This document shows, one piece after another, positions 1 to 64,000 of a stretch of DNA of 64,000 nucleotides. The DNA comes from Burkholderia cepacia (GTDB lineage Bacteria > Pseudomonadota > Gammaproteobacteria > Burkholderiales > Burkholderiaceae). Both the position numbers and the translations under genes were made by a program. Position 1 is the first letter of the stretch, and each line of letters begins with the position of its first letter. The stretch spans positions 62,001 to 126,000 of the forward strand of contig NZ_LDWR01000055.1 of NCBI RefSeq assembly GCF_001039005.1, in the 5' to 3' direction. Under the pieces are notes generated by a model that ran no database searches, was not told where the DNA came from, and saw nothing but the letters and a program-made list of their open reading frames with translations.

Positions 1-1379
1 TGATGACGGTGGTGCTGATCGCGCTGCGGCTCGGCAGGCTGGCCGGCGCGTGGGCCGCGTTCGTCTGCGTCGGCTGCTTCGATTTCTTCTTCGTCGAGCC
101 GAGGCTGTCGTTCGCGGTGTCCGATACGCAGTACGTGTTCACGTTCGCGCTGATGCTGGCCGTCGCGCTCGCGATCGGCCAGCTCGCGGCGCGTCTGCGC
201 GCGGAGGCACGCGCCGCGCGCGCGAACGAGAAACGCTCGGCCGCGCTCGCGCGGGTCGCACATGATCTGTCGGCCGCGATCGAGACCGAGCAGATCGCGT
301 CGATCTGCACCGGCACGATCGCGCCGCTGCTCGGCGTGCGCGTCGCGCTGGTGCTGCCCGATGCGGACGACCGGCTGGCGCCCGTGCCCGGCGCGTGGTT
401 CGTCGATCTGTCGGCCGCGCACTGGACATACGAGCAGGCGCGCAGTGCCGGGTGCGGGATGCCGCCGTTCGAGCGCGCGGCCGCGCAGTACCTGCCGCTG
501 AAGGCGCCGATGCGCGTGCGCGGCGTGCTCGTGCTGTTCGGCGACGCGCAGCCGGTGCCGACGGACCCCGACGATCGCCGCCTGATCGACGCGCTGTGCT
601 CGTCGATCGCGATGGCGCTCGAACGCGTGCACTACGTCGGCGTCGCGCAGCACACGCTCGTCCGGATCGAAGGCGAGCGGTTGCGCAACGCGCTGCTGGC
701 CGCCGTGTCGCACGACCTGAAGACGCCGCTGACCGCGATCCGCGGGCTGGCCGAGACGCTGGAGCGGCCCGAGCGTCTGGCCGACGGGCAGCCGGCGGCG
801 CTCGCGCACGGCATTCGCAACCAGGCCGAGGCGCTGCACGGGCTCGTCGTGAACCTGCTCGACCTCGCACGGATGCAGAGCGAAGGCGTGCGGCTGAATC
901 GCGAGTGGCACATGCTCGACGAGATCGTCGGCAGCGCGCTCGCGCATTCGGCCGGCGTGCTGGCCGGCCGCGACGTGAGTGCCGACTTGCCGGCCGACCT
1001 GCCGCTGATCGACGTCGATGCGCTGCTGATCGAGCGCGTGCTGATGAACCTGCTCGATAACGCCGCGAAATACGCGGGTGCGGACGCGGTCGTGGCGGTG
1101 CGCGCGCGCGTGTTCGGCGAAACGCTCTACGTGTTCGTCGAGGACGACGGGCCCGGCTTCGTCGCACGCAACACCGAGCCGCTGTTCGAGCCGTTCGAGC
1201 GCGAACGCAAGGAATCGTCGATCAGCGGCGTGGGGCTCGGGCTCGCGCTGTGCCGCAGCATCGTCAACGCGCACGGCGGCTCGATCCGCGCGGTGCCGCT
1301 CGATCCGCACGGCGCGCGGTTCGAGATTCGCCTGCCATTGGGCGCGCCGCCCGACATCGAACACGAGAGCCGCACATGA
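1..1379 (+). CDS. kdpD: KdpD sensor histidine kinase, C-terminal part (5' end outside window)
   Basis: The reading frame is open from the window edge, so this is the 3' part of a longer gene. The visible 458 or so residues begin in a hydrophobic DUF4118-type membrane region, continue through a GAF-like segment, then a HisKA helix with the phospho-acceptor motif SHDLKTPLTAIRG (His about residue 237 of the visible part), and a HATPase domain with NLLDNAAKYAG (N box), DDGPGF (G1) and GVGLGLALC (G2). KdpD senses low potassium or osmotic stress and phosphorylates KdpE to turn on the KdpFABC potassium pump. The N-terminal KdpD and USP-like domains and kdpFABC would lie to the left. The stop overlaps the kdpE start in ATGA, which indicates translational coupling. 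Confidence 0.93.
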   Translation, partial: MTVVLIALRLGRLAGAWAAFVCVGCFDFFFVEPRLSFAVSDTQYVFTFALMLAVALAIGQLAARLRAEARAARANEKRSAALARVAHDLSAAIETEQIASICTGTIAPLLGVRVALVLPDADDRLAPVPGAWFVDLSAAHWTYEQARSAGCGMPPFERAAAQYLPLKAPMRVRGVLVLFGDAQPVPTDPDDRRLIDALCSSIAMALERVHYVGVAQHTLVRIEGERLRNALLAAVSHDLKTPLTAIRGLAETLERPERLADGQPAALAHGIRNQAEALHGLVVNLLDLARMQSEGVRLNREWHMLDEIVGSALAHSAGVLAGRDVSADLPADLPLIDVDALLIERVLMNLLDNAAKYAGADAVVAVRARVFGETLYVFVEDDGPGFVARNTEPLFEPFERERKESSISGVGLGLALCRSIVNAHGGSIRAVPLDPHGARFEIRLPLGAPPDIEHESRT

Positions 1380-2098
1380 TCAGATCGAGGGTACTTATCG
1401 TCGAGGACGAATCGGACATCCGCCGTTTCGTGCGGATGGCGCTGGAACAGGAAGGGCTCGACACCTGCGAGGCGTCGACGGCCCGCGAGGCGCGGATGTA
1501 TGCGACGAGCAGCAAGCCCGATCTCGTGATCGTCGATCTCGGGCTGCCGGACGACGACGGCAAGACGTTCATCCGCGAACTGCGCGAGTGGTCGACGGTG
1601 CCCGTGATCGTGCTGTCGGCGCGGCAGCAGGAAGTGGAGAAGGTCGCGGCGCTCGACGCGGGCGCGGACGACTACCTCCCGAAGCCGTTCGGCGTGCCCG
1701 AGCTGCTGGCGCGGGCACGTGCGCAGTTGCGGCGCGCGGCGTTCGTGTCGGCCGACGGGCAAGCGTCGTCGGTCGTGCGCTTCGGCGACGTGACCGTCGA
1801 TCTCGGCCGGCACGAAGTCGTCCGCGGCGGCGCGCCCGTCCACCTGACACGCCTCGAATTCCGGCTGCTCGCCGCGCTGATCCGCGCGCGCGGTGGCGTG
1901 ATCGCCGCGCGGCAACTGCTGGCCGAGGTCTGGGGCATCCACGACGCGGATCGTGCGCACTACGTGCGCGTGTACATGACGAACCTGCGGCAGAAACTCG
2001 AACCCGTGCCGGCGCGTCCGCGACACCTGCTGACGGAACTGCAGTTCGGCTACCGGCTGGTCGGGCTGGAAACGGTCGGCGCGACCCGCGAAGTATAG
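1376..2098 (+). CDS. kdpE: KdpE response regulator of potassium transport
   Basis: A 240-residue OmpR/PhoB-type response regulator. The receiver domain has the acidic pair E10-D11, the phospho-acceptor D54 in VIVDLGLP, and the conserved lysine in LPKPF near residue 103. The C-terminal half is a winged-helix DNA-binding domain (LTRLEFRLLAALIRARGG, then VRVYMTNLRQKLE) ending in GYRLVG. The start is the ATG at 1376 inside the kdpD stop (ATGA). An upstream in-frame ATG at 1250 lies wholly inside kdpD and is rejected. Its usual target is the kdpFABC promoter. Length and position match the family. Confidence 0.94.
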   Translation: MIRSRVLIVEDESDIRRFVRMALEQEGLDTCEASTAREARMYATSSKPDLVIVDLGLPDDDGKTFIRELREWSTVPVIVLSARQQEVEKVAALDAGADDYLPKPFGVPELLARARAQLRRAAFVSADGQASSVVRFGDVTVDLGRHEVVRGGAPVHLTRLEFRLLAALIRARGGVIAARQLLAEVWGIHDADRAHYVRVYMTNLRQKLEPVPARPRHLLTELQFGYRLVGLETVGATREV

Positions 2099-2264
2099 AC
2101 AGGTGCCACGTGCCGTTCGGCCGCGCCTGTAGGCATCGAGAAAGTCTTAATTCAGCCTCGTGTAATGCGTAATTAATTGAAATATAAGGATATTCTCGAC
2201 GCGCGGCTAAAACCTGCAGACATAGAGATAAACACGGATTGCTGGCGATGCCTCCGAAAAGGCA

Positions 2265-2282
2265 AAGTTGTATGTACAACTT
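2265..2282. promoter_or_regulatory. GntR/HutC-like inverted repeat upstream of the amino-acid transporter
   Basis: AAGTTGTA-TG-TACAACTT is a perfect 8-bp inverted repeat with a 2-bp spacer, in the 307-bp gap between kdpE and the binding-protein gene and about 120 bp before its start. The core TTGTATGTACAA resembles operators of HutC-subfamily GntR repressors that control histidine uptake and utilisation. The rest of the gap holds no convincing gene. No regulator of this family is in the window, so assigning the binding protein is inference. Confidence 0.5.
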
Positions 2283-2405
2283 CGGATGTCGCCAAAAGGG
2301 GCGATTTCCGGGTTGGAAGGGTTCGCGGCGGGGTCGCCGTGCCGGCAGCGCCGGCGCGGGCCGCCCGACGGGGCCCTTGCCCAGTTCGCCTCTGACAGGA
2401 ACGCC

Positions 2406-3179
2406 ATGAAGAAACTCGCGCTCAGTATTGCCCTTGCCTGCATCGCGGTCGGTGCCCACGCCAAGGATTGGTCGACGATCCGGTTCGGCGTCGACGCCAG
2501 CTACCCGCCGTTCGAATCGAAGGACGCAAGCGGCAAGGTCGTCGGCTTCGACGTCGATCTCGGCAACGAGATCTGCGCCCGCCTGAAGGCGAAATGCGTG
2601 TGGGTCGAAAACGACTTCGACGGGATGATCCCGGCGCTGAAGGCCAAGAAGTTCGACGGCGTGCTGTCGTCGATGTCGATGACGCCGGCGCGCGCCGAGC
2701 AGATCGCGTTCTCCGACAAGCTGTTCAACACGCCGACGCGTCTCGTCGCGAAGAAGGGCGCAAACCTGCAGCCGACGGCCGAATCGCTGAAGGGCAAGTC
2801 GGTCGGCGTCGAGCAGGGCACCATCCAGGAAACCTACGCGAAGGCGTACTGGGCGCCGAAGGGCGTGCAGGTCGTGCCTTACCAGAACCAGGACGGCGTA
2901 TACCAGGATCTGACGTCCGGCCGCCTCGACGCGGCGCTGCAAGACGCGGTGCAGGCCGACATCGGTTTCCTGAAGACGCCGCGCGGCGCGAACTTCGAAT
3001 ATGCCGGCAAGGACATCGACGATCCGAAGACGCTCGGCAACGGCGCCGGCATCGGGCTGCGCAAGGACGACGCCGACCTGAAGGCGAAGATCGACCACGC
3101 GATCGCCGACATCATCAAGGACGGCACGTACAAGAAGCTCGAGAAGAAGTACTTCGCGTTCGACGTCTACGGCGGCTGA
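2406..3179 (+). CDS. Periplasmic polar amino-acid binding protein (HisJ/ArgT family)
   Basis: A 257-residue family 3 solute-binding protein. Residues 1-20 are a Sec signal peptide ending GAHA before KDW. The mature part has hallmark segments: DASYPPFES near the N-terminus, GFDVDLGNEICARL, the hinge-region FDGMIPALKAKKFDGVLSSMSMT, and a C-terminal IIKDGTYKKLEKKYF. The family binds histidine, lysine, arginine or ornithine and delivers it to a HisQMP-type membrane complex. The ATG at 2406 is chosen because the signal peptide begins there; an upstream in-frame ATG at 2268 would bury it. It leads a four-gene operon with hisQ, hisM and hisP homologues. Exact substrate is not readable; the HutC-like palindrome upstream hints at histidine. 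Confidence 0.9.
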   Translation: MKKLALSIALACIAVGAHAKDWSTIRFGVDASYPPFESKDASGKVVGFDVDLGNEICARLKAKCVWVENDFDGMIPALKAKKFDGVLSSMSMTPARAEQIAFSDKLFNTPTRLVAKKGANLQPTAESLKGKSVGVEQGTIQETYAKAYWAPKGVQVVPYQNQDGVYQDLTSGRLDAALQDAVQADIGFLKTPRGANFEYAGKDIDDPKTLGNGAGIGLRKDDADLKAKIDHAIADIIKDGTYKKLEKKYFAFDVYGG

Positions 3180-3187
3180 CCGACCAT

Positions 3188-3217
3188 GCGGCGCGCATCG
3201 GCTGCGGTGCGCGCCGC
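3188..3217 (+). promoter_or_regulatory. GC-rich stem-loop between binding-protein and permease genes
   Basis: GCGGCGCGCA (3188-3197) pairs perfectly with TGCGCGCCGC (3208-3217) around a 10-base loop, 8 bases after the binding-protein stop. No T run follows, so it is unlikely to be a full terminator. In enteric bacteria a REP element sits between hisJ and hisQ and protects or uncouples the binding-protein message, allowing more binding protein than permease. The same role here is inference. Confidence 0.5.
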
Positions 3218-3312
3218 GTCTGTTACCGGGCGCCGCCCGCGTCACGGGATGCGTCGGGCTTGATGAGCAGGTTGCATCAGGTAGTGCGTAGAAATCGTTT
3301 GATGCGCGGGTA

Positions 3313-4044
3313 ATGGCTATTGACAATCCAGCCACATCGTTCTGGATCCCTTATATGATCTTCCAAGGATTTGGCCCGCTGCTGTGGGCCGGCACGGTCG
3401 AGACCGTGAAGCTCGCGGTGCTGTCGCTCGCCGCGTCGCTCGTGCTGGGCCTCGTCGGCGCGAGCGCGAAACTGTCGACGAACCGCATGCTCAAGGCGAT
3501 CGGCACCTTCTACACGACGCTGATCCGCGCGGTGCCGGATCTCGTGCTGATGCTGCTGCTGTTCTACGGGATCCAGATCCTGCTGAACAACTTCACCGAC
3601 ATGCTCGGCTGGGACCAGATCGACATCGACCCGTTCGTGGCCGGCGTCATCACGCTCGGCTTCATCTACGGCGCGTACTTCACCGAAACATTCCGCGGCG
3701 CGTTCCTCGCGGTGCCGCGCGGCCAGCTCGAAGCAGGCTTCGCGTACGGGATGAGCGGCTGGCGCGTGTTCCGCCGCATCCTGTTCCCGCAGATGATGCG
3801 CTTCGCGCTGCCCGGCATCGGCAACAACTGGCAGGTGCTCGTGAAAGCCACCGCGCTCGTGTCGATCATCGGCCTCGCCGACGTCGTCAAGGCGTCGCAG
3901 GACGCGGGCAAGAGCACGCTCGATTTCTTCTTCTTCACGCTGGCTGCAGGCGCGATCTACCTCGCGATCACGACGGTGTCGAACGTCGTGCTGCATCACC
4001 TCGAGAAGCGTTATTCCGTCGGCGTCCGGAGGCTCGCACTGTGA
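3313..4044 (+). CDS. hisQ: Amino-acid ABC transporter permease (HisQ type)
   Basis: A 243-residue inner-membrane permease of the His/Glu/Gln/Arg family. Several hydrophobic segments are visible (for example LAVLSLAASLVLGLVGASA and LVLMLLLFYGIQILL). The cytoplasmic EAA loop that contacts the ATPase is present as GQLEAGFAYGMSGWRVFRRILFPQ. The stop overlaps the GTG start of the next permease (GTGA), typical of coupled HisQ/HisM pairs that form a heterodimeric channel. The first in-frame ATG at 3313 is used. The 133-bp gap from the binding-protein gene contains a stable hairpin. Confidence 0.9.
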   Translation: MAIDNPATSFWIPYMIFQGFGPLLWAGTVETVKLAVLSLAASLVLGLVGASAKLSTNRMLKAIGTFYTTLIRAVPDLVLMLLLFYGIQILLNNFTDMLGWDQIDIDPFVAGVITLGFIYGAYFTETFRGAFLAVPRGQLEAGFAYGMSGWRVFRRILFPQMMRFALPGIGNNWQVLVKATALVSIIGLADVVKASQDAGKSTLDFFFFTLAAGAIYLAITTVSNVVLHHLEKRYSVGVRRLAL

Positions 4045-4754
4045 TCGAACTCGTCAGCCAGTACTGGCAAAGCTATCTCTACACCGACGGCTACCGCTTC
4101 AGCGGCCTCGCGATCACGCTGTGGCTGCTGGTCGTGTCGATCGCGCTGGGCTTCGCGCTCGCCGTGCCGCTCGCGATCGCGCGCGCATCGTCGAACCGCT
4201 GGATCTCGGGCCCGGTGTGGCTCTATACGTACGTGTTCCGCGGCACGCCGCTCTATGTGCAACTGCTGATGTGCTACACGGGCATCTACAGCCTGCAGGT
4301 CGTGCACAACCACGTGCTGCTCGACACGTTCTTCCGCAACGCGATGAACTGCACGCTGCTCGCGTTCGTGCTGAACGAATGCGCGTATGCAACGGAGATC
4401 TTCGCGGGCGCGATCAAGTCGACGTCGGCCGGCGAGATCGAGGCCGGTCAAGCCTACGGGATGTCGCGTTTCAAGCTCTATACGCGGATCATCCTGCCTT
4501 CCGCGCTGCGCCGCTCGCTGCCGAGCTACAGCAACGAAGTGATCCTGATGCTGCACGCGACGACGCTCGCGTTCACCGCGACCGTGCCCGACATCCTGAA
4601 GGTCACGCGCGACGTCAATTCGGCCACGTACATGTCGTTCCAGGCCTACGGCATCGCGGCCGTGCTGTACGCCGCCGTCGTGTTCACGCTCATCTGGGTG
4701 TTCCGCAAGCTCGAGACGCGCTGGCTCGCGTATCTCTCGCCGCGCAGCCATTAA
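4041..4754 (+). CDS. hisM: Amino-acid ABC transporter permease (HisM type)
   Basis: A 237-residue partner permease. Translation probably starts at the GTG at 4041 overlapping the previous stop, giving MIELVSQYWQSYLY. Membrane segments include ITLWLLVVSIALGFALAVPLA and a C-terminal AAVLYAAVVFTLIWVF. The EAA loop reads AGEIEAGQAYGMSRFKLYTRIILPSALRRSLP in two stretches. Its pairing with HisQ, the family ATPase downstream and the binding protein upstream makes a complete importer. Frames that read through from inside hisQ are artefacts of high GC. Confidence 0.9.
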   Translation: MIELVSQYWQSYLYTDGYRFSGLAITLWLLVVSIALGFALAVPLAIARASSNRWISGPVWLYTYVFRGTPLYVQLLMCYTGIYSLQVVHNHVLLDTFFRNAMNCTLLAFVLNECAYATEIFAGAIKSTSAGEIEAGQAYGMSRFKLYTRIILPSALRRSLPSYSNEVILMLHATTLAFTATVPDILKVTRDVNSATYMSFQAYGIAAVLYAAVVFTLIWVFRKLETRWLAYLSPRSH

Positions 4755-4778
4755 CGCATTCGCAAGGAAGGACCAAGC

Positions 4779-5546
4779 ATGTACAAGCTCACCGTTGACA
4801 ACCTGCACAAGAAGTTCGGCGACAACGAGGTGTTGAAGGGCGTGTCGATGAAGGCGAAGGCCGGCGACGTGATCAGCATCATCGGCTCGAGCGGCTCCGG
4901 CAAGAGCACGTTCCTGCGCTGCATCAACTTCCTCGAGCAGCCGTGCTCGGGGCAGATCACGATCGGCAGCGAGCCGATCCAGACCACGCGCGACCGCAAC
5001 GGCTCGCTGCGCGTGGCCGACCAGAAGCAGCTGCAGCGGATGCGCACGAAGCTGTCGATGGTGTTCCAGCACTTCAACCTGTGGGCGCACATGACGGTGC
5101 TCGAGAACGTGATCGAGGCGCCGATGGCCGTGCTCGGGATCGGCAAGGATGAAGCGATCGCACGGGCGCGCAAGTATCTGGAGAAGGTCGGGCTGGCGCC
5201 GCGCGTCGAGGGCATGTATCCGTCGCACCTGTCGGGCGGCCAGCAGCAGCGTGTCGCGATCGCGCGTGCGCTCGCGATGGAGCCGGAAGTGATGCTGTTC
5301 GACGAGCCGACGTCGGCGCTCGATCCGGAGCTGGTCGGCGAAGTGCTGAAGGTGATGCAGAAGCTCGCCGAGGAAGGGCGTACGATGGTCGTCGTCACGC
5401 ATGAGATGGGCTTCGCGCGCAACGTGTCGAACCACGTGATCTTCCTGCATCAGGGGAAGATCGAGGAGGAAGGGAATCCGCAGGAGATTCTCGTGAATCC
5501 GAAGAGCGAACGGCTCGGGCAGTTTTTGTCGGGGCGGTTGAAGTAA
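4779..5546 (+). CDS. hisP: Amino-acid ABC transporter ATP-binding protein (HisP type)
   Basis: A 255-residue ATPase with the full ABC set: Walker [10 protein letters not shown] (36-44), Q-loop VFQHFNLW, signature LSGGQQQR (about 151-158), Walker [13 protein letters not shown] (about 171-182) and switch His in [10 protein letters not shown]. The segment [21 protein letters not shown] after Walker A is the insertion typical of HisP/ArtP proteins. It energises the HisQM channel at the inner face of the membrane. It starts 24 bp after hisM behind a GGAAGGA ribosome site. Last gene of the importer operon. Confidence 0.93.
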
Positions 5547-5632
5547 GTCGGCAGCGTTGCGGCCGTCGGTCCGTCCTTGCTGGAACGCTAAATGCTTGTC
5601 ACGCGTGATCCTTTCGATGAAGGAGCATCGCG

Positions 5633-6067
5633 ATGAGCACGCCGACGACCACCCATTTTTGCCATGTGAAGCCGCAGGACACCGCGTATCAAGGCGAAGG
5701 CCTGCGCGACTTCTTCCTGTATCGAGATCTCGGCATCGCCGCCGCGACGAACGGCAAGGTCGTCGCGCAGCTCGTCAGGGCGAATCATGCACCGGCGGCG
5801 GGCACCGGCTGGCACCGTCACGAGGCCGAGTTCCATATCGTGATCATGCTGAAGGGTTGGGCGCGCTTCATGTACGGCGAGCAGGAAACGCTGGTGTCCG
5901 CCGGCGACTGCGTGCATCAGGCGCCGGGGATCGTTCACTACCTGTTCGATTACTCGCCGGACATGGAGTATCTGGAGATCGTCGGGCCGGCCGATTTCAA
6001 GTCGATCGACGTCGACGGGCCGTGCGCAGTGCCCGCGCCGACGCCGTGGGGAGAGACGGGGGCGTAG
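5633..6067 (+). CDS. Cupin-domain protein of unknown substrate
   Basis: A 144-residue single-domain cupin. Motif 1 is GTGWHRHEAEFHIVIMLKGWARFMYG, split by the conserved metal-type ligands H-x-H and E; motif 2 is AGDCVHQAPGIVHYLFDYS with a later His. Small stand-alone cupins of this type act as metal-dependent enzymes or sugar/acid binders. The substrate cannot be read. ATG 5633 follows a clear GAAGGAGC ribosome site. It lies 87 bp after hisP in the same direction and is closed by a strong terminator, so it may be co-transcribed with the importer. Confidence 0.8.
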   Translation: MSTPTTTHFCHVKPQDTAYQGEGLRDFFLYRDLGIAAATNGKVVAQLVRANHAPAAGTGWHRHEAEFHIVIMLKGWARFMYGEQETLVSAGDCVHQAPGIVHYLFDYSPDMEYLEIVGPADFKSIDVDGPCAVPAPTPWGETGA

Positions 6068-6110
6068 CCGCCGGTCGATTCTGTCTGCGCGTCATGCGCA
6101 TGCTCGTGAC

Positions 6111-6133
6111 AAACCGCCTTCGGGCGGTTTTTT
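6111..6133 (+). terminator. Intrinsic terminator after the cupin gene
   Basis: AAACCGCC (6111-6118), tetraloop TTCG, GGCGGTTT (6123-6130), then a run of six T. A textbook rho-independent terminator 44 bp after the cupin stop. The following stretch to 6393 holds no supported gene. Confidence 0.85.
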
Positions 6134-6393
6134 CTTGGGTCTTTTCGCGGCGCACGCTGCCGGCTCCGGTAACAACGACCGACTTCAACGCACGAGCGCT
6201 TCATTCGAATTCCGAAGGGTTTCAGTCGTGAAAGCTTCGAAAGCATGCGAGGCGTTTTTGTCAGCTTCGCGTGACGATTTGTTACGCGCTGTCAAAGATC
6301 GTCAATTCGGCGCAAGTGCGTGCACGAGGTGTCGACGACCGGCGTTAAGGAGGTACCAGCCGGATCACCGGCTGCCCTACCCAGGAGAATGTC

Positions 6394-6531
6394 ATGACCC
6401 GCATCGCGAAGATCCTGACCGCGACGGCCGTTGCCTGCGTCGTCCTCGTGCCGACGCTTGCCGAAGCCCATTCGCACCGCGTGTGCCATTACGATCACCA
6501 CCACCATCGCGTGTGCCGCTGGGTGCGGTAA
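6394..6531 (+). CDS. Small secreted His-rich protein (HHHH motif)
   Basis: A 45-residue protein. Residues 1-25 form a signal peptide (MTRIAKILTATAVACVVLV, then PTLAEA). The mature tail of about 20 residues is dominated by His and Cys: SHRVCHYDHHHHRVCRWVR, with two Cys and six His. It follows AGGAGAATGTC, a good ribosome site. Similar tiny exported His-rich proteins are common in Burkholderia. Metal binding in the envelope is a plausible but unproven role. It sits 62 bp before another small secreted protein in the same direction, with both well spaced for one transcript. Confidence 0.72.
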   Translation: MTRIAKILTATAVACVVLVPTLAEAHSHRVCHYDHHHHRVCRWVR

Positions 6532-6593
6532 CCGGGATATCCCTCGGGTACGCCCGAGACGCTTTCACCATTCAGGCAAATCAGGAGAGGACT

Positions 6594-7058
6594 ATGAAAA
6601 AGACGATGTTGATCGCCGCGCTGGTCGCAGGCATGGGTATGTCGCTCGGTGCGTTCGCGCAGGTTCCGGCCAGCGCGCCGGCCGGTACGACCGGTTTGTG
6701 CAAGGACGGTTCGTTCTACTCGGGCGCGTCGAAGAAGGGCGCATGCGCCGGCCACAAGGGCGTGAAGACCTGGTACGGCGCATCGGCTGCTGCAGCCGCC
6801 AGCGCGCCGGCCGCGATGGCGACGGCGGCTTCCGCAGCCGCTGCGTCGGGTGCCGCACCCGCGAAGAGCGCGCCTGCGACGACCGCAGCTGCGGCGCCGG
6901 GCGGCGGTCCGGGCAAGGTGTGGGCTAACGACAGCACGAAGGTCTACCACTGCTCGACCGACAAGTACTACGGCAAGACGAAGCACGGCAGCTACATGTC
7001 GGAAGCGGATGCGAAGGCGAAGGGCTACCACGCATCGCACGGCAAGGCCTGCTCGTAA
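6594..7058 (+). CDS. Secreted DUF3761-type protein
   Basis: A 154-residue exported protein. Signal peptide residues 1-22 end GAFA before QVPAS. The first mature block, GLCKDGSFYSGASKKGAC then AGHKGVKTWYG, is the DUF3761-like Cys/Gly module. A low-complexity Ala/Ser/Pro linker follows (about residues 65-103). A second module, VYHCSTDKYYGKTKHGSYM ending HGKAC, carries two further Cys. It starts at 6594 behind AGGAGAGG. Function unknown; the paired Cys and exported location suggest a disulfide-stabilised envelope or secreted protein. A terminator follows. Confidence 0.8.
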   Translation: MKKTMLIAALVAGMGMSLGAFAQVPASAPAGTTGLCKDGSFYSGASKKGACAGHKGVKTWYGASAAAAASAPAAMATAASAAAASGAAPAKSAPATTAAAAPGGGPGKVWANDSTKVYHCSTDKYYGKTKHGSYMSEADAKAKGYHASHGKACS

Positions 7059-7116
7059 CACGGGCCGGACGCGCGAGGTCCTTTCTTCGCGCGTCGCCTG
7101 AAGGCTGTCGTTTATC

Positions 7117-7149
7117 TCGCCCCGCCATCACGGCGGGGCGATTTTTTTT
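7117..7149. terminator. Intrinsic terminator between convergent genes
   Basis: TCGCCCCGCC (7117-7126) pairs with GGCGGGGCGA (7132-7141) around ATCAC, followed by eight T on the plus strand. It ends transcription of the DUF3761 gene and may also serve the convergent phaZ, whose stop is at 7166. Confidence 0.85.
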
Positions 7150-7165
7150 GCGCCGCTGCACGGGT

Positions 7166-8521
7166 TCAGTGGGCGTGATGCGGTCGTGTTTCGGCCGCTG
7201 CATCGGGCCCGGTTGCGCGCGCATCGAGCAGCGCACGCAGCGTGACATAGTGCGTGCCGTTCGCGTTGCCGTCCGCATCCGCCGTGCGATCGTACGGCTC
7301 GTTGTCGTGGATCGTCGCGCGTACGATCGGATAGATCTGCGTTTCCCAGCGACTGCCGTTGAACACGCCGTAGTGGCCCGCGCCCGTCTGCACGTGGTGG
7401 GTCTTCAGATACGGCGGCAACCCCGAACACAGCTCCTGCGCGGCCACTGTCTGGCCGACCGCGCAGATATCGTCCTTCTCGCCTTCGATCGTCAATAGCG
7501 CGGTGCGATGAATCGCCGCCGGTTCGACGAGCGTGTCGCCGACCGTCAGCTCGCCGCGCGCGAGCGCGTATTGCTGGAAGACCTTCTCGACCGTTTCCAG
7601 ATAGAACTCCGCGGTGAGATCGGCCGTCGCGAAGTATTCGTCGTAGAAGTGCCGCAGCGTGTCTGCCTTCGTCGGGTCGCCTTTCGCGCGCTCGTAATAC
7701 AGGTCGGCGAACGATGCCGCGTGCCGGTCGGGGTTCATCGACATGAACGCGCCCACCTGCACGAAGCCCGGATACACGCACCGCTGCGCCCCGACGAAGC
7801 CCGCCGGCACGACGCTGATCAGGTTTTGCGCGAACCATTCGATCGGCTGGCTCGTGGCGAGCGCGTTGACCTTCGTCGGATTCACGCGGCAGTCGATCGG
7901 GCCAGCCATCAGCGTCAGGCTCGCGGGCTGCGCCGGATCGCCGCCGGCCGCCATCAGTGCGACCGCCGCGAGCGCGGCGACGGTCGGCTGGCAGATCGCG
8001 AGCACATGTGCGTCCGGGCCGATATGGCGGATGAAATCGATCACGTGCACGACGTATTCGTCGAAGCCGAAGCGTCCGGCCGTCAGCGGAATGTCGCGCG
8101 GGTTGTGCCAGTCGGTGATGTACACGTCATGGTCGGCGAGCATCGTGTGCACCGTGCCGCGCAGCAGCGTCGCGAAATGCCCGGACATCGGCGCGACGAT
8201 CAGCACGCGCGGCTGGCGCGCGACCGGGTGCGCCTTGCGGAAATGCAGCAGCGTGGCGAATGGCGTGACCGCCGCGGCTTCCTCGACGATCGGCACCGTT
8301 TCGCCGTCGACGACGATCGACGTGATGCCGAACGGCGGCCTTCGATGCGAGAACGCGCAGCATTCGAGCAGTTCGCACAGCGCGTCGAGCATGCGGCCCG
8401 TCGGGGTCGACGTCGCAGGCGGCCACAGCGACATCGTCGCGCGTGTGGTGGCGGCCCATGCACGCGCCGGGCGCAGGCATTCTGCAGACCATTGGTAAAA
8501 CGGATAGGCAAGCAGATTCAT
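7166..8521 (-). CDS. phaZ: Intracellular polyhydroxyalkanoate depolymerase
   Basis: A 451-residue alpha/beta hydrolase of the intracellular PHB depolymerase family (PhaZ1 type). The nucleophile motif is the Cys variant VLAICQPTVAAL (Cys178), matching the Cys-based triad of Ralstonia PhaZa1. Candidate acid and base are in EGEKDDICAVGQT and GAGHYGVFNG. It also has the family TDWHNPRDIPL block. It mobilises stored polyhydroxybutyrate in the cytoplasm. The start at 8521 (MNLLAYPFYQW) is preceded by GCGAAGG and begins the conserved N-terminus; the longer frame to 8734 lacks family features. It is divergent from the GST gene across 289 bp. Confidence 0.9.
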   Translation of the reverse strand: MNLLAYPFYQWSAECLRPARAWAATTRATMSLWPPATSTPTGRMLDALCELLECCAFSHRRPPFGITSIVVDGETVPIVEEAAAVTPFATLLHFRKAHPVARQPRVLIVAPMSGHFATLLRGTVHTMLADHDVYITDWHNPRDIPLTAGRFGFDEYVVHVIDFIRHIGPDAHVLAICQPTVAALAAVALMAAGGDPAQPASLTLMAGPIDCRVNPTKVNALATSQPIEWFAQNLISVVPAGFVGAQRCVYPGFVQVGAFMSMNPDRHAASFADLYYERAKGDPTKADTLRHFYDEYFATADLTAEFYLETVEKVFQQYALARGELTVGDTLVEPAAIHRTALLTIEGEKDDICAVGQTVAAQELCSGLPPYLKTHHVQTGAGHYGVFNGSRWETQIYPIVRATIHDNEPYDRTADADGNANGTHYVTLRALLDARATGPDAAAETRPHHAH

Positions 8522-8810
8522 GACCTTCGCTCGTTGCGCTGCGTTGCATTGAACGAGGCAAGCCGTGTGCCAGCACGCGGCTGGCACGCGCGTTGCACGC
8601 GGTAAGGGAACGCTGTGGCGCAGGTGGCACGCGACGACGGCTGGCCGGGGGCGATGCATTGCCGTACCGGTTCGGCGCGCGATGCGTGCCGCGACATCGT
8701 GCGGCGCTGCGCCAGTTCGGCGAATCTGCCGCACAGGTGTGGTGCGGGTGACGTCGCGCGGCGTCCGTTATCGGTGCAGGGGTACGAACGGCATTCAGCA
8801 GAGGAGCGAC

Positions 8811-9473
8811 ATGGAATCCACCGGACAGACGACGCTGACCATCAGCAGCCGCAATTACTCGTCGTGGTCGATGCGCGGCTGGCTGCTCGCGAAGCTGAGC
8901 GGGCTCGCATTCGACACGGTCAGCGTGCCGATCGACGCCGCGTCGCGCGCGGAGTTGTTGCTGCTGTCGCCGTCGATTCTCGTGCCGTGCCTGACACACG
9001 ACGGCAACGCGGTGTGGGACACGCTCGCGATCGCCGAATACCTGAACGAAATCCGGCCGCAGGCGCGGCTGCTGCCTGACGATCGGCATGCGCGCGCGCA
9101 TTGCAGGTCGATCTGCGGCGAGATGCATTCCGGGTTCAGCGCATTGCGATCCGCGCTGCCGATGAACCTGCGCGCGCATTTCCCCGGCTTCCGGATCTGG
9201 TCGCGCGCGCAGCACGACATCCAGCGGATCGTGACGATCTGGCACGAGTGCCTGGCCGCGTACGGCGGGCCCTGGCTGTTCGGCGCGGAGATCGGTATCG
9301 CCGACGCGATGTATGCGCCGGTCGTCACGCGCTTCCTGACCTACGACGTGAAGCTCGAACCGGAGATCGCCGAGTACTGCATGCGCGTGCTTGCGCATCC
9401 GTTCGTCGCGGAGTGGATCGACGCGGCGAAGGCGGAGCAGGAAGACATCGACGAACTCGACATGGAGTTCTGA
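8811..9473 (+). CDS. Glutathione S-transferase family protein
   Basis: A 220-residue two-domain GST. The N-terminal thioredoxin-like domain starts LTISSRNYSSWSMRGWLLAK, with a Ser/Trp-rich active-site region, then the cis-Pro segment SILVPCL and the glutathione gamma-Glu contact WDTLAIAEYLNE. The C-terminal helical domain holds GPWLFGAEIGIADAMYAPVV, the N-capping box. The ATG at 8811 follows GAGGAGCGAC. The substrate is not evident. It stands alone between phaZ and the lipoprotein gene. Confidence 0.87.
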   Translation: MESTGQTTLTISSRNYSSWSMRGWLLAKLSGLAFDTVSVPIDAASRAELLLLSPSILVPCLTHDGNAVWDTLAIAEYLNEIRPQARLLPDDRHARAHCRSICGEMHSGFSALRSALPMNLRAHFPGFRIWSRAQHDIQRIVTIWHECLAAYGGPWLFGAEIGIADAMYAPVVTRFLTYDVKLEPEIAEYCMRVLAHPFVAEWIDAAKAEQEDIDELDMEF

Positions 9474-9654
9474 CGCGCCGGATCACGTGCGGCGCGTTCA
9501 ACGATCGGACGAATGGCGTCTGATCATGGGGCGCTTAAATCGGAGGAATCGACGCGCGTCGTGAGGTCTCGTGCGGCGGGCTTCGCGCGCGATCGGGGTA
9601 AACATCGCGGACGCGTTGCCGATAACGCAGGTCCAGTGCCCGCGAGAGAATCAC

Positions 9655-10047
9655 GTGAAACCGTTCTTCATGCTTGTCAGTGCCGCTGCGTTGGTCATGT
9701 CGGCCGGCTGCGCCCAACTTCAATCCGGACGTCAGGACGCGAATGCGCGCAACGATGTGCCCACTGCGTCGACGCCGCTCGTCGATTTCGTCATACCTGC
9801 CGATGCGCTTGGCGCACGCGATCCCCAACTGACCGCATTGCTGGCGAAAGTCGGCGCGCTGGCGTCGAAGCAGACGCAGCCGATGACGATTCGCGTGGCC
9901 GCGCTTCCGCAGGATTTCGGCTACCTGAACCAGTCGCTCCGGCGCGGCATCGCGACGCCGCGTGGCGCGTCGGTGCGCGTCGAGAACGTCGCGGCCGGGA
10001 GTTGCCGGCCGTACAGCGTGCAAGTCGCACCGACCCAGACCCAGTGA
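9655..10047 (+). CDS. Small lipoprotein of unknown function
   Basis: About 130 residues. The N-terminus is a lipoprotein signal with lipobox SAGC (VKPFFMLVSAAALVMSAGC), so the mature protein of about 110 residues should be lipid-anchored. The rest (PLVDFVIPADALGARD, then LPQDFGYLNQSLRRGI) shows no family I recognise. The GTG at 9655 fits the signal best; ATG 9670 is an alternative. It lies 14 bp before the next exported protein and so probably forms an operon with it and the lytic transglycosylase, ahead of the MotAB-like genes. Confidence 0.62.
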   Translation: MKPFFMLVSAAALVMSAGCAQLQSGRQDANARNDVPTASTPLVDFVIPADALGARDPQLTALLAKVGALASKQTQPMTIRVAALPQDFGYLNQSLRRGIATPRGASVRVENVAAGSCRPYSVQVAPTQTQ

Positions 10048-10061
10048 CAGGAGATATCACG

Positions 10062-10451
10062 ATGCGACGACTGTCGATCTGTGCGGCCATGCTCGTGTGC
10101 GGCACCGCGTTTGCGGCGCCACCCGGAGACGGTGCGCCGTTTGCCCCTGCCGCCTCCAATCAGGTGTTTCCGCCGCTGCCGCCGTACGCGTCGCTGCCGC
10201 CGGGGGCGGGCGGTGACGACGAAGCGCAGGCACCCGCGCCGGCGACGGCGGGCGGGCGTCACACGAAGAAGCAGCGCCACGCGCTGCCCGTGAAGAAGGC
10301 GCCGGAATTTCAGGTGCGTCTCGTCGTGACCGACGAGTCGCGTGCGGCGCTCGCCGCCGAGGACAAGAAGCTCGACGACGCGCTCGCGAAAAGCGCGCAC
10401 GAGCGGCGTACGACGGGGGCCGGCACAGCTGCGCTGGCGATGACGCAATGA
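10062..10451 (+). CDS. Exported Pro/Ala-rich protein of unknown function
   Basis: A 129-residue protein with signal peptide MRRLSICAAMLVCGTAFA. A Pro/Gly/Ala-rich stretch follows (FPPLPPYASLPPGAGG), then a basic block (RHTKKQRHALPVKKAP) and an acidic/Ala helix (AALAAEDKKLDDALAKSAHE). The layout, a flexible linker then a charged helix, suggests an envelope-spanning or docking protein, but no family is recognised. It starts after AGGAGATATCACG, and its stop overlaps the transglycosylase start (ATGA), which shows the two are made together. Confidence 0.65.
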   Translation: MRRLSICAAMLVCGTAFAAPPGDGAPFAPAASNQVFPPLPPYASLPPGAGGDDEAQAPAPATAGGRHTKKQRHALPVKKAPEFQVRLVVTDESRAALAAEDKKLDDALAKSAHERRTTGAGTAALAMTQ

Positions 10452-10969
10452 AGCGGCAGGATCGAAGCGACGGATACGTGACGACCCGGACGCGGATGGT
10501 CTCGATGCGGGCAGGTTGCGCGTCATGGCTGTGGTTCGCGATGTTGCTGACCGCGCTGTACATTGCGCCGGTGCGTGCCGACGACGCCGTACCCGGCAGC
10601 GCCTGCTTCGAGCGTGCAGCCGGCTACCAGGGCGTCAACCCGCAGATCCTGCGCGCGATCGCCTGGTACGAATCGAAGGGCAATCCCGCCGCCGTGCATC
10701 GCAACGCGGATGGCAGCATCGACGTCGGCCAGACCCAGATCAACTCGGTGCACTTCGGCGAGTTGCGCCGCTACGGTGTGCCGCCGGGCGCGTTGAAGGA
10801 TACGTGCGTGAACATCTACGTCGCCGCGTGGATGCTGAAGCGCAAGATGGTCCGTTACGGGAACACCTGGCAGGCGATCGGTGCGTATCACTCGGAAACG
10901 CCGCGCTTGCGGGACGAGTACGCGCGAAACATCCATGCGGTGCTCGTGTCGTGGGGCGTGCACGAGTGA
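10448..10969 (+). CDS. Lytic transglycosylase (IagB/VirB1-like)
   Basis: A 173-residue exported SLT-fold enzyme. A hydrophobic signal (about residues 25-44, ending VRA) precedes the catalytic segment ILRAIAWYESKGNPAAV with the likely catalytic Glu75, then DGSIDVGQTQINSVHF and the C-terminal WQAIGAYHS. IagB-type enzymes cut peptidoglycan locally to let secretion systems, pili or motors cross the wall. It overlaps the preceding gene by four bases and is followed 223 bp later by the FliG-like/MotA/MotB genes, which makes insertion of that complex a reasonable job. Confidence 0.85.
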   Translation: MKRQDRSDGYVTTRTRMVSMRAGCASWLWFAMLLTALYIAPVRADDAVPGSACFERAAGYQGVNPQILRAIAWYESKGNPAAVHRNADGSIDVGQTQINSVHFGELRRYGVPPGALKDTCVNIYVAAWMLKRKMVRYGNTWQAIGAYHSETPRLRDEYARNIHAVLVSWGVHE

Positions 10970-11192
10970 GCCGCGCGCGTTCGTGTGCGTTGAAGGCTGG
11001 AAGTAAGGATCGCCGCGGGCGTGGGCGATCCGCCGGACATGCGGTGGTTTGTCGTTTTCCCTGATGCATCGCGTCGTATCCGCCGCGCAAACGTTTCGCT
11101 GCCGATGACGTGTCCGCAGCCCAGGCGATGACGTTAAAGAACCCCCCAGCTCGTGTCGTAAACGGGAGCACGGGGAACGGCGATGATCGCGC

Positions 11193-12488
11193 ATGAAGCG
11201 CGGCGCAGCCGGACAAAAAAGTCAGCGCAGCAGGGGAATCGACTTGAATCGTCAGCAATCGTGGACGCGTACGGCGGCGCCAGGAGAAATCATTTACGCC
11301 GAGGGTTTCGCGGGTGAGCCCGTGATCTTTCTGATCACCGACGGCAAGGTCGAGCTGTCCACGCGATGCGAAGACAAGCGCGTCATCGTCGCGACGCTCG
11401 GCCGTGGCGAGTTCTTCGGGGAATCGGCCTTGCTCGCCGCCGAGCCGCGTGCGCATACCGCGAAGGCGCTTTCATTCTGTCAGCTCACGGTCGTGCCGGC
11501 CGGCATGCTCGACGATGAAATCGAGCGCGTGTCGGCGCTGCTGCGCCATATCGTGCGGACCATGATCCGGCGCGTGAAGCGCAAGGACGACCAGCTCGCG
11601 ACCTATACGCATGCTGACTTCATGCCGGGCGTGCTGTCGTATGCGCATGTGCTCGCGCTGATGGCCGGCGCCGATGTGCGCGAATCCGGCGATTCGTGGG
11701 CACGTCGGCCGATGCAGGCCCATGCGGCCGAGACCTCGGTGCCGCTCGCGGAAGTGATCCGCAAGTGCCGCGCGATTGCCGGCCATTCGCGGCCGCACGT
11801 GCTCGCGATGCTGCGACGCATGGAGAAGCTCAACCTCGTCACGATCGAATCCGCGCAGGCCGACCTGGCCGGCGGTGCATCCGACTATGCGGCTTCATCG
11901 GATGCGCGCCAGGTCGTCACGTTCGATGCCGCGCGCGTGATCGACCGCGCGCAGCAGGTTGCCGATCACGATCTCGACGTGTCGATCAACAGCGAACTCG
12001 AACTCATCGAGCTGGCCGATCTCGAATCGCTGATCGGCGTCGAGAAGACGTTGTTGCTCAACAAGCTGTCCAACGGCGAGATTGCCGAAGAGGTGTTCGC
12101 GTTCCGCAAATCGAAGGTGCTCAGCTACGTCGAGCAAAAGGGCGTCGCATACTTCTCGCGGCGCAACGCGCGTCGCGGCGGCGACGTGCGCGCGCTGGAG
12201 GATCTCGTGTGGGTCGACCAGCGCACGTTGTTCGACGTGATCAGCGGGTTTGATACGTACGATCTCGCGAAGCTGATCGCGAACCTCGACGATCGCGCGG
12301 TGGCCGACAAGCTGTTTTCCGTGATGACCGAGGCGCGGCGGAACGAGGTGTCGTGGGTGATGCGCCGCGAGCTCAAGCTCGATCCGATCGAGATCGAGGA
12401 CATCGTGCGACGTGTGCTGGATGCCGTTCGTGCGGCCAAGGCACCTGCGACGGGCACCATGTCCGTCGCATCGGCATCGGATGCATGA
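11193..12488 (+). CDS. Cyclic-nucleotide-binding (Crp-like) protein fused to a FliG-like C-terminus
   Basis: A 431-residue protein with three parts. Residues about 25-115 are a cNMP-binding beta-roll with a complete phosphate-binding cassette, FFGESALLAAEPRAHTA, whose Gly-Glu and Arg are the ligand contacts in this family. Residues about 180-225 look like a winged helix (PLAEVIRKCRAIAGHSRPHV). Residues about 262-415 resemble the FliG middle and C-terminal domains: LEDLVWVDQRTLFDVISGF, then DTYDLAKLIANL, keeping the Asp pair of the FliG torque helix. Start is uncertain: ATG 11193 has no clear ribosome site, while TTG 11244 has AGGGG seven bases upstream. MotA and MotB homologues follow immediately. 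Crp/FNR regulator is the likely automatic label; the C-terminus and neighbours argue for more. Confidence 0.72.
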   Translation: MKRGAAGQKSQRSRGIDLNRQQSWTRTAAPGEIIYAEGFAGEPVIFLITDGKVELSTRCEDKRVIVATLGRGEFFGESALLAAEPRAHTAKALSFCQLTVVPAGMLDDEIERVSALLRHIVRTMIRRVKRKDDQLATYTHADFMPGVLSYAHVLALMAGADVRESGDSWARRPMQAHAAETSVPLAEVIRKCRAIAGHSRPHVLAMLRRMEKLNLVTIESAQADLAGGASDYAASSDARQVVTFDAARVIDRAQQVADHDLDVSINSELELIELADLESLIGVEKTLLLNKLSNGEIAEEVFAFRKSKVLSYVEQKGVAYFSRRNARRGGDVRALEDLVWVDQRTLFDVISGFDTYDLAKLIANLDDRAVADKLFSVMTEARRNEVSWVMRRELKLDPIEIEDIVRRVLDAVRAAKAPATGTMSVASASDA

Positions 12489-12501
12489 CACGGAGGCGCG
12501 T

Positions 12502-13266
12502 ATGGATCTGTTGACCCTGGCCGGTGTGCTGCTCGGCGGCGCGGCGATCGTGTTCGGTTTTTCGCTGGAAGGCGGGCATTTCTCGATGCTGTTCCAGTTC
12601 GAAGCGCTCGTCATCGTGCTCGGCGGCACGCTCGGCGCGGTGATGATCCAGAACACCTGGGCACGCTTCTTCGATGCGGTGAAGCAGTTGCGGCTCGCGT
12701 TCGTGCGTGCGCGCGAGGTCGATCGCAAGAACCTGTCCGACCTGCTCGAATGGGGCGACCGCGCGAAACTCGACGGGTTGCTCGCGTTCGAATCGATGGA
12801 CGTCAGCGGCATTCATCCGTTCGCGCGCCGCGGGCTCGAGTTGCTGGCCAATGGCGTGTCGACCGCCGTGCTCGAGGATGCGTTGCAGCGCGAACTCGAC
12901 GCGTACGAGCGCAGCCGCCTGGCCGCCGTTCGTGTGTGGCAGCAGGCCGGCGGATATGCGCCGACGTTCGGCATTCTCGGCTCGGTGCTCGGGCTCGTGC
13001 AGGTGACGAGCCATATTCTCGAACCCGCGCAGCTTGGGCCGGGTATTGCGGTCGCGTTCGTCGCGACGCTGTACGGGCTGGCGTTCGCGAACCTCGTGTT
13101 CCTGCCGCTCTACGGCAAGCTGCGCGCGCAGATCGATAGCGAGCTGCGGTTCCGCAAGCTGTATCTCGACGGCTTGCTGGCGATTTCGCGCAAGGAGTCG
13201 CCGCATACGATCGAGACGCGCCTCACCGGCGACGTACGCGGGCGCGCGGCGGAATCGCTCGCGTGA
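12502..13266 (+). CDS. motA: MotA-like stator/proton-channel protein
   Basis: A 254-residue MotA/TolQ/ExbB-family inner-membrane protein of the short PomA/MotC type. Segments: TM1 LTLAGVLLGGAAIVFGFSL, TM2 FEALVIVLGGTLGAVMI, a cytoplasmic domain (about 55-145), TM3 beginning GGYAPTFGILGSVLGLVQ with the conserved channel Pro near residue 150, and TM4 IAVAFVATLYGLAFANLVF. It forms an ion channel with MotB. It starts 13 bp after the cNMP/FliG-like gene. No other flagellar genes are nearby, so this may be a second stator rather than the main flagellar one. Confidence 0.88.
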   Translation: MDLLTLAGVLLGGAAIVFGFSLEGGHFSMLFQFEALVIVLGGTLGAVMIQNTWARFFDAVKQLRLAFVRAREVDRKNLSDLLEWGDRAKLDGLLAFESMDVSGIHPFARRGLELLANGVSTAVLEDALQRELDAYERSRLAAVRVWQQAGGYAPTFGILGSVLGLVQVTSHILEPAQLGPGIAVAFVATLYGLAFANLVFLPLYGKLRAQIDSELRFRKLYLDGLLAISRKESPHTIETRLTGDVRGRAAESLA

Positions 13267-13305
13267 TGGGCTGCGTATGCGGTACGACGAACGGGGATCT
13301 TCGGC

Positions 13306-13965
13306 ATGACAGCCCGAACTGACGGCGCGACCACCGCCGACCGCGACGACGATGAACTCGACGGCGCGCAGTCGGGACGCTGGCTGATTTCGTACGCGGA
13401 TCTCATCACGACGCTGATGGTGCTGTTTCTCGCGCTGTATGTGCTCCAGCTTGCGAAATACAACGCGCTCGACGCGCGATATCAGACGCTTGCGCGGCAC
13501 GCCGGTGGTGCTGCGAGTAGTGCCGTGCCGGAACGCGCACCGGCCTGGCTCGCGTTGCTCGATTCGTTGAAGACCAACGGCCGGATATCGCTGGTGAAAG
13601 CGCCGCACGGTGTCGAGATCGGCATCGACGCGAAGATCCTGTTCAACGTCGGCGATGCGCGCTTGCTGCCCGATGCATCGCCCGTGCTGAACCAGATCGC
13701 GCAGGCACTGAGCGCGCATGCGACGGGCGACATCCTCGTCGAAGGACACACGGACAGCGTGCCGATCGCGAACGCGAAATACGAATCGAACTGGGAGCTT
13801 TCGTCGGCGCGGGCGGGGATCGTCGTGCGCTACCTGACCGAACGCGGCGTGGCGCCGCACCGGCTCGCGGCGATCGGGCGGGCCGATACGCAGCCGCTCG
13901 TGACGGGCGCCGATGCCGCCGCGCGGGCGCGGAATCGGCGCGTGACGATCTTCGTTGCGTACTGA
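13306..13965 (+). CDS. motB: MotB-like stator protein with OmpA peptidoglycan-binding domain
   Basis: A 219-residue protein. A short cytoplasmic N-terminus leads to one TM (about 28-50) containing SYADLITTLMVLFLALYV, where Asp32 aligns with the proton-carrying Asp of MotB. The periplasmic part (about 105-219) is an OmpA/MotB domain: LFNVGDARLLPDASPVL, VEGHTDSVPIAN, then NWELSSARAGIVVRYL and RNRRVTIFV. It anchors the MotA channel to peptidoglycan. It begins 39 bp after motA. The presence of the channel Asp and MotA Pro means the ion path looks intact. Confidence 0.9.
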   Translation: MTARTDGATTADRDDDELDGAQSGRWLISYADLITTLMVLFLALYVLQLAKYNALDARYQTLARHAGGAASSAVPERAPAWLALLDSLKTNGRISLVKAPHGVEIGIDAKILFNVGDARLLPDASPVLNQIAQALSAHATGDILVEGHTDSVPIANAKYESNWELSSARAGIVVRYLTERGVAPHRLAAIGRADTQPLVTGADAAARARNRRVTIFVAY

Positions 13966-14123
13966 TTTGTACTGATCCTGCGCGTATAGGCGGCCGCATA
14001 TGCCCGCCTGTCAACGACATAACGAATCTCGCATGATCGATATCTGAAATCAGCGATGCGCTTCCGCGCGTGCATGCCGATATCCCAAACTGGCTCAGAC
14101 CGAGCGGTTATCGAGGGTTCCCC

Positions 14124-15986
14124 ATGCATTTCTGGCGCAAGCTTTCCATTCAGAACAAGCTGATTCTCAGCATGACGAGTTGCCTGCTCGTGTTCGTCGC
14201 GATTTCGAGCGGACTCAGCATCCGTCTGATCGGCAACGCGGTGCGCGACCGCGTCGTGCGCGAAGAGTTGCCGACGGCAGTGAACGGCATTCGCGCCGAC
14301 GTGCAGCGGCAGATGGCCGGGCCGATCGCCGCGTCGCGTATTCTTGCACGCGATGCGTTCCTGCTGCAGTGGGAAGCCGACGGCGAACCTGATGCCGGCA
14401 CGCGCAACTGGATCCAGCTGGCGAAGAACATCAAGGACGAGCAGAAGGCGGCGTCCGTGCAGTGGGTGTCCGTGAAGAGCGGCAACTACTACAACGAAGC
14501 CGGCCTGCAGCGGAAGGTCACCGACAAGGATCAATGGCTGACCGGCTTCCTGTCGTCCGGCAAGGCGTTCGACGTGAACATGGATCGCGAGGTAACGCTC
14601 GGCGGCTACATGATGTTCATCAACAGCCGTGTCGAAATCGACGGCGTGCCGATCGGCGCCGCCTGCATGAGCCTGTCCGTCGATGCGCTCGCGAAGGGCA
14701 TTGCCGCTTACCGGATCGGCGAGACCGGGTTCGCGTATCTCGTGCGTCCCGACGGCGCGATCATGATGCATCGCGATACGTCGCTGATCGACGGCAAGCA
14801 TTTCATGAAGGACCAGCCGGGCCTGCCGGGCGATGCGTCGTCGACGCTGCTCGCCGGCAAGCCGTATGCGTATCTGAGCTACAACGGCGACGGCGGCGCG
14901 CGCTTCATCGCGACGTCGTTCATTCCGGAGCTGAATGCGTATGTCGTCGTCGAGGTGCCGGAGGCGGAGCTGCTCGGGCCCGTGACGCGCGCGATCCGCA
15001 GCGCGGCGCTGGTCGCGGCGGTGGTGGGCCTCGGTGTCGCATTGCTCGTGATCTGGCTGGTCGGGCGCGCGATTGCCGCGCCGATCCGGCGTGCGGCGAC
15101 GCTGCTGTCGGAGATCGCCAGCGGCCAGGGCGACCTGACGCGCCGCATGACGGTCGAGAGCCAGGACGAGATCGGGCAGTTGTCGGATGCGTTCAACCGT
15201 TTCGTGTCGTCGCTGTCGACGCTGGTTCACCGGATTCGCGCGGCGTCCGCGTCGATCGCGACCGGCTCGGCGCAGATCGCGTCGGGGAATGCGGATCTGA
15301 GCGAACGCACCGAAGGGCAGTCGAGCAACCTGGAGCGCACGGCTTCGTCGATGGAAGAGATTACGGCCGTGGTGCGGAACAACACCGAGACGGCGACGAC
15401 CGCCGCGAAGATGATCAACGGCGCGTCGGATACGGCGGCGCGCGGCGGGCAGGTGGTGGGCGAAGTGGTGAGCACGATGGAGCAGATCAGCAACGCGTCG
15501 CAGCGGATCTCCGAGATCATCGTGATGATCGACAGTATTTCGTTTCAGACGAACATTCTTGCGTTGAATGCGGCGGTGGAAGCGGCGCGAGCGGGGGAGC
15601 AGGGGCGCGGGTTTGCTGTCGTTGCTTCGGAGGTGCGGAATCTGGCGCAGCGTAGCGCGCAGGCGGCGAAGGAGATCAAGGCGCTGATCGAGCACAGCGC
15701 GGGCACGGTGAATACCGGGTCGCGGTTGGTTAGTGAGGCGGGGAAGGTGATGAGTGATGTCGTCTCGCAGGTTCAAGGCGTCAGCGCGATGATGAGCGAG
15801 ATTGCCGAGGCGAGCCTGGAGCAGAGTGCCGGGATCGATCAGATTGGGGATGCGGTGCAGTCTTTGGATCAGATGACGCAGCAGAATGCGGCTTTGGTCG
15901 AAGAAAGCGCGGCAGCGGCGGCGAGTTTGAAACAGCAGGCGGCGGAATTGACAAAACTGGTGTCGGCTTTCAAGGTGGATGAATAA
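14124..15986 (+). CDS. Methyl-accepting chemotaxis protein
   Basis: A 620-residue chemoreceptor. TM1 is about 12-33, followed by a long periplasmic Cache-like sensor (about 35-290; [19 protein letters not shown] is typical), TM2 about 293-314 ([18 protein letters not shown]), a HAMP linker, and the signalling domain with the hairpin tip [20 protein letters not shown] then [18 protein letters not shown]. It would feed a CheA/CheW array. The ATG at 14124 ([14 protein letters not shown]) is the natural start. It follows motB by 158 bp in the same orientation, which links it by position to the stator genes. Ligand unknown. Confidence 0.93.
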
Positions 15987-16024
15987 AGTCTGTTTGGCGA
16001 TTTAGAATGAGGCGTTTCTGAGGG

Positions 16025-16055
16025 ACGGCTGCCGTGGGGTCACGGCAGCCGTTTT
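16025..16055 (+). terminator. Intrinsic terminator after the chemoreceptor gene
   Basis: A perfect 12-bp stem, ACGGCTGCCGTG (16025-16036) with CACGGCAGCCGT (16041-16052), loop GGGT, ending in four T. It closes the motor/chemoreceptor region and marks the left side of the atypical segment. Confidence 0.82.
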
Positions 16056-16090
16056 GCATTCGGGATTGGTTTCGGGGACGTCATATAAGA

Positions 16091-16832
16091 ATGAAAAGCA
16101 TTTCCAAACTGAAAGTCGGGGCGGTTGTGCTCCTGACTCTGGTTGCTGTTGTCGGGGCGAAGGTGGTTGCGTCGCCGACGGATTCTTATCTCGCGGATCG
16201 GAAGAAGGCTGCCGAGGCAGTGAGTGCGGCTCGGATGGAAGATCGGGCGGATTTAGACAAGAAATACACCGTCGAGTTGAATGCGAAGCTGGTAAAGCTT
16301 GTGGGGACTGTCAAGGCGAAAGGGTTTTCCGGGAAGGTGGGGAGTAGCGTTCAGAGCGTTATCGCCGATGACGGGATGACGCCGGGGGGGAGCGGACGGG
16401 CTGCTCTTCAAGTCGGATGACGGGAAGAAGAGTTTTCTTGTGACAATTGTTCCACTTTTGAAGACTTGGGTGGGGACTGTGGATGCGGGGCTCAAGTCGA
16501 CGGATGATATTGCCGTTATCTTCGATAACGAGATGTTTTATACCGACGTGTTCAGCGATGACGCCGCAGCGTTTCGGTTTGCCGAGTTGCCGGTGAGGCG
16601 GAAGCCGGCGGATGCGGTGGTGCAGGCATTGTTGCTTGGTGATAACCAGGATGGTGGGCCGAATACCTTGGTGGTCACGATCGAGCAGGTGGGGCGAGTC
16701 TATATCCTTTGGAGGGATGTGACGATTCCAGTCCTGAGCGTCTGGTCTATTAGTGGTTCTTGCCAGTCGAACATCGTCACGTCGTCTGTGACGGTTAAGG
16801 CTATGGCCAGAGTCCAGCTCGCAGAGAGTTAG
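16091..16832 (+). pseudogene. Exported protein gene broken by a frameshift in a G7 tract
   Basis: The 5' part encodes a signal/anchor (MKSISKLKVGAVVLLTLVAV) and about 97 residues, then runs out of frame at seven consecutive G (16384-16390), ending at 16420. The +1 frame continues at once as ADGLLFKSDDGKKSFLVTIV, and runs to the TAG at 16830. Removing one G restores a single protein of about 246 residues. Beyond that TAG the same frame stays open as coding-like sequence ([17 protein letters not shown]) to 16919, so the ancestral gene may have been longer and now carries a nonsense change too. Family not recognised. A base-calling error in the homopolymer is the main alternative. Confidence 0.65.
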
Positions 16833-16921
16833 TATGCTTACCGGACTGCGGTGCCTGAGGAAAAAAGAACCGTTCGCGAGATGCTCAAGCAGATTCTGAT
16901 AATGGCGGGGGAAACGTAGAC

Positions 16922-18331
16922 ATGAATGAAATCATCTGCCCGCACTGCGGGAAGGCATTTAAGATCGACGAGGCTGGGTATGCGGACATATTGAAGCAAG
17001 TTCGCGATGGTGAATTCGAGAAGCAGTTGCACGAACGGCTCGAGTTTGCCGAGCAGGACAAGCGGAATGCCGTCGAACTAGCCCAAACGAAGGCCGCCAA
17101 CGAATTACAGATGGCCGCCGTAGCTAAAGATGCCGAGATCCAGGAACTGAGGTCCAGGCTCGATGCCGGAGAGGTTGCGCGACAGCTCGCTGTGACTGAG
17201 GCCCTTAGTACCGTAGAAAAAGAGCGTAATGCTCTTGCAAACGAGCTTGAGCAGACGAAGCACGCCATACAAGCAGCCACTGAGCTCGCTGAGGCGAGGC
17301 TTGCGAATGAACTGCAGAAAGCTGCGACCACGAAGGACGCTGAGATTCAAAGCCTAAAGGCTAAGCTCGACGCCATCGAAGTTGCGAAGAAACTTGAGAT
17401 CACCGAGGCAGTCAGCTCGGTCGAGAAAGAGCGCGACGAACTGAAGAGTGGCCTCGAGCGAGCGAAGCTCGAGACGCAACTCGCAGAAAAGTCGCTCAAG
17501 GACAAGTACGAGACGCAGATCAAAGATCGTGATGATGCGATTGAGCGTCTCCGGGACATGAAGGCTCGCTTGTCAACCAAGATGGTTGGCGAAACCCTCG
17601 AGCAGCACTGCGAAACCGAGTTCAACCGTATTCGAGCGACGGCGTTTCCCAGAGCATATTTCGAGAAAGACAACGACGCGCGGACTGGTAGCAAGGGCGA
17701 CTACATTTTTCGCGACTCGGATGACGCTGGTACTGAGATCGTCTCAATCATGTTCGAAATGAAGAACGAGAGCGATCGCACCGCGACGAAGAACAAGAAT
17801 GAGGATTTCCTGAAGGAGCTTGACAAGGATCGTACTGAGAAGGGGTGCGAGTATGCGGTGCTGGTTTCCCTGCTAGAGCCCGACAGCGAACTGTACAACA
17901 CGGGGATCGTGGACGTGTTCCATCGCTACCCGAAGATGTATGTTGTCCGACCGCAGTTTTTTCTTCCAATCATCACGCTTCTACGGAATGCCGCGATGAA
18001 CTCGCTCAAGTACAAGTCGGAGCTGGCACTCGTCAAGGCACAGAACGTAGACATTACGAATTTCGAAACTGAACTTGAGGCGTTCAAGGCCGCATTCGGG
18101 AAAAACTATGATCTTGCCTCCAGGCGTTTCCAAACGGCAATCGATGAGATCGACAAGTCAATCGACCATCTGCAGAAGACGAAGGAGGCTCTACTCGGTA
18201 CCGATCGGAATCTTCGTCTTGCGAATGACAAGGCGCAGGATGTGACGATCAAGAGATTGACTCGGGGCAACCCGACGATGGCAGCCAAGTTCGCTGATCT
18301 CAAGAATCATGATCCTTCTGATGCGGAATAA
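16922..18331 (+). CDS. DUF2130 protein: zinc ribbon, coiled coil, nuclease-like C-terminus
   Basis: A 469-residue protein. The N-terminus has a CPHC knuckle (Cys6, Cys9) followed by a long coiled coil (about 25-230) with internally repeated blocks ([14 protein letters not shown] and [14 protein letters not shown]). The C-terminal part holds [18 protein letters not shown] and, about 15 residues on, IMFEMKNES, an Asp...Glu-x-Lys layout like a PD-(D/E)XK nuclease fold, then [23 protein letters not shown]2130 has no settled biochemical role that I know of. Low-GC composition marks it as part of the island. A 69-bp gap separates it from the WYL-like gene. Confidence 0.82.
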
Positions 18332-18400
18332 ATTAGATCGGTCAGATTGGAGGGGAGAGAGATTTATATTCTACTGCGTATCTCATAGGAGTCTGTTGCG

Positions 18401-18691
18401 ATGCTGAAAATACTCATTGATGCTATTCGTAACCGTGAAGTTTTGTCTTTCACATACGATGGATTCGCCCGAGTAGTAGAGCCGCATGCTGTGGGCGTGT
18501 CGACGGTCGGAAATAACGTCCTGCGCTGCTACCAAACGCAAGGTGGTCACGTCACCCCAGGTCACGAATGGGATCTTTGTAATATTGCAAAGATTTCCGA
18601 CTTGAAAACTACTGGAGAACACTTCGTTGGTGAGCGGCCTGGGTATCGTCGAGGCGACAAACACATGGTCACTATCTTCGAGGAACTCTGA
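18401..18691 (+). CDS. Stand-alone WYL-like domain protein
   Basis: A 96-residue protein. The opening LIDAIRNREVLSFTYDGFAR followed by VVEPHAVG matches the start of WYL domains, where a ligand pocket sits on an SH3-like barrel. YQTQGGHV and DLCNIAKISDL continue the pattern. There is no helix-turn-helix, unlike most WYL regulators. WYL domains often sense nucleic-acid or nucleotide ligands and are frequent in phage-defence and CRISPR loci. Here it follows DUF2130 in the same direction, probably in one transcript. Confidence 0.66.
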   Translation: MLKILIDAIRNREVLSFTYDGFARVVEPHAVGVSTVGNNVLRCYQTQGGHVTPGHEWDLCNIAKISDLKTTGEHFVGERPGYRRGDKHMVTIFEEL

Positions 18692-19243
18692 TAAACCTAA
18701 ACTGGTTACGACGGTGCCATGGAGATTTAACATTAAATTTCCCGGTTTTCACCGCAAAACTTACTGTATGTGGTCGCAGGTATTTATAAAACTTGGCCTG
18801 AAATGACTCTACCGACCAGGTTGAGTCGTTAGAGGGAAATGAAGCCTTGTGTCGAAATAATTCAAGAATTGGCACTCAACGGGGCAAGATGGCAGGCATG
18901 AATCGATCTAAGCTTGTGCGTATCACCTGCTGTGAAACAAACGCCAGTAGCGGCGACAGCCCGCCGACCTCGCGTAAGAGCGCCGCGCAACTCATAACCA
19001 CGTGCTCGAATTAGCGGGTGCCTCCTAGCGGGGCTTCCGTTGACCGGCCGTTCATGCCGTATAACTAGCCGGACTATCGATGCCAAGTCGAAGGGCTGCA
19101 ACGGGTTGCGGATTCAACCGGTCGACGCGCTCCCAAAAATCGTCGAAAATCTTTCGACAAGACAGTCGTAGCATTGTAGGTTGAATGTGGTAGATAAATG
19201 GTTGCTGAATTTCACCGCCAGACAATATTGAATCGGGGCAGGC
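18692..19243. other. 552-bp gap with no supported gene
   Basis: AT-rich and full of stops on the plus strand in the left half; the right half is more GC-rich. Short minus-strand frames (18672-18875, 18862-19101) have no ribosome sites or recognisable motifs. It probably holds the promoter of the KAP NTPase gene, and could hide a small RNA or decayed sequence. Confidence 0.5.
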
Positions 19244-22150
19244 ATGGAAGCGCGCGATAGAATCGACACAAGGCTTGGTGAAACCGTAGTAGTGAAGTCG
19301 CTTGATTTACCTAAAGGCGATGCAGTCTTCCTTTCAATCGATGCTCACGGAACACCCGGTGCTCTGAATCAATACGTGCTGGAATCTTTCGGCCTTGGTC
19401 GAAAAAACCTTCCCACCACCGACGATCTGAGCGACGGATATTTCATAACGCCAGCTGGGCGAGCCCTGCTGTGCTATGTTGTGACGATCGACGGTCAGCC
19501 GCCTGCGCATTTGCTTGAACACAATTTCGAGAAATGTCTGCGAGATAGCCGTCTGCAGTCGCTACGTACATTATGGGTACCTCTGATGGGAACCGGGACT
19601 GCGCGGCTGCCCCTAGTTGAGAGTTTCCAGATCACGCTTAACGTGCTGATCCGGAATGGCTGGACAGACAGGCCAGGCACCTCGATCACGATTTCGACGC
19701 CTGGCCCGGAAGTTGATGATTTTGACGCTCTAACTGCGGCTATCTATGAACTGGTACCCTTGTCGTCGCTCGCTGACGAGGATTCAGAGGCACGGAATAA
19801 ATGGAGCCCTTCACTCGCTGCCCAAGCCGTGCTCTCTGTTGCGCACGCGCTCGGCCGATCCAAGAATGAGCCCGCGCTAACATCTGAGTTGTTGCTATTC
19901 GCGCTTGCGGATGCAAAGCAAACTGATGCCTTTGCGCGTCTCGGTCGCGATCGCTCCGTCGGGGCCTTTGATGCCGCGATTCGAGACCTAGCAGGGGATC
20001 GCTACGAAGCGGCCTGGAAACAACTGTTCGGGAGCCATTGGAGCGCCCCCCAAAAGATCGAGGGTGGTCATTTCGCACGGACCACGAACAACGCTGGCAC
20101 CATACTCGACCGTGCTGCGGAGCGCGCCAGAAGATCGAACCGCAAGCAATTCACTGTCGATGATCTTGTCCGTGCTTTGCTGGAAAGCACTGGCATCTTT
20201 ATCGACTATTTGCGGGTGATGGGTATCGAACAAAATGCACTCCTCGAAGCCTATGAGGATGTGCTGAACGGGCAGGTTCTGATGAGCTTGCACAACGATA
20301 CCGCGTCGATCCAAGATCGACTTGGATATGTTGCCTATGCACATGCGATCGCTTCGTTCCTCGAAAATCCAAGTACCCCTGCACCACTAAGTGTCAGCGT
20401 GCAAGCGCCCTGGGGTACGGGTAAATCATCGCTGATGCAGATGATCCGAGAACGTCTTGATCCGGAGCACGTCCGCGATGCGCATCGCCCCAAGGTCGGG
20501 GAGACAGCTGGTGGAGCGCTCAGTCTCGGCTCGGTTCTGCGGTTTCTTGAGCGAAAGGAGGACATTGGCCCCAATTTTCTGCACGACGCTTATACGAAAG
20601 CCGTACCTCAAAAAGAAGGGGCTGCAACACCACCGGTTCGCCCTAAGGGGCTGTTCACGGTTTGGTTTAATGCGTGGAAGTACGAATCTTGCGAACAGGT
20701 GTGGGCGGGTTTGGTCGATGCGATCGTATCTCAGATCAGCGATCGGCTCCCTGTCGTGCAGCGCGAAGCCTTTCTCCTCAGACTTCATCTTTCTCGAATC
20801 GATGATGGTGTTGTGCGGCGAAAGATTTACGATCGCATACTTACCATTTGGTGGACGAACGTTCGGCGTGCGCTCCTGGTGGGAGTCGGTGCCATCCTCT
20901 CTTTATTCGGCTTAGGGGCTGCTAAAACTGTATTCCCAGACCTCGGCCCACTAGCCACAAGCATCAGCAAAATGGGTTATTGGGGTGGTATTATCGGCCC
21001 GGTTCTTCTCTCGGTTTATCTCGCGTTTCGCTATTGGGCGACTCGCGAGAAAACTCACGAAGAACCAGCTGAACTCAGTTTGGCACCGTACCTTACCATG
21101 CCGGACTATGCCCAATCGGTAGGGGCGATTCATCAGATTCACGCTGACTTGAGACGGGTGCTCGCCGCAGCACCGAAGGAAGGCGTGGACACATTCACAC
21201 CAATCGTAATTTTTATCGATGATCTCGATCGCTGTTCTCCAACTAAAATCGCAAGTGTAGTAGAGGGTGTAAGTATGCTACTGGCGAGTGATACTTACCG
21301 GTGCATGTTCGTGATCGGTATGGATCCGCAGATGGTTGCTGCCGCGCTCGAAAAGGCGCACGAGGAGATCCGCGAGAGGTTGCCTAGTTACGAGCGCGGT
21401 GTGCCGCTCGGTTGGCGTTTCATGGACAAGTTCGTCCAATTGCCATTTACGATCCCACCTCAGGCAAATCTCAATGAATATCTTAAATCGCTGGGTGCGG
21501 CGACGAGCTTCGTGTCCGTCGCCCCTACAGCCTCGTCCGTCGCCCTCTCGACGATTGACGACCAGCGTCCGCTTGAGGATGCCACCAATAAGCCTGGTGA
21601 GTTTGCGGATTCTGGCGAAGGTGATACACATCAGTCTGATCGAGAGGCAACTGCCGATCCGTCGAACGACAGTAGGGACGTCGGGCGCATCGTTCGCGAA
21701 CTTGGACGCTATAGCGCGGGTAATCCCCGCGAGATTAAGCGCATGGTCAATCTGGCACGTCTCTACTTGGCTTTGCGTAACGAGCGGCGGCGTGTCGATC
21801 CCTTCTGGCGTGCCCCTTCGCTCGAACAGTATGCACGTTGGATCGCGCTCACGCTTCGCTGGCCCGACATGATGCGGTGGTTGCAATGGGGAGCAGACGA
21901 AGCGGTTTGGTCGGTTGAGGACAACAGTACCGCTCTCATTGTCCGCCGGCTTAAGGTACTTGAGGCCGCAGCAAGCGAAACTCATACTGTTGCTGGCTGG
22001 GCGGAATTGATTGAAGGTGAACTCCTTCTGGACAAGAACGATGCAGTCGAATGGCGCAAGGATCCGAAGCTGTTCGAGTTGTTTCGGAATTGCAGTCAAT
22101 CGCCGCCGGGGCGCAGACTTTCAGCAGCCGCTGAAATTGGTTTTTGGTAA
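19244..22150 (+). CDS. Macro-like / Clp-N-like / KAP-family P-loop NTPase
   Basis: A 968-residue protein. Residues about 1-160 look like a macro-type fold (GDAVFLSIDAHGTPGALN, LRTLWVPLMGTGTARLPLVE). About 185-340 resembles a double Clp-N repeat (AAERARRSNRKQFTVDDLV, ALLESTGIF). From about 345 a KAP NTPase begins: Walker A APWGTGKSS (387-395), FNAWKYESCEQVWAGLV, two transmembrane segments inside the NTPase (about 541-560 and 578-597), Walker B IVIFIDDLDRC (about 653-663), VIGMDPQMVAAAL, and the sensor-like GNPREIKRMVNLAR near 820. KAP NTPases are membrane-associated and occur in plasmid and phage-defence settings. This domain order is not one I can name. A nuclease-like gene follows 213 bp later. 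Confidence 0.82.
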   Translation: MEARDRIDTRLGETVVVKSLDLPKGDAVFLSIDAHGTPGALNQYVLESFGLGRKNLPTTDDLSDGYFITPAGRALLCYVVTIDGQPPAHLLEHNFEKCLRDSRLQSLRTLWVPLMGTGTARLPLVESFQITLNVLIRNGWTDRPGTSITISTPGPEVDDFDALTAAIYELVPLSSLADEDSEARNKWSPSLAAQAVLSVAHALGRSKNEPALTSELLLFALADAKQTDAFARLGRDRSVGAFDAAIRDLAGDRYEAAWKQLFGSHWSAPQKIEGGHFARTTNNAGTILDRAAERARRSNRKQFTVDDLVRALLESTGIFIDYLRVMGIEQNALLEAYEDVLNGQVLMSLHNDTASIQDRLGYVAYAHAIASFLENPSTPAPLSVSVQAPWGTGKSSLMQMIRERLDPEHVRDAHRPKVGETAGGALSLGSVLRFLERKEDIGPNFLHDAYTKAVPQKEGAATPPVRPKGLFTVWFNAWKYESCEQVWAGLVDAIVSQISDRLPVVQREAFLLRLHLSRIDDGVVRRKIYDRILTIWWTNVRRALLVGVGAILSLFGLGAAKTVFPDLGPLATSISKMGYWGGIIGPVLLSVYLAFRYWATREKTHEEPAELSLAPYLTMPDYAQSVGAIHQIHADLRRVLAAAPKEGVDTFTPIVIFIDDLDRCSPTKIASVVEGVSMLLASDTYRCMFVIGMDPQMVAAALEKAHEEIRERLPSYERGVPLGWRFMDKFVQLPFTIPPQANLNEYLKSLGAATSFVSVAPTASSVALSTIDDQRPLEDATNKPGEFADSGEGDTHQSDREATADPSNDSRDVGRIVRELGRYSAGNPREIKRMVNLARLYLALRNERRRVDPFWRAPSLEQYARWIALTLRWPDMMRWLQWGADEAVWSVEDNSTALIVRRLKVLEAAASETHTVAGWAELIEGELLLDKNDAVEWRKDPKLFELFRNCSQSPPGRRLSAAAEIGFW

Positions 22151-22363
22151 TCCATTTTCGGCCATTGCCGCTGTTCGGCCTGTACGCGTCGGATGATTGC
22201 TTACCGGCTTACATCTGTTGCCTATCGATCGCGACTTACATGGACCTTTTGCAGCCACACCGCTTGAAGGGCTACTCTCAGCGAGAGGCGGACGGTCAGT
22301 GTTGATTCTCCAAGGCCGCCGCTTAAGCCTTCGGCTTTTCTACCTGGCTATGCCCACCCGTGC

Positions 22364-22921
22364 ATGGCGGAAATTGAGCTGATCGAGAACGGGCGTTCGG
22401 GTCTGGTTGAGGTCGTAGCGTCAATTCGCCAAAACAAACGTTCAAATCTACAATTCTTACATTTTACTATCGTGTCAACCCGAAAACCAGAACAAGAACT
22501 AATCGATGCTTTTTTCACAGCCTTACAAACACACTCGGACAACGAACTCCGCATTGCGAAGTTGCAGAACAAGAACTGCAAGTCGAAGAGCTTTGCGGAT
22601 CTTGAGTTTCAATCTGTAGCGGGGATTTGCTGGGTAATTGAGGCGAAAAGCCATAACTCATCTGATCGACACAATACCGTTCACAAGATCTTTGGGGAAC
22701 TCCTGAAGGAAACAGGTCGTATCAATCGCGTTGGGTGCAAATATGCCGTACTTCTGCCAGAGGATGGCATTACGTTCTATAGCCGCGCATTTCAGTCAAT
22801 TGACCGAGGTAAGTTCCTCGAATTCGGGGAACTTATCCCGGTGCATGCGGTATTTGCCTTCGGCTCGTCTGGCATTAGTCGGCTTACTTGGACGGACCTC
22901 TACGATGCACACCAGCCGTAA
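22364..22921 (+). CDS. Small PD-(D/E)XK nuclease-like protein
   Basis: A 185-residue protein, unrecognised by name. It has the feature set of a restriction-type nuclease core: SFADLEFQSVAGICWVIEAK places an Asp/Glu pair (D79, E81) about 13 residues before E93-A-K95, followed by a helix with HNTVHKIFGELLKETGR. The strand KYAVLLPED after it is also typical. It lies 213 bp after the KAP NTPase in the same direction and shares its low GC content. An effector for the NTPase is the natural guess, but neither activity nor partnership is shown by sequence alone. Confidence 0.62.
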   Translation: MAEIELIENGRSGLVEVVASIRQNKRSNLQFLHFTIVSTRKPEQELIDAFFTALQTHSDNELRIAKLQNKNCKSKSFADLEFQSVAGICWVIEAKSHNSSDRHNTVHKIFGELLKETGRINRVGCKYAVLLPEDGITFYSRAFQSIDRGKFLEFGELIPVHAVFAFGSSGISRLTWTDLYDAHQP

Positions 22922-22977
22922 CCCCCCCCATCAACTTGACACCCTACTGGTGGGTTGTCCCTTGCGAGCGCTAGGTC

Positions 22978-23652
22978 ATGCAGCTCACACGTTCCTTGGA
23001 CGATGCTCTTGACGATGATGGACTGGTTTACTGCCGTGAACTCTCCGAAGCTAACGGTCGCCTGTTCTACGGAGAAGAAGAAGTTTACGTTTCCCCCGAA
23101 TGTAGAGGGATAACTGAATACTTACTTTCGGATATAACTCTTTGGAATGGAGCACGCCTTCGGGTTAACCGAGTGGATGTTAGATTGAAGCGTGCACCGA
23201 TAATTGGTATCCCGTTCAGTCAGGCTCTTGCGAGAGCGTTGCTGTCTCATGGGCGAGTTCAGAAATCTATGTTTCACGTTCCAGACTGGACTCTCTATCA
23301 AGGAAAGGCCGTAGTTGCAACTCTCCTAGGTCACACGAAGGAACGTGATTCGTTCATAGAATTTCAAGGGTGGCAACTCCTTGATGTTTCTGACGAAACC
23401 TTCTATGTTCATGCTCAAATTGATAAGTCCCTTTCTTTTGTGTCCCACCTCGATGGTGCGACACAATTGCATACAGCCGAGGAACGTCAACAGATTTTGT
23501 CGCGGGGAGAGCGAGTTGATGGACGGCAGTACACAAAGCATTTTCGCTTTGATGGCCATCTGCCGATATCAACAGCAAAGGACCTACTGAATTTATATTT
23601 TCCTGTCCAACCATTGACCCAGGAATTTCTAAATGTCATCCGTGTAGCCTGA
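22978..23652 (+). CDS. Unknown island protein
   Basis: A 224-residue soluble protein with no signal peptide, membrane segment or motif I recognise. It begins MQLTRSLDDALDDDGLVYC; a central block reads VDVRLKRAPIIGIPFSQALA; the C-terminus is rich in aromatic and polar residues (QYTKHFRFDGHLPIS). The coding sequence is low in GC like the neighbours. It is 56 bp downstream of the nuclease-like gene and in the same direction, so it may belong to the same cassette. Confidence 0.6.
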   Translation: MQLTRSLDDALDDDGLVYCRELSEANGRLFYGEEEVYVSPECRGITEYLLSDITLWNGARLRVNRVDVRLKRAPIIGIPFSQALARALLSHGRVQKSMFHVPDWTLYQGKAVVATLLGHTKERDSFIEFQGWQLLDVSDETFYVHAQIDKSLSFVSHLDGATQLHTAEERQQILSRGERVDGRQYTKHFRFDGHLPISTAKDLLNLYFPVQPLTQEFLNVIRVA

Positions 23653-23802
23653 CTTCTCGGTCGGTCTTGTGCGGGAACATCCCTATGCCCTTTGGCCAAT
23701 CCCCCCCAACTCCCCATTTCTGAGATGCCAGCGCGACTACACTGGTCATGAAGCCTTGCTTCTCGCCCATCGGAGTTGGTCGCAGCCCCCTTCGCACCGA
23801 CG

Positions 23803-23831
23803 GACGGAAAAAGTCCGTCTTGTGCAACAAG
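23803..23831 (+). promoter_or_regulatory. Two adjacent small hairpins in the leader of the SymE-like gene
   Basis: GACGGA-AAAAG-TCCGTC (23803-23819) and CTTGT-GCA-ACAAG (23819-23831) are consecutive perfect stems about 110-140 bp before the SymE-like start. SymE genes are typically restrained by an antisense RNA over the leader, so structure here is worth noting. No antisense promoter was identified. Confidence 0.3.
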
Positions 23832-23942
23832 ACGCAGCGAAGGGAGAGAGTAGGGAAATCCACGGCAACAAAAAGCGCGGGCCGCATGGGCGGCAACCCA
23901 TACGACCCGCTGACCACCACCAACTCGTCTCAGGAGTCGGAA

Positions 23943-24239
23943 ATGGCTGACGCCAATAGTAAGTCACGTCGCAGGAAGAACAAACCGGTCAACATGAACA
24001 AGACGTTTGAGCTGGTCCTCCGCAACTATCCGGACCTTCCCAAGCGTGGCTGGCCTTACCTGCCGTGGATGAAGGCGATCGATATTGATTTCAAGATCTT
24101 TGGATTCAAGCCGGGCGACCGCGTATACCTTGACGTCAACTACGTCACCCGGCAGATCACGATCTCGCCGGACAACCGCCAGCTGGCGCTGCGAGAGCAG
24201 CCTTACCACGATCCTGAACCGGAAGACTCGCCGGCATAA
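23943..24239 (+). CDS. SymE-like toxin family protein
   Basis: A 98-residue basic protein. The core WPYLPWMKAIDIDFKIFGFK then PGDRVYLDVNYVTRQITISP fits the SymE/AbrB-like fold, in which a G-F-x-P-G-D-x-V segment joins two strands. The N-terminus is Lys/Arg-rich (KSRRRKNKPVNMNK). SymE of E. coli is an SOS-induced RNA-cleaving or nucleoid-compacting toxin controlled by the SymR antisense RNA. ATG 23943 follows AGGAGTCGGAA; upstream in-frame ATGs exist but lack such a site. It marks the right end of the island. Confidence 0.6.
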   Translation: MADANSKSRRRKNKPVNMNKTFELVLRNYPDLPKRGWPYLPWMKAIDIDFKIFGFKPGDRVYLDVNYVTRQITISPDNRQLALREQPYHDPEPEDSPA

Positions 24240-24501
24240 CAAGCAAGGGCTGCTTGATGCGGCTCTTGTGAGTGGATAGCAGGCTTTGCACGAACGTGAC
24301 TGACCGCCGGGGCGAGACCGCCCTGGCCATAGCCTCGGACATTGCGATTCGCGCCCACAGCCATCTTCAACAACTGTCACCACCGCAAGGCCCGTGAGGC
24401 CGCACCGTGCGTGCCGAAACAATCGGATGGATTCGATTGACTCGGATGCATCCGGATTCAAGCGACGTCCCGAATGTCCACGTGCATTCGCGAACGACGC
24501 G

Positions 24502-25743
24502 TCAACGCCCGCCGTCCCGCGCCTTCACGATCCGCCCGCGCTGCATCACATAAGCGACGTGCTCGCCTTCACCGGCCACGACGCCGATATCGTCGAGCGG
24601 GTTTCCATCGAGCACGACCATGTCGGCAATCGCACCGGCGGCCACGACACCCAGTTGCCCCGTCATATTCACAATCTCCGCCGCCACCGTCGTCGCCGAC
24701 CTGAGCGCTTCCAGATTCCCGAGCACTTCCGCCCGAATCCGAAACTCGCCCGACTGAAACGCGTGCATCTCGCCAAGCAGATCCGACCCGAACCCCATCT
24801 TCACGCCGGCCTTTGCATAGATCTCCAGTGACTCGCGACCTTTCTGCTGCACGGAAGCCACCTTCGCAACGGAGTCGGCAGGCATCCCGAACTCCGCCCC
24901 ATGTTTCGCAAGCGCGTCATAAGTCACCAGCGTCGGCACCACAAACGCCCCATGCTCATGCATGAGCTTTGCCGCCGCTTCATCCACGAGATTCCCGTGC
25001 TCGATCGTCCGCACGCCACACCTCACAGCCCGAGCAATCGCCCGCCCCGTATACGCGTGCGCCATCACATAAGTATTCGCAGCCTCGGCCTCATCGACGA
25101 TGGCCCGAATCTCGTCCTCCGAATACTGCGTGTTCGCGATCGGATCAGTCGGCGAAGCAACCCCACCAGAAGCCATGATCTTGATCTGCGTCGCGCCTTT
25201 CTGAATCTCTTCACGCACCGCGAGCCGCACCCCTTCAACGCCATCGACGACCCGCGCAATCGCCCCCGTCCGAAAGCAACAAGAGCAGGGCTCCAGCAAA
25301 TCCCCCCGGGGCCGAAAATCCCCATGCCCGCCGGTCTGAGACAACGCCTTCCCCGACGGAAAAATCCTCGGCCCTGAAACCAGCCCCGTCTCGACCGCCT
25401 GCATCAAACTCCAATCCGCGCCCCCCGCATCCCGCACGCTGGTAAACCCACGCGACAACATCGCATCGAGAATCGGCAGCGACCGAATCGCCGCGAGAAT
25501 ATTCGGCTGCGTCGCATTCGCACCGAGATTCGCATTCGAAGCCAGCACATGCACATGGCAATCGATGAACCCCGGCATCACGGTCTTGCCGCGCACGTCG
25601 ATCACTTGCGCATTCGGAAAATCCACCGGCCGATCGGTGACTTCGACAATCCGCTCGCCTTCGATCACGACATGATGATGTTCGAGCAACACGCCTCGTT
25701 CGAGGTCGAGCACGTTGCCGCCTTGAAGCACAGTAATGGTCAT
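24502..25743 (-). CDS. Metal-dependent amidohydrolase
   Basis: A 413-residue amidohydrolase-superfamily enzyme close to the imidazolonepropionase-like/Xaa-Pro dipeptidase group. The binuclear metal set is complete: FIDCHVHV (His63, His65), the bridging Lys in TQIKIMASGG, His in YVMAHAYTG, His in TIEHGNLVD, and Asp in VKMGFGSDLLG. The ends form the usual small beta-sandwich. It hydrolyses an amide or peptide bond of an unidentified substrate in the cytoplasm. The start is 12 bp after the MFS transporter stop, so the two form an operon that probably imports and cleaves the same compound. Confidence 0.88.
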   Translation of the reverse strand: MTITVLQGGNVLDLERGVLLEHHHVVIEGERIVEVTDRPVDFPNAQVIDVRGKTVMPGFIDCHVHVLASNANLGANATQPNILAAIRSLPILDAMLSRGFTSVRDAGGADWSLMQAVETGLVSGPRIFPSGKALSQTGGHGDFRPRGDLLEPCSCCFRTGAIARVVDGVEGVRLAVREEIQKGATQIKIMASGGVASPTDPIANTQYSEDEIRAIVDEAEAANTYVMAHAYTGRAIARAVRCGVRTIEHGNLVDEAAAKLMHEHGAFVVPTLVTYDALAKHGAEFGMPADSVAKVASVQQKGRESLEIYAKAGVKMGFGSDLLGEMHAFQSGEFRIRAEVLGNLEALRSATTVAAEIVNMTGQLGVVAAGAIADMVVLDGNPLDDIGVVAGEGEHVAYVMQRGRIVKARDGGR

Positions 25744-25755
25744 GGGGAAATTTCC

Positions 25756-27072
25756 TTATCGAGTCGTGGAGGCAGGCCGCTTCGCATCCTTCACGAACCG
25801 CGTCCCGACGAAGCTGACTGCCGCCGCGAGAGTCACGTAGAAGGCGGGCGCCATGTTGCTGCCCGTGCGGGCGATGAGCCACGTAATCAGGAACGGGGCA
25901 AACCCGCCGAAGATCGTGACCGCGAAGTTGTACGCAACGGAAAGCCCGGTCGACAGCACCTTGGTTGGGAACAGCTCCGCGAACGCCGCGAGGATCGGCC
26001 CCGTATAGACGGCGATCAGCACGCCGAACACGGCCTGGAACACGATCAGCGACGCGAACCCGGGCGCATGGTTGATCCACGCGAACATCGGCCACGCGAG
26101 CACGAAGACCGCGAGCGCCGAGCCGGACAGGAACACGCGTCGTCCCCACACGTCGGCGAGCCGGCCGACGATCGGCGAGCAGCACATGATCATCAGCCCG
26201 CCGACCATGCCGGCCGCGAAACCGGTCGACTGCGGAAGATGCAGCGTGCGCACGGAATAGGTCGGCATGTAGAAGAGCAGCACGTAGGTGCAGACGGTCC
26301 ACAGGATGACCATTGAAAAGCTCGCGAACGTCTCGCGCGGGTAGGTGGACAGCACTTCCTTCAGCGGCGAACTCTCCTTCACCTGCGCTTCGACGGCGCT
26401 GAAAGCGGGCGTTTCTTCGATATGGCTGCGGATGAAATAACCGACCGGCCCGACGATGATCCCGAGCAGGAACGGCAACCGCCAGCCCCAGCTATGCAGC
26501 GCCTGCGCGTCGAGCGACGTCGTGACGAACGTGCCGGTCGCCGCGCCGAGCAGCACCGCGAAGCCGATGCTCGACTGGATCCAGCTCGAGTAATACGCGC
26601 GCTTCTCCGGCGGCGCGTATTCGGTGAGGAATGCGGTGGCGCCGCCCATCTCGCCGCCGGCCGAGAAGCCTTGCAGCAATCGCGCGACGACGATCAGCAG
26701 CGGCGCGGCGATGCCAGCCTGCTCATAGGTCGGCGCGATCCCGATGAGCGCGGTGCCGGCCGCCATCAGCAGGATCGTGAGCGACAGCGCGGCCTTGCGT
26801 CCGACCTTGTCGGCATAAACGCCGAGCACGATGCCGCCTACCGGCCGCATGAAGAAGCCGACGCCGAACGTCGCGACGGTCAGCAGCACGGACGTCAGTT
26901 CGTTGCCGGTCGGAAAGAACAGCTTCGCGATGATCACCGCGAAGAAACTGTAGACGGTGAAGTCGAACCATTCGAGGCCGTTGCCGATCACGGTCGCGAC
27001 GATGGCGCGGCGGCGTTGCTGCACTGCCGCATCGACGGAAGGCGCGGCGCGCGGGGAAAGCGTTCCTTGCAT
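25756..27072 (-). CDS. MFS transporter, metabolite:H+ symporter (MHS) type
   Basis: A 438-residue 12-TM transporter. It has NGLEWFDFTVYSFFAVIIAK in TM1, FFMRPVGGIVLG with the MFS motif A relative YADKVGRKAAL, and SAGGEMGGATAFLTEYAPPE, all hallmarks of the citrate/alpha-ketoglutarate/proline-betaine (MHS) subfamily. It probably imports an organic acid or amino-acid derivative with protons. The amidohydrolase is immediately downstream and a LysR regulator 123 bp upstream on the same strand. Confidence 0.9.
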   Translation of the reverse strand: MQGTLSPRAAPSVDAAVQQRRRAIVATVIGNGLEWFDFTVYSFFAVIIAKLFFPTGNELTSVLLTVATFGVGFFMRPVGGIVLGVYADKVGRKAALSLTILLMAAGTALIGIAPTYEQAGIAAPLLIVVARLLQGFSAGGEMGGATAFLTEYAPPEKRAYYSSWIQSSIGFAVLLGAATGTFVTTSLDAQALHSWGWRLPFLLGIIVGPVGYFIRSHIEETPAFSAVEAQVKESSPLKEVLSTYPRETFASFSMVILWTVCTYVLLFYMPTYSVRTLHLPQSTGFAAGMVGGLMIMCCSPIVGRLADVWGRRVFLSGSALAVFVLAWPMFAWINHAPGFASLIVFQAVFGVLIAVYTGPILAAFAELFPTKVLSTGLSVAYNFAVTIFGGFAPFLITWLIARTGSNMAPAFYVTLAAAVSFVGTRFVKDAKRPASTTR

Positions 27073-27164
27073 GGTCTCTTCCTTTGTCAGAAGACGGGAC
27101 GGCTGCCCCGCGTGAATCCCATGCTACGGACAGCCGGATTTTTTTCTGAAACGAAAGATTCGCA

Positions 27165-27188
27165 TGCACGCATGCGCTGCACGCATGC
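27165..27188. repeat. Direct repeat TGCACGCATGC in the transporter promoter region
   Basis: TGCACGCATGC occurs at 27165-27175 and again at 27178-27188, spaced 13 bp start to start, between the LysR stop and the transporter start. A nested inverted repeat CGCATG-CACG-CATGCG (27161-27176) overlaps it. Could be a regulator site; no binding protein can be assigned. Confidence 0.35.
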
Positions 27189-27195
27189 ATCGCGC

Positions 27196-28107
27196 TCAGG
27201 GTGCGGTCTGCTTCTCCGCCTGTTCGAACAGCCAGCGCGTGAACAGGCGGGCGGCCTGATTCTGCGCGCGGTCGTTCGGCGAGATCACGTAATAACCGCC
27301 GCCGTGGCTCGCGGTCGCTTCCGTCACGCGCACGAGCAGGCCGGCCTCGATGCATGCGTCGATCATGTAGCGCCAGCCGAGCGACACGCCCTGGCCGAGA
27401 ATGGTCATCTGCACGATCTGTGGATACGAATTGATCATGATGTCCTGCGGCTGTGCCTTCTGGCGGTCGACGTCATTCATGCCGAACCATTCGGACCACG
27501 ACATCCATTGGCGCTGCCCGTCCTCGAGGCGCAGCAGCGTTTCGTTCGCGAGATCGGCCGCGTTCAGCGTGCGGCCGGCCAGATAACCGGGCGCGCAGAC
27601 CGGAAACACTTCCTCGTCGAACAACCGGCGCGCGGTGTACTCGGCCGGCGCCTGCTGGCGCACGTAGTAGACGCCGACATCGAATTCCGCCGGCGACATC
27701 GACGCAAGGCCGTCGCGCACGATCAGGCGCAGCTTGATGTTCGGATACGCGGTGCGAAAGTCCGGTAGTCGAGGCGTCAGCCACAGCAGCGCGACGCCGG
27801 ACGAGCACGCGATCGTCAGTTCGAGATCGCCGTACGGCTTCATCACGTCGTGTGTGGCTTCCGCGCACAAGGTGAGCAGGTGGTGGACCTGTGCCGCGTA
27901 TTGCTCGCCGGCGATCGTCAGACGCAACGAACGATGCTCGCGGACGAACAGCGAGCGGCCGAGGAATTCCTCGAGCTGCTGGATCTGGCGGCTGATCGCG
28001 CTTTGGGTCAGGTGCAGTTCGGCGGCGGCTTTCGTGAAGCTCGCATGCCGCACGGCGGCTTCGAACGCGACGAGGCACTGAAGGGGCGGTAGGGGGGCAA
28101 TGCGCAT
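27196..28107 (-). CDS. LysR-family transcriptional regulator (GcvA-like)
   Basis: A 303-residue LysR protein. The N-terminal helix-turn-helix is APLPPLQCLVAFEAAVRHAS followed by FTKAAAELHLTQSAISRQI, close to the GcvA/AmpR subgroup. The effector domain follows (LELTIACSSGVALLWLTPRL). The ATG at 28107 is preferred because the conserved fold begins there; 28167 is possible. It is upstream of and co-directional with the MHS transporter/amidohydrolase pair and is their likely controller. Its 5' side faces the next LysR gene divergently. Confidence 0.88.
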   Translation of the reverse strand: MRIAPLPPLQCLVAFEAAVRHASFTKAAAELHLTQSAISRQIQQLEEFLGRSLFVREHRSLRLTIAGEQYAAQVHHLLTLCAEATHDVMKPYGDLELTIACSSGVALLWLTPRLPDFRTAYPNIKLRLIVRDGLASMSPAEFDVGVYYVRQQAPAEYTARRLFDEEVFPVCAPGYLAGRTLNAADLANETLLRLEDGQRQWMSWSEWFGMNDVDRQKAQPQDIMINSYPQIVQMTILGQGVSLGWRYMIDACIEAGLLVRVTEATASHGGGYYVISPNDRAQNQAARLFTRWLFEQAEKQTAP

Positions 28108-28281
28108 GGCGGGCGGGGAAGTCGATGGCGCTGCCGATATGATACGGGCGGATCGAAAGGAAAACACAAGGTGGGAAGGGCGCAGCCAGCCGCGGTATTC
28201 ATGCGAAGATTGAGCGCAACACGCGCCCGATTGTGCCGACCCAGACGCTCACCCACCCCCATTTCACCCCACCCAACCACC

Positions 28282-29184
28282 ATGGATCGCTTCGATAGCA
28301 TGTCGGTGTTCGTCGAGATCGTCAGCACCGGCAGTCTGACCACCGCGGCCGAGCGGCTCGGTCTGTCGCCGAGCATGGTCGGCAAGCATCTGAACGCGCT
28401 CGAAGCGCGTCTCGGCGTGAAACTGCTTCACCGCACGACGCGGCGTCACCATCTGACCGAGGCCGGCGCGCTGTATCTGGAGCGCTGTCGCGACATCCTC
28501 GATCGGGTCGAGACGGCCGACGACGCCGCATCGGCACTCGGCGGCGATCCGGCCGGCCAGTTGCGCATCGCGGCGCCGATTTCGTTCGGCGTCACACAGC
28601 TGGCGCCGGCGGTCGCCGTTTTTCTCGCGCAGTATCCGCGTGTCGATATCGAGCTCGTGCTGACCGATGCGGCGGTCGATCCGGTCGGTGACGGCATCGA
28701 TCTCGCGTTTCGCGTCGGGCCGCTGGCCGATTCGTCGCTCATCGCGCGGCCGTTGCCGTCGTACTACCGGATGGTCGTGTGCGCGTCGCCGGAATACCTG
28801 GCTCGCCACGGCACGCCGGCCACGCCGCAGGATCTGCTGAATCACGATTGCCTCGGCCATACGCGCTGGGGGCCGCGTTACCGGTGGCGGTTCGACGGGC
28901 CGGACGGCGCGATCGAAGTGCCCGTCACGTACCGGTTGCGTGTCGACAGCGGCCCCGCACTACGCGAGGCCGCGCTGGCCGGCGGCGGCGTGATCCTGCA
29001 GCCGTTCGGGCTGGTCAAGGCCGACCTCGACGCCGGCCGCCTGCGTCTGCTGCTGGCCGCGTATGAATCGCGCGGCCGCGATTTTTTCCTGCTCTACGCG
29101 CGCGATACCGGCGCGCCCGCCAAACTCCGCGCGTTCATCGCGTTCGCGCTCGATCATTTTGCGGTACAGGATTCGGCGTCTTGA
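28282..29184 (+). CDS. LysR-family transcriptional regulator
   Basis: A 300-residue LysR protein of the large CrgA/DsdC-like subgroup: MDRFDSMSVFVEIVSTGSL, then TTAAERLGLSPSMVGKHLN and RLGVKLLHRTTRRHHLTEAG. The periplasmic-binding-like effector domain includes VDIELVLTDAAVDPVGDGID. It is divergent from the previous LysR gene (174 bp apart). Its 3' end overlaps the convergent CMD-family gene by 50 bp, which is unusual and may couple their expression. Target unknown. Confidence 0.9.
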   Translation: MDRFDSMSVFVEIVSTGSLTTAAERLGLSPSMVGKHLNALEARLGVKLLHRTTRRHHLTEAGALYLERCRDILDRVETADDAASALGGDPAGQLRIAAPISFGVTQLAPAVAVFLAQYPRVDIELVLTDAAVDPVGDGIDLAFRVGPLADSSLIARPLPSYYRMVVCASPEYLARHGTPATPQDLLNHDCLGHTRWGPRYRWRFDGPDGAIEVPVTYRLRVDSGPALREAALAGGGVILQPFGLVKADLDAGRLRLLLAAYESRGRDFFLLYARDTGAPAKLRAFIAFALDHFAVQDSAS

Positions 29185-29590
29185 GTTCGTCGGTGTCAGG
29201 CGCTGCGGCGAACACTTCGGCCACGACGCCCAGCGCGTTGTTCACGGCCGCACCGCCCGCATAGAACATCGTCTGCAGGATCGTCTCGATGATCTGCTCG
29301 CGCGTCGCGCCGGCGACCAGCGCGGCTTCGACGTGCGCGCGCAACTGCGGCAACGCGTACCCGAGCGTCACGCAACTGGATATCACGACCAGTTCGCGGG
29401 TCGCCAGGTCGAGCCCGGGCCGGTCGAGCACGCCGGCGAACGCCCATTGCATCGTCATCGTCAGGAAGTCCGGGCAGAGGGTTTCGCGCGACTCGGCGAG
29501 ATCCTTGCCGCTATGCGCGCCGTGCAGGTGCTCGAACAACGCGAGACCGCGTGCATAGGTGTCGTCGCGGGGAAGAAGGGGCTGCGTCAT
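29135..29590 (-). CDS. Carboxymuconolactone decarboxylase family protein
   Basis: A 151-residue all-helical CMD/AhpD-superfamily protein. The core is LATRELVVISSCVTLGYALP, then QLRAHVEAALVAGATREQIIETILQTM, matching 4-carboxymuconolactone decarboxylase-like proteins. It lacks the AhpD CxxC redox pair. It could be a gamma-carboxymuconolactone decarboxylase relative acting on an unknown lactone. ATG 29590 (MTQPLLPRDD) is chosen over 29689. Its 3' end lies inside the convergent LysR gene. Confidence 0.85.
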   Translation of the reverse strand: MTQPLLPRDDTYARGLALFEHLHGAHSGKDLAESRETLCPDFLTMTMQWAFAGVLDRPGLDLATRELVVISSCVTLGYALPQLRAHVEAALVAGATREQIIETILQTMFYAGGAAVNNALGVVAEVFAAAPDTDELKTPNPVPQNDRARTR

Positions 29591-29721
29591 GGTTGACCTC
29601 GTCGGAAAGAGCCGAAAACCGGCGGACAGACGCAGTGTGGGGTGGCGGCGCGTGTTGAAAAACGCCTGTTTGGTCGCTTCATTTCCCACCGGGAGTGGGG
29701 AATACGTGAGGGACGGATCAT

Positions 29722-30273
29722 TTGTCCGGCATCACGTTGCCGGAGCCACTCGTCGCTCCGCAGCATTCATGCGAAGATTGTGACCACAAATCACAGTCGC
29801 CCGAGAACGAAGTGATCCGATCGAACCCTGAGAGCAAACCTGACGCCGGCCATCCGCCGTGGATGTCCGTCGCGCTGGCCGAACTCGGCATCCGCCGCCA
29901 CCCGCCCGGCAGCATCAACCCGCGCATCGTCGAATACAACAACCAGACGAACCTGGTCGGCTACGACGACAAAGTTTCCTGGTGCTCGTCGTTCGTCAAC
30001 TGGTGCATGACGCACGCAGGCATTCGCGGCACGGGCTCCGCACTCGCGCGTTCGTGGCTCGAATGGGGCCGGCCGCTGGAGCGTCCGGTGTACGGCTGCA
30101 TCGCGATCCTGACGCGCGACGATCCCGCGAGCTGGAAAGGGCACGTCGGGTTCTACCTGCGTCACGACGACGAGCACGTGCATCTGTTCGGCGGCAACCA
30201 GTTGGAAGAAGTGCGCGAACTCGCGTATCCGCTGAACGAAGTGATCGGATACCGCTGGCCCGACGCCGGATGA
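29722..30273 (+). CDS. TIGR02594-type NlpC/P60-CHAP-like amidase protein
   Basis: A 183-residue protein. The conserved core runs PPWMSVALAELGIRR, then DDKVSWCSSFVNWCMTHAGI with the likely catalytic Cys, RSWLEWGRPL, and GHVGFYLRHDDEHVHLFGGN with the catalytic His. This is the TIGR02594 family, related to Cys/His peptidoglycan amidases and found among phage endolysins and toxin-like effectors. No signal peptide. The frame starts with TTG 29722 behind GAGGGA; ATG 29863 at the core domain is an alternative. No immunity or secretion gene is adjacent. Confidence 0.75.
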   Translation: MSGITLPEPLVAPQHSCEDCDHKSQSPENEVIRSNPESKPDAGHPPWMSVALAELGIRRHPPGSINPRIVEYNNQTNLVGYDDKVSWCSSFVNWCMTHAGIRGTGSALARSWLEWGRPLERPVYGCIAILTRDDPASWKGHVGFYLRHDDEHVHLFGGNQLEEVRELAYPLNEVIGYRWPDAG

Positions 30274-30415
30274 CCGCGCTGCCACCGCGCACACGAAACC
30301 ACTCACACCGCGTTTCAAGCCGCTGCTAATCTGTCACGCACACCGCATGACCATCCGGAGCTTGTCGGCGCACCAACCCGCGGTTGCCGACCTCCGTACC
30401 CACAAGGAGCCTGCA

Positions 30416-31048
30416 GTGCAAACCGGTAATCTCCGCCTCTACGCGGATACGCAATACGCGAGCCCTTACGCGATGTCGGTCTTCGTCGCGCTGGAGGAAA
30501 AATCGCTGCCTTACGAACTGGTGACCGTCGATCTCGGCAACCGCGCGCATTTCGCGCCCGACTATGCAGCGACGTCGCTGACGCAACGCGTGCCGACGCT
30601 CGTGCACGACGATTTCGCGTTGTCGGAATCGTCGGCGATTACCGAGTATCTCGACGAGACATTTCCGGGCACACGGCTTTATCCGGTCGAGCCGCGCCAG
30701 CGCGCGCGGGCGCGGCAGGTACAGGCGTGGCTGCGCAGCGACCTGATGCCGATCCGCACGGAACGGTCGACCGAAGTGCTGTTCTACGGCCCGACGAGCG
30801 AGCCGCTGTCGAGTCTCGCGCTGGCTGCCGCGCAGAAGTTGTTCGTGGCCGCCGACAAGCTGCTCGCGCCGGGCGCGGCAAACCTGTTCGGCGAGTGGAG
30901 TATTGCCGATGTCGATCTGGCGGTGATGCTGAATCGTCTGGTGCTGAATGACGATCCGGTGCCGCAGCGTCTCGCCGACTATGCGCGCGCGCAGTGGGAG
31001 CGGCCGTCGGTGCAGCGTTGGGTGAAGCTGAAGCGGCCGTCGCTGTAA
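30416..31048 (+). CDS. yfcF: Glutathione transferase (YfcF-like)
   Basis: A 210-residue GST. The N-domain starts LRLYADTQYASPYAMSVFVA, then TSLTQRVPTLVHDDFALSES with the cis-Pro and the gamma-Glu contact ESSAITEYLDE. The C-domain ends in NLFGEWSIADVDLAVML. It resembles E. coli YfcF, a GST with peroxidase-type activity. The GTG at 30416 is chosen because AAGGAG lies six bases upstream; the ATG at 30347 adds an unconserved leader. Confidence 0.82.
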   Translation: MQTGNLRLYADTQYASPYAMSVFVALEEKSLPYELVTVDLGNRAHFAPDYAATSLTQRVPTLVHDDFALSESSAITEYLDETFPGTRLYPVEPRQRARARQVQAWLRSDLMPIRTERSTEVLFYGPTSEPLSSLALAAAQKLFVAADKLLAPGAANLFGEWSIADVDLAVMLNRLVLNDDPVPQRLADYARAQWERPSVQRWVKLKRPSL

Positions 31049-31178
31049 TTCGCGGGTGTGTGGGGCGTGTCGGTGGTGCGGGCGTTTGCGCCGCCCGCCG
31101 ATGCGTCGTATGCCCGCGCGGGGTGGCATACAGCATCGCTTCATTCAACCCACCGAATCCGTGTGGGAGCGGATACCA

Positions 31179-31685
31179 ATGAAGAAAATATGTTCGGCAG
31201 TGGTGGTCATGGCTGCCTCCATCACCGGATGGGCGGCGCCTCCGGGCGAGGCTTTGGTTAAAAGCTGTCTTCTGGCGCAGTCCGTCTCACCGACCATCGC
31301 TATCCACGACATCAACACGCACGAAGTATCGCAAGAGGACGACTACGCAGACGGCTTCAACGCAAGTTATCTCGTCAAACACGAAGGTGCCGACGTGGGT
31401 TACGCCGAAGGAAAGTCGACGCAGGCGTTGATCTATTCTGGAAAGCTCTACCGATTGTCCGCGGCCATCCCCGTTGGAAACAACCGCGGAATCAAGCCAA
31501 CTGCGTTCAATCCCGCGCTGGCACAGTGGAGCATCGCAGGCGATGGCCGACAGCGCTACCTATGCGTGAGCTTCAATTTCGACGGGCTGGGGCGAAGCGG
31601 GTCGTTTCAAAATGTTCACGGCGGGTATCTCGTGAATTCGAAAACCAAAGACCTGTACTTTGTCGTACGTGACGTCAGGAAGTGA
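31179..31685 (+). CDS. Small exported protein of unknown function
   Basis: A 168-residue protein with signal peptide MKKICSAVVVMAASITGWA. The mature part has two Cys (SCLLAQS and YLCVSFNFDG) that could pair, and is rich in short beta-type segments (SYLVKHEGADVGYAEG, GGYLVNSKTKDLYFVVRDV). No family recognised. Codon use is somewhat less GC-biased than its neighbours. ATG 31179 is used because the signal begins there; a GGGAGC site lies upstream. Confidence 0.68.
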   Translation: MKKICSAVVVMAASITGWAAPPGEALVKSCLLAQSVSPTIAIHDINTHEVSQEDDYADGFNASYLVKHEGADVGYAEGKSTQALIYSGKLYRLSAAIPVGNNRGIKPTAFNPALAQWSIAGDGRQRYLCVSFNFDGLGRSGSFQNVHGGYLVNSKTKDLYFVVRDVRK

Positions 31686-31767
31686 GTGACCTTTCCTTTT
31701 TCGGAGCCGCATCGTGCAGGGGCAGCAAAGGTGTTCAATGATCTGCTAACTCTGCACACCCCGGCGC

Positions 31768-33189
31768 TCAATTCTCCGCCACAGCCTCCTCCGCGTCATT
31801 CTTGCTCCACCCACCCCCAAGCGATCGATAAAGCGCGACCGCCGCCAGCGCATGCTCGCGCTTGACCTGATTGAGCGAATCCGAATCCCGCAGATACACC
31901 TCCTGCGCCGACAGCACATCCAGAAAATCCGTCGCACCGCCTTTATAGAGCTGATTCGCCAATCCAAGCGCCTTGTCCGAAGCAGTCAACGCGCTATCGA
32001 GCCTCCGCGTCGCCTCATCGGAACTGACGAGATTCGCGCGCGCATCCTCGACTTCCCGCAACGCCTGCAGCATCGTCTGCCTTAACCCGAGTTCCGACTC
32101 GCGCATCCGGCTTTCGCTCTGCGTGATATCGGCGGTAATACGTCCCGCGTTGAAGATCGGGCTCGTCGCGCTCAACGCCGCGCTGAACAGGTTATCGGTC
32201 AACGTCGGCAACCCGAGATACGACGCCGCCAGAATCCCGTCCGTCAGGTTCAGCGAAAACTTCGGATACCGCTCGGCTTTCGCGACGCCCACTTGCGCCG
32301 CACGCCGCTCGACCTGCGCATAAGCAGTCAACACATCAGGCCGCCGCAACAATGCCTGCGAAGGCAACGTTCCCGGCGATCCAGCCGGCGGCGCGGGAAT
32401 CTCGCCCGCCTGCACCAACACGAGCCGATCGACCGATTCCGGCGTGCGCCCCGAATACACGGCAATAAGGTTGAGCTGATGCGAAATCTGCGCCTGCGTC
32501 GGTGGAATCCGCGCTTCGAGTGCATCGAGCTGGTTCTGCGCGCGTGTGACGTCGAGTTCCGTCGACAGCCCGAACGCCTGCCGCTTGCGCGTGAGTTCAA
32601 GCGCGTGTTGCCGGATCTTCGCGTTGTCCTGCAGGATCTTCAGTTCCTGCTGCGCCCAACGCAGATCGACATACGCGGATGCCGCATCGGCCGCGAGCGC
32701 GAGCCGCATCGCATCTTCCGCATGCTTCTGCCCGACAAGCTCGGCCTGCGCGGCGAGCAAATCGAGCCGTTCGCCGCCGAACACATCGGGCGACCAGCTC
32801 AGCGCGAGCCCCGCGCCGGCCTGCCGCACATAACCGAGCGGCGGCGGCGTGTTCTGGCGCGCGTCGGCCGCATGCGCGGTTGCGTCGAGTTCGGGCAACA
32901 GCACCGCTCGCTTCTGCACGGTCAGCGCCTGCGCCTGCTTCACGCGTTCGGCGGCGGCCTGCAGGTCGAGGTTACCGTCGAGCACGGTCGCGATCAGCCG
33001 GTCGAGCACGGGATCGTGGAATTGCGCCCACCACGCGGCGGCGTCGATGTCCGCGCGCGGTACGTCGGTATCCCACGCAGCAGGCGCGAGCGTCTGAACC
33101 GAATCGTGCAGCGCCGGATGCTGCGCGGGCTGCACCGCACACCCTGCGGCGAACGCGCTGACGGCGAGGGCGACGAGTAGCTTTTTCAT
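31768..33189 (-). CDS. Outer-membrane efflux lipoprotein (OprM/NodT family)
   Basis: A 473-residue TolC-like channel. The signal MKKLLVALAVSAFAAGC gives lipidation at Cys17. Two repeats of the family are visible: LDRLIATVLDGNLDLQAAAE early, and LRQTMLQALREVEDARANLV late, with the signature PDVFGGERLDLLAAQAELV. It forms the outer-membrane duct for the EmrAB-type pump encoded just upstream. It starts 10 bp after the emrB-like stop. Last gene of the efflux operon. Confidence 0.9.
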   Translation of the reverse strand: MKKLLVALAVSAFAAGCAVQPAQHPALHDSVQTLAPAAWDTDVPRADIDAAAWWAQFHDPVLDRLIATVLDGNLDLQAAAERVKQAQALTVQKRAVLLPELDATAHAADARQNTPPPLGYVRQAGAGLALSWSPDVFGGERLDLLAAQAELVGQKHAEDAMRLALAADAASAYVDLRWAQQELKILQDNAKIRQHALELTRKRQAFGLSTELDVTRAQNQLDALEARIPPTQAQISHQLNLIAVYSGRTPESVDRLVLVQAGEIPAPPAGSPGTLPSQALLRRPDVLTAYAQVERRAAQVGVAKAERYPKFSLNLTDGILAASYLGLPTLTDNLFSAALSATSPIFNAGRITADITQSESRMRESELGLRQTMLQALREVEDARANLVSSDEATRRLDSALTASDKALGLANQLYKGGATDFLDVLSAQEVYLRDSDSLNQVKREHALAAVALYRSLGGGWSKNDAEEAVAEN

Positions 33190-33199
33190 GATGAGATTC

Positions 33200-34774
33200 T
33201 CAGTGCGCATCCGGCGGCGGCGCGTTCAAGGTAATGGGTTTGGAAAACGCGACGGCAAGCAGCGCAACGACGAAGCACAGCGACAGCGCGTAGTACGCAT
33301 CCGCGTAGGTGAGCGTCAGCGCTTCGCGATAGATCAGGTGATGCAGGTTCGCGAGCCCCGCTTGCGCGGTGTTCAGCGTATTGCCTGCCACGGACGTCCA
33401 GTACGCGGCCTGGTGGTCGAGCAGCGACGCGATCTGCGGTTCGCCGGCGCTCACGTGCTCGTTCAGGCGCAGGTAGTGGAAGTTCAGACGGTCGTTGAGC
33501 ATCGTCGCGCTCACCGCGATGCCGATCGCACCGCCAAGATTGCGCATCAGGTTGAACAGGCCGCTCGCCGATTTCAGTCGCGACTGCGGCAGCGAGCCGA
33601 GCGCCATCGTCACGATCGGCGGCACGCTGAACTGCTGGCCGATGCCGCGCAGCGCCTGCGGCAACAGCAGTTCCCGCCAGCCCCAGTCGTGCGTGATCGG
33701 CGTGTACAGGTAGCAGCCGAGGCCGAAGCAGATCAACCCGAACACGAGCAGCGCGCGCATGCTGACGTAGCGTGCGGCGAACGCATACGCGCACAGCGCG
33801 AGCAACTGGAACGCGCCGACCGACAGCAGCGCGACGCCGATCTGCAGCGAGCTGAACGCCCGCACCTGCGCGAGAAACAGCGGCGTCAGGAACACGGTCA
33901 CGAAGATGCCGATGCCGGTCACGAACGACAACAGGCTGCCGATCCCGAAGTTGCGCACGGCGAGCGCGCGCAGGTCGACGATCGGATCCTTGGCGGTCAG
34001 CGCATGCACGATGAACAGGAAGCCGCAGATGCCGGAGATCCACGCGCAGATGACGATCGCGTCGTCGCCGAACCAGTTCTTGCGCGGGCCTTCTTCCAGC
34101 ACGTATTCGAGGCAGCCGAGGAAGCCGGACATCAGCACGATGCCGAGATAGTCGCCGCGCTTGATGAGGCCGGGATCGGGTTCGTCGATATTCACGTAGC
34201 GCGGCACGAGTGCGGCCACGGCGATGCCGGGCACGAGGTTCAGGTAGAACAGCCAGTGCCACGACCATTGGTCGGTGATCCAGCCGCCGATCACGGGGCC
34301 GATCGCCGGCGCGAGCGACGCGAGCGCGCCGATGGTCGTCGACGCGATCAGCCGCTGCTTGCCGGGAAACAGCACGAACGCGGTGGTGAACACGGTCGGG
34401 ATCATCGCGGCGCCGAGCGCGCCCTGCAGCCCGCGAAACAGGATCATCGAGTTGATGTCCCATGCGAGCCCGCACAGCATGCTCGTGATCGTGAAGCCGA
34501 CGGCCGACGCGACGAACAGCCAGCGCGTCGACATCACCTTCGACAGCCAGCCCGACATCGGGATCACGATGATCTCGGCGATCAGGTAGGCCGTCTGCAC
34601 CCACGACAACTCGTCCTGGCTTGCGGACAAGCCGCCGCCGATATCGCGCAGCGACGACGCGACGATCTGGATGTCGAGCGTCGCCATGAAGAAGCCGACG
34701 CACATCAGCGCGAACGCGAAGACGCGCTGCTTCGTCGGTTGCGACGCGGGGTCGCCGGAAAACGCGGTGGTCAT
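33200..34774 (-). CDS. emrB: MFS drug-efflux transporter, DHA2 (EmrB) family
   Basis: A 524-residue 14-TM proton antiporter. It shows MCVGFFMATLDIQIVASSLR in TM1 (motif D1), LSWVQTAYLIAEIIVIPMSG, and motif C-type APAIGPVIGGWITDQWSWHW. Closest in layout to EmrB/FarB, which export aromatic or hydrophobic compounds. It works with the periplasmic adaptor encoded 13 bp upstream and the outer-membrane channel downstream. Substrate is unknown; neighbouring MarR control suggests induction by a phenolic or aromatic compound. Confidence 0.92.
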   Translation of the reverse strand: MTTAFSGDPASQPTKQRVFAFALMCVGFFMATLDIQIVASSLRDIGGGLSASQDELSWVQTAYLIAEIIVIPMSGWLSKVMSTRWLFVASAVGFTITSMLCGLAWDINSMILFRGLQGALGAAMIPTVFTTAFVLFPGKQRLIASTTIGALASLAPAIGPVIGGWITDQWSWHWLFYLNLVPGIAVAALVPRYVNIDEPDPGLIKRGDYLGIVLMSGFLGCLEYVLEEGPRKNWFGDDAIVICAWISGICGFLFIVHALTAKDPIVDLRALAVRNFGIGSLLSFVTGIGIFVTVFLTPLFLAQVRAFSSLQIGVALLSVGAFQLLALCAYAFAARYVSMRALLVFGLICFGLGCYLYTPITHDWGWRELLLPQALRGIGQQFSVPPIVTMALGSLPQSRLKSASGLFNLMRNLGGAIGIAVSATMLNDRLNFHYLRLNEHVSAGEPQIASLLDHQAAYWTSVAGNTLNTAQAGLANLHHLIYREALTLTYADAYYALSLCFVVALLAVAFSKPITLNAPPPDAH

Positions 34775-34787
34775 CGTCGGCTCCCGC

Positions 34788-35879
34788 TCAGCTCGCGTGG
34801 TCGGTATGCACGGTCACGACCGCGGACAAGCCGGGGCGCAGCACGTGTTCGAGGCCCGGCTGCGGATCGAGATGCACGCGCACGGGCACGCGCTGCACGA
34901 TCTTCGTGAAGTTGCCGGTCGCGTTCTCGGGCGGCAGCACGCTGAAGGTCGCGCCAGTCGCGGGCGCGACGCTGTCGACGCGGCCGTGCAGGCGCGTGCT
35001 CGACGCATCGAGCGACACGTCGACGCGATCGCCCGCGCGCATCTTGCGAAGCTGGTCTTCCTTGAAGTTCGCATCGATCCACAGCCCCGAAGCGGGCACG
35101 ACCGTCAGCAGCGGCACGCCGACGTTCGCGAGCATGCCGACGCGGCCGGTGCGGTTGCCCACGTAACCGTCGACCGGCGAGCGGATCGTCGTGTATTCGA
35201 CGTTGAGCGCCGCGACGCGCTGCGCGGCCAGCGCGGTGTTCACGCGGGCGTGCGCATCGGCGAGCTGCGCGCCGAGCACGTCGAGCTGCCGCTTCGACGC
35301 GAGCAGCGCGGCATCGCTGCGTTCGACGGCCGCGCCGGCCTTCGAATAATCGGCGTCCGCGCGCTCGACGATCTGGTTCGACACGGCGTCGGATTTCACG
35401 AGCTCGCGGTAGCGCACGCGGTCCGATGCGGCGCGCGTCAGTTCGGCCGACGACGCGTTCTTGTCCGCCGCTTGCTGGCCGATCACCGCGTATTGCAGTT
35501 GCTGCTTCGCTTCGAGTTCGGTCACGGCGGAGCGCGCGCTGTCGACTTCGGCGCTGGCCTGCGCGAGCTTCGCATCGTAGTCGCGCGCATCGAGCTGCAC
35601 GAGCACGTCGCCGGCCTTCACGCGCTGGTTGTCGGTCACGAGAATCCGGTCGACGAAGCCGTTGACCTTCGGCGCGAGCACCGTCACGTCGCCGCCGACA
35701 TACGCATCGTCGGTGCTTTCCTGGAAGCGCAGCACGAACAGCCAGTCGAGCGTGGCCGCGACAACCACGACGACGACGGCGCCCACCGCGATGCGCATCC
35801 ACGGCACGCGACGTTGCTGCTTCGCCGGCCGGTCGATTGTGGCTGCTTCGCGGGAGGCAGCGGCTTGGGTCGTATCCAT
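34788..35879 (-). CDS. emrA: Membrane-fusion protein of tripartite efflux pump (EmrA/HlyD family)
   Basis: A 363-residue adaptor. A cytoplasmic tail precedes one TM (about 29-48), then the split lipoyl motif (VTVLAPKVNGFVDRILVTDN early, TIRSPVDGYVGNRTGRVG late) around a coiled-coil hairpin (about 100-200) and a beta-barrel ending. It bridges EmrB to the outer-membrane channel. It is the first structural gene after the MarR repressor. A TGTATATGCAC site lies about 10 bp upstream of its start. Confidence 0.91.
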   Translation of the reverse strand: MDTTQAAASREAATIDRPAKQQRRVPWMRIAVGAVVVVVVAATLDWLFVLRFQESTDDAYVGGDVTVLAPKVNGFVDRILVTDNQRVKAGDVLVQLDARDYDAKLAQASAEVDSARSAVTELEAKQQLQYAVIGQQAADKNASSAELTRAASDRVRYRELVKSDAVSNQIVERADADYSKAGAAVERSDAALLASKRQLDVLGAQLADAHARVNTALAAQRVAALNVEYTTIRSPVDGYVGNRTGRVGMLANVGVPLLTVVPASGLWIDANFKEDQLRKMRAGDRVDVSLDASSTRLHGRVDSVAPATGATFSVLPPENATGNFTKIVQRVPVRVHLDPQPGLEHVLRPGLSAVVTVHTDHAS

Positions 35880-35890
35880 CGATTCACCTA

Positions 35891-35901
35891 TGTATATGCA
35901 C
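35891..35901 (+). promoter_or_regulatory. MarR-type operator, site A
   Basis: TGTATATGCAC between the MarR and emrA-like genes, starting 12 bp upstream of the emrA start codon. It matches sites B and C at 10 and 9 of 11 positions, with consensus TGYATRTGCAC. Likely binding site of one or both paralogous MarR proteins. Confidence 0.5.
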
Positions 35902-35943
35902 TTATTGAGACGATCGACGACGCGTCGTCGATCGGGAAAGGGG

Positions 35944-36375
35944 CTAGCGTTCCGGCAGGTTGTGCGTGATCCGGAACAATTCGTCTCTCAGCCGGGCCGC
36001 CTGCGTCGGGCCGAAGCGCCGTTCGAACGCTTCCTGGGCGGCGAGCCAGTGCACGTGCGCGTCGGCGATCTTCGTTTCGCCGTGCGCGGTCAGCGCGAAC
36101 GTCTGGCGGCGGTACGGCGGCTCGATCCGTCCCGTCACCAGCGCCGCGCCGACGAGAGGCTTGAGCGCGCGTAGCAGCGCGGTGCGCTCGATCACCAGCA
36201 CGGACGACAGCGCCGACATCGTCAGGTCCGGCCGGTCGCGCAGCAACGCGAGAATGCTGTACTGCGACGGCGTGACGCCCGCCTGCGACAGGTAACGCTC
36301 GTAGAACTGCGAGATCCGGCGGGCGGCTTGCCGGACCGCGAAGCAATCGTCATCGGTGAGCGTAGTGTTGTGCAT
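35944..36375 (-). CDS. MarR-family regulator of the efflux operon
   Basis: A 143-residue winged-helix protein (from ATG 36375). The core is VTPSQYSILALLRDRPDLTM, then SALSSVLVIERTALLRALKPL and the wing segment. Its whole length is clearly paralogous to the MarR protein at 37516 (VTPxQxSI, ERTALLRALKPL versus DRTTLLRALKPL). The first gene of a marR-emrA-emrB-OMF operon, so it is likely an EmrR-like repressor released by an aromatic ligand. GTG 36381 is an alternative start. A palindrome, CATGTGCACATG, covers its start codon, which suggests autorepression. Confidence 0.88.
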   Translation of the reverse strand: MHNTTLTDDDCFAVRQAARRISQFYERYLSQAGVTPSQYSILALLRDRPDLTMSALSSVLVIERTALLRALKPLVGAALVTGRIEPPYRRQTFALTAHGETKIADAHVHWLAAQEAFERRFGPTQAARLRDELFRITHNLPER

Positions 36376-36384
36376 GTGCACATG
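36371..36384. promoter_or_regulatory. MarR-type operator, site B, over the marR start codon
   Basis: TGCATGTGCAC (36371-36381) matches sites A and C, and it overlaps a perfect 12-bp palindrome CATGTGCACATG (36373-36384). The ATG of the MarR gene lies inside the palindrome. A bound dimer here would block transcription or translation initiation of its own gene. Confidence 0.5.
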
Positions 36385-36482
36385 TTAGGGGCTGCGGTGA
36401 CGCGAAGCGATGGCCGGGGCTGGATCAGATTGGTGTCGTGGCTGTACCAATCGGCGGCAGGCCGGCGCGTCCGGGCGCCGGA

Positions 36483-37403
36483 TCAGGCCGCAGCCGGAAC
36501 GATCCCGCCTTCGCGGTCGCAATAGGCGGCCGTGTAGTCGATGAACGCCTTGACCTTCGCGGGCAGCAGCGCGCGGTTCGCGTACGCGAGCTTGATCTCG
36601 ACGAACGCATCGACGAGATCGGCGTTCGCGAGCAACTGCACGAGCGCACCCGACGCGAGTTCGGCTTCGACGAGCGTTTTCGGGACGACGCCGATGCCGA
36701 AGTCGTGCTTCACCATTTCGCGATTGAAGACGGGGCTGTTCGACGAGATGTCGAAGCGGTACGGCAGGGTCAGCGTGTCGCCGTCGACGCGAAACGACAG
36801 CGCGGGCCGTCGCAGCGACGGCGACAGCGGCACGAACGGATGATCGGCCAGGTCGGCCGGCGTCTCGGGGCGCGAATGCGCGCGCAGATACGCGGGCGTT
36901 GCGACGATCACGACCGGAATGCGCTCGACCAGCCGCACGACGGTCGTTTCGCTCGTCAGCATGTACGGCACGACGATGCCGATGTCGTAGCCTTCGCCGA
37001 CGAGATCGACCGGGCGCTCGGTCAGCGTGACGTCGAGGCGGATCTTCGGATGTGCGCTCTTGAAGCCGGCGATCAGCGGCACGAGCCGGTTCAGCGCGGC
37101 GGTCGTGTGCGCGACGAGGCGCAGCAGGCCTTCGGGCTCGCGGGTTTGCGACTGCGCTTCCACTTCGAGCGCGTCGAGTTCGTCGAGCACGGCCGCGCAG
37201 CGCTCGTAGATACGCTCGGCCGTTTCGGTCAGCGACACCTGGCGCGTGGTCCGGTGCAGCAGCCGGCTGCCGAAGCGCGCCTCCAGATCCGCAACCGCAC
37301 GCGACACGACAGGCCGCGCGAGGCCGTGCATGTCGGCGGCGCGCGTGAAGCTGCGCATCTCCACCACCGACCGGAAGATCCGCAGCTTGTCGATGTAGTC
37401 CAT
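36483..37403 (-). CDS. LysR-family transcriptional regulator
   Basis: A 306-residue LysR protein: MDYIDKLRIFRSVVEMRSFT, RAADMHGLARPVVSRAVADL, then RFGSRLLHRTTRQVSLTETA. The effector domain carries IRLDVTLTERPVDLVGEGYD. The start at 37403 is the conserved one. It is divergent from the second MarR gene (112 bp apart, with operator site C between) and lies 108 bp upstream of the first MarR gene on the same strand. Its position suggests it belongs to the same control circuit as the efflux pump. Confidence 0.9.
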   Translation of the reverse strand: MDYIDKLRIFRSVVEMRSFTRAADMHGLARPVVSRAVADLEARFGSRLLHRTTRQVSLTETAERIYERCAAVLDELDALEVEAQSQTREPEGLLRLVAHTTAALNRLVPLIAGFKSAHPKIRLDVTLTERPVDLVGEGYDIGIVVPYMLTSETTVVRLVERIPVVIVATPAYLRAHSRPETPADLADHPFVPLSPSLRRPALSFRVDGDTLTLPYRFDISSNSPVFNREMVKHDFGIGVVPKTLVEAELASGALVQLLANADLVDAFVEIKLAYANRALLPAKVKAFIDYTAAYCDREGGIVPAAA

Positions 37404-37488
37404 GTCCGTCTCCTTGACGCGATGGCGGGGCGCCGGATGCGCTCGGCCGGCCGCCGGCCCTGTTACGGCGGAGTGTACATTGACTTTA

Positions 37489-37499
37489 TGCATATGCAC
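37489..37499 (+). promoter_or_regulatory. MarR-type operator, site C, in divergent promoter
   Basis: TGCATATGCAC, containing the perfect palindrome TGCATATGCA, 16 bp upstream of the second MarR start and 85 bp from the divergent LysR start. Flanks extend the match to site A (TATGxATATGCACxTA). Confidence 0.5.
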
Positions 37500-37515
37500 A
37501 TATAAATTGCGAAGC

Positions 37516-37944
37516 ATGAACGACATCAAGATTGCCCAAGCGTGCAACTGCCTCGCGCTGCGTCAGGCGGCGCGTTTCGTCACGCAACTGTACGAACGCC
37601 ATCTGGCCCCGGTCGGCGTCACGCCCGCGCAGTTCTCGATCATGGTGAACCTGACGCATCGGCCCGGCCTGTTGATGAGCGAACTCGCCGAGGCGCTCGT
37701 GATGGATCGCACGACGCTGCTGCGCGCGCTGAAGCCGTTGCAGCGCGATGGTTTTGTTGCGACGGCCGCGTCCGAACACGATGCACGCGCGCATGCGCTG
37801 AGCCTCACGAAGCTCGGCGAGCGCACGTTCGCGCAAGCGAAGGTCGCGTGGCAGGCCGCGCAGGACGAATTCGAGACGCAGTTCGGCCAGGGCCGTGCGA
37901 AGGCGCTGCGCGATGAACTGTTCAGCCTCACCGCGCAACGCTAG
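37516..37944 (+). CDS. MarR-family regulator, paralogue of the efflux repressor
   Basis: A 142-residue MarR protein: LALRQAARFVTQLYERHLAP, VTPAQFSIMVNLTHRPGLLM, DRTTLLRALKPLQRDGF. It aligns end to end with the protein at 35944-36375, including the C-terminal RAKALRDELFSLT versus ARLRDELFRITH. Duplication of a local repressor with retention of the same operator motif is the simple reading. It is divergent from the LysR gene. No structural gene follows directly; the next gene (aconitase X) is 230 bp away. Confidence 0.88.
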   Translation: MNDIKIAQACNCLALRQAARFVTQLYERHLAPVGVTPAQFSIMVNLTHRPGLLMSELAEALVMDRTTLLRALKPLQRDGFVATAASEHDARAHALSLTKLGERTFAQAKVAWQAAQDEFETQFGQGRAKALRDELFSLTAQR

Positions 37945-38174
37945 ACGGGCAGGCTGTCGGACGGCGTCGCACGTTGCAGAGAACTGGAGCGGAATTCGAG
38001 CCATCGGCCGCTTTGAGCGGGCCGGAGTGCGGAGATCAGCGCATTCCGGATCGTAAATTGGTTTTGAATCTGCCCGGATCGATGGCGATCTGGACAGTTT
38101 TTATTTCCAGTTGTAGAGTCCTCTGACGGATTTCACGGGCCGGCGCCGCCGGTACGAGTCACGAGGAGCAACCG

Positions 38175-39422
38175 ATGCTGCAGTTGAGTGACCGCGACGA
38201 CGCAATGTTGCGCGGGGATTTCGGCGACGGCGTCGCCCGCGCGATGCGGATCGTCGCGCGCACGGCGCACGTGATGTCCGCGCCGCACCTGATCGACATC
38301 ACGTCCGCGCATATCGACGGTTGTCTTTACCACGGCCAGACCAGCCTCGATTTCGTCGAGTATTTCGTCCACACCGGCGCGAAGGTCGCGGTGCCGACCA
38401 CCTTGAACGTCGGGTCGCTCGACCTGATCCATCCCGAGCTGTACCACGGCGACCGCACGATCCAGCGCGACGCGCAGCGCCTGATGGACGCGCATCTGCA
38501 GCTCGGCTGCGAATCGAGCTTCACGTGCGCGCCGTATCAGTTGAAGCATCGTCCCGCGAAAGGCGAGCAGATCGCGTGGGCGGAATCCAATGCGATCGTG
38601 TTCGCGAACTCGGTGCTCGGCGCGCGCACGAGCCGGTATGGCGATTTCCTCGATCTGGCCGCCGCGATCACCGGGCGCGCACCGTATGCGGGGCTGCACG
38701 TCGAAGCGAACCGCGCCGCACGGATCGTGTTCAACGCGCCGGATTTCAGTCACCTGCCGTCGCGCGACATCCATTTCGCCGCGCTCGGCCTGGCTGTCGG
38801 CAAGATCGCGGGCGCGGTCGTGCCGGCGATCGTCGGGCTGCCGGCGGATACCACCGAAGACGAACTCAAGGCACTGGGCGCGGCCGCCGCATCGAGCGGG
38901 GCTGTCGCGCTGTTCCATGCGGTCGGCGTGACGCCCGAGGCGCCGACGCTCGACGCCGCATTGCACGGCCGCGCGGCGCAACGCACGGTCGATGTTTCGA
39001 TGGCCGATCTCGACGAGATTCGCCGCACGCTGAACCACGGCGCGGACGGTGATGAACTCGTCGCGGTGGCGCTCGGCACGCCGCATTTCTCGCTCGCCGA
39101 ATTCCGCACGCTCGACGGGCTGCTCGACGCATTCGACGGCAAGCCGGCCTGCGACTTCTACGTGAACACGAGCCGGTTCATTTTGTGGGAACTGGGCGAA
39201 ACCGGCCTCGCGGACAAGTTCGCCGCGCGCGGCATCCAGATCGTCGTCGACACCTGCACGTACATCACGCCCGTAATGAAGCAACTGTCGGGGCTGGTGA
39301 TGACCAACTCGGGGAAATGGGCGTCGTATGCGCCCGCGAACATCGGCGTGACGGTGGCGTACGGCAGCATGCGCGAATGCGTGCGATCGGCGTTCGAAGG
39401 AAAGGTGCGATTCGATGACTGA
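38175..39422 (+). CDS. Aconitase X large (catalytic) subunit
   Basis: A 415-residue DUF521 protein. Characteristic segments: LIDITSAHIDGCLYHGQTSL, FVHTGAKVAVPTTLNVGSLD, LGCESSFTCAPYQ with cluster Cys, WAESNAIVFANSVLGARTSR, and VVDTCTYITP with another cluster Cys. AcnX proteins with separate subunits include cis-3-hydroxy-L-proline dehydratase, which makes delta-1-pyrroline-2-carboxylate through an Fe-S cluster. It overlaps the small-subunit gene by eight bases. ATG 38175 follows GAGGAGCAACCG. Substrate is inferred from the family, not shown. Confidence 0.87.
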   Translation: MLQLSDRDDAMLRGDFGDGVARAMRIVARTAHVMSAPHLIDITSAHIDGCLYHGQTSLDFVEYFVHTGAKVAVPTTLNVGSLDLIHPELYHGDRTIQRDAQRLMDAHLQLGCESSFTCAPYQLKHRPAKGEQIAWAESNAIVFANSVLGARTSRYGDFLDLAAAITGRAPYAGLHVEANRAARIVFNAPDFSHLPSRDIHFAALGLAVGKIAGAVVPAIVGLPADTTEDELKALGAAAASSGAVALFHAVGVTPEAPTLDAALHGRAAQRTVDVSMADLDEIRRTLNHGADGDELVAVALGTPHFSLAEFRTLDGLLDAFDGKPACDFYVNTSRFILWELGETGLADKFAARGIQIVVDTCTYITPVMKQLSGLVMTNSGKWASYAPANIGVTVAYGSMRECVRSAFEGKVRFDD

Positions 39423-39894
39423 AGCAACGGGCAAGGGTTTGACGGGCGATACGCTCGTGCCGGGCAGCGCGTGCGCGCGCCCGTTCGTGCTCGACAAGCC
39501 GCTCAGCTTCTGGGGCGGCTACGACTCGGGCGCGGGCAAGATCGTCGATCGCGGGCATCCGCAAGCTGGCGCGAGTCTCGCCGGCAAGGTGATGGTGATG
39601 CCGCACGCGAAGGGTTCGAGTTCGAGCAGCAGCGTGCTCGCGGAAGCCGTGCGCAACGGCACGGGGCCGGTTGCGATCGTGCTGAAGGAGCGCGACCTGA
39701 TCATCTCGATCGGCGCGATCGTGGCCGCCGAGCTGTATGCGATCGCGGTGCCGGTGGTGTGCGTGACAGATGACGTTTACGACGCAATCGTCGCCGCAAC
39801 GGGCGACGTGCGGATCGATGCGGGCGAGGGGGATGGTGGCGCGCGGATTTATCTCGGCGACGATGCGCAGTCGCGCGGATCCGATTTGACCTGA
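39415..39894 (+). CDS. Aconitase X small (swivel) subunit, DUF126
   Basis: A 159-residue protein with the swivelling domain of AcnX: LDKPLSFWGGYDSGAGKIVD, then MVMPHAKGSSSSSSVLAEAV with the Ser-rich substrate-phosphate-type loop, and GAIVAAELYAIAVPVVCV. It overlaps the large subunit gene (39415-39422) and completes the two-chain enzyme. Being split, rather than fused, is typical of many proteobacterial AcnX pairs. Confidence 0.87.
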   Translation: MTEATGKGLTGDTLVPGSACARPFVLDKPLSFWGGYDSGAGKIVDRGHPQAGASLAGKVMVMPHAKGSSSSSSVLAEAVRNGTGPVAIVLKERDLIISIGAIVAAELYAIAVPVVCVTDDVYDAIVAATGDVRIDAGEGDGGARIYLGDDAQSRGSDLT

Positions 39895-39991
39895 ACGAGC
39901 GGCGCGCGCTGACGGAGAGGCAGGCGGTGACCGCGGCGCTGCAATCCGGGGCGTGCTTCGTTCGCTCGCGCAGTGGCCGCGCCCGGCACGA

Positions 39992-40594
39992 TCAGATGAT
40001 GCGCACGTGCCGGGTTTCTTCCTGCGTGAGCGAGAGCGCCGTCGTTGCCGCGGTCATTTCGCGTTTGCCGCCCGGCTGCGCCAGTCTTCTGATTTCGGGC
40101 CACAGGATCACGCCGAACAGGATGCGCAGGATCGCACTCAGCACGCCCAATCCGATTGCACACGCGCTGATCAGCGCGAACACGTCGAACATCGTATCCG
40201 TGCTGAGCGTCACCACGGATACGATCCCGCTGACCACCGCGGCGGCGACCACGCAGCCGAGCATGACGGTGACGTCGGCCCGGGCGCTGGCGACTTTGGC
40301 GGGGCGCAGCAAATAAGTCGAACCGTCGGTCATGTTGCGGATGCCATAGACGATCTGGCGATCCTGGCCGTCGACACAGGCGATGTTCAATCGATCGCCG
40401 TTGGCGATGAACAGGCGCGTCGTCCCGTTGGTCCTGAACATGAGCGGAGACGCGGGCGAATCGAGGTGAAGCGTAATTTCCTCGATACTTTGCGTGGTCC
40501 AGCCCAGGTTGTTGCTCCAGACCTTCGTCTCGATCGATTGCTGGCCGATTGCCGTCACGCGGCCCGAGACGGTCTGCATCGCGTGGTTCGTCAT
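39992..40594 (-). CDS. Small membrane protein of unknown function (second of pair)
   Basis: A 200-residue protein. The N-terminal part (about 1-100) is soluble and beta-rich (SGRVTAIGQQSIETKVWSNN, TTRLFIANGDRLNIACVDG). Two TM helices follow (about 107-133 and 136-163), with a cytoplasmic tail. It starts at 40594 within the stop of the upstream gene (ATGA), so the two are translationally coupled and probably form one complex. No family recognised. The longer frame to 41392 is a GC artefact running through the partner gene in another frame. Confidence 0.72.
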   Translation of the reverse strand: MTNHAMQTVSGRVTAIGQQSIETKVWSNNLGWTTQSIEEITLHLDSPASPLMFRTNGTTRLFIANGDRLNIACVDGQDRQIVYGIRNMTDGSTYLLRPAKVASARADVTVMLGCVVAAAVVSGIVSVVTLSTDTMFDVFALISACAIGLGVLSAILRILFGVILWPEIRRLAQPGGKREMTAATTALSLTQEETRHVRII

Positions 40595-41136
40595 GGGCGG
40601 CTCCGCTCCACGTCGAAACCGGACGGTGCGCCGGGCCAGCTCTGCTGGGCTTCGCGTCGCTGCGGCTGGAAGATCAGGTCGGACAAGCCGCCGATGGCGA
40701 GCAGGGTGCCCATCAGCGTCACGATGCCCGCGACAGTGGCCAGTGCCGAGACGAACGCCCAGCCCGAATGAAGTGCCGCGGCAGCGAGCCCCATGCTCAG
40801 CACGAGCAGGCACGACGCCCAGGCTAGAAGCGACAGGTTCCGCCGCGTTTGCGCGACCACGTCGTACGGCGCGATCGCCAGCTTGTCGCTCCTGATCCAC
40901 GCGATCCGGCGACGGCCGCGATGCTCGAATGTGCACGCGCGCACCGGCATGCCGGGCTTCAGTTGTTCGATCTGCTTGAACGCGTCCTCGTCGACGTCGC
41001 TGGCCGTGACGAAGTAGCAGACGTTCTGCATCGTCACGCGGTATGACGGGGTCTTCCTGATATCGGCCTTGACTCGGATGAGGTTGGTATCGACACGGTC
41101 GATCGTGGCCTCGATCAGGGTGGTGCGATTGGGCAT
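40591..41136 (-). CDS. Small membrane protein of unknown function (first of pair)
   Basis: A 181-residue protein. An N-terminal OB-like beta domain (LIEATIDRVDTNLIRVKADI, TMQNVCYFVTASDVDEDAFK) leads to EHRGRRRIAWIRSDKLAIAP and two TM helices (about 102-124 and 126-150). It has the same plan as its partner: a beta domain then two membrane spans. A decayed copy of residues about 70-107 lies at 46437-46575, downstream of an AraC gene. A fragment of an AraC gene lies just upstream here. Confidence 0.72.
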   Translation of the reverse strand: MPNRTTLIEATIDRVDTNLIRVKADIRKTPSYRVTMQNVCYFVTASDVDEDAFKQIEQLKPGMPVRACTFEHRGRRRIAWIRSDKLAIAPYDVVAQTRRNLSLLAWASCLLVLSMGLAAAALHSGWAFVSALATVAGIVTLMGTLLAIGGLSDLIFQPQRREAQQSWPGAPSGFDVERSRP

Positions 41137-41249
41137 GGGTCGGAGCGGGCGCCGGTTCGCGCAGCGTCGTTTTGATGTGGCGCCCATCATACGCCAACGC
41201 TTTCGGTTGTATGCCCGATATGGTCGGGCGACGGGTTGCCCGACACGTG

Positions 41250-41428
41250 ATGCTGAAATCCGCGTGCACGTGCTCGACCTGCATGCGTGTCCGCCAGTGC
41301 GCGACTTCGTCGGCGAGCGGCAGCGGCCGGTCGAGCACGTCGCGCGCGATCGACAGCACATGTGCAGTGCATGTGAAATCGGCCGGCGGCAACGTATCGC
41401 GATAGCCTGCGAAACAGGCGGGTTCCGG
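41250..41428 (-). pseudogene. Fragment of an AraC-family regulator gene
   Basis: Read on the minus strand, this stretch encodes about 50-60 residues (PEPACFAGYRDTLPPADF, then IARDVLDRPLPLADEVAHW) that align closely with the intact AraC protein at 46604-47686 (PEPAYFARYRDQLPPVEF, VARDVLDWPLPLADEVAH). There is no start, and the rest of the AraC gene is missing on both sides. The right end changes abruptly at GGTTCCGG. It lies just upstream of the membrane-protein pair. Confidence 0.72.
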
Positions 41429-41442
41429 TCACGCGAGTTGCT

Positions 41443-42426
41443 TCAGTTCGCGGATCGGGTTCGATTCCAGTCTGGCTGATGACTTGCTCCTGCTCGGGCA
41501 GCGTCTCGATCGTTCAGATATCGAGCTAGCACGCACGCGAAATCGGGCGCTAATCGTTCATTGATGTATCGGCCAAAATCGTGTCGGCACAGGCGCTTCG
41601 CGAAAAATTCGGCGATGTAGCGCCTGCCACCTTCGCTCGTGCTCAGGTCGTGCTTATCGGTAGTCGCAGGTTTCGTCGCATGAGCGGGAGTACGCCGAAT
41701 CAGCGCGATCGCATACGGTCGTACCGATGATGCACGTGCGTCACCGTCGCGCAGTGCCTGCTGCTTCTGCGCGTCGGTGATCACGCGTCCGTCGACGGAT
41801 TCCCACGCACGCACATCGTCCGGGATTGTCGGCGTTGCCGGGGAATGCCCGAAAGGGGATGCGGCGAAGATGGCACAGGCAAATTGCACCACTTCGTCGT
41901 CGGTGGTTTCGGCGAGGATGCGGGCAGACGTTCCGATTTCATTCATGCGGGCTTCGGTCAGCGCGTCAAAGCGGCTCGCTTTCGAACGCGTCCGCTTGCC
42001 GTCAGCCGTGTCCGTGGCGAAAGTGCGTTCGCGCGCAGGGTGAGCATCACTGTCCGCTGCTTTGCTCGTCAGTTCGGGAGCCGGCCTTTTTTCGTCGGCG
42101 TGCGTGGCGAACATGGCGTACGGCTTATAGGCGTCGCTGATCGCGAGCAGCCACCAGTCGGACGGTGGCACGGGGTTCCACAGCGAAATGCCTTCGCCCC
42201 GCACGAAATAGGCGTCGACGGCCGGATGATCGTCGGGCTCGGATTCAAGAAGGAGGACCGACGTCTTGATCCTGGCCCGGGCCTTGAGCGCGGCCCATTC
42301 CGTCGAGCCGCAGCGTGTGGTGCGGTTGAGCGTGACGTCGAGGAAGTGGCGAAGGTCCGGGTGCATGAAACAGCCGTTCTTGTCACGAATGACGGGAATC
42401 GGTTGAAGAATGTTTCTGGTGGTCAT
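41443..42426 (-). CDS. Unknown soluble protein
   Basis: A 327-residue protein with no family I recognise. The N-terminal part is folded-looking (IPVIRDKNGCFMHPDLRHFL, WWLLAISDAYKPYAMFATH). A middle stretch (about 115-150) is charged and low-complexity. The C-terminal part has RRYIAEFFAKRLCRHDFGRY. No signal or TM. Its start lies 44 bp inside the end of the upstream gene, so the two are co-translated. Codon use is less GC-rich than core neighbours. Confidence 0.62.
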   Translation of the reverse strand: MTTRNILQPIPVIRDKNGCFMHPDLRHFLDVTLNRTTRCGSTEWAALKARARIKTSVLLLESEPDDHPAVDAYFVRGEGISLWNPVPPSDWWLLAISDAYKPYAMFATHADEKRPAPELTSKAADSDAHPARERTFATDTADGKRTRSKASRFDALTEARMNEIGTSARILAETTDDEVVQFACAIFAASPFGHSPATPTIPDDVRAWESVDGRVITDAQKQQALRDGDARASSVRPYAIALIRRTPAHATKPATTDKHDLSTSEGGRRYIAEFFAKRLCRHDFGRYINERLAPDFACVLARYLNDRDAARAGASHQPDWNRTRSAN

Positions 42427-43180
42427 GGTGGTCGTCGGGCTTGGGAATCGGGAGTGCGAGGATTTCGTCGATCTTCTGAATGTAGACTTCGGCGGCCGTC
42501 AGGATGAAGCCATCGGCACGCCAGCGATTGACGTTCTCGATCATGAAGACCCTGGCCGACGGAATGTTCTTCGCGAAAAGTTCGATCAGGGCGGCGCGGC
42601 TGGCATCGCTGTCGGCGATCGCCCATTCCCGGTCATCCTGAACGATCTCGAAGCCGCGCTCGCGCAACCTATCCATCCGTGACGCATCGTTGCGTTTGTC
42701 GGAGGCCGGCATATCCGGGTCGAGGATCGGGAAGCCCCCGTTGAGCCGAAACGAGAACTTGCCGTGACAGACACCGTATGCACCGAATTCGAGATCGTGC
42801 ACGTAACCGAGCCCGTCGCGGTTCCACCACCTTTTGAGGTGCTGCGCGATGTTCTTGATGGCGTTTTGAATTGCCTCACGGGGCACAGTGTTGCCAAGCT
42901 GCGTCTCCAGATCACGGATGCGCATGTTGGCTGCACGAAGGTCTGCGCAGTGCTGCTCACGCTCCTTCGAACTGACAGTTTCGACGCCGATCGTTCTGCA
43001 CAGACCGGCAAGATTGAACTCGGCCACTTTGACGCAGTCGGTGGCGAGTTCGAGTTGAATGTCGCGCCCCTCCTTAATGAGGCCAAGCACCGCGCCGATC
43101 GCGTAAGAGATATCAGCAATTTTCTTCTGCGCGACGGCAAGCTGATCTGCGGATAGATGGAGGATTGTTTCAGTGGTCAT
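42383..43180 (-). CDS. Unknown soluble protein
   Basis: A 265-residue protein. The first half is helical with a coiled-coil-like stretch (EREQHCADLRAANMRIRDLE). The second half has GKFSFRLNGGFPILDPDMP and VFMIENVNRWRADGFILTAA. The tail is His/Asp-rich (KPDDHHDHQKHSSTDSRHS). Not recognised; the plan resembles phage or plasmid accessory proteins. It overlaps the following gene by 44 bp and sits in a cassette bounded by remnants of the AraC/membrane-protein locus. Confidence 0.62.
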   Translation of the reverse strand: MTTETILHLSADQLAVAQKKIADISYAIGAVLGLIKEGRDIQLELATDCVKVAEFNLAGLCRTIGVETVSSKEREQHCADLRAANMRIRDLETQLGNTVPREAIQNAIKNIAQHLKRWWNRDGLGYVHDLEFGAYGVCHGKFSFRLNGGFPILDPDMPASDKRNDASRMDRLRERGFEIVQDDREWAIADSDASRAALIELFAKNIPSARVFMIENVNRWRADGFILTAAEVYIQKIDEILALPIPKPDDHHDHQKHSSTDSRHS

Positions 43181-43718
43181 GGTGTGTCGTCAGTGGGTCA
43201 GGTCTCAATAGCCGGGTGCTCGGTTTGTATATGGCAGCGCTCGCGTGAATTCCCTGGAGGAAAAACAAACTGTGTCCATTCGCCAGCCGAACACCCATTG
43301 TTGAATCGGAAAAAGACGGGTGCCATACAAGCCACCCGCGAGAAAAACCACGCGTCCGAGGCAGCGGAATTTGCGTGGCTTGTTGCCCGGTGTTTCAATG
43401 GAAATGCGGAGGACAACTACGCGTCTCGATACAAAGAACGAGACTCGATGAGAGCCGTCCAATGCTTCAATGGGTTGTGGTAAATCCCCGTTGAGGAAAT
43501 GCTCGCCTGAACCAGCGCGCATTTCGCGGTGAGCATCGCACCTTCGGCGGTATGAAAAAGAGCGGGTGTCGAGAAAGCTGACACCCGCCACAAAATTGCC
43601 CCCGGATCGAGTAAAGGGGGCAATAGAGGCCGGTCAAATGTTCATATAAAGTACTCGGATTTATATGACGGATATACAGCTGAGATAAATACGTGCCGTG
43701 CAGTTCTTTACTGAAAAA
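43181..43718. other. 538-bp gap, no supported gene
   Basis: It holds the tandem terminator of the GH92 gene (43550-43624) and presumably the promoter for the minus-strand gene pair. Short frames here (for example 43157-43483) lack ribosome sites and coding character. Confidence 0.5.
43550..43624 (-). terminator. Tandem hairpins ending the GH92 transcript
   Basis: On the minus strand ATTGCCCCC pairs with GGGGGCAAT (43624-43595) and is followed by TTTG; then GCGGGTGTC pairs with GACACCCGC (43588-43562) and is followed by TCTTTTT. Two consecutive intrinsic-type terminators about 95-165 bp after the GH92 stop. Confidence 0.75.
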
Positions 43719-45995
43719 TTACCGTGTCAAAATCGAGTGACCCCATGTCGTAGGCACATCGCTCAGGCCGAAAGCGAGTGCGCCTCCATTCCTGACCTGT
43801 TCCAGGTCAAGCCACGTGTTGTTCAACGCAGCACCATTCAGCATGGCGCTTTTCACATAGGTGAAGTCCGGGTTGTCTGCGTCAATCGTCAGCGTCTTAC
43901 CGTTGCCGAGTCTGACCAGCGCATGTTGGAACAAGGGGCTTGTCAGCGTAAAACCCGGTACAGCCGGGACTTCCGGATAAAGACCGAGCGCCGCCCACAC
44001 GAACCACCCGGACATTGCACCTTCGTCGTCGTTGCCCGGCAGACCGGATGCGGTCGTCGTGTATTGTTGGTTGACGATTTGGCGCACGATTTTCTGTGTC
44101 CTGTCCGGATGACTCGTCCAGTTGTATATCCACGGCGTTGCGAACGACGGTTCGTTGCCGATCCACATGTGCTGGCTACCTTCGCCGGCGTTCAGGAAGC
44201 GGTGGAACATATCGAGCCGTGGGACGACTGCGCTGTCACCCCCCAGGATGTTGATCAAACCCGGGATGTCGAACGGCACCATCCACGTGTATTGTTCAAC
44301 GTTGCCTTCAACTTCCTTGTACGAGCCCATCACCCAACTGCCATCGCCGGTGCGATCGGACAGCCTCGCCAACGTCGTGCCGTTCTCGGCAGGGGCAGAC
44401 GGATTGATCAGGTTTTTCCAGTTCGCCGAGCGCTTCAGCATTTTTGCGGCGCTACTGTCATCGCCGAGCGCTTGTGCGAAACGAGAAACGGCATAGTCCG
44501 TCACGGCATATTCCAGTGTCGTCGATGCGGGGCCGTTGCTGATCGTTTCCGGAGGCAGATAGCCATATTTGATGTAATCGGAAAGTCCCGGGAGGGCGGT
44601 GATTCCATTGCACGAGGTGGCGACACCATTTGCCGTATCGAGCATGATCGACAACGCTCTTTTCGTATCGAAGCTGGTCGCACCGTACATGTAACTCTGC
44701 GCAACAAGAATGGATGCTCCGTCACCCGGCATCACGTTGCTATTCGTGTTGGTTTTGACCCATTTCGGGAAGCTGCCGCCGCAAACGTTAGCGTCGTCGA
44801 CGAGCGATTGCATCATGTCGCTTGCGGCAGCTGGTTTGAGCCACGCAATCATCGGCATCAGCGAGCGGTAAATGTCCCAGGTGGAAAACGTCGTGTAGTG
44901 GTTGTGACCCGGCTGCACCTTGGCTGTTGTGCCGTCCATCGCCAGATATTCGCCGTTCGCATCGTTGAAAATGCTGGGCGCAAGCAGTGCGTGATACAGG
45001 GATGAATAGAATTTCTTCAGATTTTCGTCGCTGCCGCCGGTTACCTGGATTGCGTTCAGCTCTTTGTTCCATATTAAGTCGGACTGCGAAACAAGCTGGT
45101 CGAAAATTTGGGGGCCGCTTTCTTGTTGCAGGTTTTCCTTCGCATTTTTGATGCTGACGTACGAGATTCCGACTTTCACGTTCACCGGCTTGGCTGAAGG
45201 GAACGTCAATTGAGCGTTGTCATTGCTGATTTTTGATTTGAAGTCCTGATCAAATTTAATATAAAAACTAATGGTGTAATTTTGACCGTTTCCGCAGAAG
45301 CCGCCACCTGTCAGCGTGCCTTGCAACGCTTGCGGATCATTCGGATCGACGGAAATTGCGCCGTCCCCCGTGTTTGCGGCACTTTCGGCCGAAATGTTGA
45401 GTTGGCCGCTCTTGCCGTCCGGCCATGCGAACCGTGCGGCGCCGGAACGCAATGTTGCCGTCAGTTCGGTGCGAATGCCGTTGTCGAAGGTCACGCTGTA
45501 GTAGCCGGGTTTCGCGGTTTCGTTCGAATGCTTGAACGCCGCCGGGCCGTCCTGGCCGGCAATGGTCGGAAATATCGGCAATGCACCCCCTGCGTTACAA
45601 CCCACACCGCTCAGGTGCGTGACGCTGAAACCGGTGATTTTTGTCTGACTGTAGTGGTAACCGGGTGGACTCCACACATTGGGAACGGGAGGGGTATCCG
45701 GTCCCCACTGAATCATGCCGGACGGCAACGAGGCGGCAGGCGTCGTGAAGCCGCCGAGCAAATCTTCAGGATGTGCTTCGGATTTGGCAATTTCGGGATC
45801 GATCGGCGGCACCTGATCGGTGCCGATCATCGGGTCGACGTAGCGCGTCAACTGAAAATCAGTGACTGGCTGCGCCGGACGGGGGTACATCGGGGTGTGA
45901 TCCGCAGCCGTCCCGTCAGCTGCATCACCGCCGCAACCGGCGTTCAACAGGGTGACCGCGACTGCGGTCGCGATCCAGCGTGTGTTGCTTGTCAC
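43719..45995 (-). CDS. GH92-family alpha-mannosidase-like lipoprotein
   Basis: A 758-residue protein. The lipoprotein signal ends LLNAGC (Cys21). The GH92 fold follows: YVDPMIGTDQVPP, GFSVTHLSGVGCNAGGALPI, and in the (alpha/alpha)6 domain HNHYTTFSTWDIYRSLMPMI, GSYKEVEGNVEQYTWMVPFD with the catalytic Glu, and LPGNDDEGAMSGWFVWAALG with the base Asp pair. GH92 enzymes are Ca-dependent exo-alpha-mannosidases. GTG 45995 is chosen for its AGAGGAG site and lipobox position; ATG 46034 is unlikely. It is a lone glycosidase with no sugar transporter nearby and has a lower-GC composition. Confidence 0.88.
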   Translation of the reverse strand: MTSNTRWIATAVAVTLLNAGCGGDAADGTAADHTPMYPRPAQPVTDFQLTRYVDPMIGTDQVPPIDPEIAKSEAHPEDLLGGFTTPAASLPSGMIQWGPDTPPVPNVWSPPGYHYSQTKITGFSVTHLSGVGCNAGGALPIFPTIAGQDGPAAFKHSNETAKPGYYSVTFDNGIRTELTATLRSGAARFAWPDGKSGQLNISAESAANTGDGAISVDPNDPQALQGTLTGGGFCGNGQNYTISFYIKFDQDFKSKISNDNAQLTFPSAKPVNVKVGISYVSIKNAKENLQQESGPQIFDQLVSQSDLIWNKELNAIQVTGGSDENLKKFYSSLYHALLAPSIFNDANGEYLAMDGTTAKVQPGHNHYTTFSTWDIYRSLMPMIAWLKPAAASDMMQSLVDDANVCGGSFPKWVKTNTNSNVMPGDGASILVAQSYMYGATSFDTKRALSIMLDTANGVATSCNGITALPGLSDYIKYGYLPPETISNGPASTTLEYAVTDYAVSRFAQALGDDSSAAKMLKRSANWKNLINPSAPAENGTTLARLSDRTGDGSWVMGSYKEVEGNVEQYTWMVPFDIPGLINILGGDSAVVPRLDMFHRFLNAGEGSQHMWIGNEPSFATPWIYNWTSHPDRTQKIVRQIVNQQYTTTASGLPGNDDEGAMSGWFVWAALGLYPEVPAVPGFTLTSPLFQHALVRLGNGKTLTIDADNPDFTYVKSAMLNGAALNNTWLDLEQVRNGGALAFGLSDVPTTWGHSILTR

Positions 45996-46436
45996 TGTTG
46001 GTCTCCTCTTTAGAATTAGTAGTCTATTACTCAATGTTACGAAATATTACCGCCCTGTGTGTCGGATTGCTATCAGATGGCTCCCTAATTTTTAGCTTGT
46101 TTTACTAAACAATGGCCGCCGAACGGGGTAGTTGGTAAACGCGGGCGTAAGTCTGGGTGCAAGAGCGTCTGCTGAAGGACTACTACCTGTATGGGCCGCC
46201 AGAGGTGTGAATAGGAGGGCGAGTCGAGTGCTTGGACCGATCCGAGTCGTACCGGACCTGATGGAAGCCCGAGTTTTGAGCGCATCGAGCCGTGAGGACG
46301 CCAGGCAGATTTTCCCGTGACGTCCGGGGAGATGCAGTGCATCTGGTCGACGCCGCCTGATGTCGCGGCGGTGATTCTAGTGGGCAGGGGGCAACCGGGA
46401 TTTGATTGCGACAGGGAAGGTTGACTTAACGCAAAC
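45996..46436. other. About 440 bp without a supported gene
   Basis: It contains the GH92 promoter region (AT-rich at 46000-46110) and then GC-richer sequence with short opposing frames of no recognisable character. Some may be decayed mobile DNA, but I cannot identify it. Confidence 0.4.
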
Positions 46437-46575
46437 AGGCTCGACGCCGACGCAAGCAGCGACAGGTTCCGCTGCTTTTGGGCGGCCGCGTCGCAGCGCG
46501 CGATGGCGAGCCCTCCGCTCCTGATCCATGCGATCCGGCGGCGGCCGCGATGCTGAAGTCCGCGCGCAGCAGCAA
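46437..46575 (-). pseudogene. Remnant of the small membrane-protein gene
   Basis: This stretch is plainly homologous to 40818-40930 (shared runs such as AGCGACAGGTTCCGC, CGCTCCTGATCCA and GCGATCCGGCG), which encodes residues about 70-107 of the 181-residue membrane protein. It has lost the start and both TM helices. It lies about 30-165 bp downstream of the intact AraC gene, so the AraC-then-membrane-protein order is the same as at the other locus. Confidence 0.72.
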
Positions 46576-46603
46576 GCCGTATCCTGCCGCCGACGGCGCT
46601 GCG

Positions 46604-49823
<3,220 letters not shown>

Positions 49824-49896
49824 TTGCTAGATTGCCCGATGGCGCGGCTGCGCGTGGCCGCGATGGCATGCGTTGTCCCGGGATTCGGCGCTTGCG

Positions 49897-49927
49897 CCGG
49901 CGCGGCCTGACCGGAAGGCCGCGCCGG
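49897..49927. terminator. Strong GC hairpin between convergent genes
   Basis: CCGGCGCGGCCT (49897-49908) pairs perfectly with AGGCCGCGCCGG (49916-49927) around GACCGGA. It sits between the fadH stop and the stop of the convergent small gene. There is no T run, so it is probably a weak or factor-assisted bidirectional terminator. Confidence 0.45.
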
Positions 49928-49936
49928 CCGCCGGGG

Positions 49937-50347
49937 TCATTCCATCTCGACGCGCTGTGCTTCTGTCTCTTCCGCTTCGAGCATTGCCTTGACGATCAGA
50001 TAGACGGCCGGTAGATCGTCGTCGTCGCGCTTCCAGTCGACGGCTTCCTCGATGTCTGCCGCGACCATTCGGCTGTCGCGCAGCCGGATGAATGCATCGA
50101 CGACGGTCGGATCGTTGCGGTTCAGGAAACCGGGGTTCGAGAACGCAAGCTCCTCGACATTCAACAGCGCCTGCCAGCTCATCGTGCGGACCGCGGCCGG
50201 ATGGCTGCGCCGCTTCAGGCCGAGCGCCCGCTGCGCGGGGGCGCCGACGACGCGTTGAAGATCGACGACCGCCTGTCGCGCGGCGCGCTCGAAGTGGATC
50301 GGGTTGAAACCGGGTTGCTCGGGATCGAATGCGGATGACTGGAACAT
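49937..50347 (-). CDS. Small protein of unknown function
   Basis: A 136-residue soluble, mostly helical protein (FNPIHFERAARQAVVDLQRV, RTMSWQALLNVEELAFSNPG, LPAVYLIVKAMLEAEETEAQ). No family recognised. ATG 50347 begins MFQSSAFDPEQPGF; a longer frame to 50749 is not credible, because it overlaps the LysR gene. Upstream (50348-50567) there is an AT-rich patch TAAATATATACAG that may be its promoter. Confidence 0.68.
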   Translation of the reverse strand: MFQSSAFDPEQPGFNPIHFERAARQAVVDLQRVVGAPAQRALGLKRRSHPAAVRTMSWQALLNVEELAFSNPGFLNRNDPTVVDAFIRLRDSRMVAADIEEAVDWKRDDDDLPAVYLIVKAMLEAEETEAQRVEME

Positions 50348-50567
50348 GGTCGCCTCACAAAAATCCGTCCGTCGATGGGTGACGGAATTCGGGTCAAATG
50401 GTGCAAAAGCACTGTAAATATATACAGTGTTCGAGGCGGTTTCAAGTCCCGAATGAAGAATCTTGCGGCAGGGCCGGGCGGCCCTGGCGAAGGCGACCGA
50501 AACCGGCAATCGGGCGCCATCCGGCACGCCGTTCCCCGCCGTGCCGAATCCGGCCGCCGTCGTAGGC

Positions 50568-51461
50568 TTATACCGATGCCGCAATCGTCTCCCGCAGCCA
50601 CCGATGCGCCGGATCGCGATGCACGCGTTCGTGCCACAGCATCGACATTTCGTAGCCGGGCACCTCGACCGGCGCTTCCACCACACGCAGCGCGGGCACG
50701 TCGCGCACCAGCCGCTCGGGCAGCATCGCGACGAGATCGGTGCTGGCAACGGCCGACATCACGAACAGGAAATGCGGCACGGACAGCACGACGCGCCGCG
50801 TGGCGCCGACTTTCGCGAGCGCTTCGTCCGTCACGCCGAAGAAGCCGCCGCCGTCGGGCGACACGATCACGTGTTCGAACGTGCTGAACTGCGCGAGCGT
50901 GGGGCGCCGCTTCAATTTCGGATGATCGTTACGGCCGATGAGCACGTAACGCTCGGCGAATAGCGGCAGGCGCCGCATGCCGGCCGGCGAGCCCTCGGTC
51001 GTATGGAAGGCGAGGTCGATGCCGTTGCGCTCCGCGTCCTGTTCGATGCGCGGCGGTACGAGCTCGACGACGGCCAGCCGCGTGCCAGGGGCGGACGACC
51101 GCAACGTATTCAGCGCGGGCAGCACGATCGTCGATTCGCCGTAGTCGGTCGCGGCCACGCGCCACGTGTGCGTCGCGGTCGCGGGATCGAATGGCGCGGC
51201 GGGGCTCACCGCGCGTTCGACGGCTTCCAGCGCGTCCCGCACCGGCTCGCGCAGCGCTTCCGCGCGCGCGGTCGGCCGCATCCCGCGCGGCCCCGGCAAC
51301 AGCAGCGGATCGCCGAACAGGTCGCGCAGTTTCTGCAACTGCACGCTGACCGACGGCTGCGACATATTCAGCTTCTCGGCCGCGCGCGTGACGTTGTGCT
51401 CGGCGAGCAGCACGTCCAGCGTGACGAGCAGGTTCAGATCGAGCCGTCTGAGATTATTCAT
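50568..51461 (-). CDS. LysR-family transcriptional regulator (NodD/LeuO-like)
   Basis: A 297-residue LysR protein: LRRLDLNLLVTLDVLLAEHN, VTRAAEKLNMSQPSVSVQLQ, then LFGDPLLLPGPRGMRPTARA. This start pattern is that of the NodD/LeuO/DntR subgroup, which often responds to aromatics. It is divergent from the flavodoxin-fold oxidoreductase (86 bp), a common arrangement in which the LysR protein controls the neighbour. Confidence 0.9.
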   Translation of the reverse strand: MNNLRRLDLNLLVTLDVLLAEHNVTRAAEKLNMSQPSVSVQLQKLRDLFGDPLLLPGPRGMRPTARAEALREPVRDALEAVERAVSPAAPFDPATATHTWRVAATDYGESTIVLPALNTLRSSAPGTRLAVVELVPPRIEQDAERNGIDLAFHTTEGSPAGMRRLPLFAERYVLIGRNDHPKLKRRPTLAQFSTFEHVIVSPDGGGFFGVTDEALAKVGATRRVVLSVPHFLFVMSAVASTDLVAMLPERLVRDVPALRVVEAPVEVPGYEMSMLWHERVHRDPAHRWLRETIAASV

Positions 51462-51547
51462 GGCTATACCTGGAATATCAGGAATTCATTTCAAATATAC
51501 CTTCGAAAGCGGCATCCTGCAGTCATTCAATCAACGGAGTGACGAAC

Positions 51548-52333
51548 ATGAATGTGCTGATCGTTTATGCCCATCCCGAACCGCGTTCGCTGAACGGCGC
51601 GCTGCGCGACTTCGCCGTCGAGCATCTTGAAGCGACCGGCCACACGGTGCAGGTGAGCGACCTGTATGCGATGAACTGGAAGGCGGCAATCGACGCGAAC
51701 GACGTGACCGATCGCGAGGCCGGTGCGCGTTTCAATCCGTCGCTCGACTCGAAGCATGCGTTCGCGACCGGCACGCAGCGCGAGGACATCGCGCGCGAGC
51801 AGGGCAAGCTGAAGTGGGCAGACGCGGTGATCCTGCAGTTTCCGCTGTGGTGGTTCTCGATGCCGGCGATCATGAAGGGCTGGGTCGAGCGTGTGTACGC
51901 GTACGGCTTTGCGTACGGCGTCGGCGAGCATTCGGACACGCGCTGGGGCAACCGCTACGGCGAAGGGTCGCTGGCCGGCAAGCGGGCGATGGTGATCGTC
52001 ACGGCGGGCGGGTGGGAGTCGCACTACAGCCTGCGCGGCATCAACGGGCCGATCGACGACGTGCTGTTCCCGATCCAGCACGGGATGCTGTATTACCCGG
52101 GTTTCGACGTGTTGCCGCCGTTCGTGATCTACCGGACGGGAAAGATGAACGAAGCGCGCTTCGAGGAAACGCGCGCGGCGCTCGGCAGGCGTCTCGACGA
52201 TCTGTGGACCACGCAGCCGATTCCGTTCCGGCGGCAGAACGCGGGCGACTACGAGATTCCGGCGCTGACGTTGAAGGACGAGATTGCGCCGGGGAGGGTG
52301 GGGTTTGCGGCGCATCTTGCGCACATGAGCTGA
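51548..52333 (+). CDS. NAD(P)H:quinone oxidoreductase, flavodoxin-like fold
   Basis: A 261-residue protein of the NQO1/KefF/MdaB group. MNVLIVYAHPEPRSLNGAL carries the FMN/FAD phosphate-binding loop, WADAVILQFPLWWFSMPAIM then KGWVERVYAYGFAY is the family core, and VIVTAGGWESHYSLRG follows. It reduces quinones with two electrons. ATG 51548 is taken because GGAG lies eight bases upstream; GTG 51539 is in frame but overlaps that site. Likely controlled by the divergent LysR gene. Confidence 0.88.
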   Translation: MNVLIVYAHPEPRSLNGALRDFAVEHLEATGHTVQVSDLYAMNWKAAIDANDVTDREAGARFNPSLDSKHAFATGTQREDIAREQGKLKWADAVILQFPLWWFSMPAIMKGWVERVYAYGFAYGVGEHSDTRWGNRYGEGSLAGKRAMVIVTAGGWESHYSLRGINGPIDDVLFPIQHGMLYYPGFDVLPPFVIYRTGKMNEARFEETRAALGRRLDDLWTTQPIPFRRQNAGDYEIPALTLKDEIAPGRVGFAAHLAHMS

Positions 52334-52508
52334 TCGTGCGCGGCAAGCATGAACGAGATGACCGGCCGCGCTAAAGCGGGGCACGAACTTATCGACACGT
52401 GCGGCCGATTCAAGTAGTTTCCGGAGATCGACGCGATTCGTCTGCGTAATCGGCGGTGCGAGGCTGCGTGCCCGCGCAGCGAATCGGTCTCGACGGAGAA
52501 CAACAATC

Positions 52509-53693
52509 ATGTCTTTCGAACAAGCGGGCCCCCCGGATTCGACCGACGACGATCGCGCCAGCCTGCTGATCGCACTCGAAGCCGGCGGTTATCTTACGGA
52601 GGAGCAGGCGGCGCGCGTCACGCAGCGTCTGAAGGACGCACCGGCCGAGCTGCCCGACACCGATTCCGCGCGCACGCTGCTCGACTGGCTGATCGCCGAG
52701 GGCTACACGACATCCGAGGCGGAGGCGAAGGCGACGCAGGAACTGCTCGACGGCCATTTCTCGGACGTTCGCGCGAAACTCATCCTGATGAAATTGCTGG
52801 AGGAGATCGATCCGCCGCGCTTCGAACAGCGTCTGAACGAAACGGTCGCATCGATCCAGCGCGAGCAGAAGCGGAAACAGGCGCTGATTGGCGTCGGCGG
52901 CCTGGCCGTTGCGCTGGCGGTGGGCGCCTACCTGTTGTGGCCCGCGTCGACACCCGCGTGCGGCACGTCGAGCACGGTCAAGACGCTGTCGTCGCTGATG
53001 TTCGACGCGCGCATGGACATGATGCGCAAGAACCCGATGCAGATGCTTGACCAGGGCAGTACGACCTTTCCGCGGGTCAGCAACCACCGGGAAGTCGGCT
53101 ACGACGAGGCCAATCGCTCGCGCGGCTGCCTGGCGGACCTGAGTGTCGCCGACGAGCATACGACGTTCGGTTACGTGGTCCGGCAGGACGACAAGGACAA
53201 GAGCACCTTCGTCGTGCAGACGTTCCCTTCCGAATACGTGACGGCCCGCTACAGCGCACAGGGTCTCAATCCGAAACTCGGCGCACCGCTCGGGCGCGAC
53301 GTGATCGGCACCACGTTCATGGCGGGTGTCGCGCAACTCGACAAGAGCGTGTCGGAGCGCTCGCCGAGCTATGGCAAGCCGATGCCGGGCGATGACGAGC
53401 CGACGACGCTGACGCGCAGCGTGCTGGGCGTCATGCCGGCCGCCGATTGCAGGCAGATCGACGGCGACCATGTGTCGTGTCCGCTGCTGATCGACTATCG
53501 CGACAGGCTGCTCGGCGCGATCGGCGCGCCGTCGATGCTGCAGTTGAAAGGCGATTTCACGTTCGTCAAGGACGGCAGCGGCTGGAAGGCCGCCGACGAT
53601 TTCGACAAGACGCTGATGCAGGCGATCGTCGCACGACGCGTCGCGAAGGTGTACGGCGACGACGTCGCCGACAAGATGGATGCGCAGAAATAA
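52509..53693 (+). CDS. Single-pass membrane protein of unknown function
   Basis: A 394-residue protein. Residues 1-120 are cytoplasmic, with two repeats of a short helical pattern (LLIALEAGGYLTEEQAARVT; LLDWLIAEGYTTSEAEAKAT). One TM spans about 125-146 (ALIGVGGLAVALAVGAYLLW). The 250-residue periplasmic part has three Cys (ACGTSS, SRGCLADL, DCRQIDG) plus SCPLLIDYRD. No family recognised. ATG 52509 follows GGAGAACAACAATC. Neighbours give no clue. Confidence 0.7.
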   Translation: MSFEQAGPPDSTDDDRASLLIALEAGGYLTEEQAARVTQRLKDAPAELPDTDSARTLLDWLIAEGYTTSEAEAKATQELLDGHFSDVRAKLILMKLLEEIDPPRFEQRLNETVASIQREQKRKQALIGVGGLAVALAVGAYLLWPASTPACGTSSTVKTLSSLMFDARMDMMRKNPMQMLDQGSTTFPRVSNHREVGYDEANRSRGCLADLSVADEHTTFGYVVRQDDKDKSTFVVQTFPSEYVTARYSAQGLNPKLGAPLGRDVIGTTFMAGVAQLDKSVSERSPSYGKPMPGDDEPTTLTRSVLGVMPAADCRQIDGDHVSCPLLIDYRDRLLGAIGAPSMLQLKGDFTFVKDGSGWKAADDFDKTLMQAIVARRVAKVYGDDVADKMDAQK

Positions 53694-53845
53694 TCATCTC
53701 GGCAACGGCCGGGCTCGTGCGTGCGCGGCGGCAAGATCCGATGCTGCGGATGACGATGTGAAACGGGCGACCCGCGATGCAATCGCAGGCCGCCCGTGTC
53801 GTCAGTGGCCGAGGCCGCCTGGCTGCAGCCTCGTCGACCCCTCGC

Positions 53846-54136
53846 TCAGCGATCGTCTTCCCGCACCGAAGACGGATGCCGGCACAGCGCCCGCACCTCG
53901 AGCTCCATATACGGAAACAGCGGCAGCTGGCTGAGCAGATCATGCAACTGCTGCACGCTGTCGACATCGAAAATGCTGACGTTCGCATAGCGCCCCGCGA
54001 TCCGCCACAGATGTCGCCAGATTCCTTCGTTCATCAGCCGCTGGCACATCGCCTTCTCTTCCGCCTTCAGCGTCGCCGCCTTGACCGGATCCATGTCCGC
54101 CGGCAGACGGACCGTCATTTCCACATGAAACAGCAT
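53846..54136 (-). CDS. catC: Muconolactone delta-isomerase
   Basis: A 96-residue protein matching CatC in length and sequence: MLFHVEMTVRLPADMDPVKA, then GIWRHLWRIAGRYANVSIFD and LFPYMELEVRALCRHPSS. It converts (+)-muconolactone to 3-oxoadipate enol-lactone in the ortho-cleavage path, as a decamer in the cytoplasm. It is third in the catB-catA-catC operon, 43 bp after catA. Overlapping frames on the plus strand are GC shadows. Confidence 0.94.
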   Translation of the reverse strand: MLFHVEMTVRLPADMDPVKAATLKAEEKAMCQRLMNEGIWRHLWRIAGRYANVSIFDVDSVQQLHDLLSQLPLFPYMELEVRALCRHPSSVREDDR

Positions 54137-54179
54137 CCTGCACTCCTTGCGTTATCGATTCGTCGAACGGGGAGGCCGC

Positions 54180-55082
54180 TCAGGCCTGCGCGCGGGCCCG
54201 CTCGACTTCGCTCGCCGGCACGTCCTGCTTTTCCTTGAGCAGCGAGAAATCGAAGTCGATCAGCGCGAACTGCCCGTCGACACCGTACGGCTTGCCTTCC
54301 GCGCCTTCGGCCTGCTTGACCTTCGGGATCAGCCCTTCGCGGGTCGCGAATGCGAAGTCGTCCCAGATGTGCGGATCGCCTTCGATGTTGATCTGCGTCG
54401 TCAGCTTACGATAACCGTCCGCCGAAACGAAGAAGTGAATGTGCGCGGGACGATGGCCGTGGCGGCCGAGCTGGTCGAGCAGCTGCTCGGTCTTGCTGCC
54501 CCGCGGCACGCTGTAGCCGACCGGCAGCACGCTGCGGAAGCTGTAGCGGCCTTCGGCATCGGTGCGGATCGAGCGGCGCAGGTTGAACGCGGGCTGCGAT
54601 TGATCGAAGTACGAGTAGTTACCGAGATGGTTCGCGTGCCATACCTCGACGAGCGCATTCGCGAGCGGCGCGCCGTCCTTGCCGAGCACCTGGCCGCGCA
54701 TGATGAGCGTCTGGCCCGGATCGTTGCCGTCGTCGAGGCGCGCATGGCCGACCGATTCCGGCGCACCGGCGACATACAGCGGCCCTTCGATCGTGCGCGG
54801 CGTGCCGCCCTGGATGCCGGCCTTCTCCTCGGCCTCGTCCATCCGCACGTCGAGGAAACGCTCGAGGCCGAGGCCCGCGGCGATCAGCCCGAATTCCCGG
54901 CCGGCTTCGTTCAGGTAGTTGAGCGCCGTCCAGAACTCGCTCGGCTGCACGTCGAAATCCTCGATCGTGTAGCAGATGTCCTTCACGATCCGGTTGACGA
55001 TCGCGCGCACGCGCGGGTTGCCGGGTTTCTCGGCGGCGTCGTCGAAGGTTTTCAGCAGTGCGTCGATGGCTTGCTTGTTCAT
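54180..55082 (-). CDS. catA: Catechol 1,2-dioxygenase
   Basis: A 300-residue intradiol dioxygenase. The N-terminal helical dimer domain (about 1-100) precedes the beta-sandwich. The non-haem Fe(III) ligands are visible as Tyr156 (NYSYFD), Tyr190 (VGYSVP), His214 and His216 (RPAHIHFF). It opens catechol to cis,cis-muconate. The start at 55082 is the natural N-terminus; an open frame continues upstream through catB in another phase and is an artefact. It lies 32 bp after catB. Confidence 0.95.
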   Translation of the reverse strand: MNKQAIDALLKTFDDAAEKPGNPRVRAIVNRIVKDICYTIEDFDVQPSEFWTALNYLNEAGREFGLIAAGLGLERFLDVRMDEAEEKAGIQGGTPRTIEGPLYVAGAPESVGHARLDDGNDPGQTLIMRGQVLGKDGAPLANALVEVWHANHLGNYSYFDQSQPAFNLRRSIRTDAEGRYSFRSVLPVGYSVPRGSKTEQLLDQLGRHGHRPAHIHFFVSADGYRKLTTQINIEGDPHIWDDFAFATREGLIPKVKQAEGAEGKPYGVDGQFALIDFDFSLLKEKQDVPASEVERARAQA

Positions 55083-55114
55083 CTGTGTCTCCGGTTTCGG
55101 TTGTCGTGTGGGGA

Positions 55115-56248
55115 TCAGCGGGCGTCGCGTCGCATCCGTTCGATACGGGCCCAGTCGAAGGTGATGCCGAGGCCGGGCGTCGCCGGCAGGTGCAGCTTGA
55201 AATCCTGGTAACGCAGCGGCTCGATGAGGATTTCCTCGGTGAGCAGCAGCGGCCCGAACAGCTCGGTGCCCCATTTCAGCGAGTCGAACGTGCTGAACAG
55301 TTGCGCGGACGCCATCGTGCCGGCCGCGCCCTCGAGCATCGTGCCGCCATACAGTTCGATGCCGGCCGCCGTCGCGATCGACGCGACGCTCGCCGCGCCC
55401 TGCAGGCCGCCCGATTGGGCGATCTTCACCGCGAACACGTCGGCCGCGCGTTCCTGCGCGAGCGCGAATGCATCGACCGGACCATGCAGCGCTTCGTCGG
55501 CCATGATCGGCACCTGTGCGAGCTGCGTGAGACGTTTCAGTCCCGCGCGGTTGGTCGCGGCGATCGGCTGCTCGACGAGGCTCACGCCGGCTTCCGCGAA
55601 CCGCGCGCCGGCCCGGATCGCATCGGTTTCGGTCCACGCCTGGTTCACGTCGACGCGCACATCGCCGCGCTCGCCGAGCGCGCGCTTGATCGCGATCACG
55701 TGCGCGACGTCGTCGGCAACCGCGTTCGAGCCGATCTTCAGCTTGAATGCGCGATGGCGGCGCGCGTCGAGCATCGCTTCGGCTTCCGCGATGTCGCGCT
55801 GCGTGTCGCCGCTCGCGAGCGTCCATGCGACATCGACCGCATCGGTCCTGCGGCCACCGAACAACTCGGACAGCGGCACGCCGAGACGACGCGCCTGCGC
55901 ATCGAACAACGCGGTTTCGAGCGCGCACTTCGCGAAGCGGTTGCCCTGGAACAGCTTGCGCGCACGCGCCATCGCGGCGCCCGGGCGCGTCGCGTCCATG
56001 CCCTGCAGCAGCGGCGCGAAGTAGGTGTCGATGTTGACCTTGATGCTCTCGGGGCTCTCCTCGCCGTACGCGAGACCGCCGATGGTCGTCGCTTCGCCGA
56101 CACCTTCGATACCGTCCGTGCATCGAACTCGGACCAGTACGAGCGTCTGGCAATTCATCGTGGCGACCGACAATTTGTGGGGCCTGATCGTCGGCACGTC
56201 GACGAGCAACGTCTCGATGCGTTCGATGGTGGCGGCAGTTGCTATCAT
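55115..56248 (-). CDS. catB: Muconate cycloisomerase
   Basis: A 377-residue enolase-superfamily enzyme. It has the K-x-K base AFKLKIGS, metal ligands in VRVDVNQAW, SLVEQPI and PIMADEAL, and the second Lys in FAVKIAQSGG. It forms muconolactone from cis,cis-muconate. ATG 56248 has an excellent AGGAGGAA site; the frame extends to 56323 but that part crosses the catR promoter. First gene of catBAC, divergent from catR across 91 bp. Confidence 0.95.
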   Translation of the reverse strand: MIATAATIERIETLLVDVPTIRPHKLSVATMNCQTLVLVRVRCTDGIEGVGEATTIGGLAYGEESPESIKVNIDTYFAPLLQGMDATRPGAAMARARKLFQGNRFAKCALETALFDAQARRLGVPLSELFGGRRTDAVDVAWTLASGDTQRDIAEAEAMLDARRHRAFKLKIGSNAVADDVAHVIAIKRALGERGDVRVDVNQAWTETDAIRAGARFAEAGVSLVEQPIAATNRAGLKRLTQLAQVPIMADEALHGPVDAFALAQERAADVFAVKIAQSGGLQGAASVASIATAAGIELYGGTMLEGAAGTMASAQLFSTFDSLKWGTELFGPLLLTEEILIEPLRYQDFKLHLPATPGLGITFDWARIERMRRDAR

Positions 56249-56321
56249 GCGATTCCTCCTGTTGGTGCACATGGTAGGAATTCCCGCCCCGCGTCGTCCA
56301 ACACTCTTTCCGACTACTTCC

Positions 56322-56336
56322 ATACCTTTGAGGCAT
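56322..56336 (+). promoter_or_regulatory. Possible CatR recognition site
   Basis: ATAC-N7-GCAT (56322-56336), one base off the ATAC-N7-GTAT box used by CatR/BenM-type regulators, in the 91-bp catB-catR intergenic region and immediately before the catR start. Binding here would suit autorepression with activation of catB. Confidence 0.35.
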
Positions 56337-56339
56337 GAA

Positions 56340-57230
56340 ATGGAATTGCGTCAGCTCCGCTACTTCATCGCCGTCGCCGAGGAAATGAACATCACGCGGG
56401 CGGCCGAGCGGCTGCACATGACGCAGCCGCCGCTGAGCCGCCAGCTCCAGGCGATCGAGGACGAGATCGGGCTGCCGCTGTTCGAGCGCGGCGCGCGGCC
56501 GCTGAAGCTGACGGATGCGGGGCGTGTGTTCTATGCGCAGGCGAAGCGCCTCGTCGACCAGGCCGACGAGCTCGGCCCGCTGACGCGGCGGCTCGCGCAG
56601 TCGTCGGAACGGATCGTGATCGGCTTCGTGCCGTCGACGCTGTACGGCGCGCTGCCGGACGTGATCCGCGCGTTTCGCGAGGCGCAGCCTGACGTCGAGT
56701 TGTCGCTGATCGAAATGTTCACGCTCGAACAGCTCGGCGCTTTGAAGGGCGGGCGGATCGACGTGGGGTTCGGCCGCTTGCGTTTCGACGACGACCAGGT
56801 CGTGCGCGAGGCGTTGATCGAGGAAAAGCTGATCGCGGCGCTGCCGGTCGGGCATCCGCTTGCCGATCCGGCCCGGCCGCTGACGCTCGCGGATATCGCG
56901 AACGAGACGCTGATCGTCTATCCGAGCACGCCGCGGCCGAGCTTCGCCGATCAGCAGCTCTCCGCGCTGCGCGACGGTGCGCTGGTGCCGGCCGCCGTTC
57001 ATGAGGTGCGCGAATTGCAGACGGCGCTCGGGCTCGTGGCCGCGCAGGTCGGCGTGTCGCTGGTGCCGGAGAGCGTGGAGGGCGTGCGTGTGAAGGGTGT
57101 CGTCTACCGGCGCTTGCCGGAACCGGCCGCGACGTCGCCGATCATCATGAGCCGCCGGCTGCACGGCGAAAGCGCGGCGACGGCCGCGTTCTGCGCGATC
57201 GCGCGGGAGATGATCGTGCCGGGGGCGTAA
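56340..57230 (+). CDS. catR: LysR-family regulator of the cat operon
   Basis: A 296-residue LysR protein: MELRQLRYFIAVAEEMNITR, AAERLHMTQPPLSRQLQAIE, then GLPLFERGARPLKLTDAGRV, a sequence typical of CatR/BenM. The effector domain has IVIGFVPSTLYGALPDVIRA. It is divergent from catB, the classic CatR arrangement, so it should activate catBAC in response to cis,cis-muconate. ATG 56340 follows TTTGAGGC. Confidence 0.92.
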   Translation: MELRQLRYFIAVAEEMNITRAAERLHMTQPPLSRQLQAIEDEIGLPLFERGARPLKLTDAGRVFYAQAKRLVDQADELGPLTRRLAQSSERIVIGFVPSTLYGALPDVIRAFREAQPDVELSLIEMFTLEQLGALKGGRIDVGFGRLRFDDDQVVREALIEEKLIAALPVGHPLADPARPLTLADIANETLIVYPSTPRPSFADQQLSALRDGALVPAAVHEVRELQTALGLVAAQVGVSLVPESVEGVRVKGVVYRRLPEPAATSPIIMSRRLHGESAATAAFCAIAREMIVPGA

Positions 57231-57375
57231 GGGCGGTCGTTCGTGCTATGAATCGCAACTAACGGTCTGTTTTCGCGCGCCCGGGCGAATTCGGAGAGGG
57301 CGGCGCGATCCGATGCCATTTCGTCCCATCTCGAGGCCAGCCGGCAGGCTTCCGGATGCGCCAGTCTGACGACGG

Positions 57376-58341
57376 CTAACGCTTCCCGTCGAGCGTCTCC
57401 GACGGCGATTCGCCGAACTTTTCCCGGTACGCGATCGCGAACCGGCCGAGGTGCGTAAACCCGCAATCGAGCGCGACATCGGCGATCCGCCGGTCGGACG
57501 CCGTGCCGCGCAGCAACTCGCGCGCATGGTCGAGCCGCGTCGCGCGCAGGTATTGCATCGGGCTCATCCCGCGGAACTGCAGGAAGGCGTCGCGCAGTGT
57601 CCGTTCGGGCACGTTGGCGGCCTGGACGATATCGGCGAGCTGCAGCGGCTGCGCGTAGTGCGCGTTCACGAACTCCTGCGCGCGCCGCACGAAGCCCGGT
57701 GCCGGGTCGCGGTGCGACGCGCGCAGCACGGACGGCGGATGGCCTTCGATCAGCAGGTCGATCAGCAGATGCTCGAGTTGCGACGCAACGCGCGGGTTCG
57801 CGTTCGCGCGTTCGAGCAGTTCGGGGGAGCGTGCGACGAGCATCAGTTGCTGACGCCACGCGGAGAGCGCGGCGTCGCTGATGTGCAGCACGGGGTCGAG
57901 CGTCGCGCGCGGGTCGCCGGTCAGCGAGCCGACGGTTGCCGCATCGATGCGCAGCACGAACTGCTCGCAATCGGCCGACAGTACCGCGTCGAAGCGTTCG
58001 CCGGGCGCGCACAGCACGCCGGTCTGGCCGTCGACGCCGAGCTGCCGCCCCATCGCGCGCACCTCGGCCTGGCCGGACAGGCAGAACATCAGCAGGTAAT
58101 AACCGTCGACCGCGTCGACCTGCACGCGCATCGCGTCGCCGAACGCGATCGTGCCGATCCCGAGCCCGCCGAGCTTGACGAAATCCATGTGCGACGCACC
58201 GTGCACGCGTCCGTTCGGCAGCAGCGCATGCGGCTGCATCACGCGCGAGATCCGCTCGCGCGTCTCGTCGAGATCGCGGGATTCGAACAGCCGGTGCGCG
58301 CGCAGCGCGAGCGGCTCGAACGACGTTGGGGACATGGGCAT
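57376..58341 (-). CDS. andR: AraC/XylS-family activator of anthranilate dioxygenase
   Basis: A 321-residue protein. The N-terminal cupin-like sensor ([20 protein letters not shown]) is followed by a C-terminal double helix-turn-helix: [40 protein letters not shown], then [20 protein letters not shown]. This is the AntR/XylS group. It is divergent from the dioxygenase operon, matching AndR in B. cepacia DBO1. ATG 58341 is preferred; the frame runs to 58416. Anthranilate is the likely co-inducer. Confidence 0.86.
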
Positions 58342-58546
58342 CAGCCTAATTGGGGACGCCGCGTTTCGATCCGACGAATGGGTCGTAATCGGACGAGGCA
58401 TCGTGTGTGCCGCCATGCTAGCTCAGAAATCCGCCGAAAGTGGATATTGCACCGCCGCAATCGCACTTTCCGGATAGACGGCGAATATTAGCTTTTCAAA
58501 AATGGGCTCCATGCATTCAACGAAACAGATCGACAAGGAGTCCGAC

Positions 58547-59818
58547 ATGGAGCAGACAGAATCGCCCGTCGTATTCGCCGCCCGCGGCGATGCATCCGAC
58601 GTGACCTTTCCGCACGACGACGGCTCGCGCGTGCCATACAAGGTGTTCAGCTCACAAGCGGTCTACGAGCGCGAGCAGGAGCGCATCTTCCGCGGGCCGA
58701 CGTGGAACTTCGTCGCGCTGGAAGCGGAAATCCCGAACGCCGGCGACTTCAAGAGCACGTTCGTCGGCGACACGCCGGTGGTCGTCACGCGCACCGAGGA
58801 CGGCACGCTGTCCGCCTGGGTGAACCGTTGCGCGCACCGCGGCGCGCAGGTGTGCCGCAAGTCGCGCGGCAACGCGAGCTCGCACACCTGCGTCTATCAC
58901 CAGTGGAGCTTCGACAACCAGGGCAACCTGCTCGGCGTGCCGTTCCGGCGCGGCCAGAAGGGGATGTCGGGGATGCCCGCCGATTTCGACCCGAAGCAGC
59001 ACGGGCTGCGCAAGCTGCGCGTCGACAGCTATCACGGGCTGGTGTTCGCGACGTTCAGCGATGAAGTGATGCCGCTGCCCGACTATCTCGGCGAGCAGAT
59101 GCGCCCGTGGATCAACCGGATCTTCCACAAGCCGATCGAGTATCTCGGCTGCACGCGCCAGTATTCGAAGTCGAACTGGAAGCTGTACATGGAGAACGTG
59201 AAGGATCCGTATCACGCGAGCATGCTGCACCTGTTCCATACGACCTTCAACATCTTCCGCGTCGGGATGAAGGCGCGCTCGATTCCGGACGCGAACCACG
59301 GGCTGCACAGCATCATCACGGTGACGAAGACGAACGACGACACGTCGGCCGCGTACAAGCAGCAGAACATCCGCTCGTTCGACGAAGGTTTCCACCTCGA
59401 GGACGAATCGATCCTCGATCTCGTCTCGGAATACGACGAGGACTGCACGAACCATATCCAGCCGATCTTCCCGCAGCTCGTGATCCAGCAGATCCACAAC
59501 ACGCTGGTCGCGCGCCAGATCCTGCCGAAGGGCCCGGACAACTTCGAGCTGATCTTCCACTTCTTCGGCTACGCGGACGACACGCCCGAGCTGCGCGCGC
59601 TGCGCATCAAGCAGGCGAACCTCGTCGGGCCGGCCGGCTACATCTCGATGGAAGACACGGAGGCGACCGAGCTCGTGCAGCGCGGCACGGTGCGCGACGG
59701 CGACGCGACGTCGGTGATCGAGATGTCGCGCGGCAATCCGGACCAGCAGGACACGGTAATCACCGAAAGCCTGATCCGCAAGTTCTGGGTCGGCTACCAG
59801 AAGCTGATGGGCTATTGA
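58547..59818 (+). CDS. andAc: Anthranilate 1,2-dioxygenase large (oxygenase alpha) subunit
   Basis: A 423-residue Rieske oxygenase. Cluster ligands are Cys95, His97, Cys115 and His118 (CAHRGAQVC, CVYHQW). The catalytic Fe ligands include His223 and His228 in KDPYHASMLHLFH. It converts anthranilate to catechol, CO2 and ammonia with its partners. ATG 58547 follows AAGGAGTCCGAC. The order large-small-ferredoxin-reductase is that of the three-component andAcAdAbAa type, not the two-component antABC type with a fused reductase. Confidence 0.92.
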   Translation: MEQTESPVVFAARGDASDVTFPHDDGSRVPYKVFSSQAVYEREQERIFRGPTWNFVALEAEIPNAGDFKSTFVGDTPVVVTRTEDGTLSAWVNRCAHRGAQVCRKSRGNASSHTCVYHQWSFDNQGNLLGVPFRRGQKGMSGMPADFDPKQHGLRKLRVDSYHGLVFATFSDEVMPLPDYLGEQMRPWINRIFHKPIEYLGCTRQYSKSNWKLYMENVKDPYHASMLHLFHTTFNIFRVGMKARSIPDANHGLHSIITVTKTNDDTSAAYKQQNIRSFDEGFHLEDESILDLVSEYDEDCTNHIQPIFPQLVIQQIHNTLVARQILPKGPDNFELIFHFFGYADDTPELRALRIKQANLVGPAGYISMEDTEATELVQRGTVRDGDATSVIEMSRGNPDQQDTVITESLIRKFWVGYQKLMGY

Positions 59819-59832
59819 AGCGGGAGCGCGAA

Positions 59833-60309
59833 ATGACGGAAGACATGAAGACGTGGTTCGAGATTTACATGCTGCAGAACCGCTACATCAGCCATCTCGA
59901 CAACGACCGGATCGAGCAGTGGCCGGAGATGTTCACCGAGGACTGCCTGTACGAAATCGTGCCGAAGGAAAACGCCGACCTCGGGCTGCCGGTCGGGATC
60001 GTCCACTGTACGAACCAGCGGATGCTGCGCGACCGCGTGGTGTCGCTGCGGCACGCGAACATCTATGAAGAGCACACGTACCGGCACATGACGTCGGGCC
60101 TGACGATCGTCGCCGAACGCGACGGCGAGATCGACACCGAGAGCAACTACGTCGTCGTGCAGACGCGCAGCAACGGCGAATCGAACGTGTACCAGGCCGG
60201 CAAGTACTACGACACGGTCGTGCGCACGCCCGACGGGCTGCGCTACAAGACCAAGCGGGTGATCTACGACACGTCGCGCGTGCAGACGCTGCTCGCCACC
60301 CCGATCTGA
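59833..60309 (+). CDS. andAd: Anthranilate 1,2-dioxygenase small (oxygenase beta) subunit
   Basis: A 158-residue ring-hydroxylating dioxygenase beta subunit of the cystatin-like fold: MKTWFEIYMLQNRYISHLDN, RIEQWPEMFTEDCLYEIVPK, RHMTSGLTIV and YYDTVVRTPDGLRYKTKRVI. It packs with AndAc in the alpha3beta3 oxygenase. It starts 14 bp after andAc behind GGGAGCGCGAA. A long overlapping frame (from 59107) is a phase-shifted shadow of andAc that happens to join this frame. Confidence 0.92.
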   Translation: MTEDMKTWFEIYMLQNRYISHLDNDRIEQWPEMFTEDCLYEIVPKENADLGLPVGIVHCTNQRMLRDRVVSLRHANIYEEHTYRHMTSGLTIVAERDGEIDTESNYVVVQTRSNGESNVYQAGKYYDTVVRTPDGLRYKTKRVIYDTSRVQTLLATPI

Positions 60310-60326
60310 CGAAGCAAGGAACCGAC

Positions 60327-60653
60327 ATGACCGAAGCAACGCTGACCGAGTGGCATCCGCTCGGCACTTTCGACGAATTCTCCGAAGACGAACCGGCGGC
60401 GCGCGTCGCCGGCCAGAAGCCGATCGCCGTGTTCCGGATCGGCGACGAACTGTTCGCGATGCACGACCTCTGCACGCACGGCCATGCGCGGCTGTCCGAA
60501 GGTTATGTGGAGGACGGTTGCGTCGAATGCCCGCTGCACCAGGGGCTGATCGACATCCGCACCGGCGCGCCGAAATGCGCGCCGATCACGGAGCCGGTGC
60601 GGACCTATCCGATCCGGATCGTCGACGGGCAGGTGGAAGTCAATGTCGGCTGA
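60327..60653 (+). CDS. andAb: Rieske ferredoxin of anthranilate dioxygenase
   Basis: A 108-residue Rieske ferredoxin. The 2Fe-2S ligands are Cys49, His51, Cys68 and His71 (DLCTHGHARL, CVECPLHQG). It carries electrons from the reductase to the oxygenase. It starts 17 bp after andAd (AAGGAACCGAC) and overlaps the start of the reductase gene by 11 bases, so the operon is tightly coupled. Confidence 0.93.
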   Translation: MTEATLTEWHPLGTFDEFSEDEPAARVAGQKPIAVFRIGDELFAMHDLCTHGHARLSEGYVEDGCVECPLHQGLIDIRTGAPKCAPITEPVRTYPIRIVDGQVEVNVG

Positions 60654-61863
60654 CCCGTTCGTGATCGTCGGCGCGGGTCACGCGGCGCGTCGCACGGCCG
60701 AAGCGCTGCGCGAACGCGACGCCGCGGCGCGCATCGTGATGATCGGCGCGGAGCGCGAGCTGCCGTACGACCGGCCCGCGCTGTCGAAGGATGCGCTGCT
60801 GAGCGATGGCGGCGAGCAGCGCGCGTTCATTCGCGATGCGGCGTGGTACGACGCGCAGCGTATCGAGCTGCGGCTCGGCACGCGGGTCGACACGATCGAG
60901 CGCGATGCGCAGCGCGTGAGCCTCGACGACGGCACGACGTTGCCGTACGCGCGGCTCGTGCTCGCGACGGGCTCGCGGGTGCGCACGTTCGGCGGGGCAA
61001 TCGACGAAGGTGTCGAGCCGCATTATGTCCGCACCGTTGACGATGCGCGTGCGTTGCGCGCGCAACTTGTTCCGGGCCGCGGCGTCGCGGTGCTCGGTGG
61101 CGGCTTCATCGGCCTCGAGGTCGCGGCCGCGGCGCGCCAGCTCGGTTGCGACGTGACGGTGATCGATCCGGCACCCCGCTTGCTGCAGCGTGCGTTGCCG
61201 GAAGTCGTCGGCGCGTATGCGCGTCAGTTGCACGACGCGCGCGGCGTGATCTTCCAGATGGCGACGCTGCCGCGCGCGATTCGCCGTGCGCCGGCCGGCG
61301 GCGCGATCGTCGAGACCGATCGCGGCGACGTGCAGGCCGACCTCGTCGTGGTCGGCATCGGCGTGGTGCCCAACGTCGAGCTTGCCCAGGCGGCCGGACT
61401 CGACATCGACAACGGGATACGTGTCGACGCCGGCTGCCGCACGGCCGATTCCGCGATCTTCGCGACGGGCGAGGTGACGATGCACTTCAATCCGTTGCTC
61501 GGGCGTCACGTGCGGATCGAATCGTGGCAGGTTGCCGAAAACCAGCCGGCCGTCGCGGCCGCGAACCTGCTCGGCGCCGACGAAACCTATGGCGAGCTGC
61601 CGTGGCTGTGGTCCGATCAGTACGACTGCAACCTGCAGATGCTCGGGCTGTTCGGCAGCGAACGCACGATCGTCGTGCGCGGCGATCCGGCGAGCGGGCC
61701 GTTCACGGTGTTCGGGTTGGGTGATGATGGCAAGATCGTCGCGGTAGCCGCGGCGAACCTGGGGCGCGACATCGGCGCATCGCGCCGGCTGATCGCGGCA
61801 GGGGCGGTGCCCGATCCGTTGAAACTCGCCGATCCGGCGGTGAACCTGAAGACGTTTCTGTAG
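60643..61863 (+). CDS. andAa: FAD-dependent ferredoxin reductase of anthranilate dioxygenase
   Basis: A 406-residue glutathione-reductase-fold NADH:ferredoxin reductase. FAD site VIVGAGHAARRTAEALRE, NADH site GVAVLGGGFIGLEVAAAARQ, and the second FAD motif ADSAIFATGEVT. The C-terminal domain is the BphA4/reductase type. It starts inside the ferredoxin gene (ATG 60643). Last gene of the operon; no clear T-tailed terminator follows, only GC-rich inverted sequence. Confidence 0.92.
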   Translation: MSADPFVIVGAGHAARRTAEALRERDAAARIVMIGAERELPYDRPALSKDALLSDGGEQRAFIRDAAWYDAQRIELRLGTRVDTIERDAQRVSLDDGTTLPYARLVLATGSRVRTFGGAIDEGVEPHYVRTVDDARALRAQLVPGRGVAVLGGGFIGLEVAAAARQLGCDVTVIDPAPRLLQRALPEVVGAYARQLHDARGVIFQMATLPRAIRRAPAGGAIVETDRGDVQADLVVVGIGVVPNVELAQAAGLDIDNGIRVDAGCRTADSAIFATGEVTMHFNPLLGRHVRIESWQVAENQPAVAAANLLGADETYGELPWLWSDQYDCNLQMLGLFGSERTIVVRGDPASGPFTVFGLGDDGKIVAVAAANLGRDIGASRRLIAAGAVPDPLKLADPAVNLKTFL

Positions 61864-62063
61864 CGGCGGCAGGCGCGGCGAGGATGGCCGGCGCGACGGA
61901 CGGATTGCGTCGGCAATCCTGTCGCCGGCCGCGCGGTTGCGCGACGTGGCGGGTGACGTGATGCGCGGCGGCGGTCGCGCGGGCCCGTCGCGCATCATGC
62001 CGCGCGTTTGTCGGCCGGTGCGAAATCGGGGATATTAGCGGCATCGCCGATTCGCGTGCCGCC

Positions 62064-63350
62064 ATGACGCCAGACAAAGCCCTCGAACTGAAACGAAGCA
62101 AGCGCCGCGCGCTGTGGCTGCTGCTGGCCGCGGTCGCGGTGTTCGTCGCGACGATCCTGCTGCCGCGCGGCCCGTGGGTCGACGGCTTCAAGGCCGTGGC
62201 CGAGGCCGCGATGGTCGGCGCGCTCGCCGACTGGTTCGCGGTTGTCGCGCTGTTTCGCCGCGTGCCGATTCCGTTCGTGTCGCGCCATACCGAGATCATT
62301 CCGAAGAACAAGGACAAGATCGCCGACAACCTCGCGGTGTTCGTGCGCGAGAAGTTCCTCGGCCCCGATGCGCTCGTCGCGCAGATCCGCCAGCACGATC
62401 CCGCGCAGAAACTCGGTGCGTGGCTCGGCGAGCCGGCGAACACCGACGCGCTCGGCGGCTACGTAACGAAGCTGATGAGCTTCGCGCTCGACATGACCGA
62501 CGATGCGCGGATCCAGTCGTTCGTCCACGACGCGTTCCGCGCGGTAATCGACCGGGTCGACCTGTCGCAATCGGCCGGCGCGATCCTCGACACGCTGACG
62601 AAGGACGGCCGCCACCAGCAGTTGCTCGACGACGCGATCGAACAGGTGGTCGACGTGCTCGACAAGGAGGAGAATCGCGAGGTGATCGCGGGCTTCATCG
62701 TCGAGTGGCTGAAGACGCAGTACCCGAAGGTCGAGAAGATCATGCCGACACAGTGGTTCGGCGAGAACGGTGCGCGAATGCTCGCGAGCGCGGTGAGCCG
62801 CGTGCTGGAAGGCGTGGCGGCCGACCCCGAGCACGAACTGCGGCAGCGCTTCGACCGAACGGTCGTGCGGTTGACCGAGCGGCTGAAGCACGATCCCGCG
62901 TTCATCGAAAAGGGCGACGAGATCAAGCGCTACATCCGCGACGGCGACGCGTTCAACACGTATGCGCGCGACTTGTGGGACCAGTTGCGCGCGTGGCTGA
63001 AGGCCGATCTCGCTCGCGCCGATTCGGCATTGCACCGCCAGGCCGCGACGCTCGGCGGCTGGCTCGGCGCGCGGCTCGCGGAGAGCCCGGCGCTGCGCGC
63101 GTCGCTGAACGAGCATATCGAGAAGGCCGTGCACGAGATGGCGCCGGATTTCGCCGATTTCCTGATGCGTCACATCCGCGACACGGTGCGTAACTGGGAT
63201 GCACGCGAAATGTCGCGGCAGATCGAGCTGAACATCGGCAAGGATCTGCAGTACATCCGCATCAACGGCACGCTGGTCGGCGGGCTGATCGGGCTTGGGT
63301 TGTATCTGGTGTCGTTGGTGCCGCGCTGGGCGGCCGGCTGGCTGCATTGA
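62064..63350 (+). CDS. DUF445 membrane protein
   Basis: A 428-residue protein. An N-terminal TM (RALWLLLAAVAVFVATILL) is followed by the DUF445 signature VDGFKAVAEAAMVGALADWF and AVVALFRRVPIPFVSRHTEI, PKNKDKIADNLAVFVREKFL. A long helical middle precedes a C-terminal TM (LVGGLIGLGLYLVSLVPRW). Function unsettled in the family. A GC hairpin (63336-63361) overlaps its stop codon and may aid termination against the convergent higA. Confidence 0.88.
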   Translation: MTPDKALELKRSKRRALWLLLAAVAVFVATILLPRGPWVDGFKAVAEAAMVGALADWFAVVALFRRVPIPFVSRHTEIIPKNKDKIADNLAVFVREKFLGPDALVAQIRQHDPAQKLGAWLGEPANTDALGGYVTKLMSFALDMTDDARIQSFVHDAFRAVIDRVDLSQSAGAILDTLTKDGRHQQLLDDAIEQVVDVLDKEENREVIAGFIVEWLKTQYPKVEKIMPTQWFGENGARMLASAVSRVLEGVAADPEHELRQRFDRTVVRLTERLKHDPAFIEKGDEIKRYIRDGDAFNTYARDLWDQLRAWLKADLARADSALHRQAATLGGWLGARLAESPALRASLNEHIEKAVHEMAPDFADFLMRHIRDTVRNWDAREMSRQIELNIGKDLQYIRINGTLVGGLIGLGLYLVSLVPRWAAGWLH

Positions 63351-63383
63351 TGCAGCCGGCCCGGCGAACGGCGGCCGAGGTGC

Positions 63384-63686
63384 CTACGCGTGCGTGCGCT
63401 CGCGCGGTTCGACCTTGCGGTCGATTTCGCTGCGCGTCGGCAGTGTCTTGAGATCGTAAGCGGTCTGCAGGTTCAGCCAGAATTCCGGCGACGTCTCGAA
63501 ATAGCGCGCGAGCCGGTAAGCCGTATCGGCCGTGATTCCACGCCGTTCCTTGACGATTTCGTGCAAGCGTGTCGCCGGCACGTTCAACGCGAGCGCCAGT
63601 GCGTTGACGCTCATTTCCAGCGGAACGAGGAATTCTTCCCGCAGGACTTCGCCCGGATGAATCGGGCGCATTCCATTCTTGAGCAT
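63384..63686 (-). CDS. higA: HigA-family antitoxin
   Basis: A 100-residue XRE-type protein: PIHPGEVLREEFLVPLEMSV, then NALALALNVPATRLHEIVKE and ADTAYRLARYFETSPEFWLN, the HigA/VapI helix-turn-helix pattern. It neutralises HigB and represses its own promoter. It starts 12 bp after the toxin gene, toxin first as usual for higBA. Confidence 0.92.
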   Translation of the reverse strand: MLKNGMRPIHPGEVLREEFLVPLEMSVNALALALNVPATRLHEIVKERRGITADTAYRLARYFETSPEFWLNLQTAYDLKTLPTRSEIDRKVEPRERTHA

Positions 63687-63698
63687 GCAAAGCTCCAG

Positions 63699-63986
63699 TC
63701 AGTGATAGTCGACGATCTCGACCTGGGTCGGGCCATCGTCGCTCCATACGAAACAGATCCGCCATTGTTCGTTGATGCGAATGCTGTGCTGACCTTCCCG
63801 ATCGCCTTGCAACGCTTCGAGCCGGTTGCCGGGCGGCGCCCGCAAGTCACGCAGTTCTTTCGCGGCGGCGACCATTTGCAGTTTCCGGGTAGCAACGGTT
63901 TCGATCGTACGGAAGCGCTTGGGTAATTCTCCGGCAAACAGCAACCGAGTATCTTTGCATCGGAACGATCTGATTATTACGGGCAT
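63699..63986 (-). CDS. higB: HigB-family (RelE-like) mRNA interferase toxin
   Basis: A 95-residue RelE/HigB-fold protein: MPVIIRSFRCKDTRLLFAGE, the LRAPPGNRLEALQGDREGQH segment, and the family ending SIRINEQWRICFVW then VEIVDYH. It cleaves mRNA at the ribosome. It is paired with higA downstream. The start lies 14 bases from the window edge, so its promoter is mostly outside. Confidence 0.92.
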   Translation of the reverse strand: MPVIIRSFRCKDTRLLFAGELPKRFRTIETVATRKLQMVAAAKELRDLRAPPGNRLEALQGDREGQHSIRINEQWRICFVWSDDGPTQVEIVDYH

Positions 63987-64000
63987 GGTATTACGTTTAA

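Follow-up and report, generated by a model that had tools for sequence, protein, structure and literature searches.

In the flagellar motor, the N domain of FliG binds FliF, the M domain binds FliM, and the C-terminal domain faces the stator. Second messengers act on the contact between stator and rotor in MotI and FlgZ which, together with YcgR, are PilZ proteins that sense c-di-GMP. In contrast to these proteins, the module described here combines unrelated parts, its sensor being of the CRP type and its head of the FliG type, and no PilZ domain was matched in the fusion protein at E values up to 1. The closest precedent in expected effect is YcgR, whose C-terminal helix, according to the accessible part of the source (PMC12713396), attaches to those residues of MotA that contact the torque helix of FliG, a second messenger acting there on the stator-rotor contact.

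Parts of the module also resemble other described proteins. The CRP/FNR regulators (GlxR, Clr, MtbCRP, and Bd2879) have the same order of cyclic-nucleotide domain, long helix, and winged helix, whereas the fusion has two extra C-terminal domains and an adjoining stator pair. With the C-terminal domain of FliG the fusion has fold and hydrophobic register in common, but it is without the N and M domains, its five torque charges are replaced, and a CRP-like protein is attached. The MotA of the module passes the cut-off of NF006583, which we take to be the MotC model, from the MotCD accessory stator that Pseudomonas and related bacteria have. In 23 of 29 loci, relatives of the module's MotA come after cheB or fliA. 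Unlike these, the stator of the module lies outside any flagellar cluster seen and is tied to the fusion gene, and its MotB is under the MotD cut-off. No earlier description of such a CRP-FliG fusion was found in searches of an open-access library.

The locus lies in a window of 64,000 nucleotides from Burkholderia cepacia (the whole stretch of DNA that was analysed), in a genome assembly of 8.84 Mb and 188 contigs. The closest named relative loci match at about 95% and less, and all are from Burkholderia. On the forward strand, the gene for the fusion of a CRP-like cyclic-nucleotide sensor and a FliG C-terminal domain (11244..12488) is followed by motA of the MotC type (12502..13266), a MotD-like motB (13306..13965), and a gene for a chemoreceptor with dCache-like, HAMP, and MCP signal domains (14070..15986; MCPsignal 3.9e-52, Pfam). 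The coordinates, frames, and gene order of the original prediction were all confirmed, as was the gap of 13 bp between the fusion stop and the MotA start (ATG 12502). The chemoreceptor, which had been counted into the operon, proved to be a lineage-specific neighbour outside the conserved unit, a similar MCP being present within the fetched stretch in only 41 of 95 loci. An ordinary FliG is encoded elsewhere in the same genome.

The fusion gene had been taken to start at ATG 11193. It probably starts instead at TTG 11244, giving a protein of 414 aa, because an AGGGG ribosome site and a TTG or GTG codon align at this position in the upstream regions (24 chosen from 96); in the window the site reads AGGGGA (11232..11237, forward strand) and stands six bases before the TTG. 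Residue numbers of the fusion are nevertheless counted from ATG 11193 throughout (431 aa from there).

The fusion was found in 47 of the 61 genomes of the genus (E below 1e-150) and in 58 of the 249 genomes of the family, where it occurs in five of the 25 genera sampled (the 58 include a divergent member in genome G541). Across the phylum it was present in two of 398 genomes, both of the same genus as the window, and phages gave no match. A scan of a collection of genomes from 84,980 species returned 90 relatives, 80 of which were kept; by title, all 80 belong to Burkholderia, Paraburkholderia, or Trinickia, and distant members may have been missed because the search patterns were specific. 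Large replicons of Caballeronia carry the fusion too (2 of 8 plasmid records). Among the species with the module is Paraburkholderia xenovorans LB400 (L116), a laboratory species that is not pathogenic.

Synteny bears out the linkage of the fusion to motAB: motA and motB come next on the same strand in 92 of 92 loci (L040-L131), all chosen for having the fusion and at least five of them the same place fetched twice. Beyond these three genes the flanking genes differ from clade to clade, and in one locus (L122) there is an additional reading frame between motA and motB. In the genomes of the genus that are without the fusion, the best match to the window MotA was 2.3e-8 or weaker in 14 of 14, so that, within the genus, the presence of the stator goes hand in hand with that of the fusion. 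The distances of the fusion and the stator correlate (0.76 and 0.87), with no outgroup gene for comparison, and for this reason no inference is built on the correlation.

The exception is locus L174 (8429-9583, reverse strand), in genome G541 of another genus, where a divergent fusion has no adjoining motAB. Its genome contains no close relative of the window MotA, the divergent fusion itself gave no FliG_C profile match, and a sigma28-like element lies upstream of it. At locus L041, in genome G055, a complete three-domain FliG is encoded right after fusion-motA-motB and before a chemoreceptor (6132-7160, reverse strand). None of the other 95 loci examined yielded a FliG; no flagellar gene besides motA, motB, and this FliG was seen among ten reading frames scanned there, and another FliG is encoded elsewhere in that genome. 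The L041 FliG and the adjoining stator may represent a natural rotor-stator pairing.

The cyclic-nucleotide-binding domain occupies residues 26-111 (11268..11525, forward strand; Pfam cNMP_binding 1e-16). As had been claimed, its phosphate cassette (FGE...EPR.HT) is intact, and it is strongly conserved in the 51 family members: FGE, E77, and T89 are found in 51 of 51 and R86 in 50, with one K. The cassette Arg is absent in the more distant fusion of L040, which is outside the 51. In PKA and PKG, the residue following the cassette Arg tells cAMP from cGMP preference. At this position the 51 family members have A (22), P (13), G (10), S (4), V (1), or T (1), and by this rule the ligand of the fusion leans toward cAMP over cGMP. 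A search for class III cyclases gave one marginal match in the genome (22.8 bits, cut-off 21.9).

The stator has its ion-channel residues intact. The window MotA matches MotA_ExbB (2.1e-24, Pfam) and NF006583 (248.8 bits, over the curated cut-off of 237), and three relatives score 254.6, 239.5, and 241.6 with the latter model. Where one channel proline had been reported, both channel prolines are present, P154 and P202, each in 19 of 19 sequences. In an alignment by eye, K89 (19/19) and E97 (18/19) are kept at rotor-facing positions, presumably corresponding to R90 and E98. MotB (MotB_plug 2.2e-9 and the peptidoglycan-binding OmpA domain 1.7e-19, Pfam) has the predicted Asp32, invariant in 19, and is under the MotD equivalog cut-off (163.9 vs 283). 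Among 29 MotA relatives from outside (37-44% identity), the preceding gene was read by eye, with one cheB and one fliA confirmed by profile, as cheB in 19, fliA in 4, and CheA/CheW-like in 2, the remaining 4 not being resolved.

The proposed relation of the C-terminus to FliG was upheld. The FliG_C profile (PF01706) is matched by 48 of the 51 family members at E values up to 0.1 (best 2.5e-6), the window fusion itself scoring 4.7e-4 and 20.8 bits, below the cut-off of 23.3 (Pfam). The predicted fold of residues 333-419 (12189..12449, forward strand) matches FliG C-terminal structures (3ajc, 1qc7, 8ucs) over 86 residues at 1.6 A and aligns with residues 234-319 of Salmonella FliG. The hydrophobic pattern agrees with that of FliG_C in the same register, the best of 762 placements, at approximately 17% identity. 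The MgtE N-domain, which had been named as the alternative that would speak against FliG, matched only 3 of the 51 members (best 0.017). FliG_N and FliG_M gave no profile match in the window fusion or the family members, in which the CRP-like part stands in their place.

None of the five torque-helix charges is kept in the fusion. The positions K264, R281, D288, D289, and R297, which we take to be in E. coli FliG numbering, are A363, A381, W388, V389, and D397, in a register from Pfam with one gap set by eye, which is consistent with where the structural alignment starts and stops. In contrast, K, R, D/E, D, and R/K stand at these positions in 31 of 31 FliGs from the order. W388 and D397 are found in 51 of 51 fusion members, and other charges of the head are invariant as well (for example, R391, R392, and E400). 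Since the stator residues are kept and the torque charges are lost, the stator seems capable of driving a genuine FliG ring, and the head resembles a copy of the FliG C-terminal domain made for binding.

Between the winged helix and the head lies a middle domain (residues 238-330; 11904..12182, forward strand) that belongs to no named family and gave only weak profile matches. Its mean column conservation (0.82) is on a par with that of the known domains, and the model confidence is low. An AbiEi model (PADLOC PDLC02255) matches the C-terminal part in 33 of 36 members (best 1.4e-7) and, in the window protein, covers residues 296-377, overlapping the middle domain. As a sequence rival to the FliG reading, AbiEi was rejected. 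The Pfam search gave no AbiEi model; AbiEi structures were not among the fold matches listed for the fusion, although this absence excludes nothing.

We give about an even chance to the reading that the three genes provide the ordinary flagellum with an accessory stator under the control of a second messenger. The suggestion of a dedicated stator gated by a second messenger stays the likeliest idea. In such a system, the MotC/MotD-type stator would serve the module as its dedicated partner, the CRP-like domain would bind a cyclic mononucleotide, probably cAMP, and the FliG-like head would dock onto the MotA ring at the site of FliG. Because the torque charges are absent, the head would hold or release the stator instead of being pushed. 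Ligand binding would switch the docking in one direction or the other, either keeping the stators away from the true FliG ring or passing them on to it, and the switch would set how many accessory stators reach the flagellar motor. A piece of the rotor would thereby have found a second use as a docking head for regulation, and the module would tie cAMP-type signals, not c-di-GMP, to the stator-rotor contact. The choice between stator sets and surface sensing through the motor are open questions in bacteria, which a conserved three-gene unit of one stator and a cyclic-nucleotide sensor with a rotor domain makes directly accessible to genetics.

A connection to the flagellum is also suggested by the upstream region. 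A sigma28-like promoter element, TAAAG...GTCGTAAAC, is present at 11135..11163 on the forward strand, with a spacing one base longer than that of the E. coli consensus, given as TAAAGTTT-n11-GCCGATAA in the accessible part of PMC2859248. TAAAG and a GTCGTTAT-like box occur in 59 of 96 upstream regions, in a count that includes duplicates and is without a shuffle control, at a spacing of 15 (19 regions) or 16 (40 regions), and the element sits about 60 bp ahead of residue 1 of the fusion. Genome-wide, a strict sigma28 pattern gave one match against two in the control, and a looser pattern gave six against 23, that is, no enrichment; the element of the window fits neither search pattern. Considering these counts, sigma28 control of the operon is graded as probable only. 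PMC2859248 also reports a sigma28 promoter, that of aer, which CRP activates, so that a link between cAMP and late flagellar genes has a precedent.

The strict match lies 29 bp ahead of a gene read by eye as flgM, and four others of the looser matches have no telling gene downstream. A further sigma28-like element is found 45 bp ahead of a GGDEF-EAL gene (locus L192, genome G000, C131:38661), and c-di-GMP turnover may accordingly belong to the late flagellar regulon of the genome. The placement of the flgM and GGDEF-EAL elements is suggestive only.

Three observations fit accessory-stator control less well. What looks like a winged-helix domain, unmentioned in the original prediction, is conserved between the sensor and the FliG-like domain and would be needless for a pure stator clutch; the L174 fusion persists with neither such a stator in its genome nor a FliG_C match; and, with its torque charges lost, the head might have given up binding to MotA altogether. 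The long helix and predicted CRP/MarR-like winged helix-turn-helix occupy residues 112-220 (11526..11852, forward strand), H198, S199, R200, and R209 being found in 51 of 51 members.

These features, in CRP order after the cNMP domain, raise a possible though doubtful alternative, in which the fusion is a DNA-binding protein of the CRP family and free MotA rings capture it by its FliG-like head. Recruitment of stators by load or surface would free the protein, or the reverse, and transcription would change together with the cyclic nucleotide. Fold matches to CRP/MarR regulators span residues ~139-267, including the invariant H198-S199-R200 in the helix region, but the model confidence is low to middling there, and the MarR_2 profile matches only 4 of the 51 members. 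The survival of the fusion without motAB in L174 would suit such a regulator. A candidate regulator site is the palindrome-like box GCAAACGTTTCG (11087..11098), found by upstream comparison. Of 96 upstream regions, 23 have the palindrome GCAAACG[T/A]TTGC or a near form of it, at a distance of about 100 bp or more from the gene, but it is presumably of the LacI/PurR-like kind and was not found in the other 73. It seems slightly more doubtful still that a CRP-type DNA-binding protein with a domesticated rotor domain senses the engagement of accessory stators and so joins load, cyclic nucleotide, and expression.

It is improbable that the fusion is an adaptor that brings the cyclic-nucleotide signal to the true motor through FliM and FliG neighbours, with motAB merely co-transcribed. 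Within the C ring, the C-terminal domain of FliG does pack against FliM and the next FliG, and the complete extra FliG directly after motB in L041 would be in keeping with an adaptor; the pairing with one stator type, however, is better explained by contact with that stator.

Very unlikely is a rotor component, in which the fusion would replace or join FliG in the C ring or be the rotor of a separate MotAB-driven device: a FliG_C fold does adjoin a stator with intact channel residues, but the non-flagellar rotor that had been suggested fails because the fusion has neither the N nor the M domain of FliG, the torque charges are lost, the relatives of the MotC-type stator are flagellar, and the upstream element resembles a sigma28 promoter, and the genome has its normal FliG. 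In agreement with the original prediction, no ring, rod, or export gene was seen among ten window proteins scanned.

Zorya defence is likewise unlikely: at a threshold of 0.01 the window MotA matched no PADLOC model, ZorA included, and the ZorB matches of MotB (best 8.8e-23) are what any relative of MotB would be expected to give. Elsewhere in the window, at 19244-22150, a large KAP-type P-loop ATPase matches QatA and other defence models.
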